This document shows positions 1 to 59,119 of a stretch of DNA of 59,119 nt, one piece after another. Both the position numbers and the translations under genes were made by a program. The stretch is from an uncultured Clostridia bacterium (GTDB lineage: Bacteria > Bacillota_I > Bacilli_A > RF39 > UBA660). The DNA lies in NCBI GenBank assembly GCA_945871105.1, contig CAMBUO010000001.1, forward strand, positions 1 to 59,119, in the 5' to 3' direction. The notes beneath the pieces are model-generated. The model made no database searches, was not told where the DNA came from, and saw nothing but the letters and a program-made list of their open reading frames with translations. The stretch's first letter is position 1, and each line of letters starts with the position of its first letter.

Positions 1-1
1 C

Positions 2-910
2 TGGGTAGATACCATTAATAAAAATACCACAACTGAAGTAACTCATACTTATAGATTATATATGTGGATATCTAATAATACAGTTATTGGTAATGTTAAT
101 CAAGATTATACCATAGAAGAATGGAATGATGTTTATGCTTCAATCAAAGTAAATGTAACAGGTGATTTTAATGAAAAAGATATATCTACTGACGAATCTT
201 GCTTTACGGTTGGAACAATAAATGATGGTAATGAAGTTGCTATACTTGACTATGACGAAACATGTGGAAGTGATGTTATTATTCCTTCTACTATTCAAGG
301 ATACCCAGTTACTGTAATTGGAAATAATAAAACTAGTATTATTCAACAATTAAACAATAAACAATCTAATTCGAATTTTAATAATCTAAATTATTATAAT
401 AAAAAATATGATTTAGAAGGTATGCCGATGGCTAGTGCTCCTAAAGGTTCATTTTCACGGAAAGATTTAACAAGTGTAACAATACCAGATAGTGTAACAA
501 CAATAGGAGATTGGGCTTTTAATGGTAATCAATTAACAAGTGTAGTGATACCAGATAGTGTAACATCAATAGGAATTTATGCTTTTAAATCTAATCAATT
601 AACAAGTGTAACAATACCAGATAGTGTAACAACAATAGGATCTTGGGCTTTTAAATCTAATCAATTAACAAGTGTAACAATAGGAATTGGTATTCAATAT
701 ATTGATCAAGCTGTATTTTATAAAGATTCATCTAGTAATCCTAATTTAAGTAGTATAACTATTAATAGAAGTTGCTCTGATATTAAAAATATTCCTGGAT
801 CTAGTACAGATAGTACTAAATATTATCCTTGGTTATCAGATAGTATCCCTTATACAGCAAGTGGTGTAACTATTTATGGAACTGGATCAGAAGTATGTGA
901 TAGTTATTAA
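2..910 (+). CDS. BspA-like leucine-rich-repeat surface protein, 5'-truncated by window edge
   Basis: The reading frame is open from base 2, so the gene begins before the window; the first ATG at 62 is probably internal. The visible N-terminal part looks like a beta-rich extracellular domain. Residues about 137-215 (counted from the ATG at 62) hold three to four tandem LRR_5 (BspA/Treponema-type) repeats of 23 residues with the core [14 protein letters not shown] followed by AF. The corresponding DNA (about 466-700) is a near-perfect 69-bp tandem repeat, which could expand or contract. Proteins of this class are usually secreted or anchored adhesins; neither a signal peptide nor an anchor is visible in this part, so the location is inferred. 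The stop codon (908-910) abuts the left inverted repeat of an IS, so the native C-terminus may have been altered. Confidence 0.75.
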
Positions 911-954
911 AAAGGGGCTGAGTAGAAATGAATAATTTTTATTCAGTCTTTTTT
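910..954 (+). repeat. Left terminal inverted repeat of the IS1182-type element
   Basis: Perfect 45-bp inverted match to 2629-2673. Contains a 7-bp stem hairpin followed by a T-run (949-955), so it probably also terminates transcription arriving from the LRR gene. Confidence 0.85.
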
Positions 955-1005
955 TGATTTATAAAAATTTAAAAAAGCGCTAGAAAAGTTAATTTCTAAC
1001 GCTAT

Positions 1006-1045
1006 ATGTGATACAATCTAATTGACGAAAGAAGATGTATCACAT
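1006..1045 (+). promoter_or_regulatory. Hairpin enclosing the transposase start region
   Basis: ATGTGATACA (1006-1015) pairs perfectly with TGTATCACAT (1036-1045), leaving a 20-nt purine-rich loop. The loop carries the likely ribosome binding sequence and the stem covers one or both start codons. Such structures limit transposase translation in several IS families; the role here is inferred. Confidence 0.45.
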
Positions 1046-2627
1046 GAATTATTTTAGCATAAAAAGGACTATTTTCATAGTACCCTCAAACAAATGTTAT
1101 GAGGAATTTGAAAAAATTGATAAATTCATAGAAATTTTAAACAAAAGCGGAATTGGAAAAATAATAGAAAATGTACAAAATAACGTTGGGAGAAAAGGTT
1201 ATAATCCATTTAATTTGGTAGCAGCAATCATATTTTGTTTTTCGCAGTTTAAAAGTTCAATTCGTGAAATAGAAAAATTATGTATTTTTGATCTAAGAGT
1301 AATATATATAATGGAACAGGAACAACCAAGCGATAGCACCATAAAAGATTGTATTAATAAATATATTTTACCTTACCAACATGAAATATTTACAATGATA
1401 ACAAAAGCAATTATAGATAAATTTAAATTAGATATTTCTAATCAATATTTAGATGGGACTAAGATTGAAGCTAATGCTAATAAATATAAATTTGTATGGA
1501 AACCAACTACTTTTCACCAAAAATTAGATATTAAAATTAAAAAATTATTGCTATCAATGGGAATGGAAGTTACTAATAAAAAATTTATAAATAGTATTGA
1601 GTTAAATAATAAACTTAACGAATATGTTACTGCGAAAAATATTGATGTAGATTCTATTCCTTCTGGTAAGGGGAAAAGATTAACTAAAGAACAAAAAAAC
1701 TATAAAAAAGGATATGAATATTTGGTCAAATTAATTGAATATGAAGAAAAAGAAAAGATATGTGGTGAAAATAGAAATTCTTACTTTAAAACAGATTATG
1801 ATGCTACTGCTATGGTTTTAAAAGAAGACTATTATTCTAAATTAAGTCACGATTTTCATGCTGGTTATAATATTCAGGTTATGGTATCTAGTGGATTAAT
1901 AACAATGTATGGAGTATTTCAAGATAGAAGTGATTACTACACTTTAATACCAATGAACGATTTATATTTTAAGTACTATAATGTATATCCTAAAAATGAA
2001 TGTGCTGATTCGGGTTATGGCATTTATTTAAATTATAAATATATGAGAGAACATAATATAGGGAATTATGTAAAATTTCATGCTTGGTCTGGTGAATCAG
2101 ATGGAAAACATCCGCAACTTTTTTATACTTTTAACGATGGGGTATTATGCTTAAATGCTTGTATTGGGGAAGAAGTACCATTTGATTTTAGTCATCATCA
2201 AAGAAATGAAGGTGGTAAATTGTACAAATTTACTGGTTGCAATAGTTGTAATTATACATATATATGTAAGAAAAATTTAAAGAATAAAGATTATGATTAT
2301 AGATTGTATGAATTAAATACCGATTATGAATTGTTGAAAGAACAAGCAAGAGTTAATTTGATTAGTCCTATGGGAATAGAAATAAGAATTAATAGAAGTA
2401 TTCAAGTTGAAGGTACTTTCGGTCAAATAAAACAAAATATGCAATACGTTAGAATAAGGAGGCGTGGAATAGAAAAAGTATCTTGTGAAATAATGCTTAT
2501 GTGCTTAGGAAGAAATATACGTAAATTTTTTACATTGTTAAATACAAATAAAATAAAAAGTCAATACTGGGAAAAAACGGATAACCTAAAAAGTGAAAAA
2601 TTTCCTTTTCCAAAACAAAAAAGATAA
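1035..2627 (+). CDS. IS1182-family (DUF772/DDE) transposase
   Basis: Predicted 530-residue transposase. The N-terminal third resembles the DUF772 domain of IS1182/IS5-like transposases (GRKGYNPFNLVAAIIFC; QPSDSTIKDCINKY). The first DDE aspartate is probably in YLDGTKIEANANKYKFVWK (about residue 140), the second in the NECADSGYG stretch near residue 322, and the last acidic residue in NRSIQVEGTFGQIKQ near 460. A Cys-rich segment near residues 398-410 (CNSCNYTYICKK) is typical of this family. Two in-frame starts are possible (1035 and 1044). Both lie in or beside a 10-bp perfect stem (1006-1015 with 1036-1045), which could mask the start and keep transposase expression low. The reading frame is intact, so the element may be active. 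Confidence 0.85.
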   Translation: MYHMNYFSIKRTIFIVPSNKCYEEFEKIDKFIEILNKSGIGKIIENVQNNVGRKGYNPFNLVAAIIFCFSQFKSSIREIEKLCIFDLRVIYIMEQEQPSDSTIKDCINKYILPYQHEIFTMITKAIIDKFKLDISNQYLDGTKIEANANKYKFVWKPTTFHQKLDIKIKKLLLSMGMEVTNKKFINSIELNNKLNEYVTAKNIDVDSIPSGKGKRLTKEQKNYKKGYEYLVKLIEYEEKEKICGENRNSYFKTDYDATAMVLKEDYYSKLSHDFHAGYNIQVMVSSGLITMYGVFQDRSDYYTLIPMNDLYFKYYNVYPKNECADSGYGIYLNYKYMREHNIGNYVKFHAWSGESDGKHPQLFYTFNDGVLCLNACIGEEVPFDFSHHQRNEGGKLYKFTGCNSCNYTYICKKNLKNKDYDYRLYELNTDYELLKEQARVNLISPMGIEIRINRSIQVEGTFGQIKQNMQYVRIRRRGIEKVSCEIMLMCLGRNIRKFFTLLNTNKIKSQYWEKTDNLKSEKFPFPKQKR

Positions 2628-2628
2628 T

Positions 2629-2673
2629 AAAAAAGACTGAATAAAAATTATTCATTTCTACTCAGCCCCTTTT
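2629..2673 (-). repeat. Right terminal inverted repeat of the IS1182-type element
   Basis: Perfect inverted copy of 910-954. Its outer end supplies two of the three bases of the stop codon of the adjacent minus-strand lipoprotein gene (2672-2674). Confidence 0.85.
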
Positions 2674-3064
2674 AGTTACATTCTGTTTTTTCTAAATTAT
2701 TGAATTGATGATTAAAATCTTTTAATAAATAAGACTGTTTGTTATTTATTAAGTAAATATCTTCAAAGTTTAAAGTTATAGTACCAATATTTTCCATATC
2801 AAAAATATAAGATATATAATTATCAGTTACTCTTATATTACTTTTACTGACTTTTTCTATTTTAGTAAACTGTTTAATAGTATCTTCTAAATTTGGTTTA
2901 TAACAAAATTTACCTAGTAATGTTTGTTGAACAATAGTTATTTCTTTGATTTTATCTTGATTATTTTGAATAATTTCTAAATTTTTAATTTCTTTTACTT
3001 TTAAATATTTAGTACAACCAGTTATTACTAGTAATAATAGAAAAATGAAAACTATTTTTTTCAT
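2672..3064 (-). CDS. Small putative lipoprotein of unknown function
   Basis: 130 residues. Begins with a Lys-charged start, a hydrophobic core and a lipobox ending ITGC (Cys17), the pattern of a type II lipoprotein signal peptide, so the protein is probably lipid-anchored on the outer face of the membrane. The rest is beta-rich (ISYIFDMENIGTITLNFEDIYLI) with no recognised domain. A Shine-Dalgarno-like AAAGGAG sits just upstream, with a TATAAT-like element further up. The stop codon is built from the right end of the neighbouring IS, so the last residues may not be original. Function unknown. Confidence 0.65.
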   Translation of the reverse strand: MKKIVFIFLLLLVITGCTKYLKVKEIKNLEIIQNNQDKIKEITIVQQTLLGKFCYKPNLEDTIKQFTKIEKVSKSNIRVTDNYISYIFDMENIGTITLNFEDIYLINNKQSYLLKDFNHQFNNLEKTECN

Positions 3065-3131
3065 ATTGCTCCTTTCTATATTATTATAGCAATAGTCTTT
3101 GAATATTTACTAATTTAATTTAATTTTATTT

Positions 3132-4712
3132 TTATTTTCCACTGGCTCCATAGTTAGCTAAGACTCTAGCTGATGGATCATTTACATTGCAACCTTCCCA
3201 GTTTTTATTTGGCATCCAATAATCAATAATCATATTAGAACAACTTGGATAAAATTCTTCAAATATTTCACGATATAACAAAGATTCTTTAGTAAAAGGG
3301 GTATGGAGAGGATACTTTTTAATTCTTTCTTTGTATTCTTCATCACTATATTTTTTATTTGCATATTCTTTTAAATAATCAACCATGGAATGACCAACAG
3401 CATCACTAAAAGCTGCTTTTTCGCGATATAAAATTTCTTCTGGTAAATAATCTCCTTCAAAAGCTTTACGAAGTAAATATTTTCCTTTTTGATAAGTATT
3501 CATTTTCTTTTTTGGATTAATACTCATGACATATTTAACAAATTTTAAATCAGCAAAGGGAACTCTAGCTTCAAGAGAAGTTCCTGATATACAGCGATCG
3601 GCTCTTAAAACATCATACATATAAAGTTCTTTGATTCTTTTTTCACTTTCTAATTGAAATTCCTTGGCATTTGGAGCAAAATCTGTATATTTATATCCAA
3701 ATAATTCATCACTTACTTCTCCAGTTAAAAGAACTTTAATATCTGTATTTTCATGAATCCATTTTGTTAATAAATACATTCCAATTGAAGCTCTAATTGT
3801 TGTAATATCCCAAGTTTCTAAATGATAGATTACTTCTCTTAAAATATCTAATACTTGTTTTTCATCCATGATAACTTCTGTATGAATACTACCTATATAA
3901 TCAGCTACTTGCTTAGCATATTTTAAATCAATAGCATCTTTACTCATACCAATAGCAAAAGTTCTAATTGGTTTTTTAGTATGACGACTAGCAATAGAAC
4001 AAACTAAACTAGAATCTAAACCTCCACTTAATAAATATCCAATCGGAGCATCGGAATCAATTCTTTTAACGACAGCTTTTTCTAATTTCTTTTTTATATT
4101 TTTAGTAATGGTCTCTAAATCATCATCAATTACTTTTTTAGTTTTAGAAGCATTATAATATTGAATAAATTCTCCTTTTTTATAATAATAACCCGGAGGA
4201 AAAGGACTAACTTTATCACATAATTTAATAAGGACTTTTGCTTCACTTGCAAACATAATGCTTCCACTTACTTTGGAATAACCATAAAATAAAGGTCTAA
4301 TTCCAATAGGGTCTCTAGCTGCAACAAAATCTTTTGTAGAATTATCATAAATAACACAAGCAAATTCAGCATCTAATTTTTTAAACATTTTTTCTTGATA
4401 TTTTTCATATAAAGGTAATAATAATTCACAATCACTATCTGATTTAAAAGTATATCCTTCTTTAATTAATTCTTTTTTTATTTTTCGAAATCCATATATT
4501 TCTCCGTTACAAACAACCATATTACCTTTATAATAAAATGGTTGCATGCCTGTTTCTTCTAACCCCATAATGGCTAAACGATGAAATCCCCACATACCAT
4601 GACAAAAATCTGTTTTTGTCATATCTGGTCCTCGATAACTAATTTTCTGAAATTCCTTTAAATAATCTTCTTTTTTAATATCATTTTTGGTATATACCAT
4701 AAAACTACACAT
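3132..4712 (-). CDS. asnB: Asparagine synthetase B (glutamine-hydrolysing)
   Basis: 526 residues, close to the length of AsnB proteins. Cys2 directly after the start Met is the N-terminal nucleophile of a class II glutamine amidotransferase domain; HRLAIMG and CNGEIYGF are the usual substrate-pocket segments. The C-terminal synthetase domain has the ATP-pyrophosphatase loop LLSGGLDSS near residue 230 and LLTGEVSDELFGYKY near 330. It converts aspartate, ATP and glutamine to asparagine, AMP, PPi and glutamate in the cytoplasm. A T-box leader lies directly upstream, so it should be induced when tRNA-Asn is uncharged. It is monocistronic or followed only by the lipoprotein gene. Confidence 0.92.
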   Translation of the reverse strand: MCSFMVYTKNDIKKEDYLKEFQKISYRGPDMTKTDFCHGMWGFHRLAIMGLEETGMQPFYYKGNMVVCNGEIYGFRKIKKELIKEGYTFKSDSDCELLLPLYEKYQEKMFKKLDAEFACVIYDNSTKDFVAARDPIGIRPLFYGYSKVSGSIMFASEAKVLIKLCDKVSPFPPGYYYKKGEFIQYYNASKTKKVIDDDLETITKNIKKKLEKAVVKRIDSDAPIGYLLSGGLDSSLVCSIASRHTKKPIRTFAIGMSKDAIDLKYAKQVADYIGSIHTEVIMDEKQVLDILREVIYHLETWDITTIRASIGMYLLTKWIHENTDIKVLLTGEVSDELFGYKYTDFAPNAKEFQLESEKRIKELYMYDVLRADRCISGTSLEARVPFADLKFVKYVMSINPKKKMNTYQKGKYLLRKAFEGDYLPEEILYREKAAFSDAVGHSMVDYLKEYANKKYSDEEYKERIKKYPLHTPFTKESLLYREIFEEFYPSCSNMIIDYWMPNKNWEGCNVNDPSARVLANYGASGK

Positions 4713-4736
4713 ATAAATCCCTCTTTCTATAATAAA

Positions 4737-5003
4737 TTAAAAAACCAGTATCCATCCCTCTATGGGACGAAAACTGGTTATTCCGCGGTACCACCCAATT
4801 TATCATAAATATTATTTATATGATCACTTTTTGATTCTAACAAATCTAGTAACATGATAACGGATTACAACCCGGCTTAGTCTACTTGTAAACTTTCGGT
4901 AAGCAACTAAAAAGTGTTCTTCATATTGACTCCTTGTTAATTTTCCACTATCATTAACTCACTATAAATTATATCAATATTACTTTTCTTTCTCAATGTC
5001 GTT
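4737..5003 (-). ncRNA. T-box leader of asnB
   Basis: On the minus strand the leader contains the conserved T-box GGTGGTACCGCGGAA (complement of 4781-4795), which pairs with the uncharged tRNA acceptor end. It is followed by an intrinsic terminator: AACCAGT (complement of 4773-4779) pairs with ACTGGTT (complement of 4743-4749), then a T-run. A possible Asn specifier AAC is the complement of 4916-4918, tentative without folding. The antitermination mechanism is established for the family; amino-acid specificity here is inferred mainly from the downstream gene. Confidence 0.9.
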
Positions 5004-5009
5004 AAAAAA

Positions 5010-5039
5010 AGTATAATACTACTAAAACATAAATGTCAA
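5010..5039 (-). promoter_or_regulatory. Sigma-A type promoter of the asnB T-box transcript
   Basis: Minus strand: -35 TTGACA (complement of 5034-5039), 18-bp spacer, -10 TATACT (complement of 5010-5015), located just upstream of the T-box leader. Confidence 0.65.
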
Positions 5040-5296
5040 TATTTTTTTTACTGTTTACACTAATTTTTTTAGTAATTAATTATAAAAAATATTGCTTATA
5101 TTATCAAAGGATTATCTAATATAAAGAAAAATGATTTAATGAAAATTAATAGAAAAATTAGAGTATCAGATAATAATTAACACAATAGGACATAAATAAA
5201 AATAGATATTTAGTAAAGTATATAAATATGATTTTTTTATTGATAATAGGTGTAAAGAGTTATTTTTTAGTTAAATTTATGTAAAAAATGACTTTA

Positions 5297-5330
5297 TTCG
5301 ACAAAATTCGACAAATTAAAATGCTATAAT
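5297..5330 (+). promoter_or_regulatory. Promoter with two tandem Spo0A-like boxes
   Basis: TTCGACA occurs at 5297-5303 and again at 5307-5313, exactly 10 bp apart. TTCGACA is the reverse complement of the Bacillus 0A box TGTCGAA, and 10-bp tandem spacing is the classical arrangement at Spo0A-controlled promoters. A -10 element TATAAT follows at 5325-5330; there is no good -35 hexamer, as expected for an activator-dependent promoter. The nearest ORF starts at 5352. Confidence 0.55.
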
Positions 5331-5351
5331 TACTCCAAACAAGGGGGAAAG

Positions 5352-5558
5352 ATGAAATTAAACGAAGAAGGATTAAGAAAATTCACGGAAATTTTTGAAA
5401 TTAAAGCTAATTCGGTTATTTTAATTGAAAAGAAACGAAATATGACAGTTATAATAAATGGTGTAATTATTCTTAATCTAAGAAAAGAACTTTTTAAAGA
5501 GTTCTTTTTTTGGTATATTGCAGACATTTGCTTAATATTGTATTATGTGATACAATAA
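5352..5558 (+). CDS. Doubtful small ORF downstream of the 0A-like boxes
   Basis: 68 codons with a good ribosome binding site (AAGGGGG, spacing about 6). Residues 1-50 read as an ordinary small protein (MKLNEEGLRKFTEIFEIKAN, then a beta-rich stretch IINGVIILNLRKEL). An intrinsic terminator (5483-5511) lies inside the ORF, so most transcripts should end before its stop. The last 20 residues may not be made, or a frameshift may have removed an earlier stop: TAA at 5479-5481 is only one frame away. No family recognised. It may be a small sporulation-associated peptide or a leader transcript. Confidence 0.35.
   Translation: MKLNEEGLRKFTEIFEIKANSVILIEKKRNMTVIINGVIILNLRKELFKEFFFWYIADICLILYYVIQ
5483..5511 (+). 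terminator. Intrinsic terminator inside the small ORF
   Basis: AAAAGAACT (5483-5491) pairs with AGTTCTTTT (5500-5508), followed by a T-run. Confidence 0.65.
5518..5546 (+). promoter_or_regulatory. Promoter candidate for the CmpB-like gene
   Basis: -35 TTGCAG (5518-5523), 17-bp spacer, -10 TATTAT (5541-5546), about 37 bp upstream of the start codon at 5584. Confidence 0.5.
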
Positions 5559-5583
5559 TTTCATTAAAAAGAAGAGGGGTAGT

Positions 5584-6243
5584 ATGAAAAAAGATTTATT
5601 TATAAAATATGAGTATTTTTTTAGTATTTTTATGTTAGGTAGTTTTTTAGGTTTTGTGCATGAAAACTTATTAATGTTATTAAAAGGTAATTATAGTTTA
5701 AGACGAGGAGTTATTTATGAACCTTTAATTCCTGTTTATGGAGCTGGCATATTAGCTTTTTATTTTCTTTATTATAAAGTTGATTTTAAAAATCTTAATA
5801 AATATTTAAAAATTTTTATTGTTTTTTCAATAGGAATGATAGGGGGAGGAGCCGTTGAATATTTGTTTTCTTATTTACAAGAAAAAATATTTGGAACGAT
5901 TTCTTGGGATTATTCTTATTTAAGATTTAATTTAAATGGTCGAACTAGTTTATTACATGCCAGTTTTTGGGGTTTAATGGGAGTTTTATTTTATGAATTA
6001 TTATTACCAAGAATTATTTCTTTTAAAAAATATTTAAATTATAATTGGACTAAAGTTTTAACCATTGTTTTTAGTTTTATCTTTTTATTCGATGCTACAA
6101 TTAGTAGTATTGCTTGCTATAGACAAGGTGAAAGAAGAGAAGGATTATTACCAACTAATTCTGTAGAACGTTTTTTAGATATTCATTATCCTGATGAATT
6201 TTTAAATAAAATTTATAATAATGCTAAAGTTTTACCAAAATAA
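5584..6243 (+). CDS. Putative ABC_trans_CmpB-family membrane protein
   Basis: 219 residues with about six hydrophobic segments. The segment LIPVYGAGILAFYFL near residues 56-70 and the EYLFSYLQEKIFG / W-D-Y-S motif near 95-112 are the hallmarks of the 'putative ABC-transporter type IV' family (PF06541, CmpB), integral membrane proteins common in Firmicutes whose biochemical role is not established. The ribosome binding site is GAGGGG. The gene lies 52 bp upstream of the MerR regulator gene in the same direction, but a separate regulator-type promoter sits between them. Substrate and partners unknown. Confidence 0.7.
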   Translation: MKKDLFIKYEYFFSIFMLGSFLGFVHENLLMLLKGNYSLRRGVIYEPLIPVYGAGILAFYFLYYKVDFKNLNKYLKIFIVFSIGMIGGGAVEYLFSYLQEKIFGTISWDYSYLRFNLNGRTSLLHASFWGLMGVLFYELLLPRIISFKKYLNYNWTKVLTIVFSFIFLFDATISSIACYRQGERREGLLPTNSVERFLDIHYPDEFLNKIYNNAKVLPK

Positions 6244-6246
6244 GAC

Positions 6247-6277
6247 TTGACTCTCCCCTTAGAGTAGATGATATAAG
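6247..6277 (+). promoter_or_regulatory. MerR-type promoter/operator with 19-bp spacer
   Basis: -35 TTGACT (6247-6252) and -10 TATAAG (6272-6277) are separated by 19 bp, the over-long spacing that MerR-family activators correct by distorting DNA. The spacer contains a CTCCCCTT core resembling BmrR/BltR-type operators and a partial dyad (ACTCT / AGAGT). It directly precedes the merR-family gene, indicating autoregulation. Confidence 0.6.
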
Positions 6278-6295
6278 TAATTATGGAGGCGCAAT

Positions 6296-7096
6296 ATGTA
6301 TAAAATTGGAGAATTTTCTAGCTTATCTAAAACAACGATTAAAACTTTAAGATATTATGAAAAAGAGAATTTATTAAAACCAGTTTATATTGATCTAAAT
6401 ACCGGTTATAGATATTATGAAACTAGTCAGTTAATAGAAATATCAAAGATAATAGCTTTAAGACAAATGGGAATATCGATTAAAGATATTAAAAAAGTTT
6501 TAGATGGATGTGATTTAAAGAAAATACTTACTAAGAGAAAAAAAGAATTAGAAACTAATATCCAAGAATATAATATTCAGCTTTCCAAAATTAATTATTT
6601 ATTGGAGGATAGAAATATGAAAAATGAAATATTTTTAAAAGACATACCAAGTTATATTGTTTATTATCAAGATGGAGTAATTACTGATTTTAGTAAAATA
6701 CCAGAATTTGTTTTACAAACGGGTAAATATTGTTCTAAAGCTAATCCTAATTTAAAGTGTGTAAATCCAAATTATTGTTATGTTAGTTATTTAGATGGCG
6801 AATATAAAGAAAAAGATATCAAAATTAGATATGCTGAAGCTGTTGAAAAGAAATGTATTGAAACTGATAAAGTAAAATTTATGGAAACCGATCCTATAAC
6901 TGCTGTTTGTATTTATCATAAGGGCTCATATGATAATTTAAGAGATTCTTATAATATTATTTTAAAATATATTGAAGATAATGGTTATCAAATAATTGAT
7001 AATGTCAGAGAATGTTATATTGATGGTTGCTGGAATAAAGATAAAGTTGAAGATTATTTAACCGAAATTCAATTTCCAGTTAAAAGAAAAAATTAA
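6296..7096 (+). CDS. MerR-family regulator with GyrI-like effector-binding domain
   Basis: 266 residues. Residues 1-70 form a MerR winged helix-turn-helix (MYKIGEFSSLSKTTIKTLRYYEKENLLKP, with YRYYE in the wing) followed by a dimerisation coiled coil to about residue 105. The remaining ~155 residues resemble a GyrI/BmrR-type drug-binding domain (YHKGSYDNLRDSYNIILKYIEDNGY near 205-230; C-terminal EIQFPV). BltR/BmrR-type proteins sense hydrophobic cations and activate efflux genes. No classical efflux gene is adjacent; the membrane protein upstream or methyltransferase downstream could be targets. Good ribosome binding site GGAGG at spacing 8; a terminator follows. Confidence 0.85.
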   Translation: MYKIGEFSSLSKTTIKTLRYYEKENLLKPVYIDLNTGYRYYETSQLIEISKIIALRQMGISIKDIKKVLDGCDLKKILTKRKKELETNIQEYNIQLSKINYLLEDRNMKNEIFLKDIPSYIVYYQDGVITDFSKIPEFVLQTGKYCSKANPNLKCVNPNYCYVSYLDGEYKEKDIKIRYAEAVEKKCIETDKVKFMETDPITAVCIYHKGSYDNLRDSYNIILKYIEDNGYQIIDNVRECYIDGCWNKDKVEDYLTEIQFPVKRKN

Positions 7097-7103
7097 AATA
7101 AAG

Positions 7104-7150
7104 AAAAGTAATTTAAATGCTTAGAATAGGTAGTTTAAATTACTTTTTTT
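7104..7150 (+). terminator. Intrinsic terminator after the merR-type gene
   Basis: AAAAGTAATTTAAA (7104-7117) pairs with TTTAAATTACTTTT (7134-7147), ending in a T-run. Confidence 0.75.
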
Positions 7151-7258
7151 AGTTATTAATAGTATCTTATTTATGCTCATATATTACCACAAATTGGGAT
7201 TTTTTTCAAGTCTTGTAATTATTAAATAATTGGTGTATTAAGAATAAGAGGTGAAAAA

Positions 7259-8149
7259 ATGGAAAAAAATATGACGGCTTTAGTAAGTTGTTTTGCTAGG
7301 GGGTATCATTATAAGAATAATAAATATTGGATTTTTAAGGATAATTTGGCAGATCAAATATTAACCAAAGAAGAGTATGAGAAAATAGCTAATAGTATGG
7401 TTAAAGGTATTAAGTTTTTTAATCCTAATTTTGAAGGAAGTGAAGAAGAAGCTCTAAGATGGATTGTTGATAATCAATTATCGCCATCAGTACTTGGTAG
7501 AAGTATTTTTTGTGAAAAATCTTTATTTGAAGCTATAAAAATAGGGTGCAGAGAGTATTTAATCTTTGCAGCTGGTTATGATACTTTTGCTTATCGTTAT
7601 CATTTAAATAATTTAGAAATATTTGAAATTGATAAAAAGGATATGCTTGAAGATAAAATTAGAAGATTAGATAATAAAAATATTGATTATTCGAAAGTTA
7701 ATTTTTTAGAATGTGATTTTACTAATAAAAACTGGATAAATAATATTATTAATAGTAAATATAAAAAAGATTTAGTATCTTTTAGTAGTTTATTAGGAAT
7801 TAGTTATTATTTAGAAAAAGAAGAATTTAAAAAGATGTTAAAAGATATTTCTTGTCTTATTTGTAATGGTAGTAGTATTGTTTTTGATTATCCAACATAT
7901 GAAGATAGTAAAGAAACAAAGATTAATGAAAAGTTAGCAAGTGGAGCCAATGAAAAAATGAAAGCTAAGTATTCTTATCAGGAAATAGAAAATATATTAG
8001 AAGAAAATGACTTATTAATCTATGAACATTTAAATAATGAAGAAATGACAAAGACTTATTTTGCTAAATACAATCTATTAAATCCTAATAATAAAATAAT
8101 AGCACCAAAAGGAGTCAATTATTGCTTAGCCATTAAGAATAAAAAATAA
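7259..8149 (+). CDS. Class I SAM-dependent methyltransferase, LCM/TcmP-like
   Basis: 296 residues. The SAM-binding region LIFAAGYDTFAYRY near residues 98-111 and the downstream acidic loop (LEIFEIDKKDM, near 115-125) match the leucine carboxyl methyltransferase/PPM family (PF04072), usually O-methyltransferases of small molecules. Motif LEKEEFKKMLKDIS near residue 184 follows the usual YL-x-E-E helix. Preceded by RBS AGAGGTG. It sits alone between the merR-type gene and a small Cys-rich ORF. Substrate unknown; no biosynthetic cluster is adjacent. Confidence 0.8.
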   Translation: MEKNMTALVSCFARGYHYKNNKYWIFKDNLADQILTKEEYEKIANSMVKGIKFFNPNFEGSEEEALRWIVDNQLSPSVLGRSIFCEKSLFEAIKIGCREYLIFAAGYDTFAYRYHLNNLEIFEIDKKDMLEDKIRRLDNKNIDYSKVNFLECDFTNKNWINNIINSKYKKDLVSFSSLLGISYYLEKEEFKKMLKDISCLICNGSSIVFDYPTYEDSKETKINEKLASGANEKMKAKYSYQEIENILEENDLLIYEHLNNEEMTKTYFAKYNLLNPNNKIIAPKGVNYCLAIKNKK

Positions 8150-8197
8150 TATATCTTTCAAGATATAAATGATATAATTAGATAGATGAGGTTTTAA

Positions 8198-8449
8198 ATG
8201 AATAAAGAAATTAAAAAATTAAAGGGAGCTAATATGGATATTGATTTAACCAGTGATAAATCAGATATTGATTGGAAACAAGAAATTTGTCCTTGGAATA
8301 AAGAGGAAAATACTAAAGAACATAAGTGTGCAATCAAAAATATATCAATATGTAAATATTTTTGTGGTATTGAATATTTGGATACTGTTCTTTGTAGTTA
8401 CCCTAATGATAATCCTTTAGTTTCAGAAAATGCAAAGGATAATGAGTAA
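8198..8449 (+). CDS. Small Cys-rich protein with CPWN...HKC...CKYFCG motif
   Basis: 83 residues, or 72 from the internal Met at 8231, which has the better RBS (AAGGGAG, spacing about 6). Five cysteines in a conserved-looking pattern (CPWN, HKCAIKNIS, CKYFCGIEYLDTVLCSYP) suggest a compact metal-binding or disulphide-free zinc fold. The motif resembles a family of small uncharacterised proteins in gut Firmicutes, from memory only. No signal peptide. Follows the methyltransferase by 48 bp and is closed by a terminator, so it may be co-transcribed. Function unknown. Confidence 0.6.
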   Translation: MNKEIKKLKGANMDIDLTSDKSDIDWKQEICPWNKEENTKEHKCAIKNISICKYFCGIEYLDTVLCSYPNDNPLVSENAKDNE

Positions 8450-8470
8450 ATTTAAAAAAATATAATAAGT

Positions 8471-8504
8471 AAAGATTAGGTTAAGAAAATACTAGTCTTT
8501 TTTT
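8471..8504 (+). terminator. Intrinsic terminator after the Cys-rich gene
   Basis: AAAGATTAG (8471-8479) pairs with CTAGTCTTT (8492-8500, one G-T pair), followed by T4. Confidence 0.6.
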
Positions 8505-8650
8505 CATAATATAGTAGTAATATCAAAAGAAAATATATTTATGATTTTTCTGTAATCAAAAATGAAATTTGAGAAAATAATTATAGAATAGTTTTAAGAT
8601 ATATGCTATACTTAACTGGTAAGATGTTTTAAAGTAGTAGAGGTGTTTGT

Positions 8651-10318
8651 ATGAAAAAATCTAAAATGTTTTTAATGTGTACTTTATTAATGATTCCAAC
8701 AATGGTTTTAGCTAGTTCAGAAAATGATATTTTTTCTATTGGTTCAGCTTTAGGAGTAGAAGCATTTGTTTCTATTCATATGTCTGTTATGGTGCTTATT
8801 CCCTTATCAAGATTAATTTCTCAAGATAATAGTAAAAAAGTTTTTTGGATTTTATTTATATCAAGAGCAGCTATATTGTTATTCTTTGACTTTTTTATAA
8901 CTACTTATATTGCAATAGTTGATTTTTTAGCTGTATTTATCGGAGCTTTATTAATTCTTCCTATATTATCTGGTATCAAGGAACGAAATACTTTTCAAGG
9001 TAAAAATACAAGTAATAATAATCTTGTAACTCCTTCAGTTATTAATAATGAAACAACTTTAAAATGTTTAAAATGTGGGGAAACTTTAAAAGAAGATGAT
9101 AAATTTTGTCCTAACTGTGGTGCAGATGTAGCTTCCAATACTGTTATTTCTAATAAGCCAAAAGAAATAGTTAATTATTCTAACTTTGATTCTATTTATG
9201 CTAATTCAGAAGATCAGTTATTAGAGATTTTTATAAAAAAAGAACTTACTAAATTAGGAATAGAAAATAATAATTTAATACCAAGAGATGTTTTAAAAAG
9301 AAAAAATATTTTAAATATAATTTTTTCTATCTTATTATTTGTTTTTATATCTTTAATTTTCTTTCACTTTCCTATTTATACTTATATTATAGGTTTAATT
9401 ATTTTATTTATCTTTTTTAAACTTACTAGAAAATATGATTTTCTTAAATATTTAAAAAAAGAGATAAAGTCAAGACCTAATGAAAAAATTTCTAATATAG
9501 TTATGAATGTTAAAAATTCTTTAGTAACTGATAAAAAAATAATTAGAATAGTTTTTATACTTATTGCTATTATTTTACCTTTAATTATTTTTGTTAATCC
9601 AAGAATCCTATATGAAAAAGTTGATGATGGTTATGCTGTTAGATTTTATGCTTTTGGATTAACTAATTTTAAAACAGCTACTATACCAGAAACATATAAA
9701 GGAGAAAAAGTTGTTAGTTTAAGGGGAAATACTTTTTCTAATATGCCTTTTTTAGAAGAAGTTGAATTACCAAATAGTATTATTGAAATAAGAGGTCAAG
9801 CTTTTAAAAATGATAAAAAATTAATTAAAGTTAATATTCCAAGTAACTTAGAATATTTAGGAGGGGGAGCTTTTTATAACTGTAAATCCATTATTAATAT
9901 TATTCTTCCTAATACTTTAAATTATATGGGTGGAGAAGTATTTTATGGAGCATCATCTTTGGAATATATTAAGTTATCTAAGAATTTATCTGAAATTAGA
10001 GGAAATTCTTTTGAAAACTGTACTTCATTAAAAAGTATTATAATACCTGATAAAGTAATAAGAATAGGTGGACATGCTTTTTATGGCGATGAAAGTTTAT
10101 CGGAAGTTATTATATCTAAAAATAGTAAGTTAGAAGAAATAGGATCATCTGCATTTAGAAAATGTTATAGTTTAAATGAAATAACCATTCCTAAAGATAC
10201 CATTGTAAATGAAAGATCATTTAAAGAAAGCCCAACTTCAGTGTATCGATATGGAGAAAATTATAATAATACTTATAATAATTCATATTTCAATTCAGAT
10301 TATTATTATAGCAATTAG
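8651..10318 (+). CDS. Membrane protein with zinc ribbon and C-terminal LRR_5 repeats
   Basis: 555 residues. N-terminal hydrophobic segment with an A-S-S boundary (residues 1-22) resembles a signal peptide; more membrane segments follow to about residue 105. A zinc ribbon (CLKCGETLKEDDKFCPNCG, near 139-157) is followed by a linker, a hydrophobic pair near 217-255 and another near 297-318. BspA-type LRR repeats then run from about 340 to 525 (IPSNLEYLGGGAFYNC, IPDKVIRIGGHAFYGD). The C-terminal tail is Tyr/Asn-rich (YNNTYNNSYFNSDYYYSN). The cysteine-rich part should face the cytoplasm. It starts a co-directional cluster 11 bp upstream of the radical SAM gene, so it may be its partner or substrate. 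Function unknown. Confidence 0.7.
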   Translation: MKKSKMFLMCTLLMIPTMVLASSENDIFSIGSALGVEAFVSIHMSVMVLIPLSRLISQDNSKKVFWILFISRAAILLFFDFFITTYIAIVDFLAVFIGALLILPILSGIKERNTFQGKNTSNNNLVTPSVINNETTLKCLKCGETLKEDDKFCPNCGADVASNTVISNKPKEIVNYSNFDSIYANSEDQLLEIFIKKELTKLGIENNNLIPRDVLKRKNILNIIFSILLFVFISLIFFHFPIYTYIIGLIILFIFFKLTRKYDFLKYLKKEIKSRPNEKISNIVMNVKNSLVTDKKIIRIVFILIAIILPLIIFVNPRILYEKVDDGYAVRFYAFGLTNFKTATIPETYKGEKVVSLRGNTFSNMPFLEEVELPNSIIEIRGQAFKNDKKLIKVNIPSNLEYLGGGAFYNCKSIINIILPNTLNYMGGEVFYGASSLEYIKLSKNLSEIRGNSFENCTSLKSIIIPDKVIRIGGHAFYGDESLSEVIISKNSKLEEIGSSAFRKCYSLNEITIPKDTIVNERSFKESPTSVYRYGENYNNTYNNSYFNSDYYYSN

Positions 10319-10329
10319 AGAGGTTTTAT

Positions 10330-12078
10330 ATGAATTATAAATATATACATTTACTATATGTTCCAACTATGGCTTGTAATATGGCTTGTAAATATTGTTA
10401 TTTAGAAGATAATACCAAAGATGATTTTAAAAATTATCATGCTTTAGAAACTTTAGATTATGCTATTAAAAAGTTTAAAGATTTTAATATAATTCCTTTT
10501 AACATATCCTTACATGGTGGGGAAGTAACAACACTTTCTCATGATGATTTTTATGATTTAATTAAATATATTAATGATTACTATGATCTTAATAAAGAGA
10601 TGATTAGTAATGCTGGTTTTAAAGTAGGTAAACCTCATATAAAGACAAATATGTATGATTTAGATAAACATATTGATACTATTAAAGAATTTAATGTTTC
10701 TATTTCGGGAAGTTTAGATTTACCTTTATCTTTACATAATGAATATCGTGTTACCAAAGGAAATAAACAAACACTTGCAAAAATATTAAAAAATATTGAA
10801 TTACTAAAAGATATTCCTAATAAGAAAAAAGTATCCGCGACAATCTTTAAAGAGCATTATAATCATCTAGAAGAAATTATAGAAGATATTAAATATTTAC
10901 ATAAAAATACTTGTTTAGATATGAATGATTTTAATTTTATGGTTGGCTTTGATTATGATTCTAAGGGAATATTACATCATATGACAGAACAAGAACAAGT
11001 TAATTTTTACAAAAGAATGCATCAAGAGTTTGATGGAAGCGATTTAGAAAATGGTGTTAATGGTCCATGGTTTGATGAGTTTGGACCAGATTATTGCTCT
11101 AATTGTGATAATTGTGGCGAAAAGTTTTTCTTATTAGAAAAAAATGGAGATATTTATTCCTGTGTAAGAGGGCAAAAACATCAAGATTATTACTATGGTA
11201 ATATTTATAAGAATAGTGTTAAAGAAATACTTACTACAGCTTATCAGAAAATATTTATTAATCATAACAAATTACCTTTAAATGAAGAGTGTACTAAATG
11301 TGGTTATTTATATTTATGCAAAACCGGATGTCCTTTTGTTAAAAATAATTATAATTCAAATAAAAGTTATACTTGTTTATTGCAACAACAAATGTATAAA
11401 GATCGAAACTATCAAAAAGATGAATATAATGATGAGTTTGTCTATCAATATGTCAATAAGATGAGAATAGAAGATTCTAGTAGATACATACCAACTAAAA
11501 CCTTAAATAATGAATATCCAACTTTAGAAGAAATTATTAAAACAGATAACAAGCTTAAATATATCTATGATACTAATTCTTTTATTTTAAAAATAGATAA
11601 TATAGAATATAAATTAGAATCTCAAATAACCAAGAAAACACGTGATGTAATTTATATTACCCCCAAAAGTTCTCTTAAAATATATATGAAAAAAGAATTA
11701 ATAAATGAAATATGTGATTATCCTGAGAATAATTCACTTTATATTATGATTCTTAGTGGTAATTTAGTAACTTATGGCGACGAACATAGAACCAAACAAA
11801 GACATATTGTCACTCATCAGATTTATAAAGGCGTATTAGATCATATAACAAGTGATAAAGATGAATTTTATATGTATGATATATCTAATTTAATTAAAGA
11901 GTATAAACAAGAATATTCTCTTGATAATCCCAATAATATCTTTTTTACAACCTCAACTTTAAGAGATTATCATTATGTTAAACAAAAGAATAATGCTTAT
12001 TATCATATTCAAGCTATTAATTTACCGTTTCAAAATATTGAATTTTATTATATAGATAAGGAGTTAAAAAATGAATAA
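10330..12078 (+). CDS. Radical SAM/SPASM protein, putative peptide or protein maturase
   Basis: 582 residues. The radical SAM cluster CxxxCxxC is at Cys16, Cys20 and Cys23 (MACNMACKYCYLED), followed by LHGGEVT (residues 62-68), the usual SAM-binding glycine-rich segment. A SPASM-type auxiliary iron-sulphur region follows: CSNCDNCGEKFFLL near 256-270, then SCVRGQ near 277 and CTKCGYLYLCKTGCPF near 320-335. About 190 C-terminal residues show no recognised domain. Such enzymes install carbon-carbon, thioether or epimerised centres in ribosomally made peptides. The gene starts 11 bp after the LRR/zinc-ribbon gene and its last 8 bp overlap the next gene, so the three are translationally coupled. 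Subfamily not identified. Confidence 0.85.
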   Translation: MNYKYIHLLYVPTMACNMACKYCYLEDNTKDDFKNYHALETLDYAIKKFKDFNIIPFNISLHGGEVTTLSHDDFYDLIKYINDYYDLNKEMISNAGFKVGKPHIKTNMYDLDKHIDTIKEFNVSISGSLDLPLSLHNEYRVTKGNKQTLAKILKNIELLKDIPNKKKVSATIFKEHYNHLEEIIEDIKYLHKNTCLDMNDFNFMVGFDYDSKGILHHMTEQEQVNFYKRMHQEFDGSDLENGVNGPWFDEFGPDYCSNCDNCGEKFFLLEKNGDIYSCVRGQKHQDYYYGNIYKNSVKEILTTAYQKIFINHNKLPLNEECTKCGYLYLCKTGCPFVKNNYNSNKSYTCLLQQQMYKDRNYQKDEYNDEFVYQYVNKMRIEDSSRYIPTKTLNNEYPTLEEIIKTDNKLKYIYDTNSFILKIDNIEYKLESQITKKTRDVIYITPKSSLKIYMKKELINEICDYPENNSLYIMILSGNLVTYGDEHRTKQRHIVTHQIYKGVLDHITSDKDEFYMYDISNLIKEYKQEYSLDNPNNIFFTTSTLRDYHYVKQKNNAYYHIQAINLPFQNIEFYYIDKELKNE

Positions 12079-12433
12079 AGAACCAGAAACATATGAAGAA
12101 TTAATTAGAAAAAAAAGATGTATAGATTTAACTAAATATTATCAATTAACTAAAGATGAATTAGAACAAATTTATAATTTTTTACTATATGATCCCAAAG
12201 GAACAGTAAAAGGAACTAAGGTTACTATTTCTTTAATACCAGGAAATAATGCTAATCCTATGGCTATTAATACTATGTGTGTTGATTCATCAATTGATGG
12301 TATAATTATGGATAATCAATATTTTAAAATTATTCCGCATTATACTCCATCTTCTGGTGGCGGTTACAGTGGCGGATCATCTTCTAATAATAACAATAAT
12401 AATAACAACAATAATAATAATAATAATCGATAA
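12071..12433 (+). CDS. Small protein with Gly/Ser and poly-Asn tail, candidate radical SAM substrate
   Basis: 120 residues; its ATG overlaps the end of the radical SAM gene by 8 bp. Residues 1-92 form an acidic/basic globular-looking region with two cysteines (RCIDLTK; TMCVDS). Residues 93-105 are Gly/Ser-rich with a Tyr (SSGGGYSGGSSS), then 14 consecutive Asn and a final Arg. No signal peptide. Gly/Ser/Asn-rich C-termini are common in substrates of peptide maturases, and the overlap with the radical SAM gene supports that role, but no known precursor motif is recognised. The (AAY)14 tract at 12386-12427 is a trinucleotide microsatellite that can change length without shifting frame. Confidence 0.6.
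   Translation: MNKEPETYEELIRKKRCIDLTKYYQLTKDELEQIYNFLLYDPKGTVKGTKVTISLIPGNNANPMAINTMCVDSSIDGIIMDNQYFKIIPHYTPSSGGGYSGGSSSNNNNNNNNNNNNNNR
12386..12427 (+). repeat. (AAT/AAC)14 trinucleotide tract coding poly-Asn
   Basis: Fourteen consecutive AAY codons, eleven AAT and three AAC, immediately before the last sense codon. Confidence 0.9.
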
Positions 12434-12444
12434 GGAGTTAAGTT

Positions 12445-13464
12445 ATGCCATTAGTTTCCGATAATTTTCATCAAGATAAATTAAAAAAATATAATATAAA
12501 TATTAAAACTAAATATATTGTTGACAATAAAATATTAGAAAGAAATACAGATATTAATAAAATTAATGATGATATCAAAAAGGGAATAAGATGCCAAAAA
12601 GAATACTTTATTAAAGATAAATTAGTTCATACAGAAAATATTTTTGATACAAGAATAGAGTATACTTTTATTTCAAAAAGTTTAGAAAATAAAGATTATC
12701 AATGTCCTAATTGTGGAATGACTTCTAAATTAAAAGATTTTCTTGATGGTTGTCCTTATTGTAAAACCTATTATAATATTGATTATATAGAAAAAGATTT
12801 AGGTAGTAAATATCACTATGATTTGATATTACAAAATACAACGTATCGAATAGTAACAGCTTTTATAGATTTACTAATTAGTTTATTATTAGCCTTTTTC
12901 TTTATTAAATTCACTTCAAGAACTTTTAATAATTATGATATTACCAAAGTATTTATTTATGGGATAGTTTTAGCTTTAATATTATATTATTTCTTCTATG
13001 TTATTGATGGTTATATTGTTTTAGGACCAATTAAAAAATATAAAGATAGAGAAAATCAAAAACAAATTGCTTTTTGGGAAAGAACGAAAATCGATAAAAA
13101 ATCTTTCTTTAATAATTTAAATTATGAGATTAGAAAAAAATATTATAGTCAAGAAAATATTATTGATTATGATATTATTGATTATCTTAATTTGGAAGAA
13201 TATACTAAGGATAATCATTTATTTGTTAGAGTAAAAGCAAGTGTTAGAATTGTTTATTATAATAATGGTAAGATAGTTTCTAAGCTAGTTGAAGATAATT
13301 ATTTATTAAAAAGAATTAATGAGAAAACACTTAAATTAAATAGTGAAGTTAATATCATTAAATGTCATAATTGTGGGGCATCTATTGATGCTACTAAAGG
13401 TAAATGTGACTATTGTCATAGTGAAATTAAATATTTACAAGAATGGATTATGGTTGAAGACTAA
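12445..13464 (+). CDS. Membrane protein with two zinc ribbons
   Basis: 339 residues. A first zinc ribbon (CPNCGMTSKLKDFLDGCPYC, near residues 90-109) precedes two closely spaced transmembrane segments (about 133-156 and 168-192). A polar domain of ~110 residues follows (beta-rich VRVKASVRIVYYNNGKIVSK), then a second zinc ribbon (CHNCGASIDATKGKCDYCHS, near 309-328). The last ~120 residues recall Tim44-like domains joined to a zinc ribbon, a weak resemblance. No signal peptide, so both ribbons probably face the cytoplasm. Starts 11 bp after the poly-Asn gene and ends at a terminator; last gene of the radical SAM cluster. Role unknown; the zinc ribbons parallel that of the first gene. Confidence 0.65.
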   Translation: MPLVSDNFHQDKLKKYNINIKTKYIVDNKILERNTDINKINDDIKKGIRCQKEYFIKDKLVHTENIFDTRIEYTFISKSLENKDYQCPNCGMTSKLKDFLDGCPYCKTYYNIDYIEKDLGSKYHYDLILQNTTYRIVTAFIDLLISLLLAFFFIKFTSRTFNNYDITKVFIYGIVLALILYYFFYVIDGYIVLGPIKKYKDRENQKQIAFWERTKIDKKSFFNNLNYEIRKKYYSQENIIDYDIIDYLNLEEYTKDNHLFVRVKASVRIVYYNNGKIVSKLVEDNYLLKRINEKTLKLNSEVNIIKCHNCGASIDATKGKCDYCHSEIKYLQEWIMVED

Positions 13465-13474
13465 AAGAATAATT

Positions 13475-13501
13475 AAGGAAACTAACGGGCTAGTTTCTTT
13501 T
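13475..13501 (+). terminator. Intrinsic terminator ending the radical SAM cluster
   Basis: GAAACTA (13478-13484) pairs with TAGTTTC (13491-13497), extended by A/T pairs and followed by T-rich sequence. Confidence 0.7.
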
Positions 13502-13571
13502 AATTTAAGTGTATTTTTAGTTACAAAAAAATAACTTGCTATAATAAAAGATAAATCATTAAGGAGATGTT

Positions 13572-14321
13572 ATGAAATTAAATTTTTTAGGTAGAGGAGC
13601 AGCTTTTAATCCAAAAGAAGGTAATACTTCCGCTTATTTTACTATTGATAATCAATTATTTTTAATTGATTGTGGGGAAAGTGTTTTTGCAAAGTTAATG
13701 GAATTAGATTTATTAAATAATATGGAAACAATTAATTTGATGATAACACATACTCATTCTGATCATGTAGGTAGTCTAGGTAGTTTAGTTATGTATGCTT
13801 ATTATCAGTTACATATATCATTAAATATTATTTTACCTGAAAAAGCTAAATATTTAGAAAATATTAAAGATCTTTTAAAGATATTTGGATGTACTAAAGA
13901 AATGTATAATTTTGTAAGGGAAAAGGAATTTGATGAAAAGTATGAAGAATTTCAAAATATAAGGTATATAGAAACAAGTCATTGTGATGAATTAGCTTCT
14001 TATGGATTATTGTTTAATACAAAAGAGGGAATTATTTATTATTCAGGAGATACTAAAGATTTAAATGTAATTAAAACATTAATTAATAGTGAAAACAAAA
14101 TTAGTAGTATGTATATTGATACAACAACGGCTAATTATCCTGGTAACGTGCATTTATATATTGGTTTACTAGCTGAAATAATTCCTAATAATTTAAAAGA
14201 AAAAGTTTATTGCATGCATCTTAATAATGATGAATGTATTTTAAGGGCTAAAGAACTAGGATTTAATGTGGTTGAAATGCAAGAAGAAAAGAGAATATCT
14301 TTAAATAAAAATGTTAAGTAA
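13572..14321 (+). CDS. Metallo-beta-lactamase-fold hydrolase (RNase Z-like)
   Basis: 249 residues. The metal-binding motif HTHSDH lies near residues 60-65 (MITHTHSDHVGSLG). The N-terminal beta segment (KLNFLGRGAAFNP...GNTSAYF), the aspartate in LIDCGES near 38, a later His (ETSHCDE near 138) and a GDT motif (YYSGDTKD near 158) fit the RNase Z/phosphodiesterase branch of the superfamily. It is shorter than tRNase Z (about 300), so the substrate is unclear. Own RBS (AAGGAG), separated from the upstream cluster by a terminator. Confidence 0.8.
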   Translation: MKLNFLGRGAAFNPKEGNTSAYFTIDNQLFLIDCGESVFAKLMELDLLNNMETINLMITHTHSDHVGSLGSLVMYAYYQLHISLNIILPEKAKYLENIKDLLKIFGCTKEMYNFVREKEFDEKYEEFQNIRYIETSHCDELASYGLLFNTKEGIIYYSGDTKDLNVIKTLINSENKISSMYIDTTTANYPGNVHLYIGLLAEIIPNNLKEKVYCMHLNNDECILRAKELGFNVVEMQEEKRISLNKNVK

Positions 14322-14380
14322 AGTGAAAGTTAAGGTAGGGTGTTTTTATGTTTGAATTAGATGATTGTAAATGGTAAAAT

Positions 14381-14428
14381 AAAATGTAGGAAATCGGTAA
14401 AAATAAATGTCGGTTTTCCTACATTTTT
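14381..14428 (+). terminator. Strong intrinsic terminator
   Basis: AAAATGTAGGAAA (14381-14393) pairs with TTTCCTACATTTT (14415-14427); T-rich 3' side. Probably ends the metallo-hydrolase transcript. Confidence 0.7.
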
Positions 14429-14519
14429 AATTAATGTTACAATTACTATAGAGGTGATTGTAAACATGAATATGGAAAATTAAAATAAATTAATAAATAT
14501 GTTAAAGGAGTTGATAAGA

Positions 14520-14639
14520 TTGAATATAAAACCTAATTTTGCTGCTTTAGGTTGTGAATATGGATGTGATTATAGAACTGCTAAGGCAAGATACAATGAA
14601 GAAAAAAATAAAGAAAATGAACTTTTCTTATTAAAATAA
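14520..14639 (+). pseudogene. IS21 istA N-terminal fragment
   Basis: TTG start with AAAGGAG upstream; 39 codons beginning M-N-I-K-P-N-F-A-A-L-G, then EYGCDYRTAKARY. This matches the helix-turn-helix N-terminus typical of IS21-family IstA transposases (consensus memory: NYSALAREYGCDYRTVK). The frame stops after a Lys/Glu-rich run and nothing downstream continues the protein, so it is a remnant. Confidence 0.55.
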
Positions 14640-14644
14640 ATTGT

Positions 14645-14685
14645 AAATAAAAAGTCATAAATATTTCAAAGTCATCTTTTTATTT
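14645..14685 (+). terminator. Hairpin/terminator after the IS21 fragment
   Basis: AAATAAAAAG (14645-14654) pairs perfectly with CTTTTTATTT (14676-14685). Confidence 0.55.
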
Positions 14686-14844
14686 GCTTAAATTTAGCAA
14701 ACCAATAAAAATTATTTGAAATTATTAAAATATATATAACGAAGAAAAATTTAATTTTCTATTACCTTCAAAAAAGCAGGTAATATCACTTAGAAATAAA
14801 ATATTAAAAGAAAAAATTTAGGTGATTACGTTGTGGAACTTTAG

Positions 14845-14889
14845 AAAGCCATCAAACCCTTATAGTAACTGGAATTGCTGGCTTTTTTT
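14845..14889 (+). terminator. Terminator-like hairpin in decayed region
   Basis: AAAGCCA (14845-14851) pairs with TGGCTTT (14879-14885), followed by a T-run. No intact gene lies upstream, so it is probably a leftover of an element. Confidence 0.5.
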
Positions 14890-15149
14890 AGAAAATTAAC
14901 TACAAAACTCGGGACTTATTTTCAAATACTTATTCCCTGAAACACTCTTTTTTTTTATAGAAAAGTAGGGATTTTATTTTCTTTCTAAAAATCCGTGAAT
15001 AGTAACGATAAGGATTATGAGATTTTAAATATCCGTGATATAATAAAAATATCTTATAACAAATGAAATCAAAAAACACATGAAAATTTCAAACATATAT
15101 AGAGACATATAATTACAAATTGGTAGGTGATAAAAATTATCTAAATAAA

Positions 15150-15364
15150 ATTTCTAATTTTATTATCAAAAGAATTAAATATTGAAGTATCAGAATATTG
15201 AATGACAAAAAAATAAGAGATCGAAAGACAATGTTGAACAATTAATTGAAGATAAGTTTAAAGTTATAAAAATTTCTCAAATAATAATATTTATATATTA
15301 TGTAATCTTATTATTCAATATGGTTATTTTTGCTGGATATAATAGTATTAATAGTTATAATTAA
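15150..15364 (+). pseudogene. Broken XRE-type regulator with C-terminal membrane segment
   Basis: Three frames in succession give pieces that read as one protein: LLSKELNIEVSEY, then NDKKIRDRK, then from 15236 EQLIEDKFKVIKI followed by a hydrophobic segment (IIIFIYYVILLFNMVIFAGY). The first piece resembles the end of XRE helix-turn-helix domains (LSKELNI-x-V-SE). At least two frameshifts and stops separate the pieces and the N-terminus is missing. Confidence 0.4.
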
Positions 15365-15433
15365 TACTATTTAAAATGATAATATTTTATGTATACTATA
15401 ATATGTTAATTTAAAGAAACAAAGAGGTGTCAA

Positions 15434-16168
15434 ATGAAAATTAAAATAAAAGAAATATTTAAATATAATAAATTATCAATAATAATTAGTATAATCACTT
15501 TGTTAATAGGTATTTTGATTTATATCCAAACTGCTATTGGAATTCCTATTAAAGAAAATTTAATAATCTTTTTAGCTAGTTTTATACCATTTTTTATATT
15601 TGTAATAATTACTATATTATCTTATCATTTTAAAGAAAAATATAAAAAAATCTTAAAAATAATATCTATTATTTTAAGTTTATTATTAGTATTTTATTAC
15701 TTTATAGCAATATTTGTTTGCTTGTTATTATCGGCTACAAATCCCGTAACTGATTCTAAATATTATAATTATTATGTAACTGGTGAGAGGTTAAAAAAAG
15801 TTTTTCCAGCCAAAATACCTTCTAATGCTAAAAATATTGAATTTTATTATGTACCGGGAATTTTGCAAAGCGGAACAAGTTATTCTTTATACTATATTGA
15901 TGATAGTATGACGAAAGAAAACTTTGATAAAGAATATAAAAATAAAGCAATATGGATTGGTCATAAAGAAGAATATACAGAAAAAGAAGGATTACTTTCT
16001 AGAGTATTTACATATACACCTTCATATTATAAGAATGAAAATGATTATATTATATATTTGATAGAGGGAAGATGTGATGATTCAGGATATTGTAATCATG
16101 GTGACTTTTTAATAGCTGCTTTTAATGAAAAAACAAATGAAGTTATATTTAGTTCAGGAGAGTGGTAG
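15434..16168 (+). CDS. Membrane protein of unknown function
   Basis: 244 residues. Three hydrophobic segments (about 15-33, 41-62, 72-98) are followed by a ~145-residue extracytoplasmic-looking domain beginning after NPVTDSKYYNYY. That domain has beta-rich text and two cysteines close together (GRCDDSGYCNHGDF). RBS AAAGAGGTG. It lies between decayed element fragments and is closed by a strong terminator, so it may be accessory. No family recognised. Confidence 0.6.
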   Translation: MKIKIKEIFKYNKLSIIISIITLLIGILIYIQTAIGIPIKENLIIFLASFIPFFIFVIITILSYHFKEKYKKILKIISIILSLLLVFYYFIAIFVCLLLSATNPVTDSKYYNYYVTGERLKKVFPAKIPSNAKNIEFYYVPGILQSGTSYSLYYIDDSMTKENFDKEYKNKAIWIGHKEEYTEKEGLLSRVFTYTPSYYKNENDYIIYLIEGRCDDSGYCNHGDFLIAAFNEKTNEVIFSSGEW

Positions 16169-16171
16169 TTA

Positions 16172-16213
16172 AAAAAGATGATAATGAGGATTATAACTCA
16201 AGATCATCTTTTT
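16172..16213 (+). terminator. Intrinsic terminator
   Basis: AAAAAGATGAT (16172-16182) pairs with ATCATCTTTTT (16203-16213), 11 bp. It also overlaps the 3' end of the minus-strand fragment at 16191-16322. Confidence 0.7.
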
Positions 16214-16322
16214 CTTTAGTTATTTTTATTACTGATGATAAATCTTCACCTATTTTATATAATAAATCACCATAATGTTTTCCCATTTCATAATGATTTC
16301 CCTTTAATCTTGGATGATACAT
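16191..16322 (-). pseudogene. C45-peptidase/acyltransferase (AAT-like) N-terminal fragment
   Basis: 43 codons from an ATG with RBS GGAGATG. The text MYHPRLKGNHYEMGKHYGDL followed by LYK is the characteristic N-terminus of the acyl-coenzyme A:6-aminopenicillanic acid acyltransferase-like (C45) family (pattern PR-x-KG-xx-YE-x-G-xx-YG). Family members have about 340 residues, so only a small N-terminal piece remains before a stop; the catalytic Cys region is missing. Confidence 0.5.
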
Positions 16323-16586
16323 ATCTTACATCTCCTTTAAAACTTACTATTTATCTTTTTGTTTACACTATAATTATACTATGGTAACCTTGTTTCTAAA
16401 ATACATTTCCATTAATTTTTGAATTTATTTTACAATTTATAAATTTGATTATAGGTATAAAACTATGATTGATCGTACTAAACTTAATGATATTAGATAG
16501 ATAATTATATATATTTTAAATATAATTAAATTATTTTATAAAAAATGAATTTTTTTTGTATATTATATTCGAGGTGATATTTAATT
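16323..16586. other. Intergenic stretch without a recognisable gene
   Basis: AT-rich. It contains the RBS of the C45 fragment at its left end and an RBS-like GAGGTGAT upstream of the next gene; nothing else is supported. Confidence 0.4.
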
Positions 16587-17345
16587 ATGTTTAAAAATTA
16601 TGGATTTCAAAATGAATATGATTTTGTAGAATTATTTAATAATAAGTATCTATATGAATTAGATGATAATTCTCAAACTTTTTTAAAAGAATTATTTGGA
16701 GATGTTATAGATGGTAATGAAAAAATTAAATCATGGAAAAATAAAATGGTTCAAAAAACAGATATTTTTATTAAATATAAAAATCATATCAAAAATATTA
16801 GTTTAAAGTGTGGAAATAGTAATTCTATGCATGGTGAGTCTATTGATGATTTTAAGAGGTATTTAGAACAATTAAAAATACCATATAATACTATTGAAAA
16901 ATATGTTAGTTATCATTATGGATATGCAAGGAATGGTGATGGTAACATAGACTTTTCAAAATCATTAAGCTCAGAAGAATATAAAAAGATTTATCAAAAA
17001 GAAATAGATATTTTTAATAAAAGTATTAATAAAACAAGAATTATAGTTGATATGATTGATAGATTTATTGTAAGAGGAAGAAATTCAGACTATGATATAG
17101 ATGCTTTGGTATGTGGTAGAATTAATGATTATGTATGGATTATGAAATATGATTTATATGATTTAATACTTTCTAAAAGAAGTTTAGAATATACTTCACC
17201 TCATATAGCTTGTATAACTATTGGCCCTAAAATGAGAAATTTAAATCGTGATTCAAAAAATGCCAAGGATAGATATATAGTATGTTTAAGATGGAATTTT
17301 ATAAAAGAAGATATTATTAATTATAAGAATAGTTTAAAAGGGTAG
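16587..17345 (+). CDS. Possible PD-(D/E)XK-type nuclease, orphan
   Basis: 252 residues, no signal peptide or membrane segment. The central stretch KTDIFIKYKNHIKNISLKCGNSNSMHGESI (read in pieces: KTDIFIKYKN, then NISLKCGNSNSMH-GESI, residues ~52-81) has the D...(x)LK layout of PD-(D/E)XK nucleases, with a conserved-looking K-x-G-x-x-NSMH-x-E. A second basic region (RFIVRGRNSDYDIDALVCG near 150-168) could bind DNA. It recalls restriction-endonuclease-like proteins, but no methyltransferase or partner gene is adjacent. Flanked by element remnants and a tRNA cluster, a common place for defence genes. Assignment tentative. Confidence 0.5.
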   Translation: MFKNYGFQNEYDFVELFNNKYLYELDDNSQTFLKELFGDVIDGNEKIKSWKNKMVQKTDIFIKYKNHIKNISLKCGNSNSMHGESIDDFKRYLEQLKIPYNTIEKYVSYHYGYARNGDGNIDFSKSLSSEEYKKIYQKEIDIFNKSINKTRIIVDMIDRFIVRGRNSDYDIDALVCGRINDYVWIMKYDLYDLILSKRSLEYTSPHIACITIGPKMRNLNRDSKNAKDRYIVCLRWNFIKEDIINYKNSLKG

Positions 17346-17346
17346 G

Positions 17347-17374
17347 GTTCGTTCCATGTCATTTCTGCACCATA
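17347..17374 (+). other. Degenerate tRNA 3'-end-like sequence
   Basis: The sequence from GGGTTCG to TGCACCA, followed by an A-run and CTAACC, looks like a T-arm, acceptor end and CCA. It closely mimics the 3' end of the tRNA-Gly on the opposite strand (17410 onward) in inverted orientation. No 5' half exists, so it is a tRNA remnant or the scar of an integration site. Confidence 0.4.
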
Positions 17375-17408
17375 AAAAAACTAACCTTAAAGGTTAGTGA
17401 TTTTTTTT
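17374..17408. terminator. Bidirectional terminator between the nuclease-like gene and the tRNAs
   Basis: CTAACC (17381-17386) pairs with GGTTAG (17392-17397). An A-run on the left and a T-run on the right allow termination on both strands. Confidence 0.75.
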
Positions 17409-17409
17409 A

Positions 17410-17484
17410 TGGAGCGAATGACGGGAATCGAACCCGCGTCCTAGCCTTGGCAAGGCCATATTCGAGCCACTAAACTACATCCGC
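17410..17484 (-). tRNA. tRNA-Gly (anticodon GCC)
   Basis: Minus-strand cloverleaf: acceptor GCGGATG pairs with CATTCGC, anticodon loop carries GCC, T-arm GGGTTCGATTCCC, encoded CCA at the 3' end. Shares a promoter with tRNA-Cys, 4 bp upstream. Confidence 0.93.
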
Positions 17485-17488
17485 AATG

Positions 17489-17562
17489 TGGAGGGGCCAG
17501 TCGGATTTGAACCAACGATCAAGGAGTTGCAGTCCACTGCCTTACCACTTGGCTATGACCCC
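17489..17562 (-). tRNA. tRNA-Cys (anticodon GCA)
   Basis: Minus-strand cloverleaf: acceptor GGGGTCA/TGGCCCC (one mismatch-tolerant pair), anticodon loop CTGCAAC with GCA, T-loop TTCAAAT, discriminator T and encoded CCA, both usual for tRNA-Cys. Confidence 0.92.
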
Positions 17563-17580
17563 AAAACAAATTACTTAATA

Positions 17581-17609
17581 AGTATAGCAAATAAATTTTC
17601 AAAAAGCAA
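17581..17609 (-). promoter_or_regulatory. Promoter of the tRNA-Cys/tRNA-Gly operon
   Basis: Minus strand: -35 TTGCTT (complement of 17604-17609), 17-bp spacer, -10 TATACT (complement of 17581-17586) with an extended TGC in front. Confidence 0.65.
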
Positions 17610-17760
17610 TAAAAATTTACACTTTTTTTCATACTAATTATATGCTAATTTTTTCCATTAAATATCTCTTAATTTCTTTATGTCAATAAACATGTCAAAA
17701 TCTTGTTTTTTAAAATAAGGCTGATTATAATAAAAAGCAAATTGAAAGGGAGGGATATTC

Positions 17761-20052
17761 ATGATAAAAACTAATTTACCATTATTATTTATCAAAAATC
17801 ATGAAATATTTCCCTTTACCGAAACTAAATTAGAATTTTCTGATATCAATTTCAAGCAAACTATTTCTTTAGCTGAAAGTTGTTTTGATAATTGTCTTTT
17901 TATTATTCATCAAAAACAAACTGATAATTTAGAAGCCAAAAATAATATAAATATTGGTATTGTTGCTAAAATAAAATTTAAAATAGATATGCCAAATGGT
18001 AATATGCGAGTAGTTTTAAAAGGTTTAAAAAGAGCTATTGTCCATGATATCAAAGAAGAAGATTCTATGTACGATGCTGACGTTTCCATGCCAACTAATG
18101 AAGAAATTGATCCTATTGAAGAAATTGCTATGTCAAGAACTTTATATAAAAGTTTAGATGAATATGTAAAACTTACTAATGAATCTCTTTTTGATAATAT
18201 CAAAGAAATTCATAATATTAGTAAATTAACTGATTTAGTTGTTAGTCTATTACCACTTTCTCATAATCGAAAACTTAAATATCTAAAAGAAATATCAAGT
18301 GTTAAAAGACTTAAAATGTTATTAGACGATTTAGAATATGAAAAATCAATTATTAATATTGAACAAGATATTGATATTAAAGTTAATAAAAAAATGGATA
18401 TAAGTCAAAAAGAATTTTATTTAAAAGAAAAACTTGCTGTTATTAAAGAAGAATTACATTTAGATGAAACTGATGAAATATCCGAATTACAGAAAAAAAT
18501 TAAAGAATTAGATGCTCCTAAGGGTATCAAAAAAAGATTAGAAATAGAAACTAATCGTTATAAAAGTTGTAATAGTAATTCACCAGAAATAGGAATAATT
18601 CGTAATTATATTGATATTTTATTAAATTTACCATGGAATAAGAGTAGTCCTGAAGAAACTAATTTAGAAAATGTTAAAAATGTTTTGGAAAATACCCATT
18701 TTGGTTTACAAGATGCTAAAACAAGAATTTTAGAATATATTATGGTCCGTCAATTTAATGGGGAAAATTCTAATGCTCCAACTCTTTGTTTAGTTGGTCC
18801 ACCGGGAGTTGGAAAAACTAGTATTGCTTTAAGTATTGCCAAAGCTTTAAATAGGAGATGGGTAAAAATTTCTGTTGGTGGGGTTAATGATGAAGCTGAA
18901 ATTATTGGTCACAGAAGAACTTATGTTGGGGCAGCTCCAGGAAAAATTATGTCGAGTATTCAAAAAATAGGTGTTAACAATCCTGTTTTTATCATTGATG
19001 AAGTTGATAAAATGACCAAAGATATTAAAGGTGATCCTGCTAGTGCTTTGCTTGAAGTTTTAGATAAAGGACTTAATAATCGTTTTGTTGATCATTTTAT
19101 TGATGAAGAATTTGATTTATCCAAAGTTATGTTTATTTTAACAGCTAATTATCTTGATAAAATACCAACCGAATTAAAAGATCGTATGGAAATAATTGAA
19201 CTTGGAAGTTATACGGAATATGAAAAAATAAAAATAGCTAAAGAACATATTTTACCTAATATGTTAGAAGAATATGGTATTTCTAAAGATGAATTAAATT
19301 TAACTAATAACACTTTAACAACTATCATTCGTAATTATACGAAAGAAAGTGGTGTTCGTGAATTAGAAAGAATGATTAGAAAAATTTGTCGAAAGTTTGT
19401 TTGTAATAAAATTGATGGTAAGAAAAAATTGGATCCTAATAAAAATATTGAAAGTATTTTAGGTATTTACAAGTATCAAGTAAATAACAATTTAATAAAC
19501 ACCGAAGGAGTTATAACTGGATTATCTTATACACCATATGGAGGAGACATTGTTAAAATAGAAGTTGTTTCTTATCCAGGAACTGGTCAAATAACCATAA
19601 CTGGTTTAGTTGGAGAAGTTATGGAAGAATCAATTAAAGTAGCTCTTGGATACATTAAAAGTAAAAGTTTAGAATTTGCTATTAATCTTAAAGAATTAAA
19701 TAAAAAAGATTTTCATATTCATATTCCAAGTAATGCAATTAAAAAAGATGGCCCAAGTGCTGGTATAACAATTGCAACAGCCATTTTATCGCATTTAAAA
19801 AATGTTGTTATCGATAATTCTATTTCAATGTCTGGGGAAATTACTTTAACTGGAAATATTTTAAAAGTAGGTGGCTTAAAAGAAAAAATTATAGCTGCTA
19901 TTAATAATGAAGTTAAAAAAGTTTATTTTCCTAAACAAAATCAAGAAGAAATACTAGAATTAGAATATTTATATAAAGATAAATTAGAGATTATTTATGT
20001 TAATAATTATCAAGAAATATATCAAGATCTATTTGCCCCAATTAATGAATAA
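17761..20052 (+). CDS. lon: ATP-dependent Lon protease
   Basis: 763 residues, normal for bacterial LonA. N-terminal LON substrate-binding domain (to about 190), a coiled region to ~300, AAA+ ATPase with Walker A GPPGVGKTS near 346-354 and Walker B VFIIDEVDK near 408-416, and a C-terminal protease domain. The catalytic dyad is Ser666 (KDGPSAGIT) and Lys707 (GGLKEK). Lon degrades misfolded and selected regulatory proteins in the cytoplasm. RBS AGGGAGGG. It stands alone, 76 bp before mutS. Confidence 0.95.
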   Translation: MIKTNLPLLFIKNHEIFPFTETKLEFSDINFKQTISLAESCFDNCLFIIHQKQTDNLEAKNNINIGIVAKIKFKIDMPNGNMRVVLKGLKRAIVHDIKEEDSMYDADVSMPTNEEIDPIEEIAMSRTLYKSLDEYVKLTNESLFDNIKEIHNISKLTDLVVSLLPLSHNRKLKYLKEISSVKRLKMLLDDLEYEKSIINIEQDIDIKVNKKMDISQKEFYLKEKLAVIKEELHLDETDEISELQKKIKELDAPKGIKKRLEIETNRYKSCNSNSPEIGIIRNYIDILLNLPWNKSSPEETNLENVKNVLENTHFGLQDAKTRILEYIMVRQFNGENSNAPTLCLVGPPGVGKTSIALSIAKALNRRWVKISVGGVNDEAEIIGHRRTYVGAAPGKIMSSIQKIGVNNPVFIIDEVDKMTKDIKGDPASALLEVLDKGLNNRFVDHFIDEEFDLSKVMFILTANYLDKIPTELKDRMEIIELGSYTEYEKIKIAKEHILPNMLEEYGISKDELNLTNNTLTTIIRNYTKESGVRELERMIRKICRKFVCNKIDGKKKLDPNKNIESILGIYKYQVNNNLINTEGVITGLSYTPYGGDIVKIEVVSYPGTGQITITGLVGEVMEESIKVALGYIKSKSLEFAINLKELNKKDFHIHIPSNAIKKDGPSAGITIATAILSHLKNVVIDNSISMSGEITLTGNILKVGGLKEKIIAAINNEVKKVYFPKQNQEEILELEYLYKDKLEIIYVNNYQEIYQDLFAPINE

Positions 20053-20128
20053 AATGTCAAGTATTCGTATTTATTTTGAAAATCTGTCCAATAATTGTTA
20101 TAATAAGTTGAATGTTGTAGGGTGAAAT

Positions 20129-22651
20129 ATGAAAAGATGTGAAGTAGATAGAAGTAAATTGGCTCCAATGATGGCCAAATATATGGAAATAAAAGATAAT
20201 TATGAAGATACAATAATCTTTTTTCGTCTTGGCGATTTTTATGAAATGTTTTTTGAAGATGCTGAAACGGTAAGTAGAGAACTTAGTTTAACTTTAACGG
20301 GTAGACAAGCTGGACTTTCAGAAAGAGTACCTATGTGTGGAGTACCTTATCATGCTTATCAAACTTATGTTTCGAAGTTAATCGAAAAAGGGTATAAGGT
20401 AGCTATTTGTGAACAATTAACTGATCCCAAAGATACAAAAGGAATGGTTGAAAGAGATGTTGTTCAAGTTATTACCAGAGGAACTTTACTTGATAATCTA
20501 AATTTTGCTAATGAAAATAATTATCTAGCCAGTATTTATACTTTTGAAGATGGTTATGCCCTAACTTATGCTGATATATCAACCGGGGATATCTATGCTA
20601 TTTTCTTAACAGATTTAAATAGTTTATACCGGGAACTTATCAATTTAGGTATTAAAGAAGTTATTGTTAATTCTAAAACTAATCGGGAAATTTTATATAA
20701 TTTAAAAACTAATTATAATATTTTAGTAACTGTAACAGATGATCTTGAAGATTACAAGGAATATGATTATATCTATAAAGAGGTAAATGATCTTCGTTTA
20801 GTAACTTCAGTTAAACATTTATTAACCTATGTAACTAAAACCAAAAAAGCCAATTTAAAATACTTAAAAAAAGTTATTTTAACGAAAGAAAGTGAACATT
20901 TATTATTTGATTTTCATACCAAAAAAAACTTAGAAATTACAGAAACTATTCGCGATAATTCGAGAAATAATTCTTTACTTTGGTTTATGGATAAAACAAA
21001 AACAGCTATGGGAAGTAGGCTATTAAAACAAAATTTATTATCACCATTTACTAATTTAGAAGTAATCGAAAGAAGATATAATTATATAGATGCCTTAAAA
21101 GAAAACTTTTTAGTTAAAGAAAATTTAAGTAATTCTTTAAAAGAAATCTATGATTTAGAAAGATTAATTGGACGAATCAGTTATGGTAATTTAAATGCTA
21201 GAGATATGTATCAATTATTAAAATCTTTAAAAGTATTACCTGATATTAAGAATGAGTTATTAAAAATTAATTATGATCTAGAAATTGAAACATTTGATTA
21301 TTTAGTTGATTTATTAGAAAAAAGTATTAATCCTAATGCTCCATTAACTTTAAAAGAAGGTAACTTAATAAATGATGGTTTTAATGAAGAATTAGATGAG
21401 TTAAGAAAAATAAAAAATAATAGTCAAGATTTTATCTTGTTACAGGAAGAAGAAGAAAGAAGAAGAACAGGAATTAAGAATTTAAAGATTGGTTATAACA
21501 AAGTTTTTGGTTATTATATTGAAGTTAGTAAAGGAAGTATTCCCCTTGTTAAAAGTGAGTTTGGTTATATCAGGAAACAAACTTTAACAACAGGAGAAAG
21601 ATACATAACCGAATCTTTAAAAGAAAAAGAACAAATTATTCAAGGAGCTAGTGAAAAAATAATTAATTTAGAATATGATATTTTTAATGATATTCGAAGT
21701 GAAGTTAATAATTATACGAAAGAAATTCAAAATATTAGTAAAATTATTAGTGAAGTAGATGTTTTAATAGCTTTAACCGATATAGCTGATAAATATCAAT
21801 TAGTTAGACCAACTTTTAATCATAATCATGAAATTAAAATTTTTGAAGGAAGACATCCGGTTGTTGAAGCAGTTAACAAAGTTGATTATGTTCCAAATGA
21901 TATCATAATGGATGATAAATGTGATTGTTTATTAATAACCGGACCAAATATGGCTGGAAAATCAACTTATATGCGTCAACTTGCTATTATTGTTATTATG
22001 GCTCAGATTGGATCGTTTGTACCATGTAAAAGTTGCAGTATTCCTATTTTTGATAAAATATTCACAAGAATTGGAGCAAGTGATGACTTAGTAAGTGGGG
22101 AATCTACTTTTATGGTTGAGATGAAAGAAGCTAATTATGCTTTGCAAAATGCAACAAAAAACAGTTTAATTTTATTCGATGAATTAGGAAGAGGAACAGC
22201 TACTTATGATGGTATGAGTTTAGCCTATGCGATTTTAGAATATATTCATAATAATATTAAAGCCAAAACTTTGTTTTCAACTCATTATCATGAATTAACG
22301 GATTTATGTAAAAAATTAAAAAGAGTAAAAAACGTCCATGTTAGTGCCTTAGAAGAAGATGGCAATATCACCTTTTTGCATAAAGTAGTAGAAGGAGCAG
22401 TTTCTAAAAGCTATGGAATAAACGTTGCAGGTCTAGCAAAATTACCAAATGAAGTAATTGAAAAAGCGAAAGAAGTTTTAGAAACTTATGAAAATAAAGC
22501 AAAAATCAAAAAAACAGAAGTAATTCAAACTAGTTTTAATTTCGAAAATCAAGAAAACGAAGTCATTAATGAAATAAAAAATCTTGATATTATAAATATA
22601 ACACCACTTGAAGCTTTAAATTATTTAGATAAATTAAAGAAAAAAATCTAA
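20129..22651 (+). CDS. mutS: DNA mismatch repair protein MutS
   Basis: 840 residues. N-terminal mismatch-recognition motif GDFYEMF near residues 31-37 (Phe-x-Glu wedge), core and clamp domains, and an ABC-type ATPase with Walker A GPNMAGKST near 605-613, ST-E-SG-type signature (VSGESTFMVEM) and Walker B LILFDELGRGT near 685. This is the MutS1 form that recognises mispaired bases and recruits MutL. No mutL gene follows; the next gene is convergent. A convergent terminator lies at its end. Confidence 0.95.
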   Translation: MKRCEVDRSKLAPMMAKYMEIKDNYEDTIIFFRLGDFYEMFFEDAETVSRELSLTLTGRQAGLSERVPMCGVPYHAYQTYVSKLIEKGYKVAICEQLTDPKDTKGMVERDVVQVITRGTLLDNLNFANENNYLASIYTFEDGYALTYADISTGDIYAIFLTDLNSLYRELINLGIKEVIVNSKTNREILYNLKTNYNILVTVTDDLEDYKEYDYIYKEVNDLRLVTSVKHLLTYVTKTKKANLKYLKKVILTKESEHLLFDFHTKKNLEITETIRDNSRNNSLLWFMDKTKTAMGSRLLKQNLLSPFTNLEVIERRYNYIDALKENFLVKENLSNSLKEIYDLERLIGRISYGNLNARDMYQLLKSLKVLPDIKNELLKINYDLEIETFDYLVDLLEKSINPNAPLTLKEGNLINDGFNEELDELRKIKNNSQDFILLQEEEERRRTGIKNLKIGYNKVFGYYIEVSKGSIPLVKSEFGYIRKQTLTTGERYITESLKEKEQIIQGASEKIINLEYDIFNDIRSEVNNYTKEIQNISKIISEVDVLIALTDIADKYQLVRPTFNHNHEIKIFEGRHPVVEAVNKVDYVPNDIIMDDKCDCLLITGPNMAGKSTYMRQLAIIVIMAQIGSFVPCKSCSIPIFDKIFTRIGASDDLVSGESTFMVEMKEANYALQNATKNSLILFDELGRGTATYDGMSLAYAILEYIHNNIKAKTLFSTHYHELTDLCKKLKRVKNVHVSALEEDGNITFLHKVVEGAVSKSYGINVAGLAKLPNEVIEKAKEVLETYENKAKIKKTEVIQTSFNFENQENEVINEIKNLDIINITPLEALNYLDKLKKKI

Positions 22652-22677
22652 GAGAATTAATTAATCTTTTAGATTTT
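22643..22677. terminator. Bidirectional terminator between mutS and the glycosyltransferase gene
   Basis: AAAATCTAAGAG (22643-22654) pairs with CTTTTAGATTTT (22666-22677) with one G-T pair; A/T-rich flanks serve both strands. Overlaps the ends of both coding regions. Confidence 0.7.
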
Positions 22678-23742
22678 ATTTAATATTTGGTTAATTATTT
22701 TTTGATTATTTAAAAGTCTTTCATTAGTTGGATTTATTTTTAAAGCTATTTCTAAATAATATAGAGATTCAGGTAATAAATTTAAATAATAACAAGCCAA
22801 AGAGATTAAATCATAAGGTGTTTCATTCCAAGAAAAGACTTCGTTTATATAAGTTTTTTCATGATTTTTTATTTCTAGAGCCATTTTAATATTTTTATAT
22901 ACTTCTTCATAATTTTCTAGTTCATATTCTAACATAGCTAATTCAACATAGGCATCTCTTAAATAAGGTGCTTCTTTAATTGCTTTTTGATACCACATAA
23001 TAGCTTCATTGGTTCGATTTAAATTTTTATAAGATCTAGCAATAAAACGCATAGAAGCAGCTCGTTCATCTTTCCAAGTAGCTTTTTTTAAGTTTAGATG
23101 TTTAATTAATGTATCAATAGCTTCATTATACTTTTGATAATACATATATTCTCTTCCTAAGTAGTGCATATTTCTATCATCTTCAGGATTTTCTTTAACC
23201 GATAATTCTAAAAGAGGTAGGTAATTAGAGCGACTTTTGGTAGAATCAGGAAAATGATTTAAAGTAATTTCTAAAATGTTTTTTCGTTTTTCATTATTGT
23301 TAATATTTTCTAATACTTCATGTACAGGATGGGTCCATTTATAATCAAATCTTGTATGAATTTTATCTAAAATAAAACTAACATCAGGTTTACCATCTTT
23401 TAAATGCCAATTATAGGTATAACCAATTCTTGTTTCTCCTTGATAATTATCTTCTAATAGTTTTCTCCAACCTGGTAAGAATACTTCGTCTAAGTCTGTA
23501 CAAACACAAAGAGTGGCATCATCAGAAACTAGGTCTAAAGATAAATTTCTAGCAACATCAAAGCGAAAAGGATTAATAATTTTCTTTGTTACTTTAACTC
23601 CTAAATCTTCTAATAATTTAACTGTATCATCAGTAGAACCTGTATCTAAAACATATATTTCATCTGCTTCTTTCATTGATTCATACCAACGTTTAACAAA
23701 TTTACTTTCATTTTTACTAATAGCATAAACAACTATTTTCAT
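22669..23742 (-). CDS. Family 2 glycosyltransferase with C-terminal TPR repeats
   Basis: 357 residues. Residues 1-110 form a GT-A fold start: KIVVYAISKNESKFVKRW, then VLDTGSTDDT near 32-41, and an acidic motif DLDE near 84-87 that fits the metal-binding DxD. The C-terminal part, from about 185, consists of tetratricopeptide-like helices (AIMWYQKAIKEAPYLRDAY; YLEIALKINPTNERL). This architecture resembles SunS-like or capsule-type glycosyltransferases; the acceptor is unknown. No signal peptide, so it is cytoplasmic. Stands alone with RBS GGTGAT. Confidence 0.8.
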   Translation of the reverse strand: MKIVVYAISKNESKFVKRWYESMKEADEIYVLDTGSTDDTVKLLEDLGVKVTKKIINPFRFDVARNLSLDLVSDDATLCVCTDLDEVFLPGWRKLLEDNYQGETRIGYTYNWHLKDGKPDVSFILDKIHTRFDYKWTHPVHEVLENINNNEKRKNILEITLNHFPDSTKSRSNYLPLLELSVKENPEDDRNMHYLGREYMYYQKYNEAIDTLIKHLNLKKATWKDERAASMRFIARSYKNLNRTNEAIMWYQKAIKEAPYLRDAYVELAMLEYELENYEEVYKNIKMALEIKNHEKTYINEVFSWNETPYDLISLACYYLNLLPESLYYLEIALKINPTNERLLNNQKIINQILNKI

Positions 23743-23834
23743 AGATCACCATTTAATTATATTAAAAGATAAAGAAAATATACAAGTAAACTTTTAAATT
23801 TAGGTAAATATACTTTTCATAATAAAAAAGACTT

Positions 23835-23843
23835 CATACTATA
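23835..23843 (+). promoter_or_regulatory. Sigma-E/K-like -10 element upstream of the cotD-like gene
   Basis: CATACTATA fits the mother-cell sigma-K -10 pattern CATAnnnTA and is near the sigma-E form. No convincing -35 at the expected spacing (an AC is 21 bp upstream), so this is only suggestive. Confidence 0.3.
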
Positions 23844-23864
23844 AGATAGATAGGAGGATTTTTT

Positions 23865-24194
23865 ATGTTTCAAGATAGATGTTATGATAGAGATACTGAC
23901 ATAAATAATAACTTTTTTGCTGATAATATGACTAACAACATTGATATTGATGTTAATAATGGTATGCAAGGTAATACGCAAATGGCTATGGGGCCTATGC
24001 AAAGACCATTAGTTGAACCAATGCAAGAAAGATGTGTTCATCGTACTATTATGCACGAAGTACCACATGTTTGTCCAATTAGAACAAGAATAATTAATCA
24101 TCATATTTATAAACATACTTATAGACCAGAATATTCTTGCTGTGAAGAGAATGTTGTAAGTAATATTAATCAAGGTTCTTGCTGTGGATTTTAG
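23865..24194 (+). CDS. CotD-like spore coat protein
   Basis: 109 residues, strong RBS TAGGAGGA. The N-terminal half is Asp/Asn/Met-rich with no clear fold; the C-terminal half is His/Cys/Tyr-rich (CVHRTIMHEVPHVCPIRTR; NHHIYKHTYRPEYSCCEE; ending GSCCGF). The H-x-H spacing and terminal CC motifs resemble CotD-family coat proteins (PF11122), inner coat proteins made in the mother cell late in sporulation. A mother-cell-type -10 element precedes it and a strong terminator follows, so it is monocistronic. Confidence 0.6.
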   Translation: MFQDRCYDRDTDINNNFFADNMTNNIDIDVNNGMQGNTQMAMGPMQRPLVEPMQERCVHRTIMHEVPHVCPIRTRIINHHIYKHTYRPEYSCCEENVVSNINQGSCCGF

Positions 24195-24216
24195 ATAACT
24201 TCGGTTATCTTTTTTC
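24193..24216 (+). terminator. Intrinsic terminator with TTCG tetraloop
   Basis: AGATAAC (24193-24199), loop TTCG, GTTATCT (24204-24210), then a T-run. Confidence 0.85.
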
Positions 24217-24282
24217 TTTAAATAGTAAAAAACATTTAAAAATGTGCTATAATTATAGTGAAAAGAAATTAAAGGAGAAAAA

Positions 24283-24897
24283 ATGCAAGACTTTATTGTA
24301 AATATTATGAATAGTTATGGCTATTTAGGAGTATTTTTGTTAATAATGATTGAGAACGTATTTCCTCCCATTCCATCGGAAGTTATTTTATTATTCGGTG
24401 GTTTTATGACAACTTATACTAAATTAAAGATAATAGGAATGGTTATTGCTTCAACTTTAGGATCAGTTGTTGGGGCTCTTATTCTTTATCAGGTAGGAAA
24501 GATTTTTAATAAAGATCGTTTAAAAAAAATAATTTCTGGTAAGATAGGAAAAATATTAAGATTAAAACCAAGTGATATTGATGCCTCCAATCATTGGTTT
24601 AATACTAGAGGAACGAAAACCGTTTTTTATTGCCGTTTTATCCCAGTAGTAAGAAGTTTAATTAGTATCCCAGCTGGTATTAGTAAAATGAATATGTTTA
24701 CTTTTTTATTTTATACTATTCTAGGATCCTTAATTTGGAATATAGTTTTAATTATTTTAGGATCGATTTTAGGTAATAATTGGACAAAAATCTTGCAAAT
24801 ATTAAATACTTATAATAATATAGTAATCATAGTTTTAATTGTAATCATAATTATTTTTATTATTTGGTTATTTAAAAGAAACAAAGAAAATAAATAG
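24283..24897 (+). CDS. DedA-family (SNARE-associated/VTT domain) membrane protein
   Basis: 204 residues with the DedA signature ENVFPPIPSEVILLFGGF near residues 25-42, and a reentrant-helix motif with conserved Arg (YCRFIPVVRSLISIPAGI, near 117-134). Four to five hydrophobic segments and a basic C-terminus. DedA/VTT proteins are linked to flipping of polyprenyl phosphate or phospholipid head groups and membrane homeostasis. RBS AAAGGAGA. It is 15 bp upstream of the dam gene and may share its transcript. Confidence 0.85.
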   Translation: MQDFIVNIMNSYGYLGVFLLIMIENVFPPIPSEVILLFGGFMTTYTKLKIIGMVIASTLGSVVGALILYQVGKIFNKDRLKKIISGKIGKILRLKPSDIDASNHWFNTRGTKTVFYCRFIPVVRSLISIPAGISKMNMFTFLFYTILGSLIWNIVLIILGSILGNNWTKILQILNTYNNIVIIVLIVIIIIFIIWLFKRNKENK

Positions 24898-24912
24898 AAA
24901 CGAGGTAATAAT

Positions 24913-25755
24913 ATGCTAAAAGCAAAGCCCTTTGTTAAATGGGCAGGTGGTAAAAGACAGATAATTGATGAATTAAAAAAATATATTCCCGATGAGTTTA
25001 ATACTTATTATGAACCATTTATTGGAGGTGGAGCACTTCTTTTTGAACTTGCTCCGAAAAAAGCTGTTATTAATGATTCTAATGCTGAACTTATGAATGT
25101 TTATCAAGTCCTATGTGATGATTCAAAATTTAAAAAAATGTGTCGTGTTTTAAATAATTATGAAGCTAATCACTCCGAAGAATTTTTTTATGAAATAAGA
25201 AATAAAGATAAAAATAAAAATACTTTTAATCGCTTATCTGATTACACTAGAGCAGCTAGAACAATTTACTTAAATAAAGCTTGTTTTAATGGTTTATATC
25301 GAGTTAATTCTAAAAATGAATTTAATGTTCCTTTTGGTAAAAAAAGTAAAGTAAATACTTATGATGGTAATAATTTAATAACAGTTAGTAATTATTTAAC
25401 TATGAATGATATTAAAATATTAAATAAAGATTTTGAAGAAGTTTTAAAAGATGCTAAAAAAGGTGATTTTGTTTACTTTGATCCACCATATGATTCAGAT
25501 AATAATATATTTACTAGTTATACCGAAGAAGGATTTGGTAAAGATGAACAAAGAAGACTAGCTAAGGTTTTTAAAGAATTAGATCAAAAAGGCGTTTATG
25601 TTATGTTATCTAATCATAATACTACTTTAATCAATGAATTATATAAAGATTATCATATTCATGTTATTGAAGCTAAAAGAAATATTAATTCTAATGGTAA
25701 AAAGCGTGGTAAAGTAGAAGAAGTCATTATTACAAATTTTACCAAAAATAATTAA
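24913..25755 (+). CDS. dam: DNA adenine methyltransferase, Dam/DpnM type
   Basis: 280 residues, alpha-class N6-adenine methyltransferase. KPFVKWAGGKRQI at the N-terminus and EPFIGGGALLFEL near 36-48 form the SAM-binding motif I; DFVYFDPPYD near 188-197 is the catalytic DPPY. The layout and length match Dam and M.DpnIIA, which methylate GATC. No restriction endonuclease of the DpnII type is adjacent, so it may act alone or be the survivor of a restriction-modification pair. Followed 18 bp later by a coiled-coil membrane protein of unknown role. Confidence 0.85.
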   Translation: MLKAKPFVKWAGGKRQIIDELKKYIPDEFNTYYEPFIGGGALLFELAPKKAVINDSNAELMNVYQVLCDDSKFKKMCRVLNNYEANHSEEFFYEIRNKDKNKNTFNRLSDYTRAARTIYLNKACFNGLYRVNSKNEFNVPFGKKSKVNTYDGNNLITVSNYLTMNDIKILNKDFEEVLKDAKKGDFVYFDPPYDSDNNIFTSYTEEGFGKDEQRRLAKVFKELDQKGVYVMLSNHNTTLINELYKDYHIHVIEAKRNINSNGKKRGKVEEVIITNFTKNN

Positions 25756-25773
25756 TTTTGAAAGGCAAAATAT

Positions 25774-26295
25774 ATGAAGCAAAATACAATTGAAAATGAA
25801 ATAGATTTTTTATATCAACAAAGACAAGAAATAGTTAAAGAAAAAGAATATTATCTAAAAGAATTAGAAAGAATAAATGAAAAAATAAATGTTTTAGAAA
25901 AAGATTATTATCCTCTTTTAAATAAGTATCGTATTCATAAGATGTTATCTTTTTTAACTTTTTTATTAGCATTTTCTACTAATAATTTTATCAATAATAA
26001 AATACATAGTGGTGTATATAGCAATCAAAAAGCTATTTTCGAAACTATTGAATTAATTATTTATATTATACCTTTTATAGGAAGTATTGATCTTTATTTT
26101 CAAGATGAAAATTTAAGAAATGAAATAAAAAGGCAAAAAGAAGAATTAAAAAAATATTATGAAGAAGTTAAGAAAAATAAACATATATTAAAACTATTAA
26201 ATTATACTGATCAAGATTTAGAATCAGTTATTTCTTCTAAATATGCTCTTTTAATGTGTTTTAGAAAAAATGATGTCAAAACATTGCAAAAGTAA
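25774..26295 (+). CDS. Coiled-coil membrane protein of unknown function
   Basis: 173 residues. An acidic/basic coiled coil (about 1-48: YQQRQEIVKEKEYYLKELER) is followed by two hydrophobic segments (55-70 and 90-110) and a second coiled coil (115-140: EIKRQKEELKKYYEEVKKNK). No signal peptide. No family recognised. Same strand and 18 bp behind dam, so probably co-transcribed, but no cognate nuclease motif is visible. Confidence 0.6.
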   Translation: MKQNTIENEIDFLYQQRQEIVKEKEYYLKELERINEKINVLEKDYYPLLNKYRIHKMLSFLTFLLAFSTNNFINNKIHSGVYSNQKAIFETIELIIYIIPFIGSIDLYFQDENLRNEIKRQKEELKKYYEEVKKNKHILKLLNYTDQDLESVISSKYALLMCFRKNDVKTLQK

Positions 26296-26350
26296 TTTAC
26301 TTTCTAAATGGCTAGTGCTATAATTGTAATATATTTTTTAAGGAGTAGGT

Positions 26351-26866
26351 ATGAATATTGAAGTTTTAATTAATGAAAAAGAATTAGACAAAAGAATCGA
26401 AGAATTAGCTTTACAAATAGCTAAAGATTATGAAGGAGAAGAAGTAATATTTTGTTCTGTTTTAAAGGGAGCTATTTTCTTTACTGTTGATTTAATGAAA
26501 CATTATAAAGGTGATTGTGAAATTAACTTTGTTCGTGTTTCTAGTTATCAAGGAGAAAATTCAACCGGAACGATAACTTTAAAAATTCCTTTAAAGAAAG
26601 AAGATATTGAAAATAAAAATATTATTTTAGTAGAAGATATTGTTGATACAGGAAGAACCTTTAAATATTTAGTTGAATATGTAAAAGAATTTAATCCTAA
26701 AAGTGTTAAAACTTGTGTTTTATTAGATAAAAAAGCACGTCGTGTAGTTGAATTTGAACCTGATTACACTGCTTTTCCAATTGATGATTTATTCGTCGTA
26801 GGATATGGGTTAGATTATGATGAAAAACTTCGTAATTTACCATTTGTTGGGTATGTAAAAAAGTAG
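26351..26866 (+). CDS. hpt: Hypoxanthine phosphoribosyltransferase
   Basis: 171 residues, typical length. The PRPP-binding motif IILVEDIVDTGRT lies near residues 97-109, and FCSVLKGAIFFTVDLM near 36-51 is the usual PPi-loop region. Purine salvage: hypoxanthine or guanine plus PRPP gives IMP or GMP. RBS AAGGAG. Followed by a small terminator. Not linked to tilS or ftsH as it is in Bacillus. Confidence 0.92.
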   Translation: MNIEVLINEKELDKRIEELALQIAKDYEGEEVIFCSVLKGAIFFTVDLMKHYKGDCEINFVRVSSYQGENSTGTITLKIPLKKEDIENKNIILVEDIVDTGRTFKYLVEYVKEFNPKSVKTCVLLDKKARRVVEFEPDYTAFPIDDLFVVGYGLDYDEKLRNLPFVGYVKK

Positions 26867-26885
26867 TCTTTTTCTAAGACTTTTT
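26865..26885 (+). terminator. Intrinsic terminator after hpt
   Basis: AGTCTT (26865-26870) pairs with AAGACT (26876-26881), followed by a T-run. Confidence 0.55.
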
Positions 26886-26984
26886 CTTTAAAAAAATCTT
26901 GTAAATTATTTGTAAAATTTTCGTAAACAACTTGCATATTTAATCCTTTCATATTATTCTAATAATAGAGGGAGAGTGATATGT

Positions 26985-27179
26985 GTGATATATCCATCAA
27001 TTGATAAATTACTTAATGTAGTATCTTCAAAATATGAACTTGTTCATATAGCTGCTAAAAGAAGTCGTCAAATAACTAAAACTAACTTTTTGCAAATGCC
27101 AGTTAAAAAATATAAATCAAGTAAAAATATTGGAAAAGCCCTTGAAGAAGTAGCTGAAGGATTAATAAAAGTAAAATAA
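26985..27179 (+). CDS. rpoZ: RNA polymerase omega subunit
   Basis: 64 residues from GTG at 26985. An upstream in-frame GTG at 26976 touches the RBS (GGGAGAG, about 26969-26975), so 26985 with a spacing near 10 is preferred. MIYPSIDKLLNVVSSKYELV followed by HIAAKRSRQI is the conserved omega N-terminus; EEVAEGLIKVK ends it. It helps RNA polymerase assembly. It lacks the gmk neighbour seen in Bacillus. Confidence 0.82.
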   Translation: MIYPSIDKLLNVVSSKYELVHIAAKRSRQITKTNFLQMPVKKYKSSKNIGKALEEVAEGLIKVK

Positions 27180-27244
27180 TATCCTTGACTATTTTTCTAT
27201 ATTTGGTACAATAATATTGTAAAGATTTTTATAGTGAGGTTTAT

Positions 27245-27442
27245 ATGAATAAAAAAGGACAAGCATTAGTAGAATATGTTTTAATTATAGCTTTAATTTC
27301 GGTAGTTATAATTGCAATTGTTAATGCTTTCGGTGGTTATTTAAAAGATGCTATGACAAAATCTTCGTGTTCCTTAATAGGAGAAGAGTATGTAAAAGGT
27401 GAAAAACCTGGGGAAGGACATTGTAGTAATAAAAGTAATTGA
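27245..27442 (+). CDS. Flp/Fap-type pilin-like protein
   Basis: 65 residues. MNKKGQALVEYVLIIALISV gives a class III prepilin pattern: short basic leader, G, then Q-A-L-V-E-Y with Glu at the +5 position and a hydrophobic helix, as in Flp pilins. The C-terminal tail has two cysteines (SSCSLIG; GHCSNKS) that could form a disulphide. The Tad/prepilin-peptidase machinery is not in this window. Monocistronic with its own RBS and a strong terminator. Confidence 0.7.
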   Translation: MNKKGQALVEYVLIIALISVVIIAIVNAFGGYLKDAMTKSSCSLIGEEYVKGEKPGEGHCSNKSN

Positions 27443-27464
27443 TTTATAAGTCAATTACTTTTTG
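27431..27464 (+). terminator. Intrinsic terminator after the pilin gene
   Basis: AAAAGTAATTGA (27431-27442) pairs with TCAATTACTTTT (27451-27462), followed by T. Overlaps the last codons. Confidence 0.75.
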
Positions 27465-27512
27465 TATAATAGATTAGAAAAAAAATAACATAATAATTAT
27501 GGGGATGAAAAA

Positions 27513-28784
27513 ATGAAAACAAAAAAAATAGATTTAAAATACGCTAAATTATATTTAATAAAAACAAATAAATTTCGGTCAATTACAATAAAAGTTTTAT
27601 TAAAAGATAAACTAAAAAAAGAAGATATAACTAGAAGAAATTTTTTAATAGATTATTTAACTTTAACTTCTAATAAATATAAAACAAGACAAGCATTAGC
27701 TTTAAAAATACAAGAATTATATTCACTTTATATCAATGGATATGATACTAGATTAGGTAATTACTTAATAACTAAATTTAGTATGTCTTTATTAAATCCT
27801 AAATATACAGAAGCCAATATGTTAGAAGAAAGTATTGATTTATTAAGAGAAATTATTTTTAATCCACATGTAAAAAATAATAAATTTGATTCTAAATGTT
27901 TTGAAGTAGTTAAAAATGGTATCTTAAATGAAATAAAAACAATTAAAGAAAATCCGAAAACTTATGCTAATATTAAAATGTTAGAAAATATGGATCCAAA
28001 TGCTACTTATGCTTATCATGGTTATGGATATATTGAAGATTTAGAACAAATAAATGAAAAAAATTTATATGAATATTATCAAAATTTATTAAAAACAGCT
28101 GATGTTGATATTTATGTAATAGGTGATTTCAATCAAGAAGAAATGATTAAAATTATTAAAGATAAATTAAATTTTCAAACTTTAAAAAAGCCAAAAGAAG
28201 ATATTTATACTTATCATGATAAAGTATTAAGTAAACCTAAAATTATTATTGAAAAAGAAAATAATAATCAATCAAAATTATCAATAGGTTGTAAATTAAA
28301 AGATTTAACTGAATTTGAAAGAAAATATGTTATTAATTTATATAATATGATTTTAGGTGGGGGTTTTAATTCTAAATTCATGCAAATAATAAGAGAAAAA
28401 AATTCTTTAGCTTATTATATAAATTCTAGTGTGTTAAAGGCTGATAATATTTTATTAATTCAGTCAGGTATTAGTAAAGAAAACTTTAAAAAAGTTGTTT
28501 CTAATATTAAAAAAATCATGAAAGATATAACAAAAGGTGATATAACAGAAGAAGAATTAGAAACAGTAAGAACCGAGTATTTAAGTTTATTAGAAGAAGT
28601 AAATGATAATATCGATAGTATTTTGGAAAATTATATAGCAACTAATTTATTAAATTTAGATGATTTTTCTGTAAGAAAAGAAAAAATAAAAGAAGTAACA
28701 GTTCAAGATATAATAAATGTTAGTAAAAAGGTACATATGGATACAATTTATTTATTAGAAGATGGGGGTAACAACAATGCATAA
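27513..28784 (+). CDS. M16-family peptidase-like protein, YmfF type (likely inactive partner)
   Basis: 423 residues. Fold and arrangement resemble M16 (insulinase/pitrilysin) domains, but no HxxEH zinc motif is present at the N-terminus. The region KDITKGDITEEELETVRTEY near 330-350 is M16-like. In Bacillus the YmfF/YmfH pair has one inactive and one active subunit, as here. Its last 8 codons overlap the start of the active homologue. Probable role: heterodimeric peptidase, linked in annotation to EF-P modification; substrate unproven. Confidence 0.8.
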   Translation: MKTKKIDLKYAKLYLIKTNKFRSITIKVLLKDKLKKEDITRRNFLIDYLTLTSNKYKTRQALALKIQELYSLYINGYDTRLGNYLITKFSMSLLNPKYTEANMLEESIDLLREIIFNPHVKNNKFDSKCFEVVKNGILNEIKTIKENPKTYANIKMLENMDPNATYAYHGYGYIEDLEQINEKNLYEYYQNLLKTADVDIYVIGDFNQEEMIKIIKDKLNFQTLKKPKEDIYTYHDKVLSKPKIIIEKENNNQSKLSIGCKLKDLTEFERKYVINLYNMILGGGFNSKFMQIIREKNSLAYYINSSVLKADNILLIQSGISKENFKKVVSNIKKIMKDITKGDITEEELETVRTEYLSLLEEVNDNIDSILENYIATNLLNLDDFSVRKEKIKEVTVQDIINVSKKVHMDTIYLLEDGGNNNA

Positions 28785-30051
28785 AGTTAATTTTAATAAT
28801 TTAGATCAAGATTTATATTCTTTTACTTTAAAAAATAATTTAAAAGTTTATTTAATGCCTTTTAAAGATAAAAAAAATTATTATGCTGTTTTAGGAACAA
28901 AATATGGTTCGATGGATATTGATTTTACAGTTAATAATCAAGAAATTACTTCTCCTTATGGAACAGCTCATTTTCTAGAACATAAAATCTTTGAACAAGA
29001 AGATGGCATAGATCCTTTTAAAGTCTTTGCTAAATCAGGAGTTAATACTAATGCTTCAACAACTTTTAATAATACAAGATACTATATCTGGGGAGTAAAT
29101 GATTTAGAAAAAAACTTAAATTTCTTAATTGATTTTATTTATTCACCTTATTTTACCGATAATAATGTTGAAAAAGAAAAAGGTATCATTAAAGAAGAAA
29201 TACTAATGTATGAAGATGATCCAGCTTGGAAATTAGATGATACTTTAAGAAAAAATATGTTTTATAATTTACCAGTTAAAGAAAAAATAGCTGGTACTGT
29301 TGAATCAATTAATACAATTACTAAAAAGGATTTAAAATTAGCTTATCAAACTTTTTATCATCCAAGTAATATGTGTTTAATAATTGGTGGTTGTTTTGAT
29401 CCTAAAAAAATAGAAAAATTAATAAAAAATCATCCTAAATTAAATAGTTTTAAAGAACCAATTAATATTCAAAGAAAAGAATATCAAGAACCAGATGATG
29501 TTAAAGAAGAATTTCAAATAGTTTATCAAAATATCAAAGTTCCTAAGATAGAATTTGGTATAAAAATAAATAAAGATAAATTTAATATCGATGATGTTAA
29601 ATTAAATATGTATTTAGGTATTATTTTAACAAGTTTATTTGGAAGTACTTCAAATTTTAAAGAAGAAGTAATAAGTAATAATTTAACAACAGGTTTTTAT
29701 GAAGAAAAAAATAACTATGCTAATTTTATTACTTTAAATATTACAGCTGAATCAGATAAAGCAGATATCTTAATAGAAAAAATTAAAAATACTTTTAAAA
29801 ATATTAAAGTTAAAAAAGAAGAATTAGAAAGAATTAAAAAAGTATGGATAGCCAGTGAAATTAGAATGATTGATAATGTGGAAATAACAGTTGATAACAT
29901 TTATAGTGATTTAGTACTATATGATAAAGTTTATGATAATCGTATAGAATTAATAAAAGAATTAAATATCAAAGAATTAAATAAAATAATTAAAGAATTA
30001 GATTTATCTAATCAAAGTTTAGTTATGATTTTACCAAATGAAAGTAAATAG
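28777..30051 (+). CDS. M16-family zinc metallopeptidase, YmfH type
   Basis: 424 residues from ATG at 28777, chosen because GGGGG lies 8 nt upstream; an earlier in-frame ATG at 28762 precedes the RBS. The inverted zinc motif HFLEH (TAHFLEHKIFEQED, near residue 65-70) and the distal Glu in EKGIIKEEILMYEDDP near 135-150 are those of active M16 peptidases. Forms a translationally coupled pair with the preceding gene. The last base of its stop codon TAG (30049-30051) belongs to the inserted ISLre2 element; the uninterrupted gene would have ended in TAA, so the protein is unchanged. Confidence 0.85.
   Translation: MHKVNFNNLDQDLYSFTLKNNLKVYLMPFKDKKNYYAVLGTKYGSMDIDFTVNNQEITSPYGTAHFLEHKIFEQEDGIDPFKVFAKSGVNTNASTTFNNTRYYIWGVNDLEKNLNFLIDFIYSPYFTDNNVEKEKGIIKEEILMYEDDPAWKLDDTLRKNMFYNLPVKEKIAGTVESINTITKKDLKLAYQTFYHPSNMCLIIGGCFDPKKIEKLIKNHPKLNSFKEPINIQRKEYQEPDDVKEEFQIVYQNIKVPKIEFGIKINKDKFNIDDVKLNMYLGIILTSLFGSTSNFKEEVISNNLTTGFYEEKNNYANFITLNITAESDKADILIEKIKNTFKNIKVKKEELERIKKVWIASEIRMIDNVEITVDNIYSDLVLYDKVYDNRIELIKELNIKELNKIIKELDLSNQSLVMILPNESK
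30042..30050 (+). repeat. Left target-site duplication of the ISLre2 element
   Basis: AAGTAAATA, identical to 31742-31750; part of the 3' end of the M16 gene. Confidence 0.88.
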
Positions 30052-31741
30052 ATAGTGTAAAATATTTTTGACAGAATTCAGCAAGAGATATTTCTAAGAA
30101 GATGAGAAAGAGATAGGTTAGTTGAATTAATAGCAGGCAAATTTGAAGAATTATTATCAAAAATAGAAAAAGATAATTCTTCTTTTTTTATAGTAACTAT
30201 TTCAGTATTATGAGAAGAATTTAAATAAAGATTCAGAATATTGATACCATTCGCCTTGTATTCTTGAAGTTTAATTAATTTTTGGATATGTCTTTTTGAA
30301 AAAGCCTTAGGTTCAAAAGAAAATGGTTTAGCAACGTTATGAGAAATATGGGCTTCCATAGAAGATTTATATTTACTAGCTTTCATTTGATTAATAGGAT
30401 CCCAATGGGCTAAAATATAATGTCTATATTGTTTTAAAGTTTTAGTTCTTTTTTCATCTTTATTTTTTAAAGTGCTATTAAATATCGAGTTAAAAGTTAT
30501 TTTGTCATTATTTTCGATAGCATTCCATAACGACTTTCTTAGAATTTCATCTTTAGTACTTCTATTAATTTTTTGTTTAACATGAAAAATACATAAACAT
30601 GGAATAACAATATTGTCAACAAATAGTTTTAAATTAGATATCCCAGCAGTAATCCAAGTTCCAGCATCTGACAAGACTTTAATTTTTTTAATTTTTTGAA
30701 AATCAAAAATTTTAGAAATAGTATTCATAAATTCATCCCAAGGATTATTATCAGTTGTTAAGAAAGTAAATTTATTCATTAAAGTTCGGCGATTTCCTTT
30801 AGTTTCAATGTCTGTAAAGGAAATAAACGCTTTACTCATTATGAAATTTTTTGATTTTTTCTTTGGTGGTGGTAATAATAATTGTTTATTAGGATTTTTT
30901 AAATAGTCTAAGAAATTTAAAAATTCATTTCTAATTTGTTCAACTGATTTTTCTTCAACATCATTATTTGAAAATTTATTAATAAATGGTTTTAATTGTT
31001 CATGAATATATTTTTCATCAATCATAATATAAAGTGTATCGCTATCAGTCTCAATTGCCTCATATTCAATACTCGGAACATTCCATTTATCAATCCAATT
31101 GTAAATATCTTGTCTTGAAATGACAAATTGTTGAGAATTGTTTAAATCAGAAAGAATTGAGTTAATTTGCTTTGTTGTTATTTCGGCTCCTTTCTTTTGA
31201 TTGGTAGAAATAGCATTATCTATTGCAATTGCTTTTATAATGTCGTCGTATCTATCATATGATGGTAAATTAAATAAATTATCAATAAAGAAAAAATGTT
31301 TATTTCTATCTTTTTTATCGTAATAATAAATTCTATCAAATTCTAAAATGCCAAATATAGTTACAATATTTCTATGACATTTTCTGATACAAACATTAAA
31401 TATTTTCTTTCGATCATTTGAATTTAAATATAAATTATCAAATATTTCGAAGGTTTCAATCAGTGCTTGTAAAACTGATTGTTTTATATTTTCTTCAAGA
31501 TTTAACATGATTTTTTGATATTTATTATTTGAATTATAATAGAAAATATTATCAATAAAATCATCACTTATATTTTGGATAATTTTAGATAATTTAATTT
31601 TTAACAAATTTTTTGCTTCACTTTTTAAAAAATATGGTATCATATACATATGAGAACTTCCTTTACTATAATTGGTTATAATAGTAATTTTAACACGAAG
31701 TTCTCTTTTTTTGTACTTAGTCAAAACTTTTTTACACTATC
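30051..31741 (-). mobile_element. ISLre2-family insertion sequence with 9-bp target duplication
   Basis: A 1,691-bp element with 22-bp terminal inverted repeats (30051-30072 and 31720-31741; 20 of 22 identical; outer end GATAGTGTAAAA). It is flanked by a 9-bp direct repeat AAGTAAATA (30042-30050 and 31742-31750), the expected size for this family. The intact transposase and clean duplication suggest a recent insertion. Confidence 0.92.
30078..31649 (-). CDS. ISLre2-family (UPF0236) transposase
   Basis: 523 residues from ATG at 31649, which has AAAGGAAG 7 nt upstream; the frame extends 25 codons further to an unlikely start at 31724. The protein matches UPF0236/ISLre2 (PF06782) in layout: an N-terminal DNA-binding part with IFGILEFDRIYYYDKKD near 105-121, LYIMIDEKYIHEQ with a catalytic-type Asp near 208, LSDAGTWI near 325 and the C-terminal SSMEAHISHNVA near 435, a family signature. 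Frame intact. Confidence 0.88.
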   Translation of the reverse strand: MYMIPYFLKSEAKNLLKIKLSKIIQNISDDFIDNIFYYNSNNKYQKIMLNLEENIKQSVLQALIETFEIFDNLYLNSNDRKKIFNVCIRKCHRNIVTIFGILEFDRIYYYDKKDRNKHFFFIDNLFNLPSYDRYDDIIKAIAIDNAISTNQKKGAEITTKQINSILSDLNNSQQFVISRQDIYNWIDKWNVPSIEYEAIETDSDTLYIMIDEKYIHEQLKPFINKFSNNDVEEKSVEQIRNEFLNFLDYLKNPNKQLLLPPPKKKSKNFIMSKAFISFTDIETKGNRRTLMNKFTFLTTDNNPWDEFMNTISKIFDFQKIKKIKVLSDAGTWITAGISNLKLFVDNIVIPCLCIFHVKQKINRSTKDEILRKSLWNAIENNDKITFNSIFNSTLKNKDEKRTKTLKQYRHYILAHWDPINQMKASKYKSSMEAHISHNVAKPFSFEPKAFSKRHIQKLIKLQEYKANGINILNLYLNSSHNTEIVTIKKEELSFSIFDNNSSNLPAINSTNLSLSHLLRNISC

Positions 31742-31750
31742 AAGTAAATA
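31742..31750 (+). repeat. Right target-site duplication of the ISLre2 element
   Basis: AAGTAAATA, identical to 30042-30050. Confidence 0.88.
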
Positions 31751-31811
31751 AAAGTACTTGTTCGTTTTAAAAATTAATGCTATAATTAATTCATAATAGA
31801 GAGAGGTTGTT

Positions 31812-33074
31812 ATGAAAAAAATATTATTTATAGTTTTACTATTTTCCATATTATTAAATGTTAAAGCTGAAGGATATTTAACTAATATTTTAGTAGATGG
31901 AGAGCAAATTAAAGATTTTCAAAGTGATAAAACAGAGTATAGTTTAGAAGTAGATGAAAATAAAGAAAGTATTAAAATAGTTTTTGTCTATGATACAACT
32001 AAATATAAAGGTTCAGGGAGTCCTGAAAATGTTAGCTTAAATCCTGGATTAAATACTGTTAAATATAGTTTAAAAGATGCATCTTCTTTAGAAGAAATAG
32101 CTAATTATACTATTAAGGTAACTAGAAAAGATAATAGAAGTACAGATAATTCTTTAGTAAGTTTAACAATTGCTAATAAAAAAATTACTTTAACTGATAA
32201 AAATGAATATACAGTTGAAGTAGATAATTCTTTAACTAAAGCTGAATTAAAAGGTACTTTAAATGATGCTAAAAGTAATTTTGTTAGTGGTTATGGAGAA
32301 AGAATAGGTAATAATGCTATTCCTTTAAATGGTGAAACTACGAAAGTAGAAGTTAAAGTTGAAGCTGAAAACAAAAGTATTAGAACATATACAATTAACA
32401 TTGTAAAAAAAGACTATAAAAGTAATGATGCTACTTTGAAAACTTTAAAAATTGATAAAATAGAAGTTGGTTTTAAAGCAAATATATTAGAATATAATTT
32501 AACTTGTAAAAATGATATAAATAGTATAGTAATTGAGGCAGTAGCTAATGATAATAAAGCAACAGTTGAATATGAAAAAAATATTACTTTAAATGAGGGA
32601 TTAAATAATATAACTATTAAAGTTACAGCAGAAGATGGAACAATTAAAGAATATAAATTAAATATAACTAGAGAAGAATTAGTTTCTCTTGTTGAAAATA
32701 TTGAAATAAAAGATGTTGATTTTACCTTTGATAATAGTAAAAAAAATTATACAATAAAAACTGATTTAGAAAAATTAGATTTTACAGTTACTTTAACTAA
32801 TGAAGAAGCTAAAGTAGATGAAGATGGAAATGAGAATTTAGATAATAATAGTACAATTACTTTAAAAGTTAGTTTAGATAATCAAGAAGAAATCTATACT
32901 TTTAAAATAGTGAAAGAAGAACAAGAAGAAATTAAAACTGAGGTTAAAGAAGAAGATAATAATAGTTTTTTAAAAAAATATGAAATGATAATAGGTTTAG
33001 GTGTATTTGGAATAGGTGTTTTATCTTTATTAATAGCTATTATTACAAAAACTAAAAAAAGTAAAATAATGTAA
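31812..33074 (+). CDS. Surface protein with cadherin-like beta-sandwich repeats
   Basis: 420 residues. Signal peptide (KKILFIVLLFSILLNVKA, cleavage near residue 19). At least three ~85-95-residue repeats of the cadherin-like beta-sandwich type (PF12733: LTNILVDGEQIKDFQSDKTE; LKTLKIDKIEVGFKANILEY). A Glu-rich stretch and a C-terminal transmembrane helix with basic tail (about 390-412) anchor it, leaving the repeats outside the cell. Its promoter lies just outside the ISLre2 insertion. Adhesion or cell-wall binding is a guess. Confidence 0.75.
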   Translation: MKKILFIVLLFSILLNVKAEGYLTNILVDGEQIKDFQSDKTEYSLEVDENKESIKIVFVYDTTKYKGSGSPENVSLNPGLNTVKYSLKDASSLEEIANYTIKVTRKDNRSTDNSLVSLTIANKKITLTDKNEYTVEVDNSLTKAELKGTLNDAKSNFVSGYGERIGNNAIPLNGETTKVEVKVEAENKSIRTYTINIVKKDYKSNDATLKTLKIDKIEVGFKANILEYNLTCKNDINSIVIEAVANDNKATVEYEKNITLNEGLNNITIKVTAEDGTIKEYKLNITREELVSLVENIEIKDVDFTFDNSKKNYTIKTDLEKLDFTVTLTNEEAKVDEDGNENLDNNSTITLKVSLDNQEEIYTFKIVKEEQEEIKTEVKEEDNNSFLKKYEMIIGLGVFGIGVLSLLIAIITKTKKSKIM

Positions 33075-33125
33075 AAATGATTGTTTAAGAATATAACATT
33101 TGTTATGCTTATTTTGGTGATAAGA

Positions 33126-33737
33126 ATGGCAAAGTTATATTTTTTTTATGGAGCAATGAATTCAGGGAAAACTACAAGAATTTTACAATGTAATTATAAT
33201 TATGAAGAACAAGGTATGCGAGCTATTATTATGAAACCAGCTACTGATACTAAAGGAAATGATAAAATTGTATCAAGAATTGGAGCTACTAGGAAAGTTG
33301 ATTATTTAATTAAAAAAGATGAAAATATTTTTGATTTAATTATTAATGAATATGGTCATGTTGATTTAATTTTAGTTGATGAAGCTCAGTTTTTAACAAC
33401 TAGACAAGTTAATCAATTAATGGATATAGTAATAGATTTAGATATTCCAGTTATGTGTTATGGTTTAAGAACCGATTTTAAAGGAAATGATTTTCCGGGT
33501 TCTAGAAGATTACTAGCTATTGCTCATGAATTAACAGAAATTAAAACCATTTGTGAATGTGGTAAAAAAGCTATGTTTAATGTTAGATTAGTAAATGGTA
33601 AAGTTACGACTGAAGGAGAAAGTGTAGCTATTGATGGAGAAGGGGAAGTTACTTATACCGTTGCTTGTAGTAAATGCTTTCGAATGAAAACAAAGAAGAA
33701 GTTTGATCATCCAGAAATTACTTATGAACATGAATGA
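33126..33737 (+). CDS. tdk: Thymidine kinase
   Basis: 203 residues from ATG at 33126. An upstream in-frame ATG at 33081 would add 15 hydrophobic residues absent in the family, and GGTGAT precedes 33126. P-loop GAMNSGKTT near residues 8-16; LILVDEAQFL near 82-91 is the Walker-B-like motif; CECGKKAMF and CSKCF provide the structural zinc cysteines (type II Tdk). Converts thymidine to dTMP in pyrimidine salvage. Ends in TGA, evidence for the standard code. Confidence 0.92.
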   Translation: MAKLYFFYGAMNSGKTTRILQCNYNYEEQGMRAIIMKPATDTKGNDKIVSRIGATRKVDYLIKKDENIFDLIINEYGHVDLILVDEAQFLTTRQVNQLMDIVIDLDIPVMCYGLRTDFKGNDFPGSRRLLAIAHELTEIKTICECGKKAMFNVRLVNGKVTTEGESVAIDGEGEVTYTVACSKCFRMKTKKKFDHPEITYEHE

Positions 33738-33744
33738 AAATCAA

Positions 33745-33773
33745 TTGCAATTTCTTTTAACTTGTGATAATAT
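33745..33773 (+). promoter_or_regulatory. Promoter of the HD-valS T-box transcript
   Basis: -35 TTGCAA (33745-33750), 17-bp spacer, -10 TAATAT (33768-33773). Confidence 0.6.
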
Positions 33774-33781
33774 ATAATCAA

Positions 33782-33980
33782 ACCAATGAAGAAGAGGAGT
33801 ATATTATTTGTTTTTATAGAGAGTTAGTGGTTGGTGGAAACTAATAAAACTTATAATAGAAGGTAGCTTTGGAGGTATATATTTGAATTTAGTAGAGTAT
33901 ATTGTTAATCGCATTAAGATTTTGAGTATAAATTAAGGTGGTACCACGTTGACTTCGTCCTTTGGGATGAAGTCTTTTTG
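33782..33980 (+). ncRNA. T-box leader of the HD-valS operon
   Basis: The conserved T-box GGTGGTACCACG is at 33937-33948, followed by an intrinsic terminator: GACTTCGTCC (33951-33960), loop TTTG, GGATGAAGTC (33965-33974), then a T-run. A plausible specifier GTA (Val) lies at 33863-33865 in the GAAGGTAGC context; tentative without folding. Valine specificity is supported by valS being in the operon. Confidence 0.88.
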
Positions 33981-33994
33981 TTTAGGAGGTTTTT

Positions 33995-34741
33995 ATGAAT
34001 ATTCATGATTATTGGTTAATTTTTACTAATTATATTAAAGAAAATTATGATTTATCTGATGAATTGATTGAACTTAAATATGAGCATACCAAACGGGTGG
34101 CTAATTTAATGGTTTTAATTGCATCAAAAATGAAGTTATCAACAAGAGAAATAATTTTAGCTTATTTAATTGGTTTATTTCACGATTTAGGTCGCTTTGA
34201 ACAAGTTAATCGAGAACATAAATTTACTAATTTACATTTTGATCATGGAGCATATAGTAATAAAATATTATTTAATGATAATTTAATTAGTAAATTTCAA
34301 GTTCCTAAGGAATTATATCTATTAATTAGAGAAGCTGTTTATTTTCATAATAAAAAAGATATTCCTAGTAATTTAGATGAATATGAGGCTTTATTTGTTA
34401 AAATGATTCGCGATGCTGATAAAATTGATATTATTCGCGTTATGAGTAATTTTTATCAAGAGTTTAGTGTTCCTCCTAAAAATGAATTAATGGATAAATA
34501 TTTAAGTGGGGATACTATTGATTTAAAATTAATTAATAATCAAAGCGAAAAAGTTTTATTACATTTAAGTTTTATGAAAGATTTGTCTTTTGCTGAATCG
34601 TTTGAAGTGTTAAAAGAAACTGGTAATATAGAATCTTATTTAAATAATATTAATGTTAAGGAAGAATATAAAGAATTATTTGATTTTTTAGTTAGTCAAA
34701 TTAAAGAAAAGGAGAAAGAATATGTTAAGTACAAAATATGA
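33995..34741 (+). CDS. HD-domain phosphohydrolase
   Basis: 248 residues, RBS AGGAGG. HD-superfamily metal ligands are visible: His in YEHTKRVANLM near 28, the HD pair in GLFHDLGRFE near 66-70, His in FDHGAYS near 86, and Asp in IRDADKID near 145. These proteins hydrolyse nucleotides or phosphoesters; the substrate is unknown. It is the first gene after the T-box terminator and its last 20 bp overlap valS, so its expression is tied to valine-tRNA charging, which is unusual. Confidence 0.82.
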   Translation: MNIHDYWLIFTNYIKENYDLSDELIELKYEHTKRVANLMVLIASKMKLSTREIILAYLIGLFHDLGRFEQVNREHKFTNLHFDHGAYSNKILFNDNLISKFQVPKELYLLIREAVYFHNKKDIPSNLDEYEALFVKMIRDADKIDIIRVMSNFYQEFSVPPKNELMDKYLSGDTIDLKLINNQSEKVLLHLSFMKDLSFAESFEVLKETGNIESYLNNINVKEEYKELFDFLVSQIKEKEKEYVKYKI

Positions 34742-37244
34742 TCATTTAAGTGTTGAAAATGATAAATATGAAAATTGGAAAAAGAAGGGGTATTTTGAAA
34801 GTGGTGATTTAAGTAAGAAACCATTTTGTATTGTAATACCTCCTCCAAATGTAACAGGAAAACTTCATTTAGGGCATGCTTATGATACAGCTTTACAAGA
34901 TGTTATTATTCGTTACAAAAAGTTAAAAGGTTTTGATTGTTTATGGTTACCTGGAATGGATCATGCAGCTATTGCAACGGAAGCTAAAGTTGTTGCAAAA
35001 TTAAAAAAACAAGGCATTGATAAATATGAATATGGGCGTGAGAATTTTCTTAAAGCTTGTTGGGACTGGACTCATGAATATAGTGATAATATTCGTAGGC
35101 AATGGGCAAAATTAGGACTATGTCTTGATTATCGTAAAGAAAGATTTACCCTTGATGAAGGATTGAATAAAGCGGTTACGAAAGTATTTGTTGATTATTA
35201 TAACCAAGGTTTAATTTATCGTGGAGAAAGAATTATTAACTGGGATCCCGAAGCCAGAACAGCTTTATCCAATGAAGAAGTAATTTATAAAGATGTTAAA
35301 GGAGCTTTTTATCATTTAAAATATCAATTAGAAGATGGTTCCAGTTACTTGGATGTTGCAACAACACGTCCTGAAACTTTATTTGGTGATACAGCTGTTG
35401 CTGTTAATCCAGAGGATTCTCGCTATAAAGATTTAATTGGTAAGAAAGTAATTTTACCAATTGTTAATAAATTGATTCCTATTATTGGGGATAATCATGC
35501 TGATCCTACTTTTGGAACCGGTTGTGTTAAAATAACTCCTGCTCATGATCCTAATGACTTTGAAGTTGGTAATCGTCATAACTTAGAAAGAATTGTTGTT
35601 ATGAATCCTGATGCTACAATGAATGAAAATGCTATTGGTTATACAGGTTTAACAAGAGAAGAATGTAGAGAAAAATTACTTGAAGATTTAAAAGAACAAG
35701 GATTACTTTTAAGTATTGAAGAAATGACACATTCAGTTGGTCATTCGGAAAGAACTGGAGTTATGGTTGAACCTTATTTATCAAAACAATGGTTTGTTAA
35801 AATGGATAAATTAGCTAAAAATGTTTTAGAAAAACAAAAGAGTAAAGATACAAAAGTTAATTTTATTCCTCCTCGTTTTGAAAAAGATTTAATTCATTGG
35901 ATGGAAATATCTTACGATTGGTGTATATCACGTCAATTATGGTGGGGACATAGAATTCCGGCTTGGTATAAAGGCGAAGAAGTTTATGTTGGTCTAAATC
36001 CACCAGAAGGTGAAGGTTGGATTCAAGATGAAGATGTTTTAGATACTTGGTTCTCTAGTGCTTTATGGCCATTTTCAACTTTAGGTTGGCCTAATGAAAC
36101 ACCCGATATAAAAAGATATTTTCCAACTGACTGTTTAGTTACAGCTTATGATATTATTTTCTTTTGGGTAGCTAGAATGGTTTTTCAATCTGAGTATATA
36201 AACGATGTTCGTCCTTTTAAAGAATGTGTTATTCATGGACTTATTCGTGATAAAGAAGGACGAAAAATGAGTAAATCTTTAGGAAATGGAATAGATCCTA
36301 TGGATTTAATTGAAGAATACGGTGTTGATTCTTTAAGATATTATTTAACAACTGATGTTGCTTTAGGAACTGATTTACGTTTTGATATTGATAAAGTTAA
36401 ATCAACTTGGAACTTTTTAAATAAATTATGGAATGCTTCACGTTTTGTTCTTATGAATATAGAATCTTTAGAAAAACTAGACTTTACTACCTTAACTGAT
36501 GTTGATAAATGGGCTTTAACCAAATATCAAACTTTAGTAAAAAGTGTTACGAAACACATGGATAAATATGAATTTAATCTAGCTGGTTCTGAATTATATA
36601 ATTTTATTTGGGAAGATTTTTGTAGTAATTATATTGAATATAGTAAATTTAATCTTGATAATTTAAGTACTAAATCAACACTTTGTTATATCTTAACTGG
36701 TATTTTAAAAATGTTACATCCATTTACACCTTTTGTAACTGATGAAATATATAATATGTTACCAATTAAAGATTCAGAAAACATTATGATTAGTAATTAT
36801 CCTGAATATAATAAAAAATTAGTTTTCAAAGATAGTTTAGATAGTGTTGATCATATAATTGATTTTATTAAAACATTTAGAAATATTAAGCAAGAAAATA
36901 ATATCGGATCTGATTTTTTAGTTAAGTATTCATCTCTTGATCCTTTAATTATAAAAGTTTTAAAATTAGACAATCATGTTACAAATGATGATTTAACTAT
37001 TACTAAATATCATATTACTAATAATTATTATACTTTAGATTTATATTATGAAAAAGTTATAACTGAAGAAGAAAGATTATTAAAAGAAAAACAAATTAAT
37101 ACTTTAAAAGCTAATATTGAAAGAAGAACAAAATTATTAAATAATTCTGGTTATGTTAATAAAGCACCTAAAGAATTAGTTGAATCTGAAAAAACAAAGT
37201 TAGCTGAAGAAAAGGATTTACTTGCTAGTTTAATGCAAGAATAA
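34722..37244 (+). CDS. valS: Valyl-tRNA synthetase
   Basis: 840 residues, class I synthetase. HIGH-type motif PPNVTGKLHLGHAYD near residues 37-51 and KMSKS motif GRKMSKSLGNG near 512-522; DWCISRQLWWGHRIPAWY near 397 and the CP1 editing domain (TTRPETLFGDTAVAVNP near 214) are present. The C-terminal ~70 residues form the valyl-specific coiled-coil arm. Charges tRNA-Val with valine and edits threonine. Start ATG 34722 has AAGGAGAAAG upstream. Controlled by the T-box upstream of the HD gene. Confidence 0.96.
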   Translation: MLSTKYDHLSVENDKYENWKKKGYFESGDLSKKPFCIVIPPPNVTGKLHLGHAYDTALQDVIIRYKKLKGFDCLWLPGMDHAAIATEAKVVAKLKKQGIDKYEYGRENFLKACWDWTHEYSDNIRRQWAKLGLCLDYRKERFTLDEGLNKAVTKVFVDYYNQGLIYRGERIINWDPEARTALSNEEVIYKDVKGAFYHLKYQLEDGSSYLDVATTRPETLFGDTAVAVNPEDSRYKDLIGKKVILPIVNKLIPIIGDNHADPTFGTGCVKITPAHDPNDFEVGNRHNLERIVVMNPDATMNENAIGYTGLTREECREKLLEDLKEQGLLLSIEEMTHSVGHSERTGVMVEPYLSKQWFVKMDKLAKNVLEKQKSKDTKVNFIPPRFEKDLIHWMEISYDWCISRQLWWGHRIPAWYKGEEVYVGLNPPEGEGWIQDEDVLDTWFSSALWPFSTLGWPNETPDIKRYFPTDCLVTAYDIIFFWVARMVFQSEYINDVRPFKECVIHGLIRDKEGRKMSKSLGNGIDPMDLIEEYGVDSLRYYLTTDVALGTDLRFDIDKVKSTWNFLNKLWNASRFVLMNIESLEKLDFTTLTDVDKWALTKYQTLVKSVTKHMDKYEFNLAGSELYNFIWEDFCSNYIEYSKFNLDNLSTKSTLCYILTGILKMLHPFTPFVTDEIYNMLPIKDSENIMISNYPEYNKKLVFKDSLDSVDHIIDFIKTFRNIKQENNIGSDFLVKYSSLDPLIIKVLKLDNHVTNDDLTITKYHITNNYYTLDLYYEKVITEEERLLKEKQINTLKANIERRTKLLNNSGYVNKAPKELVESEKTKLAEEKDLLASLMQE

Positions 37245-37299
37245 TCCTTTTTTGCTTGCAAAAGTAGTTTATTTATAATAAAATGATATCGAGGTATAT

Positions 37300-39204
37300 A
37301 TGATAGATTTTTATAAAAAAAATAAAGTATTATGTTTTGCTTTTACTTTTTTAGTAATCGTTTTAATTATTGTTTTATTAATTCCTACTAAGAAAAATGA
37401 TAATCCAATTCCCTCAAAAAATGAAATAATTTTTGCTTTATTTGGTGAATCTAATTTAACTATTAATGTAGGAGATAAGTATATTGATCCGGGTTTTTAT
37501 GCTATTAACGAGGATAAAATTAACGAAACTGATAAAGTAAAAGTTAGTGGTCAAGTAAATACTAGTAAACCGGGTATTTATGTTATTACGTATATTTATG
37601 ATAGTAAAGTTTTAAAAAGAACCATTGAGGTTTTAGAAACTACTGTTGTTGATAACTCATCTTTAATTTTAAATGGGTCAGATGAAATTACTATAGATTT
37701 AGGAACACCTTATGTTGAACCTGGTTTTGAAGCTAGAGATATTAACGGTGATTCTTTAAATGATAAAGTAGTTGTTACTGGAACTGTTAATACTTTTGAA
37801 GAAGGTACTTATAAATTAATTTATAGTGTAATCAATTCTGAAGGAAAAGAGTATACAAAGACAAGAACTATTAAAGTTGTTAATAATAATTTAACGATTA
37901 ATTTAGAAGTTACAAACACAGATTTAACTAACAAAGATGTTTCGGTTTCTGTTTATGTTAAAGGTAATGAATTTGCTTATCTTACTTATCCTAATCAAAC
38001 TGTTACAAGAAATATCGTTAGTACTTATACTATATCGGAGAATGGTACTTATACTTTTAAAGTTTTTAATCAAAATGGAAAAGAATTTACTAAGACAATT
38101 ACTATTTCTAATATTGATAAAACCGCCCCAACTGGATCTTGTAGTGCTATTCTTAATTTAAGTAGTACAGAGATTAAAGTAAATGCATATGATGATCATG
38201 GTATTTATAAATACGATTATTTGGATAATCAAACTATTATAAATAGTAACAATAATACTAGTTTTATCTATAATAAAAAAACTTCAAAAAATATATATGT
38301 TAAAGTATATGATTTAGCTGGCAATACTAAGTTATTAACTTGTAGTGTAACTGATAAATCTTATTATCCTGCTATTTTGCCAAATCAAAGTGAAAATGTT
38401 ATTTATAAAGGAGAAACTGATACTTTAAAAGTTTATGTTACGAAAGAAAGTAGTTATTATATAACTAGAGTATGGGTTAAAGATCCTTATAATCAATTAA
38501 ATAAGTTTGATTCACCTGAATATGGATCAAAACTATATCGACCTAGTGAATTATTAAGTAAAGCTAATAGTAAATATAATTTAACTGATAAACTATTAAT
38601 TGGTTTTAATGCCAGTGGTTTTTATTTAAAAGATACATTTGATGCTAGTAGTGTTAATAAATATGCTAAATATGATAAAACCAGTGTTGGTACTTTAGTT
38701 ATTACTAATGGTAAAGTAATTCGTAATGTTTATAATAAAGCTTATAAAACTTGGTTTATTATGGGGGTTGATAAGAATAATAAAATGCGTATATTTGAAG
38801 ATAGTAAAGCTTCAACAACAGCAGAAATAAATAAGAAAAAAGCATGGTCAGAAGAGGTTATTAATTCGGGAATCCGTAATACTTATACTTTTGCTGCTCC
38901 AATAATTATGGATGGTAAAAAAACTAATATAACTACTAGTATGCCAGATACAAGTAATAATACAACTAAGAACTTACAAATATTTTGCCAAGTAAATGAT
39001 AATAATTTTATCCTAGTAACAGCAGTTGATACTAAAAGAAATACCATAATCAATCGTTTATTACAACTAAATTGTCAAACAGCTACTAATTTAGATGGTG
39101 GAGGTTCAATAGCTTTACTTTATAAAAATAAAAATTCAAATACTATAAAAAAGATAGTTGGAGATGGTCGTAGCTTACCAGAAGTTGGTTATTTTTCTGA
39201 ATAA
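37300..39204 (+). CDS. Membrane-anchored NAGPA-type phosphodiester glycosidase with DUF5011 domains
   Basis: 634 residues. N-terminal membrane anchor (about 11-29), two or three Ig-like DUF5011 domains (GDKYIDPGFYAINED near 57-71; GTPYVEPGFEARDING near 141-156), another beta domain to about 370, then a C-terminal NAGPA domain (PF09992): GFNASGFYLKD near 435, WFIMGVDKNNKM near 485 and the signature TNLDGGGSIAL near 600-610. This family hydrolyses phosphodiester-linked sugars or lipid-linked exopolysaccharide. Exported, acting outside the membrane. It sits between valS and spoIIP, so a role in envelope or spore-wall remodelling is possible. Confidence 0.8.
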   Translation: MIDFYKKNKVLCFAFTFLVIVLIIVLLIPTKKNDNPIPSKNEIIFALFGESNLTINVGDKYIDPGFYAINEDKINETDKVKVSGQVNTSKPGIYVITYIYDSKVLKRTIEVLETTVVDNSSLILNGSDEITIDLGTPYVEPGFEARDINGDSLNDKVVVTGTVNTFEEGTYKLIYSVINSEGKEYTKTRTIKVVNNNLTINLEVTNTDLTNKDVSVSVYVKGNEFAYLTYPNQTVTRNIVSTYTISENGTYTFKVFNQNGKEFTKTITISNIDKTAPTGSCSAILNLSSTEIKVNAYDDHGIYKYDYLDNQTIINSNNNTSFIYNKKTSKNIYVKVYDLAGNTKLLTCSVTDKSYYPAILPNQSENVIYKGETDTLKVYVTKESSYYITRVWVKDPYNQLNKFDSPEYGSKLYRPSELLSKANSKYNLTDKLLIGFNASGFYLKDTFDASSVNKYAKYDKTSVGTLVITNGKVIRNVYNKAYKTWFIMGVDKNNKMRIFEDSKASTTAEINKKKAWSEEVINSGIRNTYTFAAPIIMDGKKTNITTSMPDTSNNTTKNLQIFCQVNDNNFILVTAVDTKRNTIINRLLQLNCQTATNLDGGGSIALLYKNKNSNTIKKIVGDGRSLPEVGYFSE

Positions 39205-39241
39205 CTAACTTCTTTTTTCATATACTTAACCAGGTGATATG

Positions 39242-40111
39242 ATGAAAAAAATAGTAAGTTTTCTAAGTATTATTATCTTGATTATTTTAACTTATATAGT
39301 TAGTTATAAAATAACTTTAAAAGATAACTATCATAATTTTTTAAATATTTTAACCTATAAATATAATAAAAATAAAGATTATAAAATTGATTTTATTTCT
39401 TTATATATAAAAAATTTAAAAAATAAAAAGCATTTTTTAAATGAAACTATTCCCGTTACTAACTTAGTTTATCAAGAAAATATCAAAGAACCTACTATTT
39501 ATATTTATAGTACCCATACTAATGAAGAATATAATTATCAAAAAAATGATTTATATAATATTATGCCAACAGTTAAAACAGCTAGTTATATTTTAGAAGA
39601 TGAATTAAAGAGATTAGGTTTATATTCTTTAGTTGAAAAAGAAAATACCATTGATATTTTAAATAATCGAGGTTTAGAATATAGTTCTAGTTATAAAATA
39701 AGTCGAGAATTATTAGAAAAAAGACAAGAAGAAAACCCTAGTTTAAAATTATTTTTCGATATTCACAGAGATAGTGTTAAAAGAAGTATCACAACAGTTT
39801 CCATTAATAATATAAGTTATGCTAAAATCATGTTTTTACTTGGTTTAGAAAATCCTAATTATTTAGAAAATAAAAAAGAAATAGAAATATTGAATAATTA
39901 TCTAAATACTAATTATCCAGGATTATCTAGAGGAATCTATGAAAAAAAAGGAGTAGGGGTAAATGGGGTTTATAATCAAGATTATTCCAAACATGTTTTT
40001 TTAATAGAAGTAGGGGGAGTTGATAATACCATTGAAGAAGTAAGAAATTCTATTAAAATATTAGCTGAAACTATTTATAATTATTATCAACAAATCGACA
40101 AGAAAGAATAA
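39242..40111 (+). CDS. spoIIP: Stage II sporulation protein P, septal peptidoglycan amidase/endopeptidase
   Basis: About 289 residues (start 39239 or 39242, both ATG; RBS CAGGTGAT). N-terminal membrane anchor (residues 3-22). The SpoIIP domain is recognisable: TIYIYSTHTNEEY near 80-92 (catalytic His and Glu), KTASYILEDELKRLGL near 103-118, FDIHRDSV near 171-178 with a second metal His, and VFLIEVGGVDNTIEE near 255-270. SpoIIP with SpoIID and SpoIIM drives engulfment of the forespore. SpoIIM is encoded 8 kb downstream. It is shorter than the Bacillus protein (about 400) and lacks most of the linker. Confidence 0.88.
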   Translation: MKKIVSFLSIIILIILTYIVSYKITLKDNYHNFLNILTYKYNKNKDYKIDFISLYIKNLKNKKHFLNETIPVTNLVYQENIKEPTIYIYSTHTNEEYNYQKNDLYNIMPTVKTASYILEDELKRLGLYSLVEKENTIDILNNRGLEYSSSYKISRELLEKRQEENPSLKLFFDIHRDSVKRSITTVSINNISYAKIMFLLGLENPNYLENKKEIEILNNYLNTNYPGLSRGIYEKKGVGVNGVYNQDYSKHVFLIEVGGVDNTIEEVRNSIKILAETIYNYYQQIDKKE

Positions 40112-40142
40112 TTAAATTTTCTATAATTAAGCAGGTGATTAT

Positions 40143-40451
40143 ATGAAAATATTTAAATTATTTATTATCTTAATTATAATTTCTTTTTTAGGACTTTTCT
40201 TTTCTTATAAAAATGGTTATTATGAAAAAACACTACAAAAAGAAGTATTATTAACTAATGAAAAAATAGAACAATTTGAAAAAGATTTACAATCCGGTAA
40301 AGATATATCTTTAGAAAATTATCAAGAAGAAGAAAAAGATTATACAACTAAAACTAGTAAAATGTCTTTAAAAGTATCTTCTAAATTAGAAAATATTATT
40401 AGTTCTAGTATTAAATTTATTTTTAGAAAACTAGGAAGTGCTATTGAATAA
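40143..40451 (+). CDS. Small single-pass membrane protein following spoIIP
   Basis: 102 residues. N-terminal transmembrane helix (about 5-22, IFKLFIILIIISFLGLFFSY), an acidic/basic coiled region, then an amphipathic C-terminal end (SSSIKFIFRKLGSAIE). No family recognised. Located 31 bp after spoIIP, with RBS CAGGTGAT identical to that of spoIIP, so co-expression during engulfment is plausible. It may be a partner of SpoIIP, not shown. Confidence 0.55.
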   Translation: MKIFKLFIILIIISFLGLFFSYKNGYYEKTLQKEVLLTNEKIEQFEKDLQSGKDISLENYQEEEKDYTTKTSKMSLKVSSKLENIISSSIKFIFRKLGSAIE

Positions 40452-40531
40452 ATTCATATTTTTTAATTTTAAAATGACAAAGTAATTATTTATCATTTTT
40501 TCTCTTTCATAATATATTAAGGGGTGGAAAA

Positions 40532-41320
40532 ATGAGTAAAAATGGTAAACTATTGTTTAAAGATTATGATCCATATATTACATCTGGTTTTGGGGAAAGA
40601 ATTCATCCAATTACCAAGAAAAAAACAAAACATGATGGTATTGATTACGGAACTTATGAGAAAAAATTGCCAACTTATGCTATAGAAAAGGGAAGGGTAG
40701 TTAAAACTGGTTATAATAATATAAATGGTAATTTTGTTTACGTTACTTATCCAAGATTAAATAAAAATAGTTTATATCAACATTTAGATAGTATTAATGT
40801 TTTAGTAAATCAAGAAGTAGATGAAAATACAATTATTGGTTATACAGGTAAAACTGGACAAGCGACTGGAATTCATTTACATTTTGGTTGGTTTCCAACA
40901 AGTGATCAGAATAAAGATTGGTATTCTAAAAACTGGGAAGATTTTGAAGTTTATAACTATGTTAAACCTCTTTCTTATGTAGGTAATCCTATTAAAAAAG
41001 ATACTAAGAAGAATCAATTAGAAGTTAAAATTAATGAATTAAGAGCAAGAAAAGAACCAAATGGAGAAATTCTTGGTTATATTAATAAGGGAATTTATAA
41101 CTATATTGCTACTGAAACTAATTATGGTTATACATGGTATAAATTAGAAGAAAATTACTGGATTGCTTATCAAGAAGATTGGCTAAATATTTATCCAAAA
41201 GAAGAAATAATTGAAGATAATCAAAAAGAAAAAGAACCAAAGAAAAAACTAATATTAAGAATTTTTGATATTTTTTTATTAATTATCAAAAGAATTTTAT
41301 CTTTCTTTAAAAGAAGATAA
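40532..41320 (+). CDS. M23 (LytM) peptidase with SH3-like domain and C-terminal membrane tail
   Basis: 262 residues. M23 domain from residue 12: SGFGERIHP, HDGIDYG near 34-40 (H-x-x-x-D zinc ligands), YQHLD near 91, and HLHFGW near 112-117. It continues with an SH3-like domain (ELRARKEPNGEILGYINKG near 170-190; YWIAY) and ends in a charged hinge plus hydrophobic/basic tail (ILRIFDIFLLIIKRILSFFK). There is no N-terminal signal peptide, so export is unexplained; the C-terminal tail could anchor it or act as in phage endolysins. The engulfment protein SpoIIQ is also of M23 type. Placed 80 bp after the small membrane gene. Confidence 0.8.
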   Translation: MSKNGKLLFKDYDPYITSGFGERIHPITKKKTKHDGIDYGTYEKKLPTYAIEKGRVVKTGYNNINGNFVYVTYPRLNKNSLYQHLDSINVLVNQEVDENTIIGYTGKTGQATGIHLHFGWFPTSDQNKDWYSKNWEDFEVYNYVKPLSYVGNPIKKDTKKNQLEVKINELRARKEPNGEILGYINKGIYNYIATETNYGYTWYKLEENYWIAYQEDWLNIYPKEEIIEDNQKEKEPKKKLILRIFDIFLLIIKRILSFFKRR

Positions 41321-41322
41321 TC

Positions 41323-41350
41323 GAGGATATTTATAAATATTCTCTTTTCT
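41323..41350 (+). terminator. Intrinsic terminator after the M23 gene
   Basis: GAGGATATTTA (41323-41333) pairs with TAAATATTCTC (41334-41344, one G-T pair; closing bases form the loop), followed by TTTTC. Confidence 0.55.
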
Positions 41351-41428
41351 TAGATAAAAATTACTTTTTTCTGAAAATATATTAAACTTTTTTTAAATTT
41401 ATGCTAAAATGTAAGTGGTGGTGATTTG

Positions 41429-41842
41429 ATGAAAACGAGATCGGAATTAAGAGATATTATTGTTAAAGTTTTATATCAAGTTTATATTTTAAATAATACT
41501 AAAGTTAAATATAATGTTGATACTTTAATTAAAGAACAACTTGAAGTAGAAAATGATTTTGTTAATACTTCTGTTCATGGAGTTATTGAAAATCAAAAAA
41601 ATATTATTAATTTAGCTAATAAATACTTAAAAGATTGGACGATTGATCGTTTAAGTAAAGTAGATAAAGCTATTTTATCTCTTGGTATTTATGAATTAAT
41701 GTATACTCGAACACCAGCTATTGTTTGTATTAATGAAACCATAGAACTTGCTAAAAAATATAGTGATTTAGAAGTTGTTAAAATGATTAATGCAACCATG
41801 GATGCGATTTATCACAATGAGGATATGCATGGAAAACAATAA
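41429..41842 (+). CDS. nusB: Transcription antitermination protein NusB
   Basis: 137 residues from ATG at 41429; a TTG three bases earlier is in frame but the ATG has the better spacing to GGTGGTG. All-helical NusB text: RSELRDIIVKVLYQVY; WTIDRLSKVDKAILSLGIYEL near 75-95; VCINETIELAKKYSDLEVVK near 101-120. NusB with NusE binds boxA and supports rRNA transcription. The next gene, xseA, starts inside its end, giving tight coupling. Confidence 0.92.
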   Translation: MKTRSELRDIIVKVLYQVYILNNTKVKYNVDTLIKEQLEVENDFVNTSVHGVIENQKNIINLANKYLKDWTIDRLSKVDKAILSLGIYELMYTRTPAIVCINETIELAKKYSDLEVVKMINATMDAIYHNEDMHGKQ

Positions 41843-43163
41843 ATATATTACCGTTACCCAGTTAAATAGGTATTTAAAATATAAAATTGATAACGATCCA
41901 AATCTTGGTATCGTTTTCTTAAAAGGAGAAATATCTAATTTTAAAAATCACACGAGAGGACATTTTTATTTTACTTTAAAAGATGATACTTCAAGAATTA
42001 ATGCAATTATGTTTCAAGGAAATGCTAGTAAAATGAAATTTTTACCCGTTGATGGGATGAAAGTTTTAGTAACAGGTAGAGTAAGCGTTTATGAAGCCAG
42101 TGGGTCTTATCAAATTTATGTTGATAGTATGTTAGAAGATGGAGTAGGTTCTTTGTATTTAGCTTTTTTACAATTAAAAGAAAAATTAGAAAAAGAAGGT
42201 TTATTCAAAAATGAACATAAAAGAGTAATACCAAAAATTCCACAAAGAATAGGTATTATTACAGCCCCAACCGGAGCAGCAATTAAAGATATTTTATCAA
42301 CCATTAAAAGAAGATTTCCTTTAGTAGAAACTATTTTATTTCCAGCTTTAGTCCAAGGAGAAAATGCTAAAGATGATATTGTTAAAAAAATTAAAATAGC
42401 TAATACTTACGATTTAGATGTTTTGATTGTAGGTAGAGGAGGGGGCTCTATTGAAGATTTATGGCCTTTTAATGAAGAAATAGTAGCAAGGGCTATCTAT
42501 GAATCCAAAATACCAATAATATCGGCAGTAGGCCATGAAATTGATTTTACAATTGCTGATTTTGTAGCTGATAAAAGGGCACCAACACCAACCGGAGCTG
42601 CTGAAATGGCTGTTCCTGATAAAACAGATATTCAATCTTATTTAAATCAAATCAATATTCGTTTAGAAAAAGCTATATATAATAAAATTAAAATTTATCG
42701 TCAACAATTAAATAATTTAGAATCAAGTCAAATATTTAAAAATCCTTATCGTATGTATGAAATAAAGGAACAAATGTTTGATGTTTTATATGAAAAATTA
42801 ACCAAAGAAATAAAACTAATTTTAAAAAATAAATTAGATAATTTAAACATGTTAAAAACAAGTTTTGTTTTTAAAAATCCTAATGTTTTAGTAATTGATA
42901 AAGTCTACTTATATAATGATTTAATAAAGAAAATAAATATTAATATAGAAAAAATAATAACTTTAAAAAATAATAATTATATTAATTTATTAAATAAAGT
43001 TGAAGTTTTAAATCCAATTACAACAATTAAAAGAGGATATTCGATTGTTAGAATTAATGATAAAGCTATTACAAGTATTAAAAAAATTAAAAAGGGGGAT
43101 ATTGTTACTAGTCAATTAAGAGATGGTAATATTAAAAGTGAGGTTATAGAAGTTTATGAATGA
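41829..43163 (+). CDS. xseA: Exodeoxyribonuclease VII large subunit
   Basis: 444 residues from ATG at 41829, with RBS GAGGA at 41819-41823; longer in-frame starts lie inside nusB and add non-homologous residues. N-terminal OB fold (TRGHFYFTLKDDTSRINAIMF, in two pieces near 41-61), catalytic region GIITAPTGAAIKDI near 129-142, GRGGGSIEDLWPFNEE near 190-205 and SAVGHEIDFTIADFVAD near 220-236, then the long coiled coil. Degrades single-stranded DNA with XseB. Ends in TGA, overlapping the next gene by 8 bp. Confidence 0.94.
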   Translation: MENNKYITVTQLNRYLKYKIDNDPNLGIVFLKGEISNFKNHTRGHFYFTLKDDTSRINAIMFQGNASKMKFLPVDGMKVLVTGRVSVYEASGSYQIYVDSMLEDGVGSLYLAFLQLKEKLEKEGLFKNEHKRVIPKIPQRIGIITAPTGAAIKDILSTIKRRFPLVETILFPALVQGENAKDDIVKKIKIANTYDLDVLIVGRGGGSIEDLWPFNEEIVARAIYESKIPIISAVGHEIDFTIADFVADKRAPTPTGAAEMAVPDKTDIQSYLNQINIRLEKAIYNKIKIYRQQLNNLESSQIFKNPYRMYEIKEQMFDVLYEKLTKEIKLILKNKLDNLNMLKTSFVFKNPNVLVIDKVYLYNDLIKKININIEKIITLKNNNYINLLNKVEVLNPITTIKRGYSIVRINDKAITSIKKIKKGDIVTSQLRDGNIKSEVIEVYE

Positions 43164-43956
43164 TATAAAATTTTTAAATAAAAAAGATAAATCAATTTTA
43201 AAAAAAATATACAAAGAAGAGTATGTAGAAAACTTAATGATAATTTTATCGAAGTTAGCTAAAAGATATCAAGTATCAAATCCTATTATTAATAAAATAG
43301 AATTAGGTTATGATTATGATACTATTGATTTAGTTATGCAAAGTAAAGAATTTCCTATGAAAAGTTTTTTCATTCGCGTATTTGTTTTAGATAATAAATT
43401 ATTAGTTAAAAAAAATAATAATAAAAAATATGATTTTTTTGATATTGTAGAAGATAATGTTTTTATTACCAAAACTGGTTATGAAAATATCAAAAAACAA
43501 GAAAGAATAGAGAAAGTGTATCCAAAAAGTGAAAATAATTATGCAATAGTTAAAGATAATAATGGTATTAATCACCGATATATGTATAATTATTATACTA
43601 CTAATAATAAATATAATATTGTTTTAGATTTACCTGAACATTTTCCTTATCAAGAAGATATGTTTCTAACTTCAATTATATTAAAAGAAGATGTTATTAA
43701 TGAACCAATGGATTTATATGTCTTAATTAGAAGTATCTTAAGAACAAAAAAGTTTTTAGTAACTATTAAAAATACAATAACTAAAGAAATGATTACGATT
43801 TATGATGGTAATTTAGTAACATGTGTTAAAAATAAAAAAGAAGGCGAGTTAGAATATACTTTAAATTATCATGATGGAGAACTTGAAATAACTCATAAAG
43901 TTTTAAATCCTGAAAGTAATCATGATTTACAAGAAATTAAAAATAAAACCAAATAG
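43156..43956 (+). CDS. Unknown protein encoded between xseA and xseB
   Basis: 266 residues, overlapping xseA by 8 bp and 8 bp before xseB, so firmly in the operon. No signal peptide or membrane helix; mixed alpha/beta with many Asp, Lys and Asn (DTIDLVMQSKEFPMKSFFIR; VLDLPEHFPYQEDM). No family recognised. In most bacteria xseB follows xseA directly, so this inserted gene is unusual. It could be an accessory subunit of exonuclease VII or a coincidence of gene order. Confidence 0.65.
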   Translation: MNDIKFLNKKDKSILKKIYKEEYVENLMIILSKLAKRYQVSNPIINKIELGYDYDTIDLVMQSKEFPMKSFFIRVFVLDNKLLVKKNNNKKYDFFDIVEDNVFITKTGYENIKKQERIEKVYPKSENNYAIVKDNNGINHRYMYNYYTTNNKYNIVLDLPEHFPYQEDMFLTSIILKEDVINEPMDLYVLIRSILRTKKFLVTIKNTITKEMITIYDGNLVTCVKNKKEGELEYTLNYHDGELEITHKVLNPESNHDLQEIKNKTK

Positions 43957-43964
43957 GAGGAGTT

Positions 43965-44195
43965 ATGGAAAAAAAAGAAAAAGAATTATCATTTGAAGAA
44001 AGCATTAAAAAATTAGAAACAATTGTTAAAGAATTAGAGTCAGGAGAAGTTTTATTAGATGATGCTATTAATAAATTCAATGAAGCTTGTGTTCTTGCTA
44101 AAACTTGTGATGAAAAATTAAAAAATGCTACTGATTCTATTAATAAAATATTAAATGAAGATGGTTCTTTAAAAGAATTTACGATTGAAGAATAA
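43965..44195 (+). CDS. xseB: Exodeoxyribonuclease VII small subunit
   Basis: 76 residues, typical length. LSFEESIKKLETIVKELESG followed by VLLDDAINKFNEA is the conserved XseB N-terminal helix pair; the rest is the second helix. Forms the multimeric small-subunit ring of exonuclease VII. RBS AGGAGG, 8 bp behind the preceding gene. Confidence 0.93.
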   Translation: MEKKEKELSFEESIKKLETIVKELESGEVLLDDAINKFNEACVLAKTCDEKLKNATDSINKILNEDGSLKEFTIEE

Positions 44196-44213
44196 TTAAC
44201 TTTAGGAGTAAAA

Positions 44214-45053
44214 ATGAGTAAAAAGAAAAAAAAGAACAAGAATAAAAAAGTTTTAAATGGTATAGATTTAGTTAATAATAAAGAAGAATTAGAAATAAAA
44301 AAGATATATGAAAAAGAAAATATTATTTCAAAATCAGATAATGATATAAAAAAAGATTCTAGTATAAATGATAAGATTCAAAGTTTTATTAGTATTTTAT
44401 TTACAATTATTATTTTTCTAGCTTTAATACTTTTAATAATTGTTTTATATAATAATTACTTAAAAAAAGAAGAAGTTAAATGTGATGTAAATAAAGTATG
44501 TCAAGATTATATTAAAAAAGATTATAAAATAAAAGAAGATGATGTTGTTAAATTTATTAAATTAAATCGAGGTATTTTTTATAGTTTTGATAATTTAGAT
44601 GCTAAAAATATAAAATCAGAAGAATTAACTAATTTTATTGTTTATTATCTTTTAAGTTTAGATACCGATTATTTAGAATGTGATCAAGATGATTCTCGTT
44701 GTTTAATTAGTAAAAAAGAGATTAGTTATAATGAGTTAAAAGAAATTTTAAAAAAATATTTAAATATTGATAATTTTCAGGTTGCTTATACTTATGAATT
44801 TAATGATACAGATACGATTAGATTATATCAAGATGGTGATAAGATTGTTTTAAGTGTAGGGGAGATTATGTTACAAACTTATAAACATGATTTTGTTGAT
44901 GTTTTAATAGATGAAGATAATATTAGAGTAATTATGGCTTTATCGAAAAAAATAGATGATTCTAATTATAGTTATCTTGGTTATAAAACTATTAATTTAA
45001 AATATTTTCATAATAATTTTGTAATTAATAGTATTGAAACGCATTTTAATTAG
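44214..45053 (+). CDS. Single-pass membrane protein of unknown function
   Basis: 279 residues. A Lys-rich start (SKKKKKNKNKK), a cytoplasmic stretch of about 55 residues, one transmembrane helix (about 61-84), then an extracellular domain of ~190 residues with a cysteine pair pattern (VKCDVNKVC near 92-100; LECDQDDSRCLI near 154-165) that may form disulphides. Family not recognised. Last gene of the nusB-xseA-X-xseB string, 18 bp after xseB, so it may be co-transcribed. Confidence 0.6.
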   Translation: MSKKKKKNKNKKVLNGIDLVNNKEELEIKKIYEKENIISKSDNDIKKDSSINDKIQSFISILFTIIIFLALILLIIVLYNNYLKKEEVKCDVNKVCQDYIKKDYKIKEDDVVKFIKLNRGIFYSFDNLDAKNIKSEELTNFIVYYLLSLDTDYLECDQDDSRCLISKKEISYNELKEILKKYLNIDNFQVAYTYEFNDTDTIRLYQDGDKIVLSVGEIMLQTYKHDFVDVLIDEDNIRVIMALSKKIDDSNYSYLGYKTINLKYFHNNFVINSIETHFN

Positions 45054-45062
45054 AAAAAATGT

Positions 45063-45091
45063 TTGACTTAACCCATATTTTATGGTAAAAT
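45063..45091 (+). promoter_or_regulatory. Promoter of the rplU-prp-rpmA operon
   Basis: -35 TTGACT (45063-45068), 17-bp spacer, -10 TAAAAT (45086-45091). Confidence 0.7.
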
Positions 45092-45097
45092 CTTTAA

Positions 45098-45178
45098 TGT
45101 TTGATGCCTCTAGCTCAAACCGCATTGAAAAGGTTTAAACGTAAGTACCTTAAAAGCGAGTCTAGTAATTAAAGGAGG
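45098..45178 (+). ncRNA. Ribosomal protein L21 leader RNA
   Basis: A structured 5' leader between the promoter and rplU (TGATGCCTCTAGCTC ... AAACGTAAGTACCTTAAAAG), in the position and style of Firmicutes L21 leaders, which let L21 repress its own operon. Call based on context and resemblance; not folded against a model. Confidence 0.65.
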
Positions 45179-45183
45179 AAAAT

Positions 45184-45483
45184 ATGAAAGCAGTTATTAA
45201 AACTGGTGGTAAACAATACTACGTTGAAGAAGGAAGTGTTATCTACGTTGAAAAATTAGATGGAAACGTTGGCGACAATGTTACATTTAATGAAGTATTA
45301 ATGTTAGGTAGTCAATTAGGAAATCCTACTATCAAAGGAGCAGAAGTTGAAGGTGAAATTTTAAAACATGGTAAAGGTTCTAAAATCAAAATTTTTAAAT
45401 ATAAACCTAATACAACTTCAACAAGAAAGAAACAAGGTCATAGACAACCATATACAAAAGTTGAAATTAAAAAAATTGGTTAA
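45184..45483 (+). CDS. rplU: 50S ribosomal protein L21
   Basis: 99 residues, usual length. MKAVIKTGGKQYYVEEGSVI at the N-terminus and KKQGHRQPYTKVEIKKI at the C-terminus are conserved L21 text. Binds 23S rRNA. RBS AAAGGAGG. First gene of rplU-prp-rpmA, likely autoregulated through the L21 leader. Confidence 0.97.
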   Translation: MKAVIKTGGKQYYVEEGSVIYVEKLDGNVGDNVTFNEVLMLGSQLGNPTIKGAEVEGEILKHGKGSKIKIFKYKPNTTSTRKKQGHRQPYTKVEIKKIG

Positions 45484-45485
45484 TA

Positions 45486-45782
45486 ATGATTAAAGTTTTA
45501 AGAAGTAAAAAAAATATTTCAATTACAGGTCATGCAATGTATGATGATTTAGGAAAAGATATTGTTTGTAGTGCAGTTTCAAGTATTGTGATAACTTCTC
45601 TAAATGGTATTTTATCTATTAATCCCAGTGCTCTTATTTATAATAATAGTAAAGATGGCTTAGAAATTGAAATAAAAAGTTTTGATGATATTACTTTAAA
45701 ATTAATTGATAATATGATGGAATTATTAATAAAATTAAGTAATGATTATCCTAAGAATATTCAAGTAAAGGAAGGTGCTTAA
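45486..45782 (+). CDS. prp: Ribosomal-processing cysteine protease Prp
   Basis: 98 residues, YsxB family. The catalytic pair is visible: His16 in TGHAMYDD and Cys28 in DIVCSAVS. It removes the N-terminal extension of L27 in Firmicutes. Its substrate L27, encoded next, has the required N-terminal motif. Starts 2 bp after the rplU stop and ends 2 bp before rpmA, so the three are tightly coupled. Confidence 0.93.
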
Positions 45783-45784
45783 AA

Positions 45785-46069
45785 ATGATGAAATTAGAAT
45801 TAAATATTCAATTGTTTGCTCATAAAAAAGGACAAGGTTCTTCAACAAATGGAAGAGATTCTGCCGGACGTAGATTAGGTGCTAAAGCTAGTGATGGTGA
45901 ATTTATTACAGCTGGATCTATTATTTATCGTCAAAGAGGAACAAAAGTTCATCCTGGTTTAAATGTAAAAAGAGGATCTGATGATACTTTATTTGCAACT
46001 GTATCAGGAACTGTAAAATATGAGAAAAAAGCAAACAAAACAATTGCTAGTGTTTATGTAGAAGAGTAA
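45785..46069 (+). CDS. rpmA: 50S ribosomal protein L27 with Prp-cleavable N-terminus
   Basis: 94 residues (start at 45785 or 45788). The N-terminal extension [12 protein letters not shown] precedes [14 protein letters not shown], which matches the Prp site after the LFA segment; cleavage exposes the mature L27 tail that reaches the peptidyl-transferase centre. The remainder is standard L27 ([17 protein letters not shown]). Followed by a weak terminator (GAGTA/TACTC with T-run near 46066-46084). Confidence 0.96.
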
Positions 46070-46139
46070 TATTTACTCTTTTTTTCTTGCTATTTTTATA
46101 AATCATGATATAATTTTATATGTGGATAATGGAGGAAAG

Positions 46140-46922
46140 ATGAAACAAAGATTTATTAGTGCTATTATTATGGCTATAATATTTATACCTTTATTAATAA
46201 TCGGTAAATTACCATTTAATATTTTCATTGCTCTTTTAGGAATGGGTGCCATTTATGAATTATTAAAATTAAAACCAAATTTACCTTTAATAATAAAATT
46301 ATTTACTTATCTTGAAACCTTAATAGTTATTTTCTTTAATATTTTAAAATTAACTGGTTATGAAAATACTTTATTGATGTTAATGATACTTATTAATTTA
46401 TCACTTTTAGTTTTTATTGATGATAAAGATAAATACAATTATAAAGATGCTTTTACTTTAATAGGTATAATATTATTTATTGGCTTATCTTTTAAAAACT
46501 TTATATTTTTACGAGATAGAAGTTTAAGTTTATTAATTTATTTATTTTTAGTAAGTATTACAACTGATAGTTTTGCTTTGTTTACCGGTAAATTATTTGG
46601 TAAACATAAGTTAGCACCTAATATATCACCAAATAAAACAATTGAAGGATCGCTTGGTGGTAGTTTAGTAGGAACAATAGTTGCTAGTATCTTTTATATT
46701 TTAGTTATTCAAGATTATACTAGTGTCTTATCAATTATTGGTTTGACTTTCTGTTTAACTATTATTGGTCAATTAGGTGATTTAATTAAATCAAGTATTA
46801 AACGATACGAAAATATTAAAGATTTTAGTAATTTAATACCAGGTCATGGGGGAATTTTGGATCGCTTGGATAGCATTATTTTTGTCATGATGACATATAT
46901 ACTTATCATGGGATTATTTTAG
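46140..46922 (+). CDS. cdsA: Phosphatidate cytidylyltransferase
   Basis: 260 residues from ATG at 46140 with RBS TGGAGGA; an in-frame ATG at 46122 precedes the RBS. Multi-pass membrane protein with the CdsA signature GQLGDLIKSSIKRYENIKDF near 210-229, then the PGHGGILDRLDS motif near 234-245 with the metal-binding Asp; SPNKTIEGSLGG near 169-180 is also conserved. Makes CDP-diacylglycerol from phosphatidic acid and CTP. Followed 8 bp later by rseP; dxr, which normally lies between them in Bacillus, is absent. Confidence 0.94.
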   Translation: MKQRFISAIIMAIIFIPLLIIGKLPFNIFIALLGMGAIYELLKLKPNLPLIIKLFTYLETLIVIFFNILKLTGYENTLLMLMILINLSLLVFIDDKDKYNYKDAFTLIGIILFIGLSFKNFIFLRDRSLSLLIYLFLVSITTDSFALFTGKLFGKHKLAPNISPNKTIEGSLGGSLVGTIVASIFYILVIQDYTSVLSIIGLTFCLTIIGQLGDLIKSSIKRYENIKDFSNLIPGHGGILDRLDSIIFVMMTYILIMGLF

Positions 46923-46930
46923 GAGGAATT

Positions 46931-48001
46931 ATGATTTTATCAATTATTTATTTTATTTTAATTTTAGGACTAATTGTTTTAGTTCATGAATTTGGACATT
47001 TTATCTTTGCAAAACTTTTTAAAATTCATGTTTATGAATTTTCAATTGGAATGGGACCTGTTGTTTTATCAACGAAAAAACGAAGAGAAAAAAAGATTAA
47101 AGAACACAAAAAAGTAAGTGAAACTATTTATTGTGTAAGAGCTATTCCAATTGGAGGATTTGTTTCTTTAGCTGGAGAAGGATCTGAAGAAGATAAGACG
47201 GTTAAAAAAGAAAATTTAATGCAATCAAAACCAGTTTGGCAACGTTTTTTAGTAATGTTTTTTGGAGCAGGTAACAATTTTATTTTAGCTTTATTAGTTT
47301 TATTTCTAGCAGGTTTAATATTTGGTAATCCTAATATTTCAACTGTAATTCCTAAAGTAATAGAGAATTCACCAATGGAAAAAGCAGGTGTTAAAGAAGG
47401 AGATAAAATAATTGCAATTCAAGGAAAAACAACGAAAACTTTAGACGATGTACAATTATATTTAACTTTAAATAGTACTAAAGAAACAGAATTTACTATT
47501 TTAAGAGATAATAAAAAGCAAACAATTAAAGTAACTCCTTTAACTGGAAAAGAAAAAGAAGAAGCAGGTTATAGTTTTGGTATTCAGTATAATAATAAAT
47601 TAGAAAAAGGTTTTGTTAAAAGTTTAAATTTTGCTGGTCAAAAGTTCTATTCTATTGCAAGACAAGTATTTATCACGATGAAAGAATTAGTAACAGGTGG
47701 AGTTAGTCCCAAAGAGTTATCAGGACCTGTTGGTATTTATACAGCTGTTGATACAACTAGAGAAAATGGTTGGTATAGTGTCCTTATCTTAATTGCACTT
47801 TTAAGTGTTAATGTTGGTATTTTAAACTTAATACCATTCCCAGCTTTTGATGGAGGAAGAATTCTTTTCCTAATAATTGAAAAACTAAGAGGAAAACCTG
47901 TTAAAGCTGAAACCGAAAACTTAATTCATAATATAGGATTTTTCCTATTATTAGCTTTATTAGTTTATGTAACATTTAATGATATTTTAAGATTATTTTA
48001 A
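46931..48001 (+). CDS. rseP: Site-2 intramembrane zinc metalloprotease RseP/RasP
   Basis: 356 residues. HEFGH near residue 19-23 is the zinc motif inside the first membrane helix; a PDZ domain (PMEKAGVKEGDKIIAIQGK, near 145-163) follows; and NLIPFPAFDGGRI near 300-312 carries the third metal ligand (Asp). Cleaves anti-sigma factors and signal-peptide remnants within the membrane. RBS AGGAGG, coupled to cdsA. A weak terminator-like sequence follows. Confidence 0.94.
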   Translation: MILSIIYFILILGLIVLVHEFGHFIFAKLFKIHVYEFSIGMGPVVLSTKKRREKKIKEHKKVSETIYCVRAIPIGGFVSLAGEGSEEDKTVKKENLMQSKPVWQRFLVMFFGAGNNFILALLVLFLAGLIFGNPNISTVIPKVIENSPMEKAGVKEGDKIIAIQGKTTKTLDDVQLYLTLNSTKETEFTILRDNKKQTIKVTPLTGKEKEEAGYSFGIQYNNKLEKGFVKSLNFAGQKFYSIARQVFITMKELVTGGVSPKELSGPVGIYTAVDTTRENGWYSVLILIALLSVNVGILNLIPFPAFDGGRILFLIIEKLRGKPVKAETENLIHNIGFFLLLALLVYVTFNDILRLF

Positions 48002-48061
48002 AAAAGTATAATAACTTGTACTTTTTTTCTTTTTACCTTAATAATATTAACTGGTGATTAA

Positions 48062-48694
48062 ATGAAAAAAGAAAAAAATGCTTTCCAAAAAGAAATACAA
48101 AAAAATAAGTATAAATATATTTTCCTATTAACAATAATTTTAATAGGATTTATATCAGGAATAATATTTTCTAATATATTAAGTTATAATGATCATCAAG
48201 AAATTAGTAATACTTTAAAAGATTATTTTCTAGGTATCAAAAATAATCAAAGTATTAATTATTTAGGTAATTTTTTAAATATTTTTAGTGTTAATTATTT
48301 ATATATGTTATTAATTTGGATTTTTGGTTTATCAATTATAGGTATTATTTTAAATCCTTTTATTTTATATTTTAAAAGTTTTGTTATTGGCTTTTCAGTT
48401 GGAATAATTATATCAGTTTATAGTTATTTAGGAATACTTGGTAGTTTACTATATTTATTTCCACATTTATTAATTAATTTATTGGTCTATACTTTGTTAT
48501 CTTTTTATGGTATTAAGTTATCAATTAAGCTATTTAAGGCTTTGTTTTTACACAAAAACTTTAATTTTCAAGAATTAGTGAAGAAATATTTAAAAATATT
48601 AGGTTTAGCTAGTATAATTTTATTAATTACTACTTTATATGAGACTTTTTTAGCAGATTTTGTGATGAAAATTTTTACTTTTTTTCTAAAATAG
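48062..48694 (+). CDS. spoIIM: Stage II sporulation protein M
   Basis: 210 residues, five or six hydrophobic segments. Family layout of SpoIIM/DUF95: charged N-terminus, first helix YIFLLTIILIGFISGIIFSN (residues 19-38), central helices with NPFILYFKSFVIGFSVGIII near 101-120, and YLFPHLLINLLVY near 141-153, a conserved P-H segment. It scaffolds SpoIID and SpoIIP during forespore engulfment. SpoIIP is encoded 8 kb upstream; SpoIID is not in the window. Confidence 0.82.
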   Translation: MKKEKNAFQKEIQKNKYKYIFLLTIILIGFISGIIFSNILSYNDHQEISNTLKDYFLGIKNNQSINYLGNFLNIFSVNYLYMLLIWIFGLSIIGIILNPFILYFKSFVIGFSVGIIISVYSYLGILGSLLYLFPHLLINLLVYTLLSFYGIKLSIKLFKALFLHKNFNFQELVKKYLKILGLASIILLITTLYETFLADFVMKIFTFFLK

Positions 48695-48719
48695 TGTATA
48701 ATATTTTCTTGGTGATATC

Positions 48720-49829
48720 ATGAAGAAAAAAGTGGTAATTGGTATGTCTGGAGGAGTTGATTCCTCTGTTGCTGCAATTATACTAAAAAAACAAGGATAT
48801 GAAGTAATTGGTTTATTTATGCGTAATTGGGATAGTAGTATTAATAATGACTATCTAGGAAATCCTAATTTAAACAATAATATTTGTCCGCAAGAACAAG
48901 ATTATAATGATGCTAAAGCTGTTTGTGATAAATTAGATATTCCTCTTCATCGAATTGATTTTGTTAAAGAATATTGGGATTATGTTTTCACTTACTTCTT
49001 AGAAGAATTAAAAAAAGGAAGAACACCTAATCCGGATATTATGTGTAATAAATATATTAAGTTTGATTTATTCATTAAAGAAGCCAAAAGATTAGGTGCT
49101 GATTATATAGCTACTGGTCACTATGCAAGAATTAAAGATGGAGAGTTACTTCGTGGTGTTGATAATAATAAAGATCAAACATATTTTTTATCACAGTTAT
49201 CAAAAGAACAATTAGAAAATGTTTTATTTCCTGTTGGGGATTTATGTAAAGATGAAGTTAGAAAAATTGCTTTAGAATATGATTTAATAACAGCTAAGAA
49301 AAAAGATTCAACTGGTATTTGTTTTATTGGTGAAAGAAATTTTCAAAACTTTTTAAAAAATTATTTACCCAATCAACCAGGTAATGTAATTGATATCGAT
49401 ACTAAGGAAATAGTTGGTAAACATCAAGGTTTAATGTATTATACAATAGGACAGCGAAAAGGCTTAAATATTGGTGGTAATACTGATAAAATGTTTATTG
49501 TAGGAAAAAATTTGCCAAAAAATATTTTATATGTAGCTTTTGGAGAGGATAACGAGTACTTAAAAAGTGATAGTTGTTTAGTTGAAAATATGAATTTTAT
49601 TAGTGATTTAAGACCAACTAAAGCAACAGCTAAGTTTCGTTATCGTCAACCAGATATCGATGTTAAAATTGAATATTTAGATAACGATGAAATTATTGTT
49701 CACTATGATAATGTGAAAGCAGTAACGCCTGGTCAAGCTTGTGTTTTATATTTAGGTGATATTTGTTTAGGTGGCGGAATTATTAAAGAAGTAAGAAAAC
49801 AAAATGTCAAATTATGGTATTTATTATAG
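48720..49829 (+). CDS. mnmA: tRNA-specific 2-thiouridylase MnmA
   Basis: 369 residues. PP-loop GMSGGVDSSVAA near residues 8-19; first catalytic Cys in NPDIMCNKYIKF near 102-113; second in DSTGICFIGERNF near 197-209; C-terminal beta-barrel with PGQACVLYLGD near 340-350. Thiolates U34 of tRNA for Lys, Glu and Gln. RBS GGTGAT. No cysteine desulfurase gene is adjacent, though one often precedes mnmA in Firmicutes. Confidence 0.95.
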   Translation: MKKKVVIGMSGGVDSSVAAIILKKQGYEVIGLFMRNWDSSINNDYLGNPNLNNNICPQEQDYNDAKAVCDKLDIPLHRIDFVKEYWDYVFTYFLEELKKGRTPNPDIMCNKYIKFDLFIKEAKRLGADYIATGHYARIKDGELLRGVDNNKDQTYFLSQLSKEQLENVLFPVGDLCKDEVRKIALEYDLITAKKKDSTGICFIGERNFQNFLKNYLPNQPGNVIDIDTKEIVGKHQGLMYYTIGQRKGLNIGGNTDKMFIVGKNLPKNILYVAFGEDNEYLKSDSCLVENMNFISDLRPTKATAKFRYRQPDIDVKIEYLDNDEIIVHYDNVKAVTPGQACVLYLGDICLGGGIIKEVRKQNVKLWYLL

Positions 49830-49856
49830 TAAACAAAAAAATCATTTGACATTTTT
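49801..49856 (+). terminator. Terminator-like hairpin over the mnmA stop
   Basis: AAAATGTCAAAT (49801-49812) pairs perfectly with ATTTGACATTTT (49844-49855), 12 bp, with a 31-nt loop containing the stop codon; ends in a T-run. Confidence 0.5.
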
Positions 49857-49922
49857 AAGCAAATATCGGATTTTAATTGACAAATTATGATAAAATGGTA
49901 AAATATTTTTAGGAGGTACAGG

Positions 49923-50690
49923 ATGAGTAAAATTAGCAATATATTATCCGAGATAGGAGTTTCAAAAGTAAGATTAGCAAAATATTTAGGAGTATCAAGA
50001 CAAATGTTATACAACTATTTAGCACTTGATAGAATCGAGGATTGGCCTAGTGAAAAAGCAACTAGATTAATGCAATTATTAGAAATAAAAAATGAAGAGG
50101 ATTTAGATAATTTAGAAATTGATGGAGAATACATCATTAAAATAGATACTAAATTAAATGAAGGCGTTAAAGTTGCTTTATCAGGTAATAGTTTAATAGA
50201 TTTAAAAGGATTTAATCGTAAAGAATTAGAAGTATTAACAGATATTATTTCTCTTCTAAAAGATAGATTAAGAGATGATCATACTAAAGATACTTATAAT
50301 ACATATGTTTATTTATATCATTATTTACAAAGTATGGAAAATAATAAGGAATTAAAATATTTATTATGTTTCATTTCTAAATTAATGGGATTTACCGATC
50401 CTATGGAATTTTTGTTTAATCAAGAACAACAATTTAACTTTGAAAGTATCATTTTCAGTGCTTTCACCTTATACAATAATGGTGGAGCTTCTAAGAGTAA
50501 AATATCTGATTGTCATAAACGATTTGTTCAAGAAATTGATAAAAAACATGAAGAAAAATTATCAAGAACTCAAGAATTAAATGCTGTTAAAGAACAAGCT
50601 TTAAAAGAATTAGGATTTGCTAATATTACAGAAGACAACGCTAGAGAAGTATTTGAAAAAATAGCTGAAATTCAATCTCGTGCAGTATAG
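49923..50690 (+). CDS. Putative helix-turn-helix DNA-binding protein
   Basis: 255 residues. The N-terminal ~65 residues resemble an XRE-type HTH: EIGVSKVRLAKYLGVSRQML near 11-30 has the helix-turn-helix cadence. The rest is helical and acidic/basic without a recognised domain (EVLTDIISLLKDRLRDDH). RBS AGGAGG and a promoter-like TTGACA-17-TAAAAT upstream. Unlinked to a clear target; the following small membrane-protein gene may be co-transcribed. Function unknown. Confidence 0.65.
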   Translation: MSKISNILSEIGVSKVRLAKYLGVSRQMLYNYLALDRIEDWPSEKATRLMQLLEIKNEEDLDNLEIDGEYIIKIDTKLNEGVKVALSGNSLIDLKGFNRKELEVLTDIISLLKDRLRDDHTKDTYNTYVYLYHYLQSMENNKELKYLLCFISKLMGFTDPMEFLFNQEQQFNFESIIFSAFTLYNNGGASKSKISDCHKRFVQEIDKKHEEKLSRTQELNAVKEQALKELGFANITEDNAREVFEKIAEIQSRAV

Positions 50691-50732
50691 AGATTAAAAA
50701 TAAGGAAATAATAAAAAGGGTAGGTAATAAAT

Positions 50733-51023
50733 ATGTTTAATATAATTGAAGTAACAACTGCAACTTATAATGATACTAGTTGGCAAATGACATTTTACTA
50801 TATAGCAACATTAGCTTTTTTAATAGGAGCTTTTTGGACTTATTATCAAGTATTTATTAAGTCAAAAAAGAAAAAACAACCTCTTAAAGAAAATATTATT
50901 TATAATAATACAGAAGATGTAATTGAAGAATCTTACAATAACCATAAAAATAATAAATCAAAAAAATATAATAATAATTATAAATATAATAATAAATCTA
51001 AATATAAAAACATCAAACGTTAA
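50733..51023 (+). CDS. Small single-pass membrane protein with basic/Asn-rich tail
   Basis: 96 residues. One transmembrane helix (about 22-43, FYYIATLAFLIGAFWTYYQV), then a Lys/Asn/Tyr-rich C-terminal tail (NNNYKYNNKSKYKNIKR). No family recognised. A strong terminator follows immediately. Confidence 0.55.
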   Translation: MFNIIEVTTATYNDTSWQMTFYYIATLAFLIGAFWTYYQVFIKSKKKKQPLKENIIYNNTEDVIEESYNNHKNNKSKKYNNNYKYNNKSKYKNIKR

Positions 51024-51040
51024 AATTTGATGTTTTTTTG
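51010..51040 (+). terminator. Intrinsic terminator
   Basis: ACATCAAA (51010-51017) pairs with TTTGATGT (51026-51033), followed by a run of T. Confidence 0.85.
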
Positions 51041-51177
51041 CATATTAAATTAGATTTAAAATAAAAAATTGCCAAAATATGCTAAAAAACGACAATTCAT
51101 AGTTTAAAAATATTTTTAACTAAGAAAATATGTTATACTAATGATGTAGTCACACCATTTAATTTTATTATTTAGAT

Positions 51178-51252
51178 AATAAAAAAACTGGCTAACCAGT
51201 TCCCACATAAGTGTTAAATATTTAGGGCTAAGCCTTTATTTTAACTCTCTAT
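51178..51252 (+). other. Structured element of unknown role
   Basis: Two nested dyads lie just before the decayed mobile gene: AACTGG...CCAGTT with an inner loop near 51187-51202, then GTTAAA...TTTAAC enclosing GGCTAAGCC near 51213-51244. No known RNA family was recognised. Confidence 0.3.
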
Positions 51253-51262
51253 GACATCTTAA

Positions 51263-52538
51263 ATTGCATTAAAATATGCAGATAATTATGTAGAGTTTTT
51301 AATAGTTCATGAAATAACTCACGATATAGCAACAAAAGAAATGAAAGAATTAATACTTGATTATGCTAAACAAGATTCTGAGTTTGAGAAATCATTAGAA
51401 TCATTAAAGGAGAGATATAAAACTGATGATGTTTCTGATGAAGTAGTTGCAGATGTATGTGGTGAATTGTTTGGAAATAGAGAGTTTATTCAATCGGTAG
51501 TTGAAAAGAAACCTAATATATTTAAGAAAATACTAAATAATATTAGAAAACTAGCAGAAAAAATTAAAGGCACTGGTGCTAATGAATATGTAAACTTTAT
51601 TGAAAAATTACAGACCATGTAGGAAGATGCTTATTATAGTAATAGAAGCAATCTTAGTAAGACTATGCATCATTTAAGCCAAGATGCTTTAAATGAAGTT
51701 AATGATGCTTTGAACAATCCAAAAACTGATATAAATTCTATGGTAAAATTAAGAGATTTTACTCCTGAACAACTTGTGTCTGTTGAGTTAATGATTTACC
51801 TATGCTAGTACGAAAGGGACATTTGAGAGAAAATATTTTAACAAGTTTAGAGGCAAAAGAAAAGGGATATAGTACAAAAGGCAAACATTATCATGGATTG
51901 GGAATAGACACCTATATGAATTCAATAGATTCATTAGATAATCCTATTGCAGTATATCAATACACCGATAAAGGCAACTATTCTAAGGATAACTTTATTG
52001 TTTTGACAGATGGCAAAAACAATTCTAACTACTTTGATGATATGGTTAAAAATGGTATCTTAGTTGAAATATACAATAAAAAAAGAAGTGCTAAACTTCC
52101 CATCCAATCTGGGAACTTCAACACTTCAGTTGCAAATAATATACCACAATCAAACACAAATGTCAATAGTGATACATCTACTAAATATTCTATGCCATTT
52201 GAAAGAGAATATTCATCGTCTGGTGGATATGACGGAAATCGTATAAGTATATAAGTAATCGTGCTATTGAAGCTTATGCTGATGGTGAAAAGCCACTGAG
52301 TAAGTGGTCAAAAAAAATTATAATTGATAAAATTAATGATATTGCATACTATAATGATATGGATTTATCTGATATCGATTTAAATAAACTAACATTAAAA
52401 GAATTACAAGATAATTTTTTAAGTTATTCATCATGGCATCATACTGGAACTTTTTACAATAGTACAAACTTTTATGAAGTTGATGAAAATTCAGTTTTAG
52501 ATATTACTAAAAAAAAATTAATGTTTTATACATCTTAA
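51263..52538 (+). pseudogene. Decayed mobile-element/phage-type polyvalent protein gene
   Basis: Three consecutive frames read as one protein. Piece one (51263-51622) holds an HEITH zincin-type motif and ELFGNREFI, ending at TAG 51620-51622. The same frame then continues with EDAYYSNRSNLSKTMHHLSQ. A one-base deletion near 51782-51789 shifts to the frame of LPMLVRKGHLRENIL and NPIAVYQYTDKGNYSKDNFI (51802-52254). A third shift near 52250 leads into SNRAIEAYADGEKPLSKW, ending at 52536-52538. These segments resemble effector-type domains of large proteins carried by gut Firmicutes integrative elements and prophages; precise family uncertain. Clearly inactivated. Confidence 0.6.
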
Positions 52539-52935
52539 TAGAGTAGAGAAGTGATCTATTTAATAAATATGTAATATCAATGAATAATATTAAAACAAAT
52601 AAGTTGACTTTAATATTAAAGTTACTAATTTCATTATAATAAAAGATTCTAAAATAATATTTATATATAATTAATGAAAGATATATTAGATAAATTTGTT
52701 TATTTCATAGAACTTAACATAATATATATTATATAAAGTTAGATGTTTGTTAAAAAAAACAGTCGTATTTAGTATATATTTTCTTATAATAATTATACTA
52801 ATAACAAATACTTAATACTTCCATATTATTTATTAATTATTTTTAATTTATATTTCCATATATTAATTAAACTTTTTGAATTCTTATTTTTCTAAATTAA
52901 TCTATAACTACTGATTATTTATCTGAATTTAGATT

Positions 52936-52976
52936 AATATTTGTTCATCTATTTGTATCTCGATTTGTTTTAGAAC
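52936..52976 (+). repeat. 41-bp imperfect direct repeat, copy 1
   Basis: The right-hand 19 bp, TCTCGATTTGTTTTAGAAC (52958-52976), are identical to copy 2 (53077-53095); the left 22 bp are similar. Confidence 0.7.
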
Positions 52977-53054
52977 GCAATGATATTCTCTTCTCCTTCT
53001 TGAATTGATATGGTTAAAAGGGTAATTTTGTTTTAATCAAGTTTAATTGAGATA

Positions 53055-53095
53055 AATATTTATTCATTTATTTAATTCTCGATTTGTTTTAGAAC
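53055..53095 (+). repeat. 41-bp imperfect direct repeat, copy 2
   Basis: Second copy, starting 119 bp after copy 1. The spacing and number of copies do not fit a CRISPR array. Confidence 0.7.
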
Positions 53096-53261
53096 ATTTT
53101 AATTTTATGTAAATATTGAGTAGTTATTTATGAATGTATTATTACAATTTAGTATAATTATATAATTATTTTATTAAAGCTCCCCTCTTAAAACTAAATT
53201 TTGGTAGGGGACTTATAGTATTTTTTTTTAGATATCGTTAATAATAATATTGGGTGAGAAA

Positions 53262-53435
53262 ATGAAAAAGAATCAAAAAATCAAATGTAATGTTAGCAAC
53301 TGCAAATATAATAACATTAAAAACTGTGAATGTGATTTAAATGAGATTAAAGTTAGTTGCAATTGTAAAGCATGTGATTGTCAAGATAAAGCTGAAACTA
53401 TATGTGATAGTTTTAAAGCAAATGAAAATGAATAA
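53262..53435 (+). CDS. DUF1540-type small Cys-rich protein
   Basis: 57 residues from ATG at 53262 (RBS GGGTGAG; an in-frame ATG 12 bp earlier lies inside the RBS). Nine Cys in a C-x4-C...C pattern: IKCNVSNCKYNNIKNCECDL, then CNCKACDCQDK, typical of DUF1540 proteins (PF07561), probably metal-binding and often found in spore formers. No signal peptide. Convergent with the Dps-like gene. Confidence 0.75.
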   Translation: MKKNQKIKCNVSNCKYNNIKNCECDLNEIKVSCNCKACDCQDKAETICDSFKANENE

Positions 53436-53436
53436 T

Positions 53437-53874
53437 TTATTTATTCATTTTTAGTAACCAAAGAGCTTGTTGTAAATATTTATCAAAACTTAAAACTAAA
53501 TTTATACTATCTAAATCATTTTTTTTAAAAGCATACTCTCCTACTTGTTTATTCATATTATTAATTAAATTTAAGTTATTTAGGACAATATTGTTAGCTT
53601 CGCTTATTTGATAATCTTTACTAGGTATTTCTTTGATGGTTGAAATATTTTTTATTTCTTCTAATTTCATAATAGGATAACCTCCTATTTTTTTTATTAA
53701 TTCAGCCAAATTTATATACATTGAATTTACGTTATTGATATCTTGTTTAATACTTTGATGAAAAGAAGTAGCTCCCTCCCCTTTTATATTGAAATATAAA
53801 TTATAGAGATTAGTTTTTAAAATAAATATATTCGTTAAATATTGATTTAACATATCGACATAATTAAATGTAAT
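53437..53874 (-). CDS. Dps/ferritin-like protein with non-canonical start
   Basis: 145 residues if started at ATT (complement of 53872-53874), 7 nt after a perfect GGAGGTG (complement of 53881-53887). The next ATG in frame is at 53853, about 27 nt from that RBS, and an upstream ATG at 53904 precedes it. The sequence fits the Dps four-helix bundle (LNQYLTNIFILKTNLYNLYF; ELIKKIGGYPIMKLEEIK; ISTIKEIP). Dps protects DNA and stores iron. The usual His of the first ferroxidase helix is replaced (YFN), and only the SFH His is seen, so iron oxidation may be lost. Confidence 0.6.
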   Translation of the reverse strand: MTFNYVDMLNQYLTNIFILKTNLYNLYFNIKGEGATSFHQSIKQDINNVNSMYINLAELIKKIGGYPIMKLEEIKNISTIKEIPSKDYQISEANNIVLNNLNLINNMNKQVGEYAFKKNDLDSINLVLSFDKYLQQALWLLKMNK

Positions 53875-53918
53875 AAAAAAGCACCTCCATATTAATATAT
53901 GCAAATGCCTATAAATGT

Positions 53919-55082
53919 TTATTTTAATTTATCTAAAAAACTAGTTCCCATCCATGGTCTTTCTAAACCATAGTTATCAACTATGGTTGCTCCTATATCA
54001 GATAAAGACTCTAAAACATCAAGTTGTTTTGGTTCTTTAAATATTCTGGAATATATAATAACTGGAACATTTTCTCTTGTATGATTGCTTCCAGGCATGG
54101 TTGGATCACATCCATGATCAGCTGTAATTATTAATAAATCATCTATTTCTAATTTATTTAAAATAATAGGAATATCGACATCCAAATTTTCTATTTCTTT
54201 AGCATAACCTTTTAAATCTCTTGAATGACCATATAAAGTATCAAAATCACTTAAATTTAAAAAGCAAAGGCCAGTAAAATTTTTATCCATGATATCAATT
54301 AGTTTATTAATACCTTCTTGATTATTACCAGCTTTAATAATTTTTGTTATACCAAAACCATTATATAAGTCACATACTTTACCAATGGAAATTACTTGTA
54401 ATTCATTATTTTTTAAAATATCTAAAACACTTTTATTAGGAGGTGTTAAAGTATAATAACGAACATTATTAGTTAAAGTAAATTCTTCCCCTTGGCCAGT
54501 AAATGGTCTAGCTACTACTCTTCCTACTTTCCACTCTTCTCTTTTAGCTATTTCTCTTATTTCTTCAGCATATTGATATAATTCATTGATAGGAACTATA
54601 TCTTCATGAGCTGCTACTTCTAAATCAGAATCACCTGTTGTATAAATAATCAAAGATCCATTTTCTAAATGTCTTCTACCTAGACGATTAATAATACTTA
54701 GATGATTACCAATAATATTTCCAATGATTCCTTTTTTTAATTTATTAGCAATTGTTTCTAACATATCTCGTGGAAAAGCATTCTCGGTAAAAGTCTTAAA
54801 AGAAACATTATTTTCAATTCCCATTAATTCATAATGACCTGATAAAGAATCTTTGCCTTTATTCTTTGGCCTAGCAATAGTGTAATAAGCTTCACTTTCT
54901 TTATTATTCATATTAAGAGTATTCAAAAATCCTAATTTATTTAAATTGGGTACAAATAATTCGTAATTTTTAACAATATTGCCTAAAGTATTAGCACCTT
55001 TATCACCATAACTATCAGCATCAATGGCTCCCCCTACTCCAAGTGAATCTAAAACAATTAAAAATATACGTTTAAATTTCAT
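53919..55082 (-). CDS. deoB: Phosphopentomutase
   Basis: 387 residues, normal length. Alkaline-phosphatase-like fold: LIVLDSLGVGGAIDADSYGD near 7-26 carries the first metal Asp; SGHYELMG near 79-86; LIITADHGCDPTMPGSNHTRE near 319-339 the distal Asp-His and His ligands. Interconverts ribose- and deoxyribose-1- and 5-phosphates in nucleoside catabolism. RBS GAGGAG. Starts 2 bp after the xerD stop, the same xerD-deoB (ripX-drm) order as in Bacillus. Confidence 0.95.
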   Translation of the reverse strand: MKFKRIFLIVLDSLGVGGAIDADSYGDKGANTLGNIVKNYELFVPNLNKLGFLNTLNMNNKESEAYYTIARPKNKGKDSLSGHYELMGIENNVSFKTFTENAFPRDMLETIANKLKKGIIGNIIGNHLSIINRLGRRHLENGSLIIYTTGDSDLEVAAHEDIVPINELYQYAEEIREIAKREEWKVGRVVARPFTGQGEEFTLTNNVRYYTLTPPNKSVLDILKNNELQVISIGKVCDLYNGFGITKIIKAGNNQEGINKLIDIMDKNFTGLCFLNLSDFDTLYGHSRDLKGYAKEIENLDVDIPIILNKLEIDDLLIITADHGCDPTMPGSNHTRENVPVIIYSRIFKEPKQLDVLESLSDIGATIVDNYGLERPWMGTSFLDKLK

Positions 55083-55084
55083 TT

Positions 55085-56002
55085 TTACTCCTCTTTTCTT
55101 GTATTATATTTTATGTAATCATTTTTTAGTTTATTATTTTGAGTATGTGTATATATTCTGGTTGTAACTATATCAGCATGTCCTAATAGTTCTTGAATAC
55201 TTCTTAAATCAGCTCCATTATTTAATAAAGTAGTAGCAAAGGTATGTCTTAAACTATGTGGTGTTACTTTTACTTGAATATCTTTTTCCTTTAAAATATT
55301 TTGTAAAATATAATTAAATCCATGTCTAGTTATTCCTTCTCCATGATTATTTAAAAATAATTTATCTGTTGCTTCTTTTTTCTTTTTCAACAAACTTGAT
55401 CTTACTTCTAAATAATTTAGAAGAGCTTCTCTTGAATATACACTAATAGGAACAATTCTTTCTTTATTTCCTTTTCCTTCAATTAAGACACAATTATTAT
55501 CAAAATCAATACTATAAATAGTTAAATTAATTAATTCTGATATTCTTAAACCAGATCCATACATTAGTTCAAGCATAGCTTTATCACGATATTTAAAAGC
55601 ATTATCTGTTTTTACATCTAAAACAAGATTTAAATCATGATCGTTTAAAATATTAGGAATCTTTTTAGCTACTTTAATATTTTCTAAATTTAAAGTTATA
55701 TCTTCCCTAACTTCTTTAACTCTTAATAAATATTTATGAAATTCTTTAATAACTGTTATATGTCTAGCAATAGTTCTAGCATCTAGTTTTTTATCTTTTA
55801 AATATTTTAAGTAAGTATTAATATCATTTAAAGTTATATTATTAGGATTAGTTATTCTATTTTTCTTTAAATAAACTTGATAATTATCTAAATCTAATTT
55901 ATAGTTTAAAATAGTATTTTTTGATAATTTTTTTTCTAATTTAATATAACTTAAATAATCTTCTATTAATATTTCTAATTTATCTTTCGTATCATTATTC
56001 AT
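55085..56002 (-). CDS. xerD: Tyrosine recombinase XerD
   Basis: 305 residues from ATG (complement of 56000-56002). SAM-like N-terminal domain, then the catalytic domain with Arg in GSGLRISELIN near 150, Lys in IEGKGNKER near 175, H-x-x-R in PHSLRHTFATTLL near 248-260, His in LLGHADI near 273 and the nucleophile Tyr in TTRIYTHTQ near 285. Resolves chromosome dimers at dif. Assigned XerD over XerC because deoB follows, as in Bacillus ripX-drm. No Shine-Dalgarno is visible, and the -10 is so close that the transcript would be almost leaderless. Confidence 0.88.
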   Translation of the reverse strand: MNNDTKDKLEILIEDYLSYIKLEKKLSKNTILNYKLDLDNYQVYLKKNRITNPNNITLNDINTYLKYLKDKKLDARTIARHITVIKEFHKYLLRVKEVREDITLNLENIKVAKKIPNILNDHDLNLVLDVKTDNAFKYRDKAMLELMYGSGLRISELINLTIYSIDFDNNCVLIEGKGNKERIVPISVYSREALLNYLEVRSSLLKKKKEATDKLFLNNHGEGITRHGFNYILQNILKEKDIQVKVTPHSLRHTFATTLLNNGADLRSIQELLGHADIVTTRIYTHTQNNKLKNDYIKYNTRKEE

Positions 56003-56015
56003 AAATATCAATAGT

Positions 56016-56045
56016 ATTATAGCACATATATTATTTTTTTAGCAA
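56016..56045 (-). promoter_or_regulatory. Promoter of xerD-deoB
   Basis: Minus strand: -10 TATAAT (complement of 56016-56021) preceded at 18 bp by -35 TTGCTA (complement of 56040-56045). The ATG is only about 14 nt after the -10, leaving a leader of roughly 6-7 nt. Confidence 0.5.
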
Positions 56046-56126
56046 CTGTTTATTGAAAAGTAATTATTCTTAATTATTAGTGTTTTTTTTATTTAGATAT
56101 GTTAAAATATTGGTAATGGAGGAATT

Positions 56127-57356
56127 ATGGAAAAACCTTTAGCTATTAAATTAAGACCTACTTCTTTAAAGGAATGTCTTGGTCAAAAGCATTTAATTGG
56201 TGATAATAAAATACTTTCTAATTTAGTTAAGAGTAAAAAGTTGTTTTCAATGATTTTATATGGTAAACCTGGTATTGGTAAAACTAGTATCGCTCTTAGT
56301 TTAGTTAATGATTTAGGAATACGTTATCGATTATTAAATGCTACAATTAATGATAAACATGATTTTCAAGTTGTCTTTGAGGAAGCTAAATTATATGATG
56401 GTATTGTTTTAATATTAGATGAAATTCATAGATTAAATAAAGATAAACAAGATTTACTTTTGCCTCAGTTAGAAAGTGGTTTAGTTACTTTAATTGGAAT
56501 GACAACTAGTAATCCTTTTCATAGTATTAATCCAGCTATTCGAAGTAGATGTCATTTATTTGAACTTCATGAATTGGATAGTTCTGATATTAAAGAAGGA
56601 TTATTAAGAGTAGTTAATGAAAATATTTTACCTGATTTAAGTATTAGTGAAGATAGTCTTGATTATATTGCTAATGTCTCTGGATCTGATTTAAGATATG
56701 CTTATAATTTATTAGAACTTGCTTATTATTCTAAGGATAATCATGTTATTGATTTAGAGTTTTTAAAAAGTATTGATAATAAGCATAACTTTTTTCATGA
56801 TAAAAATGATGATGGTTATTATGATGTTTTAAGTGCTTTTCAAAAGTCTATTCGAGGAAGTGATGTTAACGCAAGTTTACATTATTTAGGTCGAATGTTA
56901 AAAGCGGAAGACTTGGATAGTATTTTTAGGAGATTAACAGTTATTTGTTATGAAGATATTGGCTTAGCAAATCCTAGTATGGGACCGAAAGTGATGGCGG
57001 CAATTGACGCTTGTGAAAGAGTTGGTTTACCAGAAGCAATTATTCCTCTTGCAAATGTGGTGATAGAACTTGCTTTATCTCCTAAATCTAATAGTGCTTA
57101 TTTAGCAATTAACAAGGCTTTAGAAGATATTGAAACCGGTCGTTGTGGTAATCCACCCGATCATATTAAAACTAACTCTAAAGATTATAAGTATCCTCAT
57201 GATTATAAAAATGCTTGGGTTAATCAACAATATTTACCAAATAATATTAAGAATAAGAAATACTATATTCCTAAAGAAACAAGTAGTTATGAAAGAACTT
57301 TAAAACAAGTTAACGATAAATTAGATAAGTTAAGAGAAGAAAATAAATCCAATTAA
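56127..57356 (+). CDS. rarA: Replication-associated recombination protein A (RarA/MgsA)
   Basis: 409 residues. AAA+ ATPase: Walker A YGKPGIGKTSIAL near 51-63, Walker B GIVLILDEIHRLN near 91-103, arginine finger region NPAIRSRCHLFEL near 132-144. C-terminal tetramerisation domain (CYEDIGLANPSMG; GNPPDHIKTNS). Acts at stalled replication forks with SSB and RecA. RBS GGAGG. Divergent from xerD. Confidence 0.92.
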   Translation: MEKPLAIKLRPTSLKECLGQKHLIGDNKILSNLVKSKKLFSMILYGKPGIGKTSIALSLVNDLGIRYRLLNATINDKHDFQVVFEEAKLYDGIVLILDEIHRLNKDKQDLLLPQLESGLVTLIGMTTSNPFHSINPAIRSRCHLFELHELDSSDIKEGLLRVVNENILPDLSISEDSLDYIANVSGSDLRYAYNLLELAYYSKDNHVIDLEFLKSIDNKHNFFHDKNDDGYYDVLSAFQKSIRGSDVNASLHYLGRMLKAEDLDSIFRRLTVICYEDIGLANPSMGPKVMAAIDACERVGLPEAIIPLANVVIELALSPKSNSAYLAINKALEDIETGRCGNPPDHIKTNSKDYKYPHDYKNAWVNQQYLPNNIKNKKYYIPKETSSYERTLKQVNDKLDKLREENKSN

Positions 57357-57429
57357 ATAAGGCTTAAAAAATAAATGAATAAGAACAGAAAATTACTACG
57401 CAATATTGCTTATATATTGTAACAAATTG

Positions 57430-57897
57430 TTATGGTTTATTATTCCAAAATAATCTAGTTATATTTACAAATTCATCTTTATCTTTTTTATACAATATTT
57501 GATTAGTTGTATTAGATGACAAAGATCCATATTCTTTTTTATAAGAACCTATTTTAATGTAGTCAAAATCTTTCATCCAATCTTCTATATTACAATCTCT
57601 TCCAGAATATAATGCAAATTTTTTGTTATGTTTATGGGCATATTCACAATAATATTGAATTTCTTGTTTTTCTTTATATCTACCTTTACCTTCACCCATT
57701 ATACATAAAACATCAAAATAATTATAGAATAATTCAAATATATCACTAAAATTATCCTTTAAAATTTCTCCGTATTTATTATGTAAAAATGGAGTATGAC
57801 AGTCAACACATTTATTTTGACATTCAGAAATATAAATAACTAGTGATTTATTGTTAGGAATTTCTAATTCAGATATTCCTGCTGTCGCATAATACAT
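57430..57897 (-). CDS. Anaerobic ribonucleotide reductase activase-like radical SAM protein
   Basis: 155 residues. NrdG-like radical SAM motif: CQNKCVDCHTP near residues 27-37 (C-x3-C-x2-C). Length fits NrdG-type activases, which install the glycyl radical in class III ribonucleotide reductase. No nrdD gene is nearby, and the GEGKGRYKEKQEI region differs from the classical GGDP motif, so it may belong to the NrdG-like side branch. RBS GGAGTTG. Confidence 0.75.
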   Translation of the reverse strand: MYYATAGISELEIPNNKSLVIYISECQNKCVDCHTPFLHNKYGEILKDNFSDIFELFYNYFDVLCIMGEGKGRYKEKQEIQYYCEYAHKHNKKFALYSGRDCNIEDWMKDFDYIKIGSYKKEYGSLSSNTTNQILYKKDKDEFVNITRLFWNNKP

Positions 57898-57991
57898 ATT
57901 GTCAACTCCAAAATATAATATTTATTATACATCATAAAATTGAATTTCTATCTCTTAATTATTGTGACATATCTCCTAATTTAGGATAAAC

Positions 57992-58020
57992 AAATAGTCA
58001 TCAAATTTTGATGACTATTT
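57992..58020. terminator. Bidirectional terminator-like palindrome
   Basis: AAATAGTCATCAAA (57992-58005) pairs with TTTGATGACTATTT (58007-58020). It directly follows the P-type ATPase stop on the minus strand. Confidence 0.65.
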
Positions 58021-59119
58021 TTAAGCTTTTTGTTCTTTTTTACTAAAAAATTTCTTGGTAATTAAATATAAAATATATTGAAACATATTATAGGCATGAA
58101 CTGAGAAAATTATTAATAAGAATAAGATTAAACCTATTTGTAAATTTAATTCACTTAAATTAAAGAATTCATATTGAAAGAATGCTCCGTAGATAAAGGT
58201 AGATAGTAAGATAATAAATAAAACTGTTCTTAACACATTAAATGGTTTGGAAACATTATATAAATGGATAAATCCAGCTGTTCCTGTTACTAAAACGGCT
58301 AAGGCATTAATAATTGATTCATCCATTGGAAATGCTTGTTTAAATAGAATGATGATAACAACATCAAGGAAAACAGTTATTCCGGCCGGGATACTATTTT
58401 TAAATATTTTTAATAAGAAATTTCCTGATACAATATTGGTATTTGGTTCTAAGGCTAAGACAAATGATGGAATACCTATTGTACAAGTCGTAATTAAAGT
58501 TAATTGAATTGGTATAAAGAAATACTCATTTTGAGTAAATAAACAAGTTAAAATAATTAAAATCGTATAAATTGTTTTTACTAATAATAGTGATGCACTA
58601 CGTTCAATATTATTAATCGTTCTTCTTCCTTCAGCCACAATTTTTGGCATCGAAGCAAAATTGTTATCAAGTAAAACAATTTGACTAACGGCTTTAGCAG
58701 CATCAGATCCACTAGCCATAGCAACACTACAATCAGCTTCTTTTAAAGCTAAAACATCATTTACCCCATCACCGGTCATAGCTGTTATATAGCCGGCTTC
58801 TTTTAAAGCAAGAATTAATTTTTTCTTTCCAGCTGGCGTAACTCGACCAAAAATATCATTTTGGGTAACTGCTTTTTTTAATTCATCATCTTTAATATCA
58901 CTGGCATTAATGGCTTTTAAATCATTATTACCAGTTACTTTTTTAGCAATATTTAAAACGGTTGTTGGATTATCACCGGATATTATTTTAATTTTAACTC
59001 CTTGCGAAGCAAAATAATTTAAAGTATCTTTAGCTTCTTTTCTTATTTCATCTTCAATTAAAATAAAACCAATTAATTCTAAATTACTAGGATTTTCACT
59101 TAATTTTTCTTGATTTTTA
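58021..59119 (-). CDS. P-type cation ATPase, C-terminal part (runs off the window)
   Basis: The frame is open to base 59118, so the start and the phosphorylated DKTGT segment lie outside. Visible: the HAD P-domain end (SGDNPTTVLNIAKKV; TPAGKKKLILAL), the hinge MTGDGVNDVLALKEADC, then about six membrane helices. The C-terminal text PIQLTLITTCTIGIPSFVLA and LEPN resembles P-type ATPases of the CtpE-like group, tentatively calcium or other divalent cation transport. The ATG at 58779 is internal and not the gene start. Confidence 0.88.
   Translation of the reverse strand, partial: KNQEKLSENPSNLELIGFILIEDEIRKEAKDTLNYFASQGVKIKIISGDNPTTVLNIAKKVTGNNDLKAINASDIKDDELKKAVTQNDIFGRVTPAGKKKLILALKEAGYITAMTGDGVNDVLALKEADCSVAMASGSDAAKAVSQIVLLDNNFASMPKIVAEGRRTINNIERSASLLLVKTIYTILIILTCLFTQNEYFFIPIQLTLITTCTIGIPSFVLALEPNTNIVSGNFLLKIFKNSIPAGITVFLDVVIIILFKQAFPMDESIINALAVLVTGTAGFIHLYNVSKPFNVLRTVLFIILLSTFIYGAFFQYEFFNLSELNLQIGLILFLLIIFSVHAYNMFQYILYLITKKFFSKKEQKA

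Follow-up and report, generated by a model that had tools for sequence, protein, structure and literature searches.

Two groups of described radical SAM enzymes with a SPASM domain stand close to the enzyme reported here. The first, the anaerobic sulfatase maturases (anSME; TIGR03942, PDB 4k36-4k39), shares with it the radical SAM and SPASM domains and all eight auxiliary-cluster cysteines, and their structures match its first 361 residues (Z 27, rmsd 3.4-3.8 over 326-332 residues). Unlike anSME, our enzyme has Asp277 replaced, scores 89 against the family cut-off of 349, and carries an extra C-terminal domain of 177 residues. The second group comprises the SPASM maturases of RiPPs (SuiB, CteB, DynA, PapB, AmcB), whose fold is related over the same 361 residues and which also have a small adjacent partner with a likely core at its C-terminus. 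In contrast to those systems, the tail of the partner is an Asn homopolymer without Cys, Trp or other residues of the known classes, no exporter or protease accompanies the pair, the C-terminal domain of the enzyme is new, and phage members of the family adjoin tail fibres. An identical full-length architecture occurs in the Campylobacter phage family phrog_1802, which is labelled as a radical SAM domain-containing protein; the pairing with an Asn-ended fibre is not part of that label.

To our knowledge, no described radical SAM system uses an Asn homopolymer as its substrate, and none modifies the tail fibre of a phage. A literature search yielded no paper on a radical SAM enzyme with a poly-Asn or Asn-rich precursor, and none on a tail fibre modified by such an enzyme. 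Maturases of the radical SAM type with small partners are a known kind of system; what appears to be new is the substrate, the additional domain and the role in phages.

Organization of the locus

The locus lies in a 59,119-nucleotide stretch of DNA (the window) and consists of four genes on the forward strand. Gene 1 (8651-10318, 555 aa) encodes a membrane protein with a zinc ribbon and a C-terminal BspA-type leucine-rich repeat (LRR) region (Pfam LRR_5, 6.5e-44, and Zn_Ribbon_1), whose end is family-specific (GSSAFR...VNERAFKESPT). Gene 2 (10330-12078, 582 aa) encodes the radical SAM/SPASM enzyme (Radical_SAM 2.8e-12, SPASM 9.9e-7). Gene 3 (12071-12433, 120 aa) encodes the candidate substrate, here called the tail protein, which had no real match in Pfam; its candidate modification site is a stretch of 14 Asn codons of mixed AAT and AAC type (12386-12427). 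Gene 4 (12445-13464, 339 aa) encodes a membrane protein with two zinc ribbons, for which Pfam gave weak zinc-ribbon matches at both CxxC pairs. A gap of 11 bp separates genes 1 and 2, gene 3 starts 8 bp inside the 3' end of the enzyme gene, and another 11 bp precede gene 4.

The order, gaps, overlap and common direction of the four genes agree with the initial annotation of this DNA, as judged from the ORF coordinates, and so do the domains and motifs it had listed, including SGGGYSGGSSS and the 14 Asn of the 120-aa protein. The terminator that it placed at the end of the cluster was not recovered by a terminator scan of 13465-13510. What follows gene 4 is a weak, AT-rich hairpin (GAAACTA/TAGTTTC, ~13479-13497) and then TTTT. 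The first gene past the cluster (13572-14321) encodes a protein of the metallo-beta-lactamase fold, with a weak match to the family of the anti-Pycsar protein Apyc1 (38.8 bits, cut-off 50).

The radical SAM/SPASM enzyme

The enzyme was modelled with AlphaFold2 at a pLDDT of 91.7. Its CxxxCxxC motif occupies residues 16-23, the barrel extends to ~250, the SPASM region spans 251-358 and the C-terminal domain 406-582. Eleven cysteines are invariant in 21 of 21 aligned rows, phage enzymes included: C16, C20, C23, C256, C262, C278, C321, C324, C330, C334 and C349. Among these, C256, C262, C278 and C334 align with anSME C255, C261, C276 and C330, and C321, C324, C330 and C349 with anSME C317, C320, C326 and C348, sets that we take to be the AuxI and AuxII ligands; we likewise take anSME D277, which follows the third AuxI cysteine, to be the catalytic base. 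By alignment, the enzyme has what marks a SPASM radical SAM protein, namely CxxxCxxC and the cysteines for two auxiliary 4Fe-4S clusters. The position of D277 is held by Val279 in the window enzyme and by His in the phage enzymes.

None of the NCBIfam maturase models reached its cut-off, the best being TIGR03942 at 89.1 bits against 349. The analysis upheld the view that the 120-aa protein and the enzyme are a pair resembling a maturase and its substrate, outside these families. We rejected the enzyme's identity as a sulfatase maturase: the catalytic Asp is missing, the partner is not a sulfatase and the TIGR03942 cut-off is not reached. The Asn tails of the gut loci contain no Cys and no aromatic residue. 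A sactipeptide or ranthipeptide maturase, which needs a core Cys, was discarded on the first of these grounds, and a cyclophane-forming (triceptide) maturase on the second, Tyr or Phe occurring in the phage tails only after the Asn. A defence-system reading was also dropped, as all it had was a weak match to a viperin-like barrel.

The C-terminal domain is beta-rich and has ~33 nearly invariant residues, mostly polar. Those that are invariant in the phage enzymes as well include N468, Y482, E485, R487, K489, H492, T540, T541, R545, H548, Y549, K551, N555, Y558 and H559. Searched alone, the domain had no sequence match in the PDB, Pfam or PHROGs. Together with the cluster ligands, its conserved residues suggest a conserved substrate site. 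All 11 invariant cysteines align as cluster ligands, and no spare one is left as a hydrogen donor. For this reason we favour a net oxidation as the probable reaction, the chemistry being a guess, over an epimerization of the EpeE type, a candidate whose structure matched with a Z of 14.

Distribution and gene neighbourhood

When 84,980 species genomes were scanned, relatives of the enzyme were found in 80 loci at 49-80% identity, full length in the aligned rows and with the C-terminal domain included. The hosts of close relatives are Bacilli, Clostridia, Bacteroidales and Eggerthellaceae, with GC contents from 23 to 65%. Of 98 related genomes, six encode a closely homologous enzyme (62-78% identity besides the window's own); the tail protein occurs in exactly the same six and gene 4 in five of them. 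Among 392 sampled Bacillota genomes the window's own was the only one with a match at E ≤ 1e-60, so that the system is sporadic. In a quick, provisional tree the Bacteroidota enzymes are nested within those of Bacillota, which suggests transfer.

Clustering of the neighbouring genes returned four recurrent genes only: those for the enzyme, the LRR protein, the tail protein and gene 4. The LRR gene is present in 69 of the 80 loci and gene 4 in 41, a count to be read with the fact that many contigs stop short of it. In four Bacteroidales loci (L057, L059, L066, L069) a nucleotidyltransferase-like gene stands upstream in place of the LRR gene; three of these keep the tail protein, and in L059 the contig ends too soon. 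The conserved core is the enzyme plus the tail protein, and the proposal that these genes are true neighbours stands, since the pairing recurs in related loci. No peptidase, leader-removal or export gene recurs among the neighbours of the 80 loci.

It had been suggested that the LRR protein, with its Tyr/Asn-rich tail, could be an alternative substrate. Most homologues lack this tail, and the four Bacteroidales loci named above have the enzyme but no LRR gene, which speaks against the suggestion. Reading the sequence by eye with the positive-inside rule, we infer that the LRR region is external to the membrane and the zinc ribbon internal. In gene 4 both zinc ribbons are invariant (Cys 87, 90, 103, 106 and 307, 310, 321, 324); the idea that its product is Tim44-like was dropped, having no support in Pfam. 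The LRR and gene 4 proteins are frequent accessories and probably serve as partners that bring the modified protein to the membrane or use it there. In one Oscillospiraceae locus (L067, 4558-6413), the LRR gene is adjoined upstream by genes for a zinc-ribbon Ser/Thr kinase-like protein and a PP2C-like phosphatase, 2 bp apart, a pair that hints at phosphorylation-based regulation.

The Asn run of the tail protein

The tail protein is made of an N-terminal domain (residues 1-90), a Ser/Gly linker and a C-terminal N14-R. Seven of the 80 loci were left out of the frame count because the contig ends too soon. In 72 of the remaining 73, which reach the tail region, a C-terminal Asn run lies in frame directly downstream of the enzyme; two of these (L033, L036) are in frame if UGA is taken to be a sense codon and two (L069, L085) on direct reading. 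The run is out of frame in the one remaining locus (L045), and in frame in a nearly identical locus of the same genome (L046). Of the 80 loci, 68 were positive in a strict search for a C-terminal Asn run. The 59 complete runs have 5-20 Asn, with a mean of 13.4, and the last residue of the tail is R, N, H, G, S or A.

What the initial annotation had missed is that conservation in this small protein lies in the Asn run, the remainder diverging. Across the family, the ~90-residue N-terminal domain has diverged (41% average conservation, against 92% for the Asn columns 106-118) and the linker varies in length and make-up, with the run staying in place. In the structural model the N-terminal domain is confidently folded, and the C-terminus has a pLDDT of ~55-69. 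A likeness of the N-terminal domain to sliding clamps (best Z 4.2, matching halves only) was not trusted, and a search of the domain against viral models gave nothing below E 0.001.

None of the ~1,007 other genes of these loci has a run of 7 or more Asn, three genes listed with such runs being tail proteins that had not been clustered. In the 1.24-Mb genome of the window, 10 consecutive Asn codons occur nowhere but in the tail gene, and the same holds for an Eggerthellaceae genome, for GAM79 and for two more Bacillota; these five genomes span two phyla, and the four beyond the window are a small sample. Another carrier had no match to 10 Asn codons, its contig ending within the run. In relatives, mixed-codon poly-Asn linkers are also found in unrelated secreted or membrane proteins, at other positions.

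The codons of the run are scrambled. AAC makes up 42% of the Asn codons in the tail and 23% in the enzyme gene; the figures are 36% against 12% in an AT-rich set and 55% against 71% in an AAC-rich set. The longest run of a single codon in the tail averages 3.0, where codon use predicts 7.3 and shuffled codons give 4.0. On the evidence of this mixture of AAT and AAC, selection acts on the protein and not on a DNA repeat; the pattern is the one to be expected if the protein sequence is selected for and slippage of the DNA against.

The two loci with UGA codons come from uncultured genomes, and their enzymes are ~72% identical to that of the window (L033, CAMVNA010000010.1, 8001-9719; L036, CAMOEC010000020.1, 8001-9725). 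The enzyme gene has 5 in-frame UGA codons in L033 and 11 in L036, and all 16 fall where relatives most commonly have glycine. Each genome carries a 74-nt tRNA with the anticodon UCA, labelled SeC by ARAGORN. UGA seems to be read as glycine in these genomes. In bacteria, this reading has been described only in Absconditabacteria and Gracilibacteria (PMC8629427).

Pairing in Campylobacter prophages

Also absent from the initial annotation is that prophages pair the same enzyme family with Asn-ended tail fibres. In a PHROG search, phrog_1802 matched residues 11-581 of the enzyme (E 4.9e-42). A 585-aa homologue (34.9% identity over 98%) is encoded by Campylobacter phage CAM-P21, the sole full-length relative returned from the phage collection, and by a C. 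coli plasmid or prophage. In these Mu-like prophages its gene sits between a tail-fibre gene and a sheath gene, the fibre being a Pfam Phage_tail_fib protein. All fibre genes that adjoin the enzyme are Asn-ended (NNNNY, GNNF, GNNS or NNNNN); the runs are short, with 2-5 Asn, often followed by Tyr or Phe.

For comparison, prophages were collected by the N-terminus of the fibre alone, which is at least 87% identical across the set. All 7 enzyme-bearing prophages have fibres ending in NNNNY or GNNF, and none of the 18 that have a complete fibre but in which no enzyme was seen does so, 14 of these 18 having more than 3 kb of downstream sequence (Fisher p 2e-6, a value that overstates independence given the close relationship of the prophages). 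The types of fibre end are 10-27% identical to one another and have the Asn end as their only common feature. In nearly all 18 enzyme-less prophages a 164-170-aa gene follows the fibre, with DUF4376 in one that was tested.

The place of this gene is taken, in the enzyme-bearing prophages, by a gene for a 211-aa protein with no Pfam match (L258, 4351-4986), always between the Asn-ended fibre and the radical SAM gene; the protein is not related to the leader domain of the gut loci, a kinship that we had considered. In at least two prophages (L278, 5965-7757; L268, 5968-7757) the enzyme frame is broken and the fibres still end in GNNF or GNNS. The virulent Campylobacter phages CP220 and CPt10 encode eleven or twelve radical SAM proteins (PMC2853527).

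Discussion

We consider it quite probable that the protein described here is a peptide-modifying radical SAM/SPASM enzyme and that its substrate is the Asn run at the very C-terminus of its partner. Enzyme and partner are strictly paired, the Asn run is under selection, the cluster ligands are intact, and a second, independent pairing exists in phages. We infer that the Asn residues are chemically changed by the enzyme.

According to this model, the partner in gut bacteria would be the small product of gene 3, which is translated from an overlapping gene immediately after the enzyme. The folded domain at its N-terminus would serve as a handle, and the Ser/Gly linker with 8-20 Asn as the tail to be modified. 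The enzyme would bind the partner and thread its flexible C-terminus into the radical site, where the Asn residues would be altered one after another, the conserved polar C-terminal domain presumably gripping the tail. In the prophages, the enzyme would act on the fibre ends NNNNY, GNNF and NNNNN. As in RiPP systems, nearly every locus has a small candidate precursor next to the enzyme (in frame in 72 of 73); unlike in those systems, leader-removal or export genes are absent from the cluster. The product would remain attached to the protein, which is probably used whole, given that the genes come with neither a peptidase nor an exporter and that cleavage is unnecessary for a fibre end.

A different target within the same protein is conceivable, if rather unlikely. 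The enzyme might modify Ser, Thr, Gly (or Tyr) of the linker, in a formylglycine-type or ether-forming reaction, with the Asn run as a recognition tag only. The nearest solved relative is, after all, an anaerobic sulfatase maturase, and Ser, Gly or Thr precede the Asn in a motif common to the gut and phage settings, so that these residues could be the modified ones. However, the replacement of the catalytic Asp of anSME in both settings argues against this chemistry, and the linkers vary in length and make-up whereas the Asn remain.

A little less likely again is that the tail protein acts with the enzyme as its partner or as a subunit that binds the leader, the sticky, disordered Asn run serving to guide the enzyme to some other target, for instance the LRR or zinc-ribbon protein. 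Strict adjacency would fit a subunit too, the N-terminal domain is confidently folded, and the LRR gene and gene 4 are frequent neighbours. Yet enzyme and tail protein persist where both of these genes are absent, the phage version has no such protein but just an Asn end on the fibre, and the Asn run is much more conserved than the would-be binding domain. Finally, a neutral, slippage-prone codon repeat without function, for which the Asn-rich linkers in AT-rich genomes of the group might speak, can be regarded as already refuted by the scrambled codons, the recurrence of the run in hosts of 23-65% GC, its absence from the ~1,007 neighbouring genes, and the Asn ends that unrelated phage fibres have only when the enzyme is present.

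Returning to modification of the Asn run itself, we lean, with some reserve, towards a broader proposal: that these enzymes form a new class of radical SAM modification, acting repeatedly on homopolymeric C-terminal Asn tails, both in gut bacteria of at least three phyla, through a dedicated small protein, and on the fibre ends of Campylobacter prophages, where it may affect the hosts or surfaces that are bound. The Campylobacter prophages and a complete gut genome allow this to be tested directly. If the proposal is true, it would add a chemistry on Asn and an uncharacterised modification of proteins that is widespread in the animal gut and extends to GAM79, a cultured Lachnospiraceae strain, and it would give phages a new means to tune their fibres.
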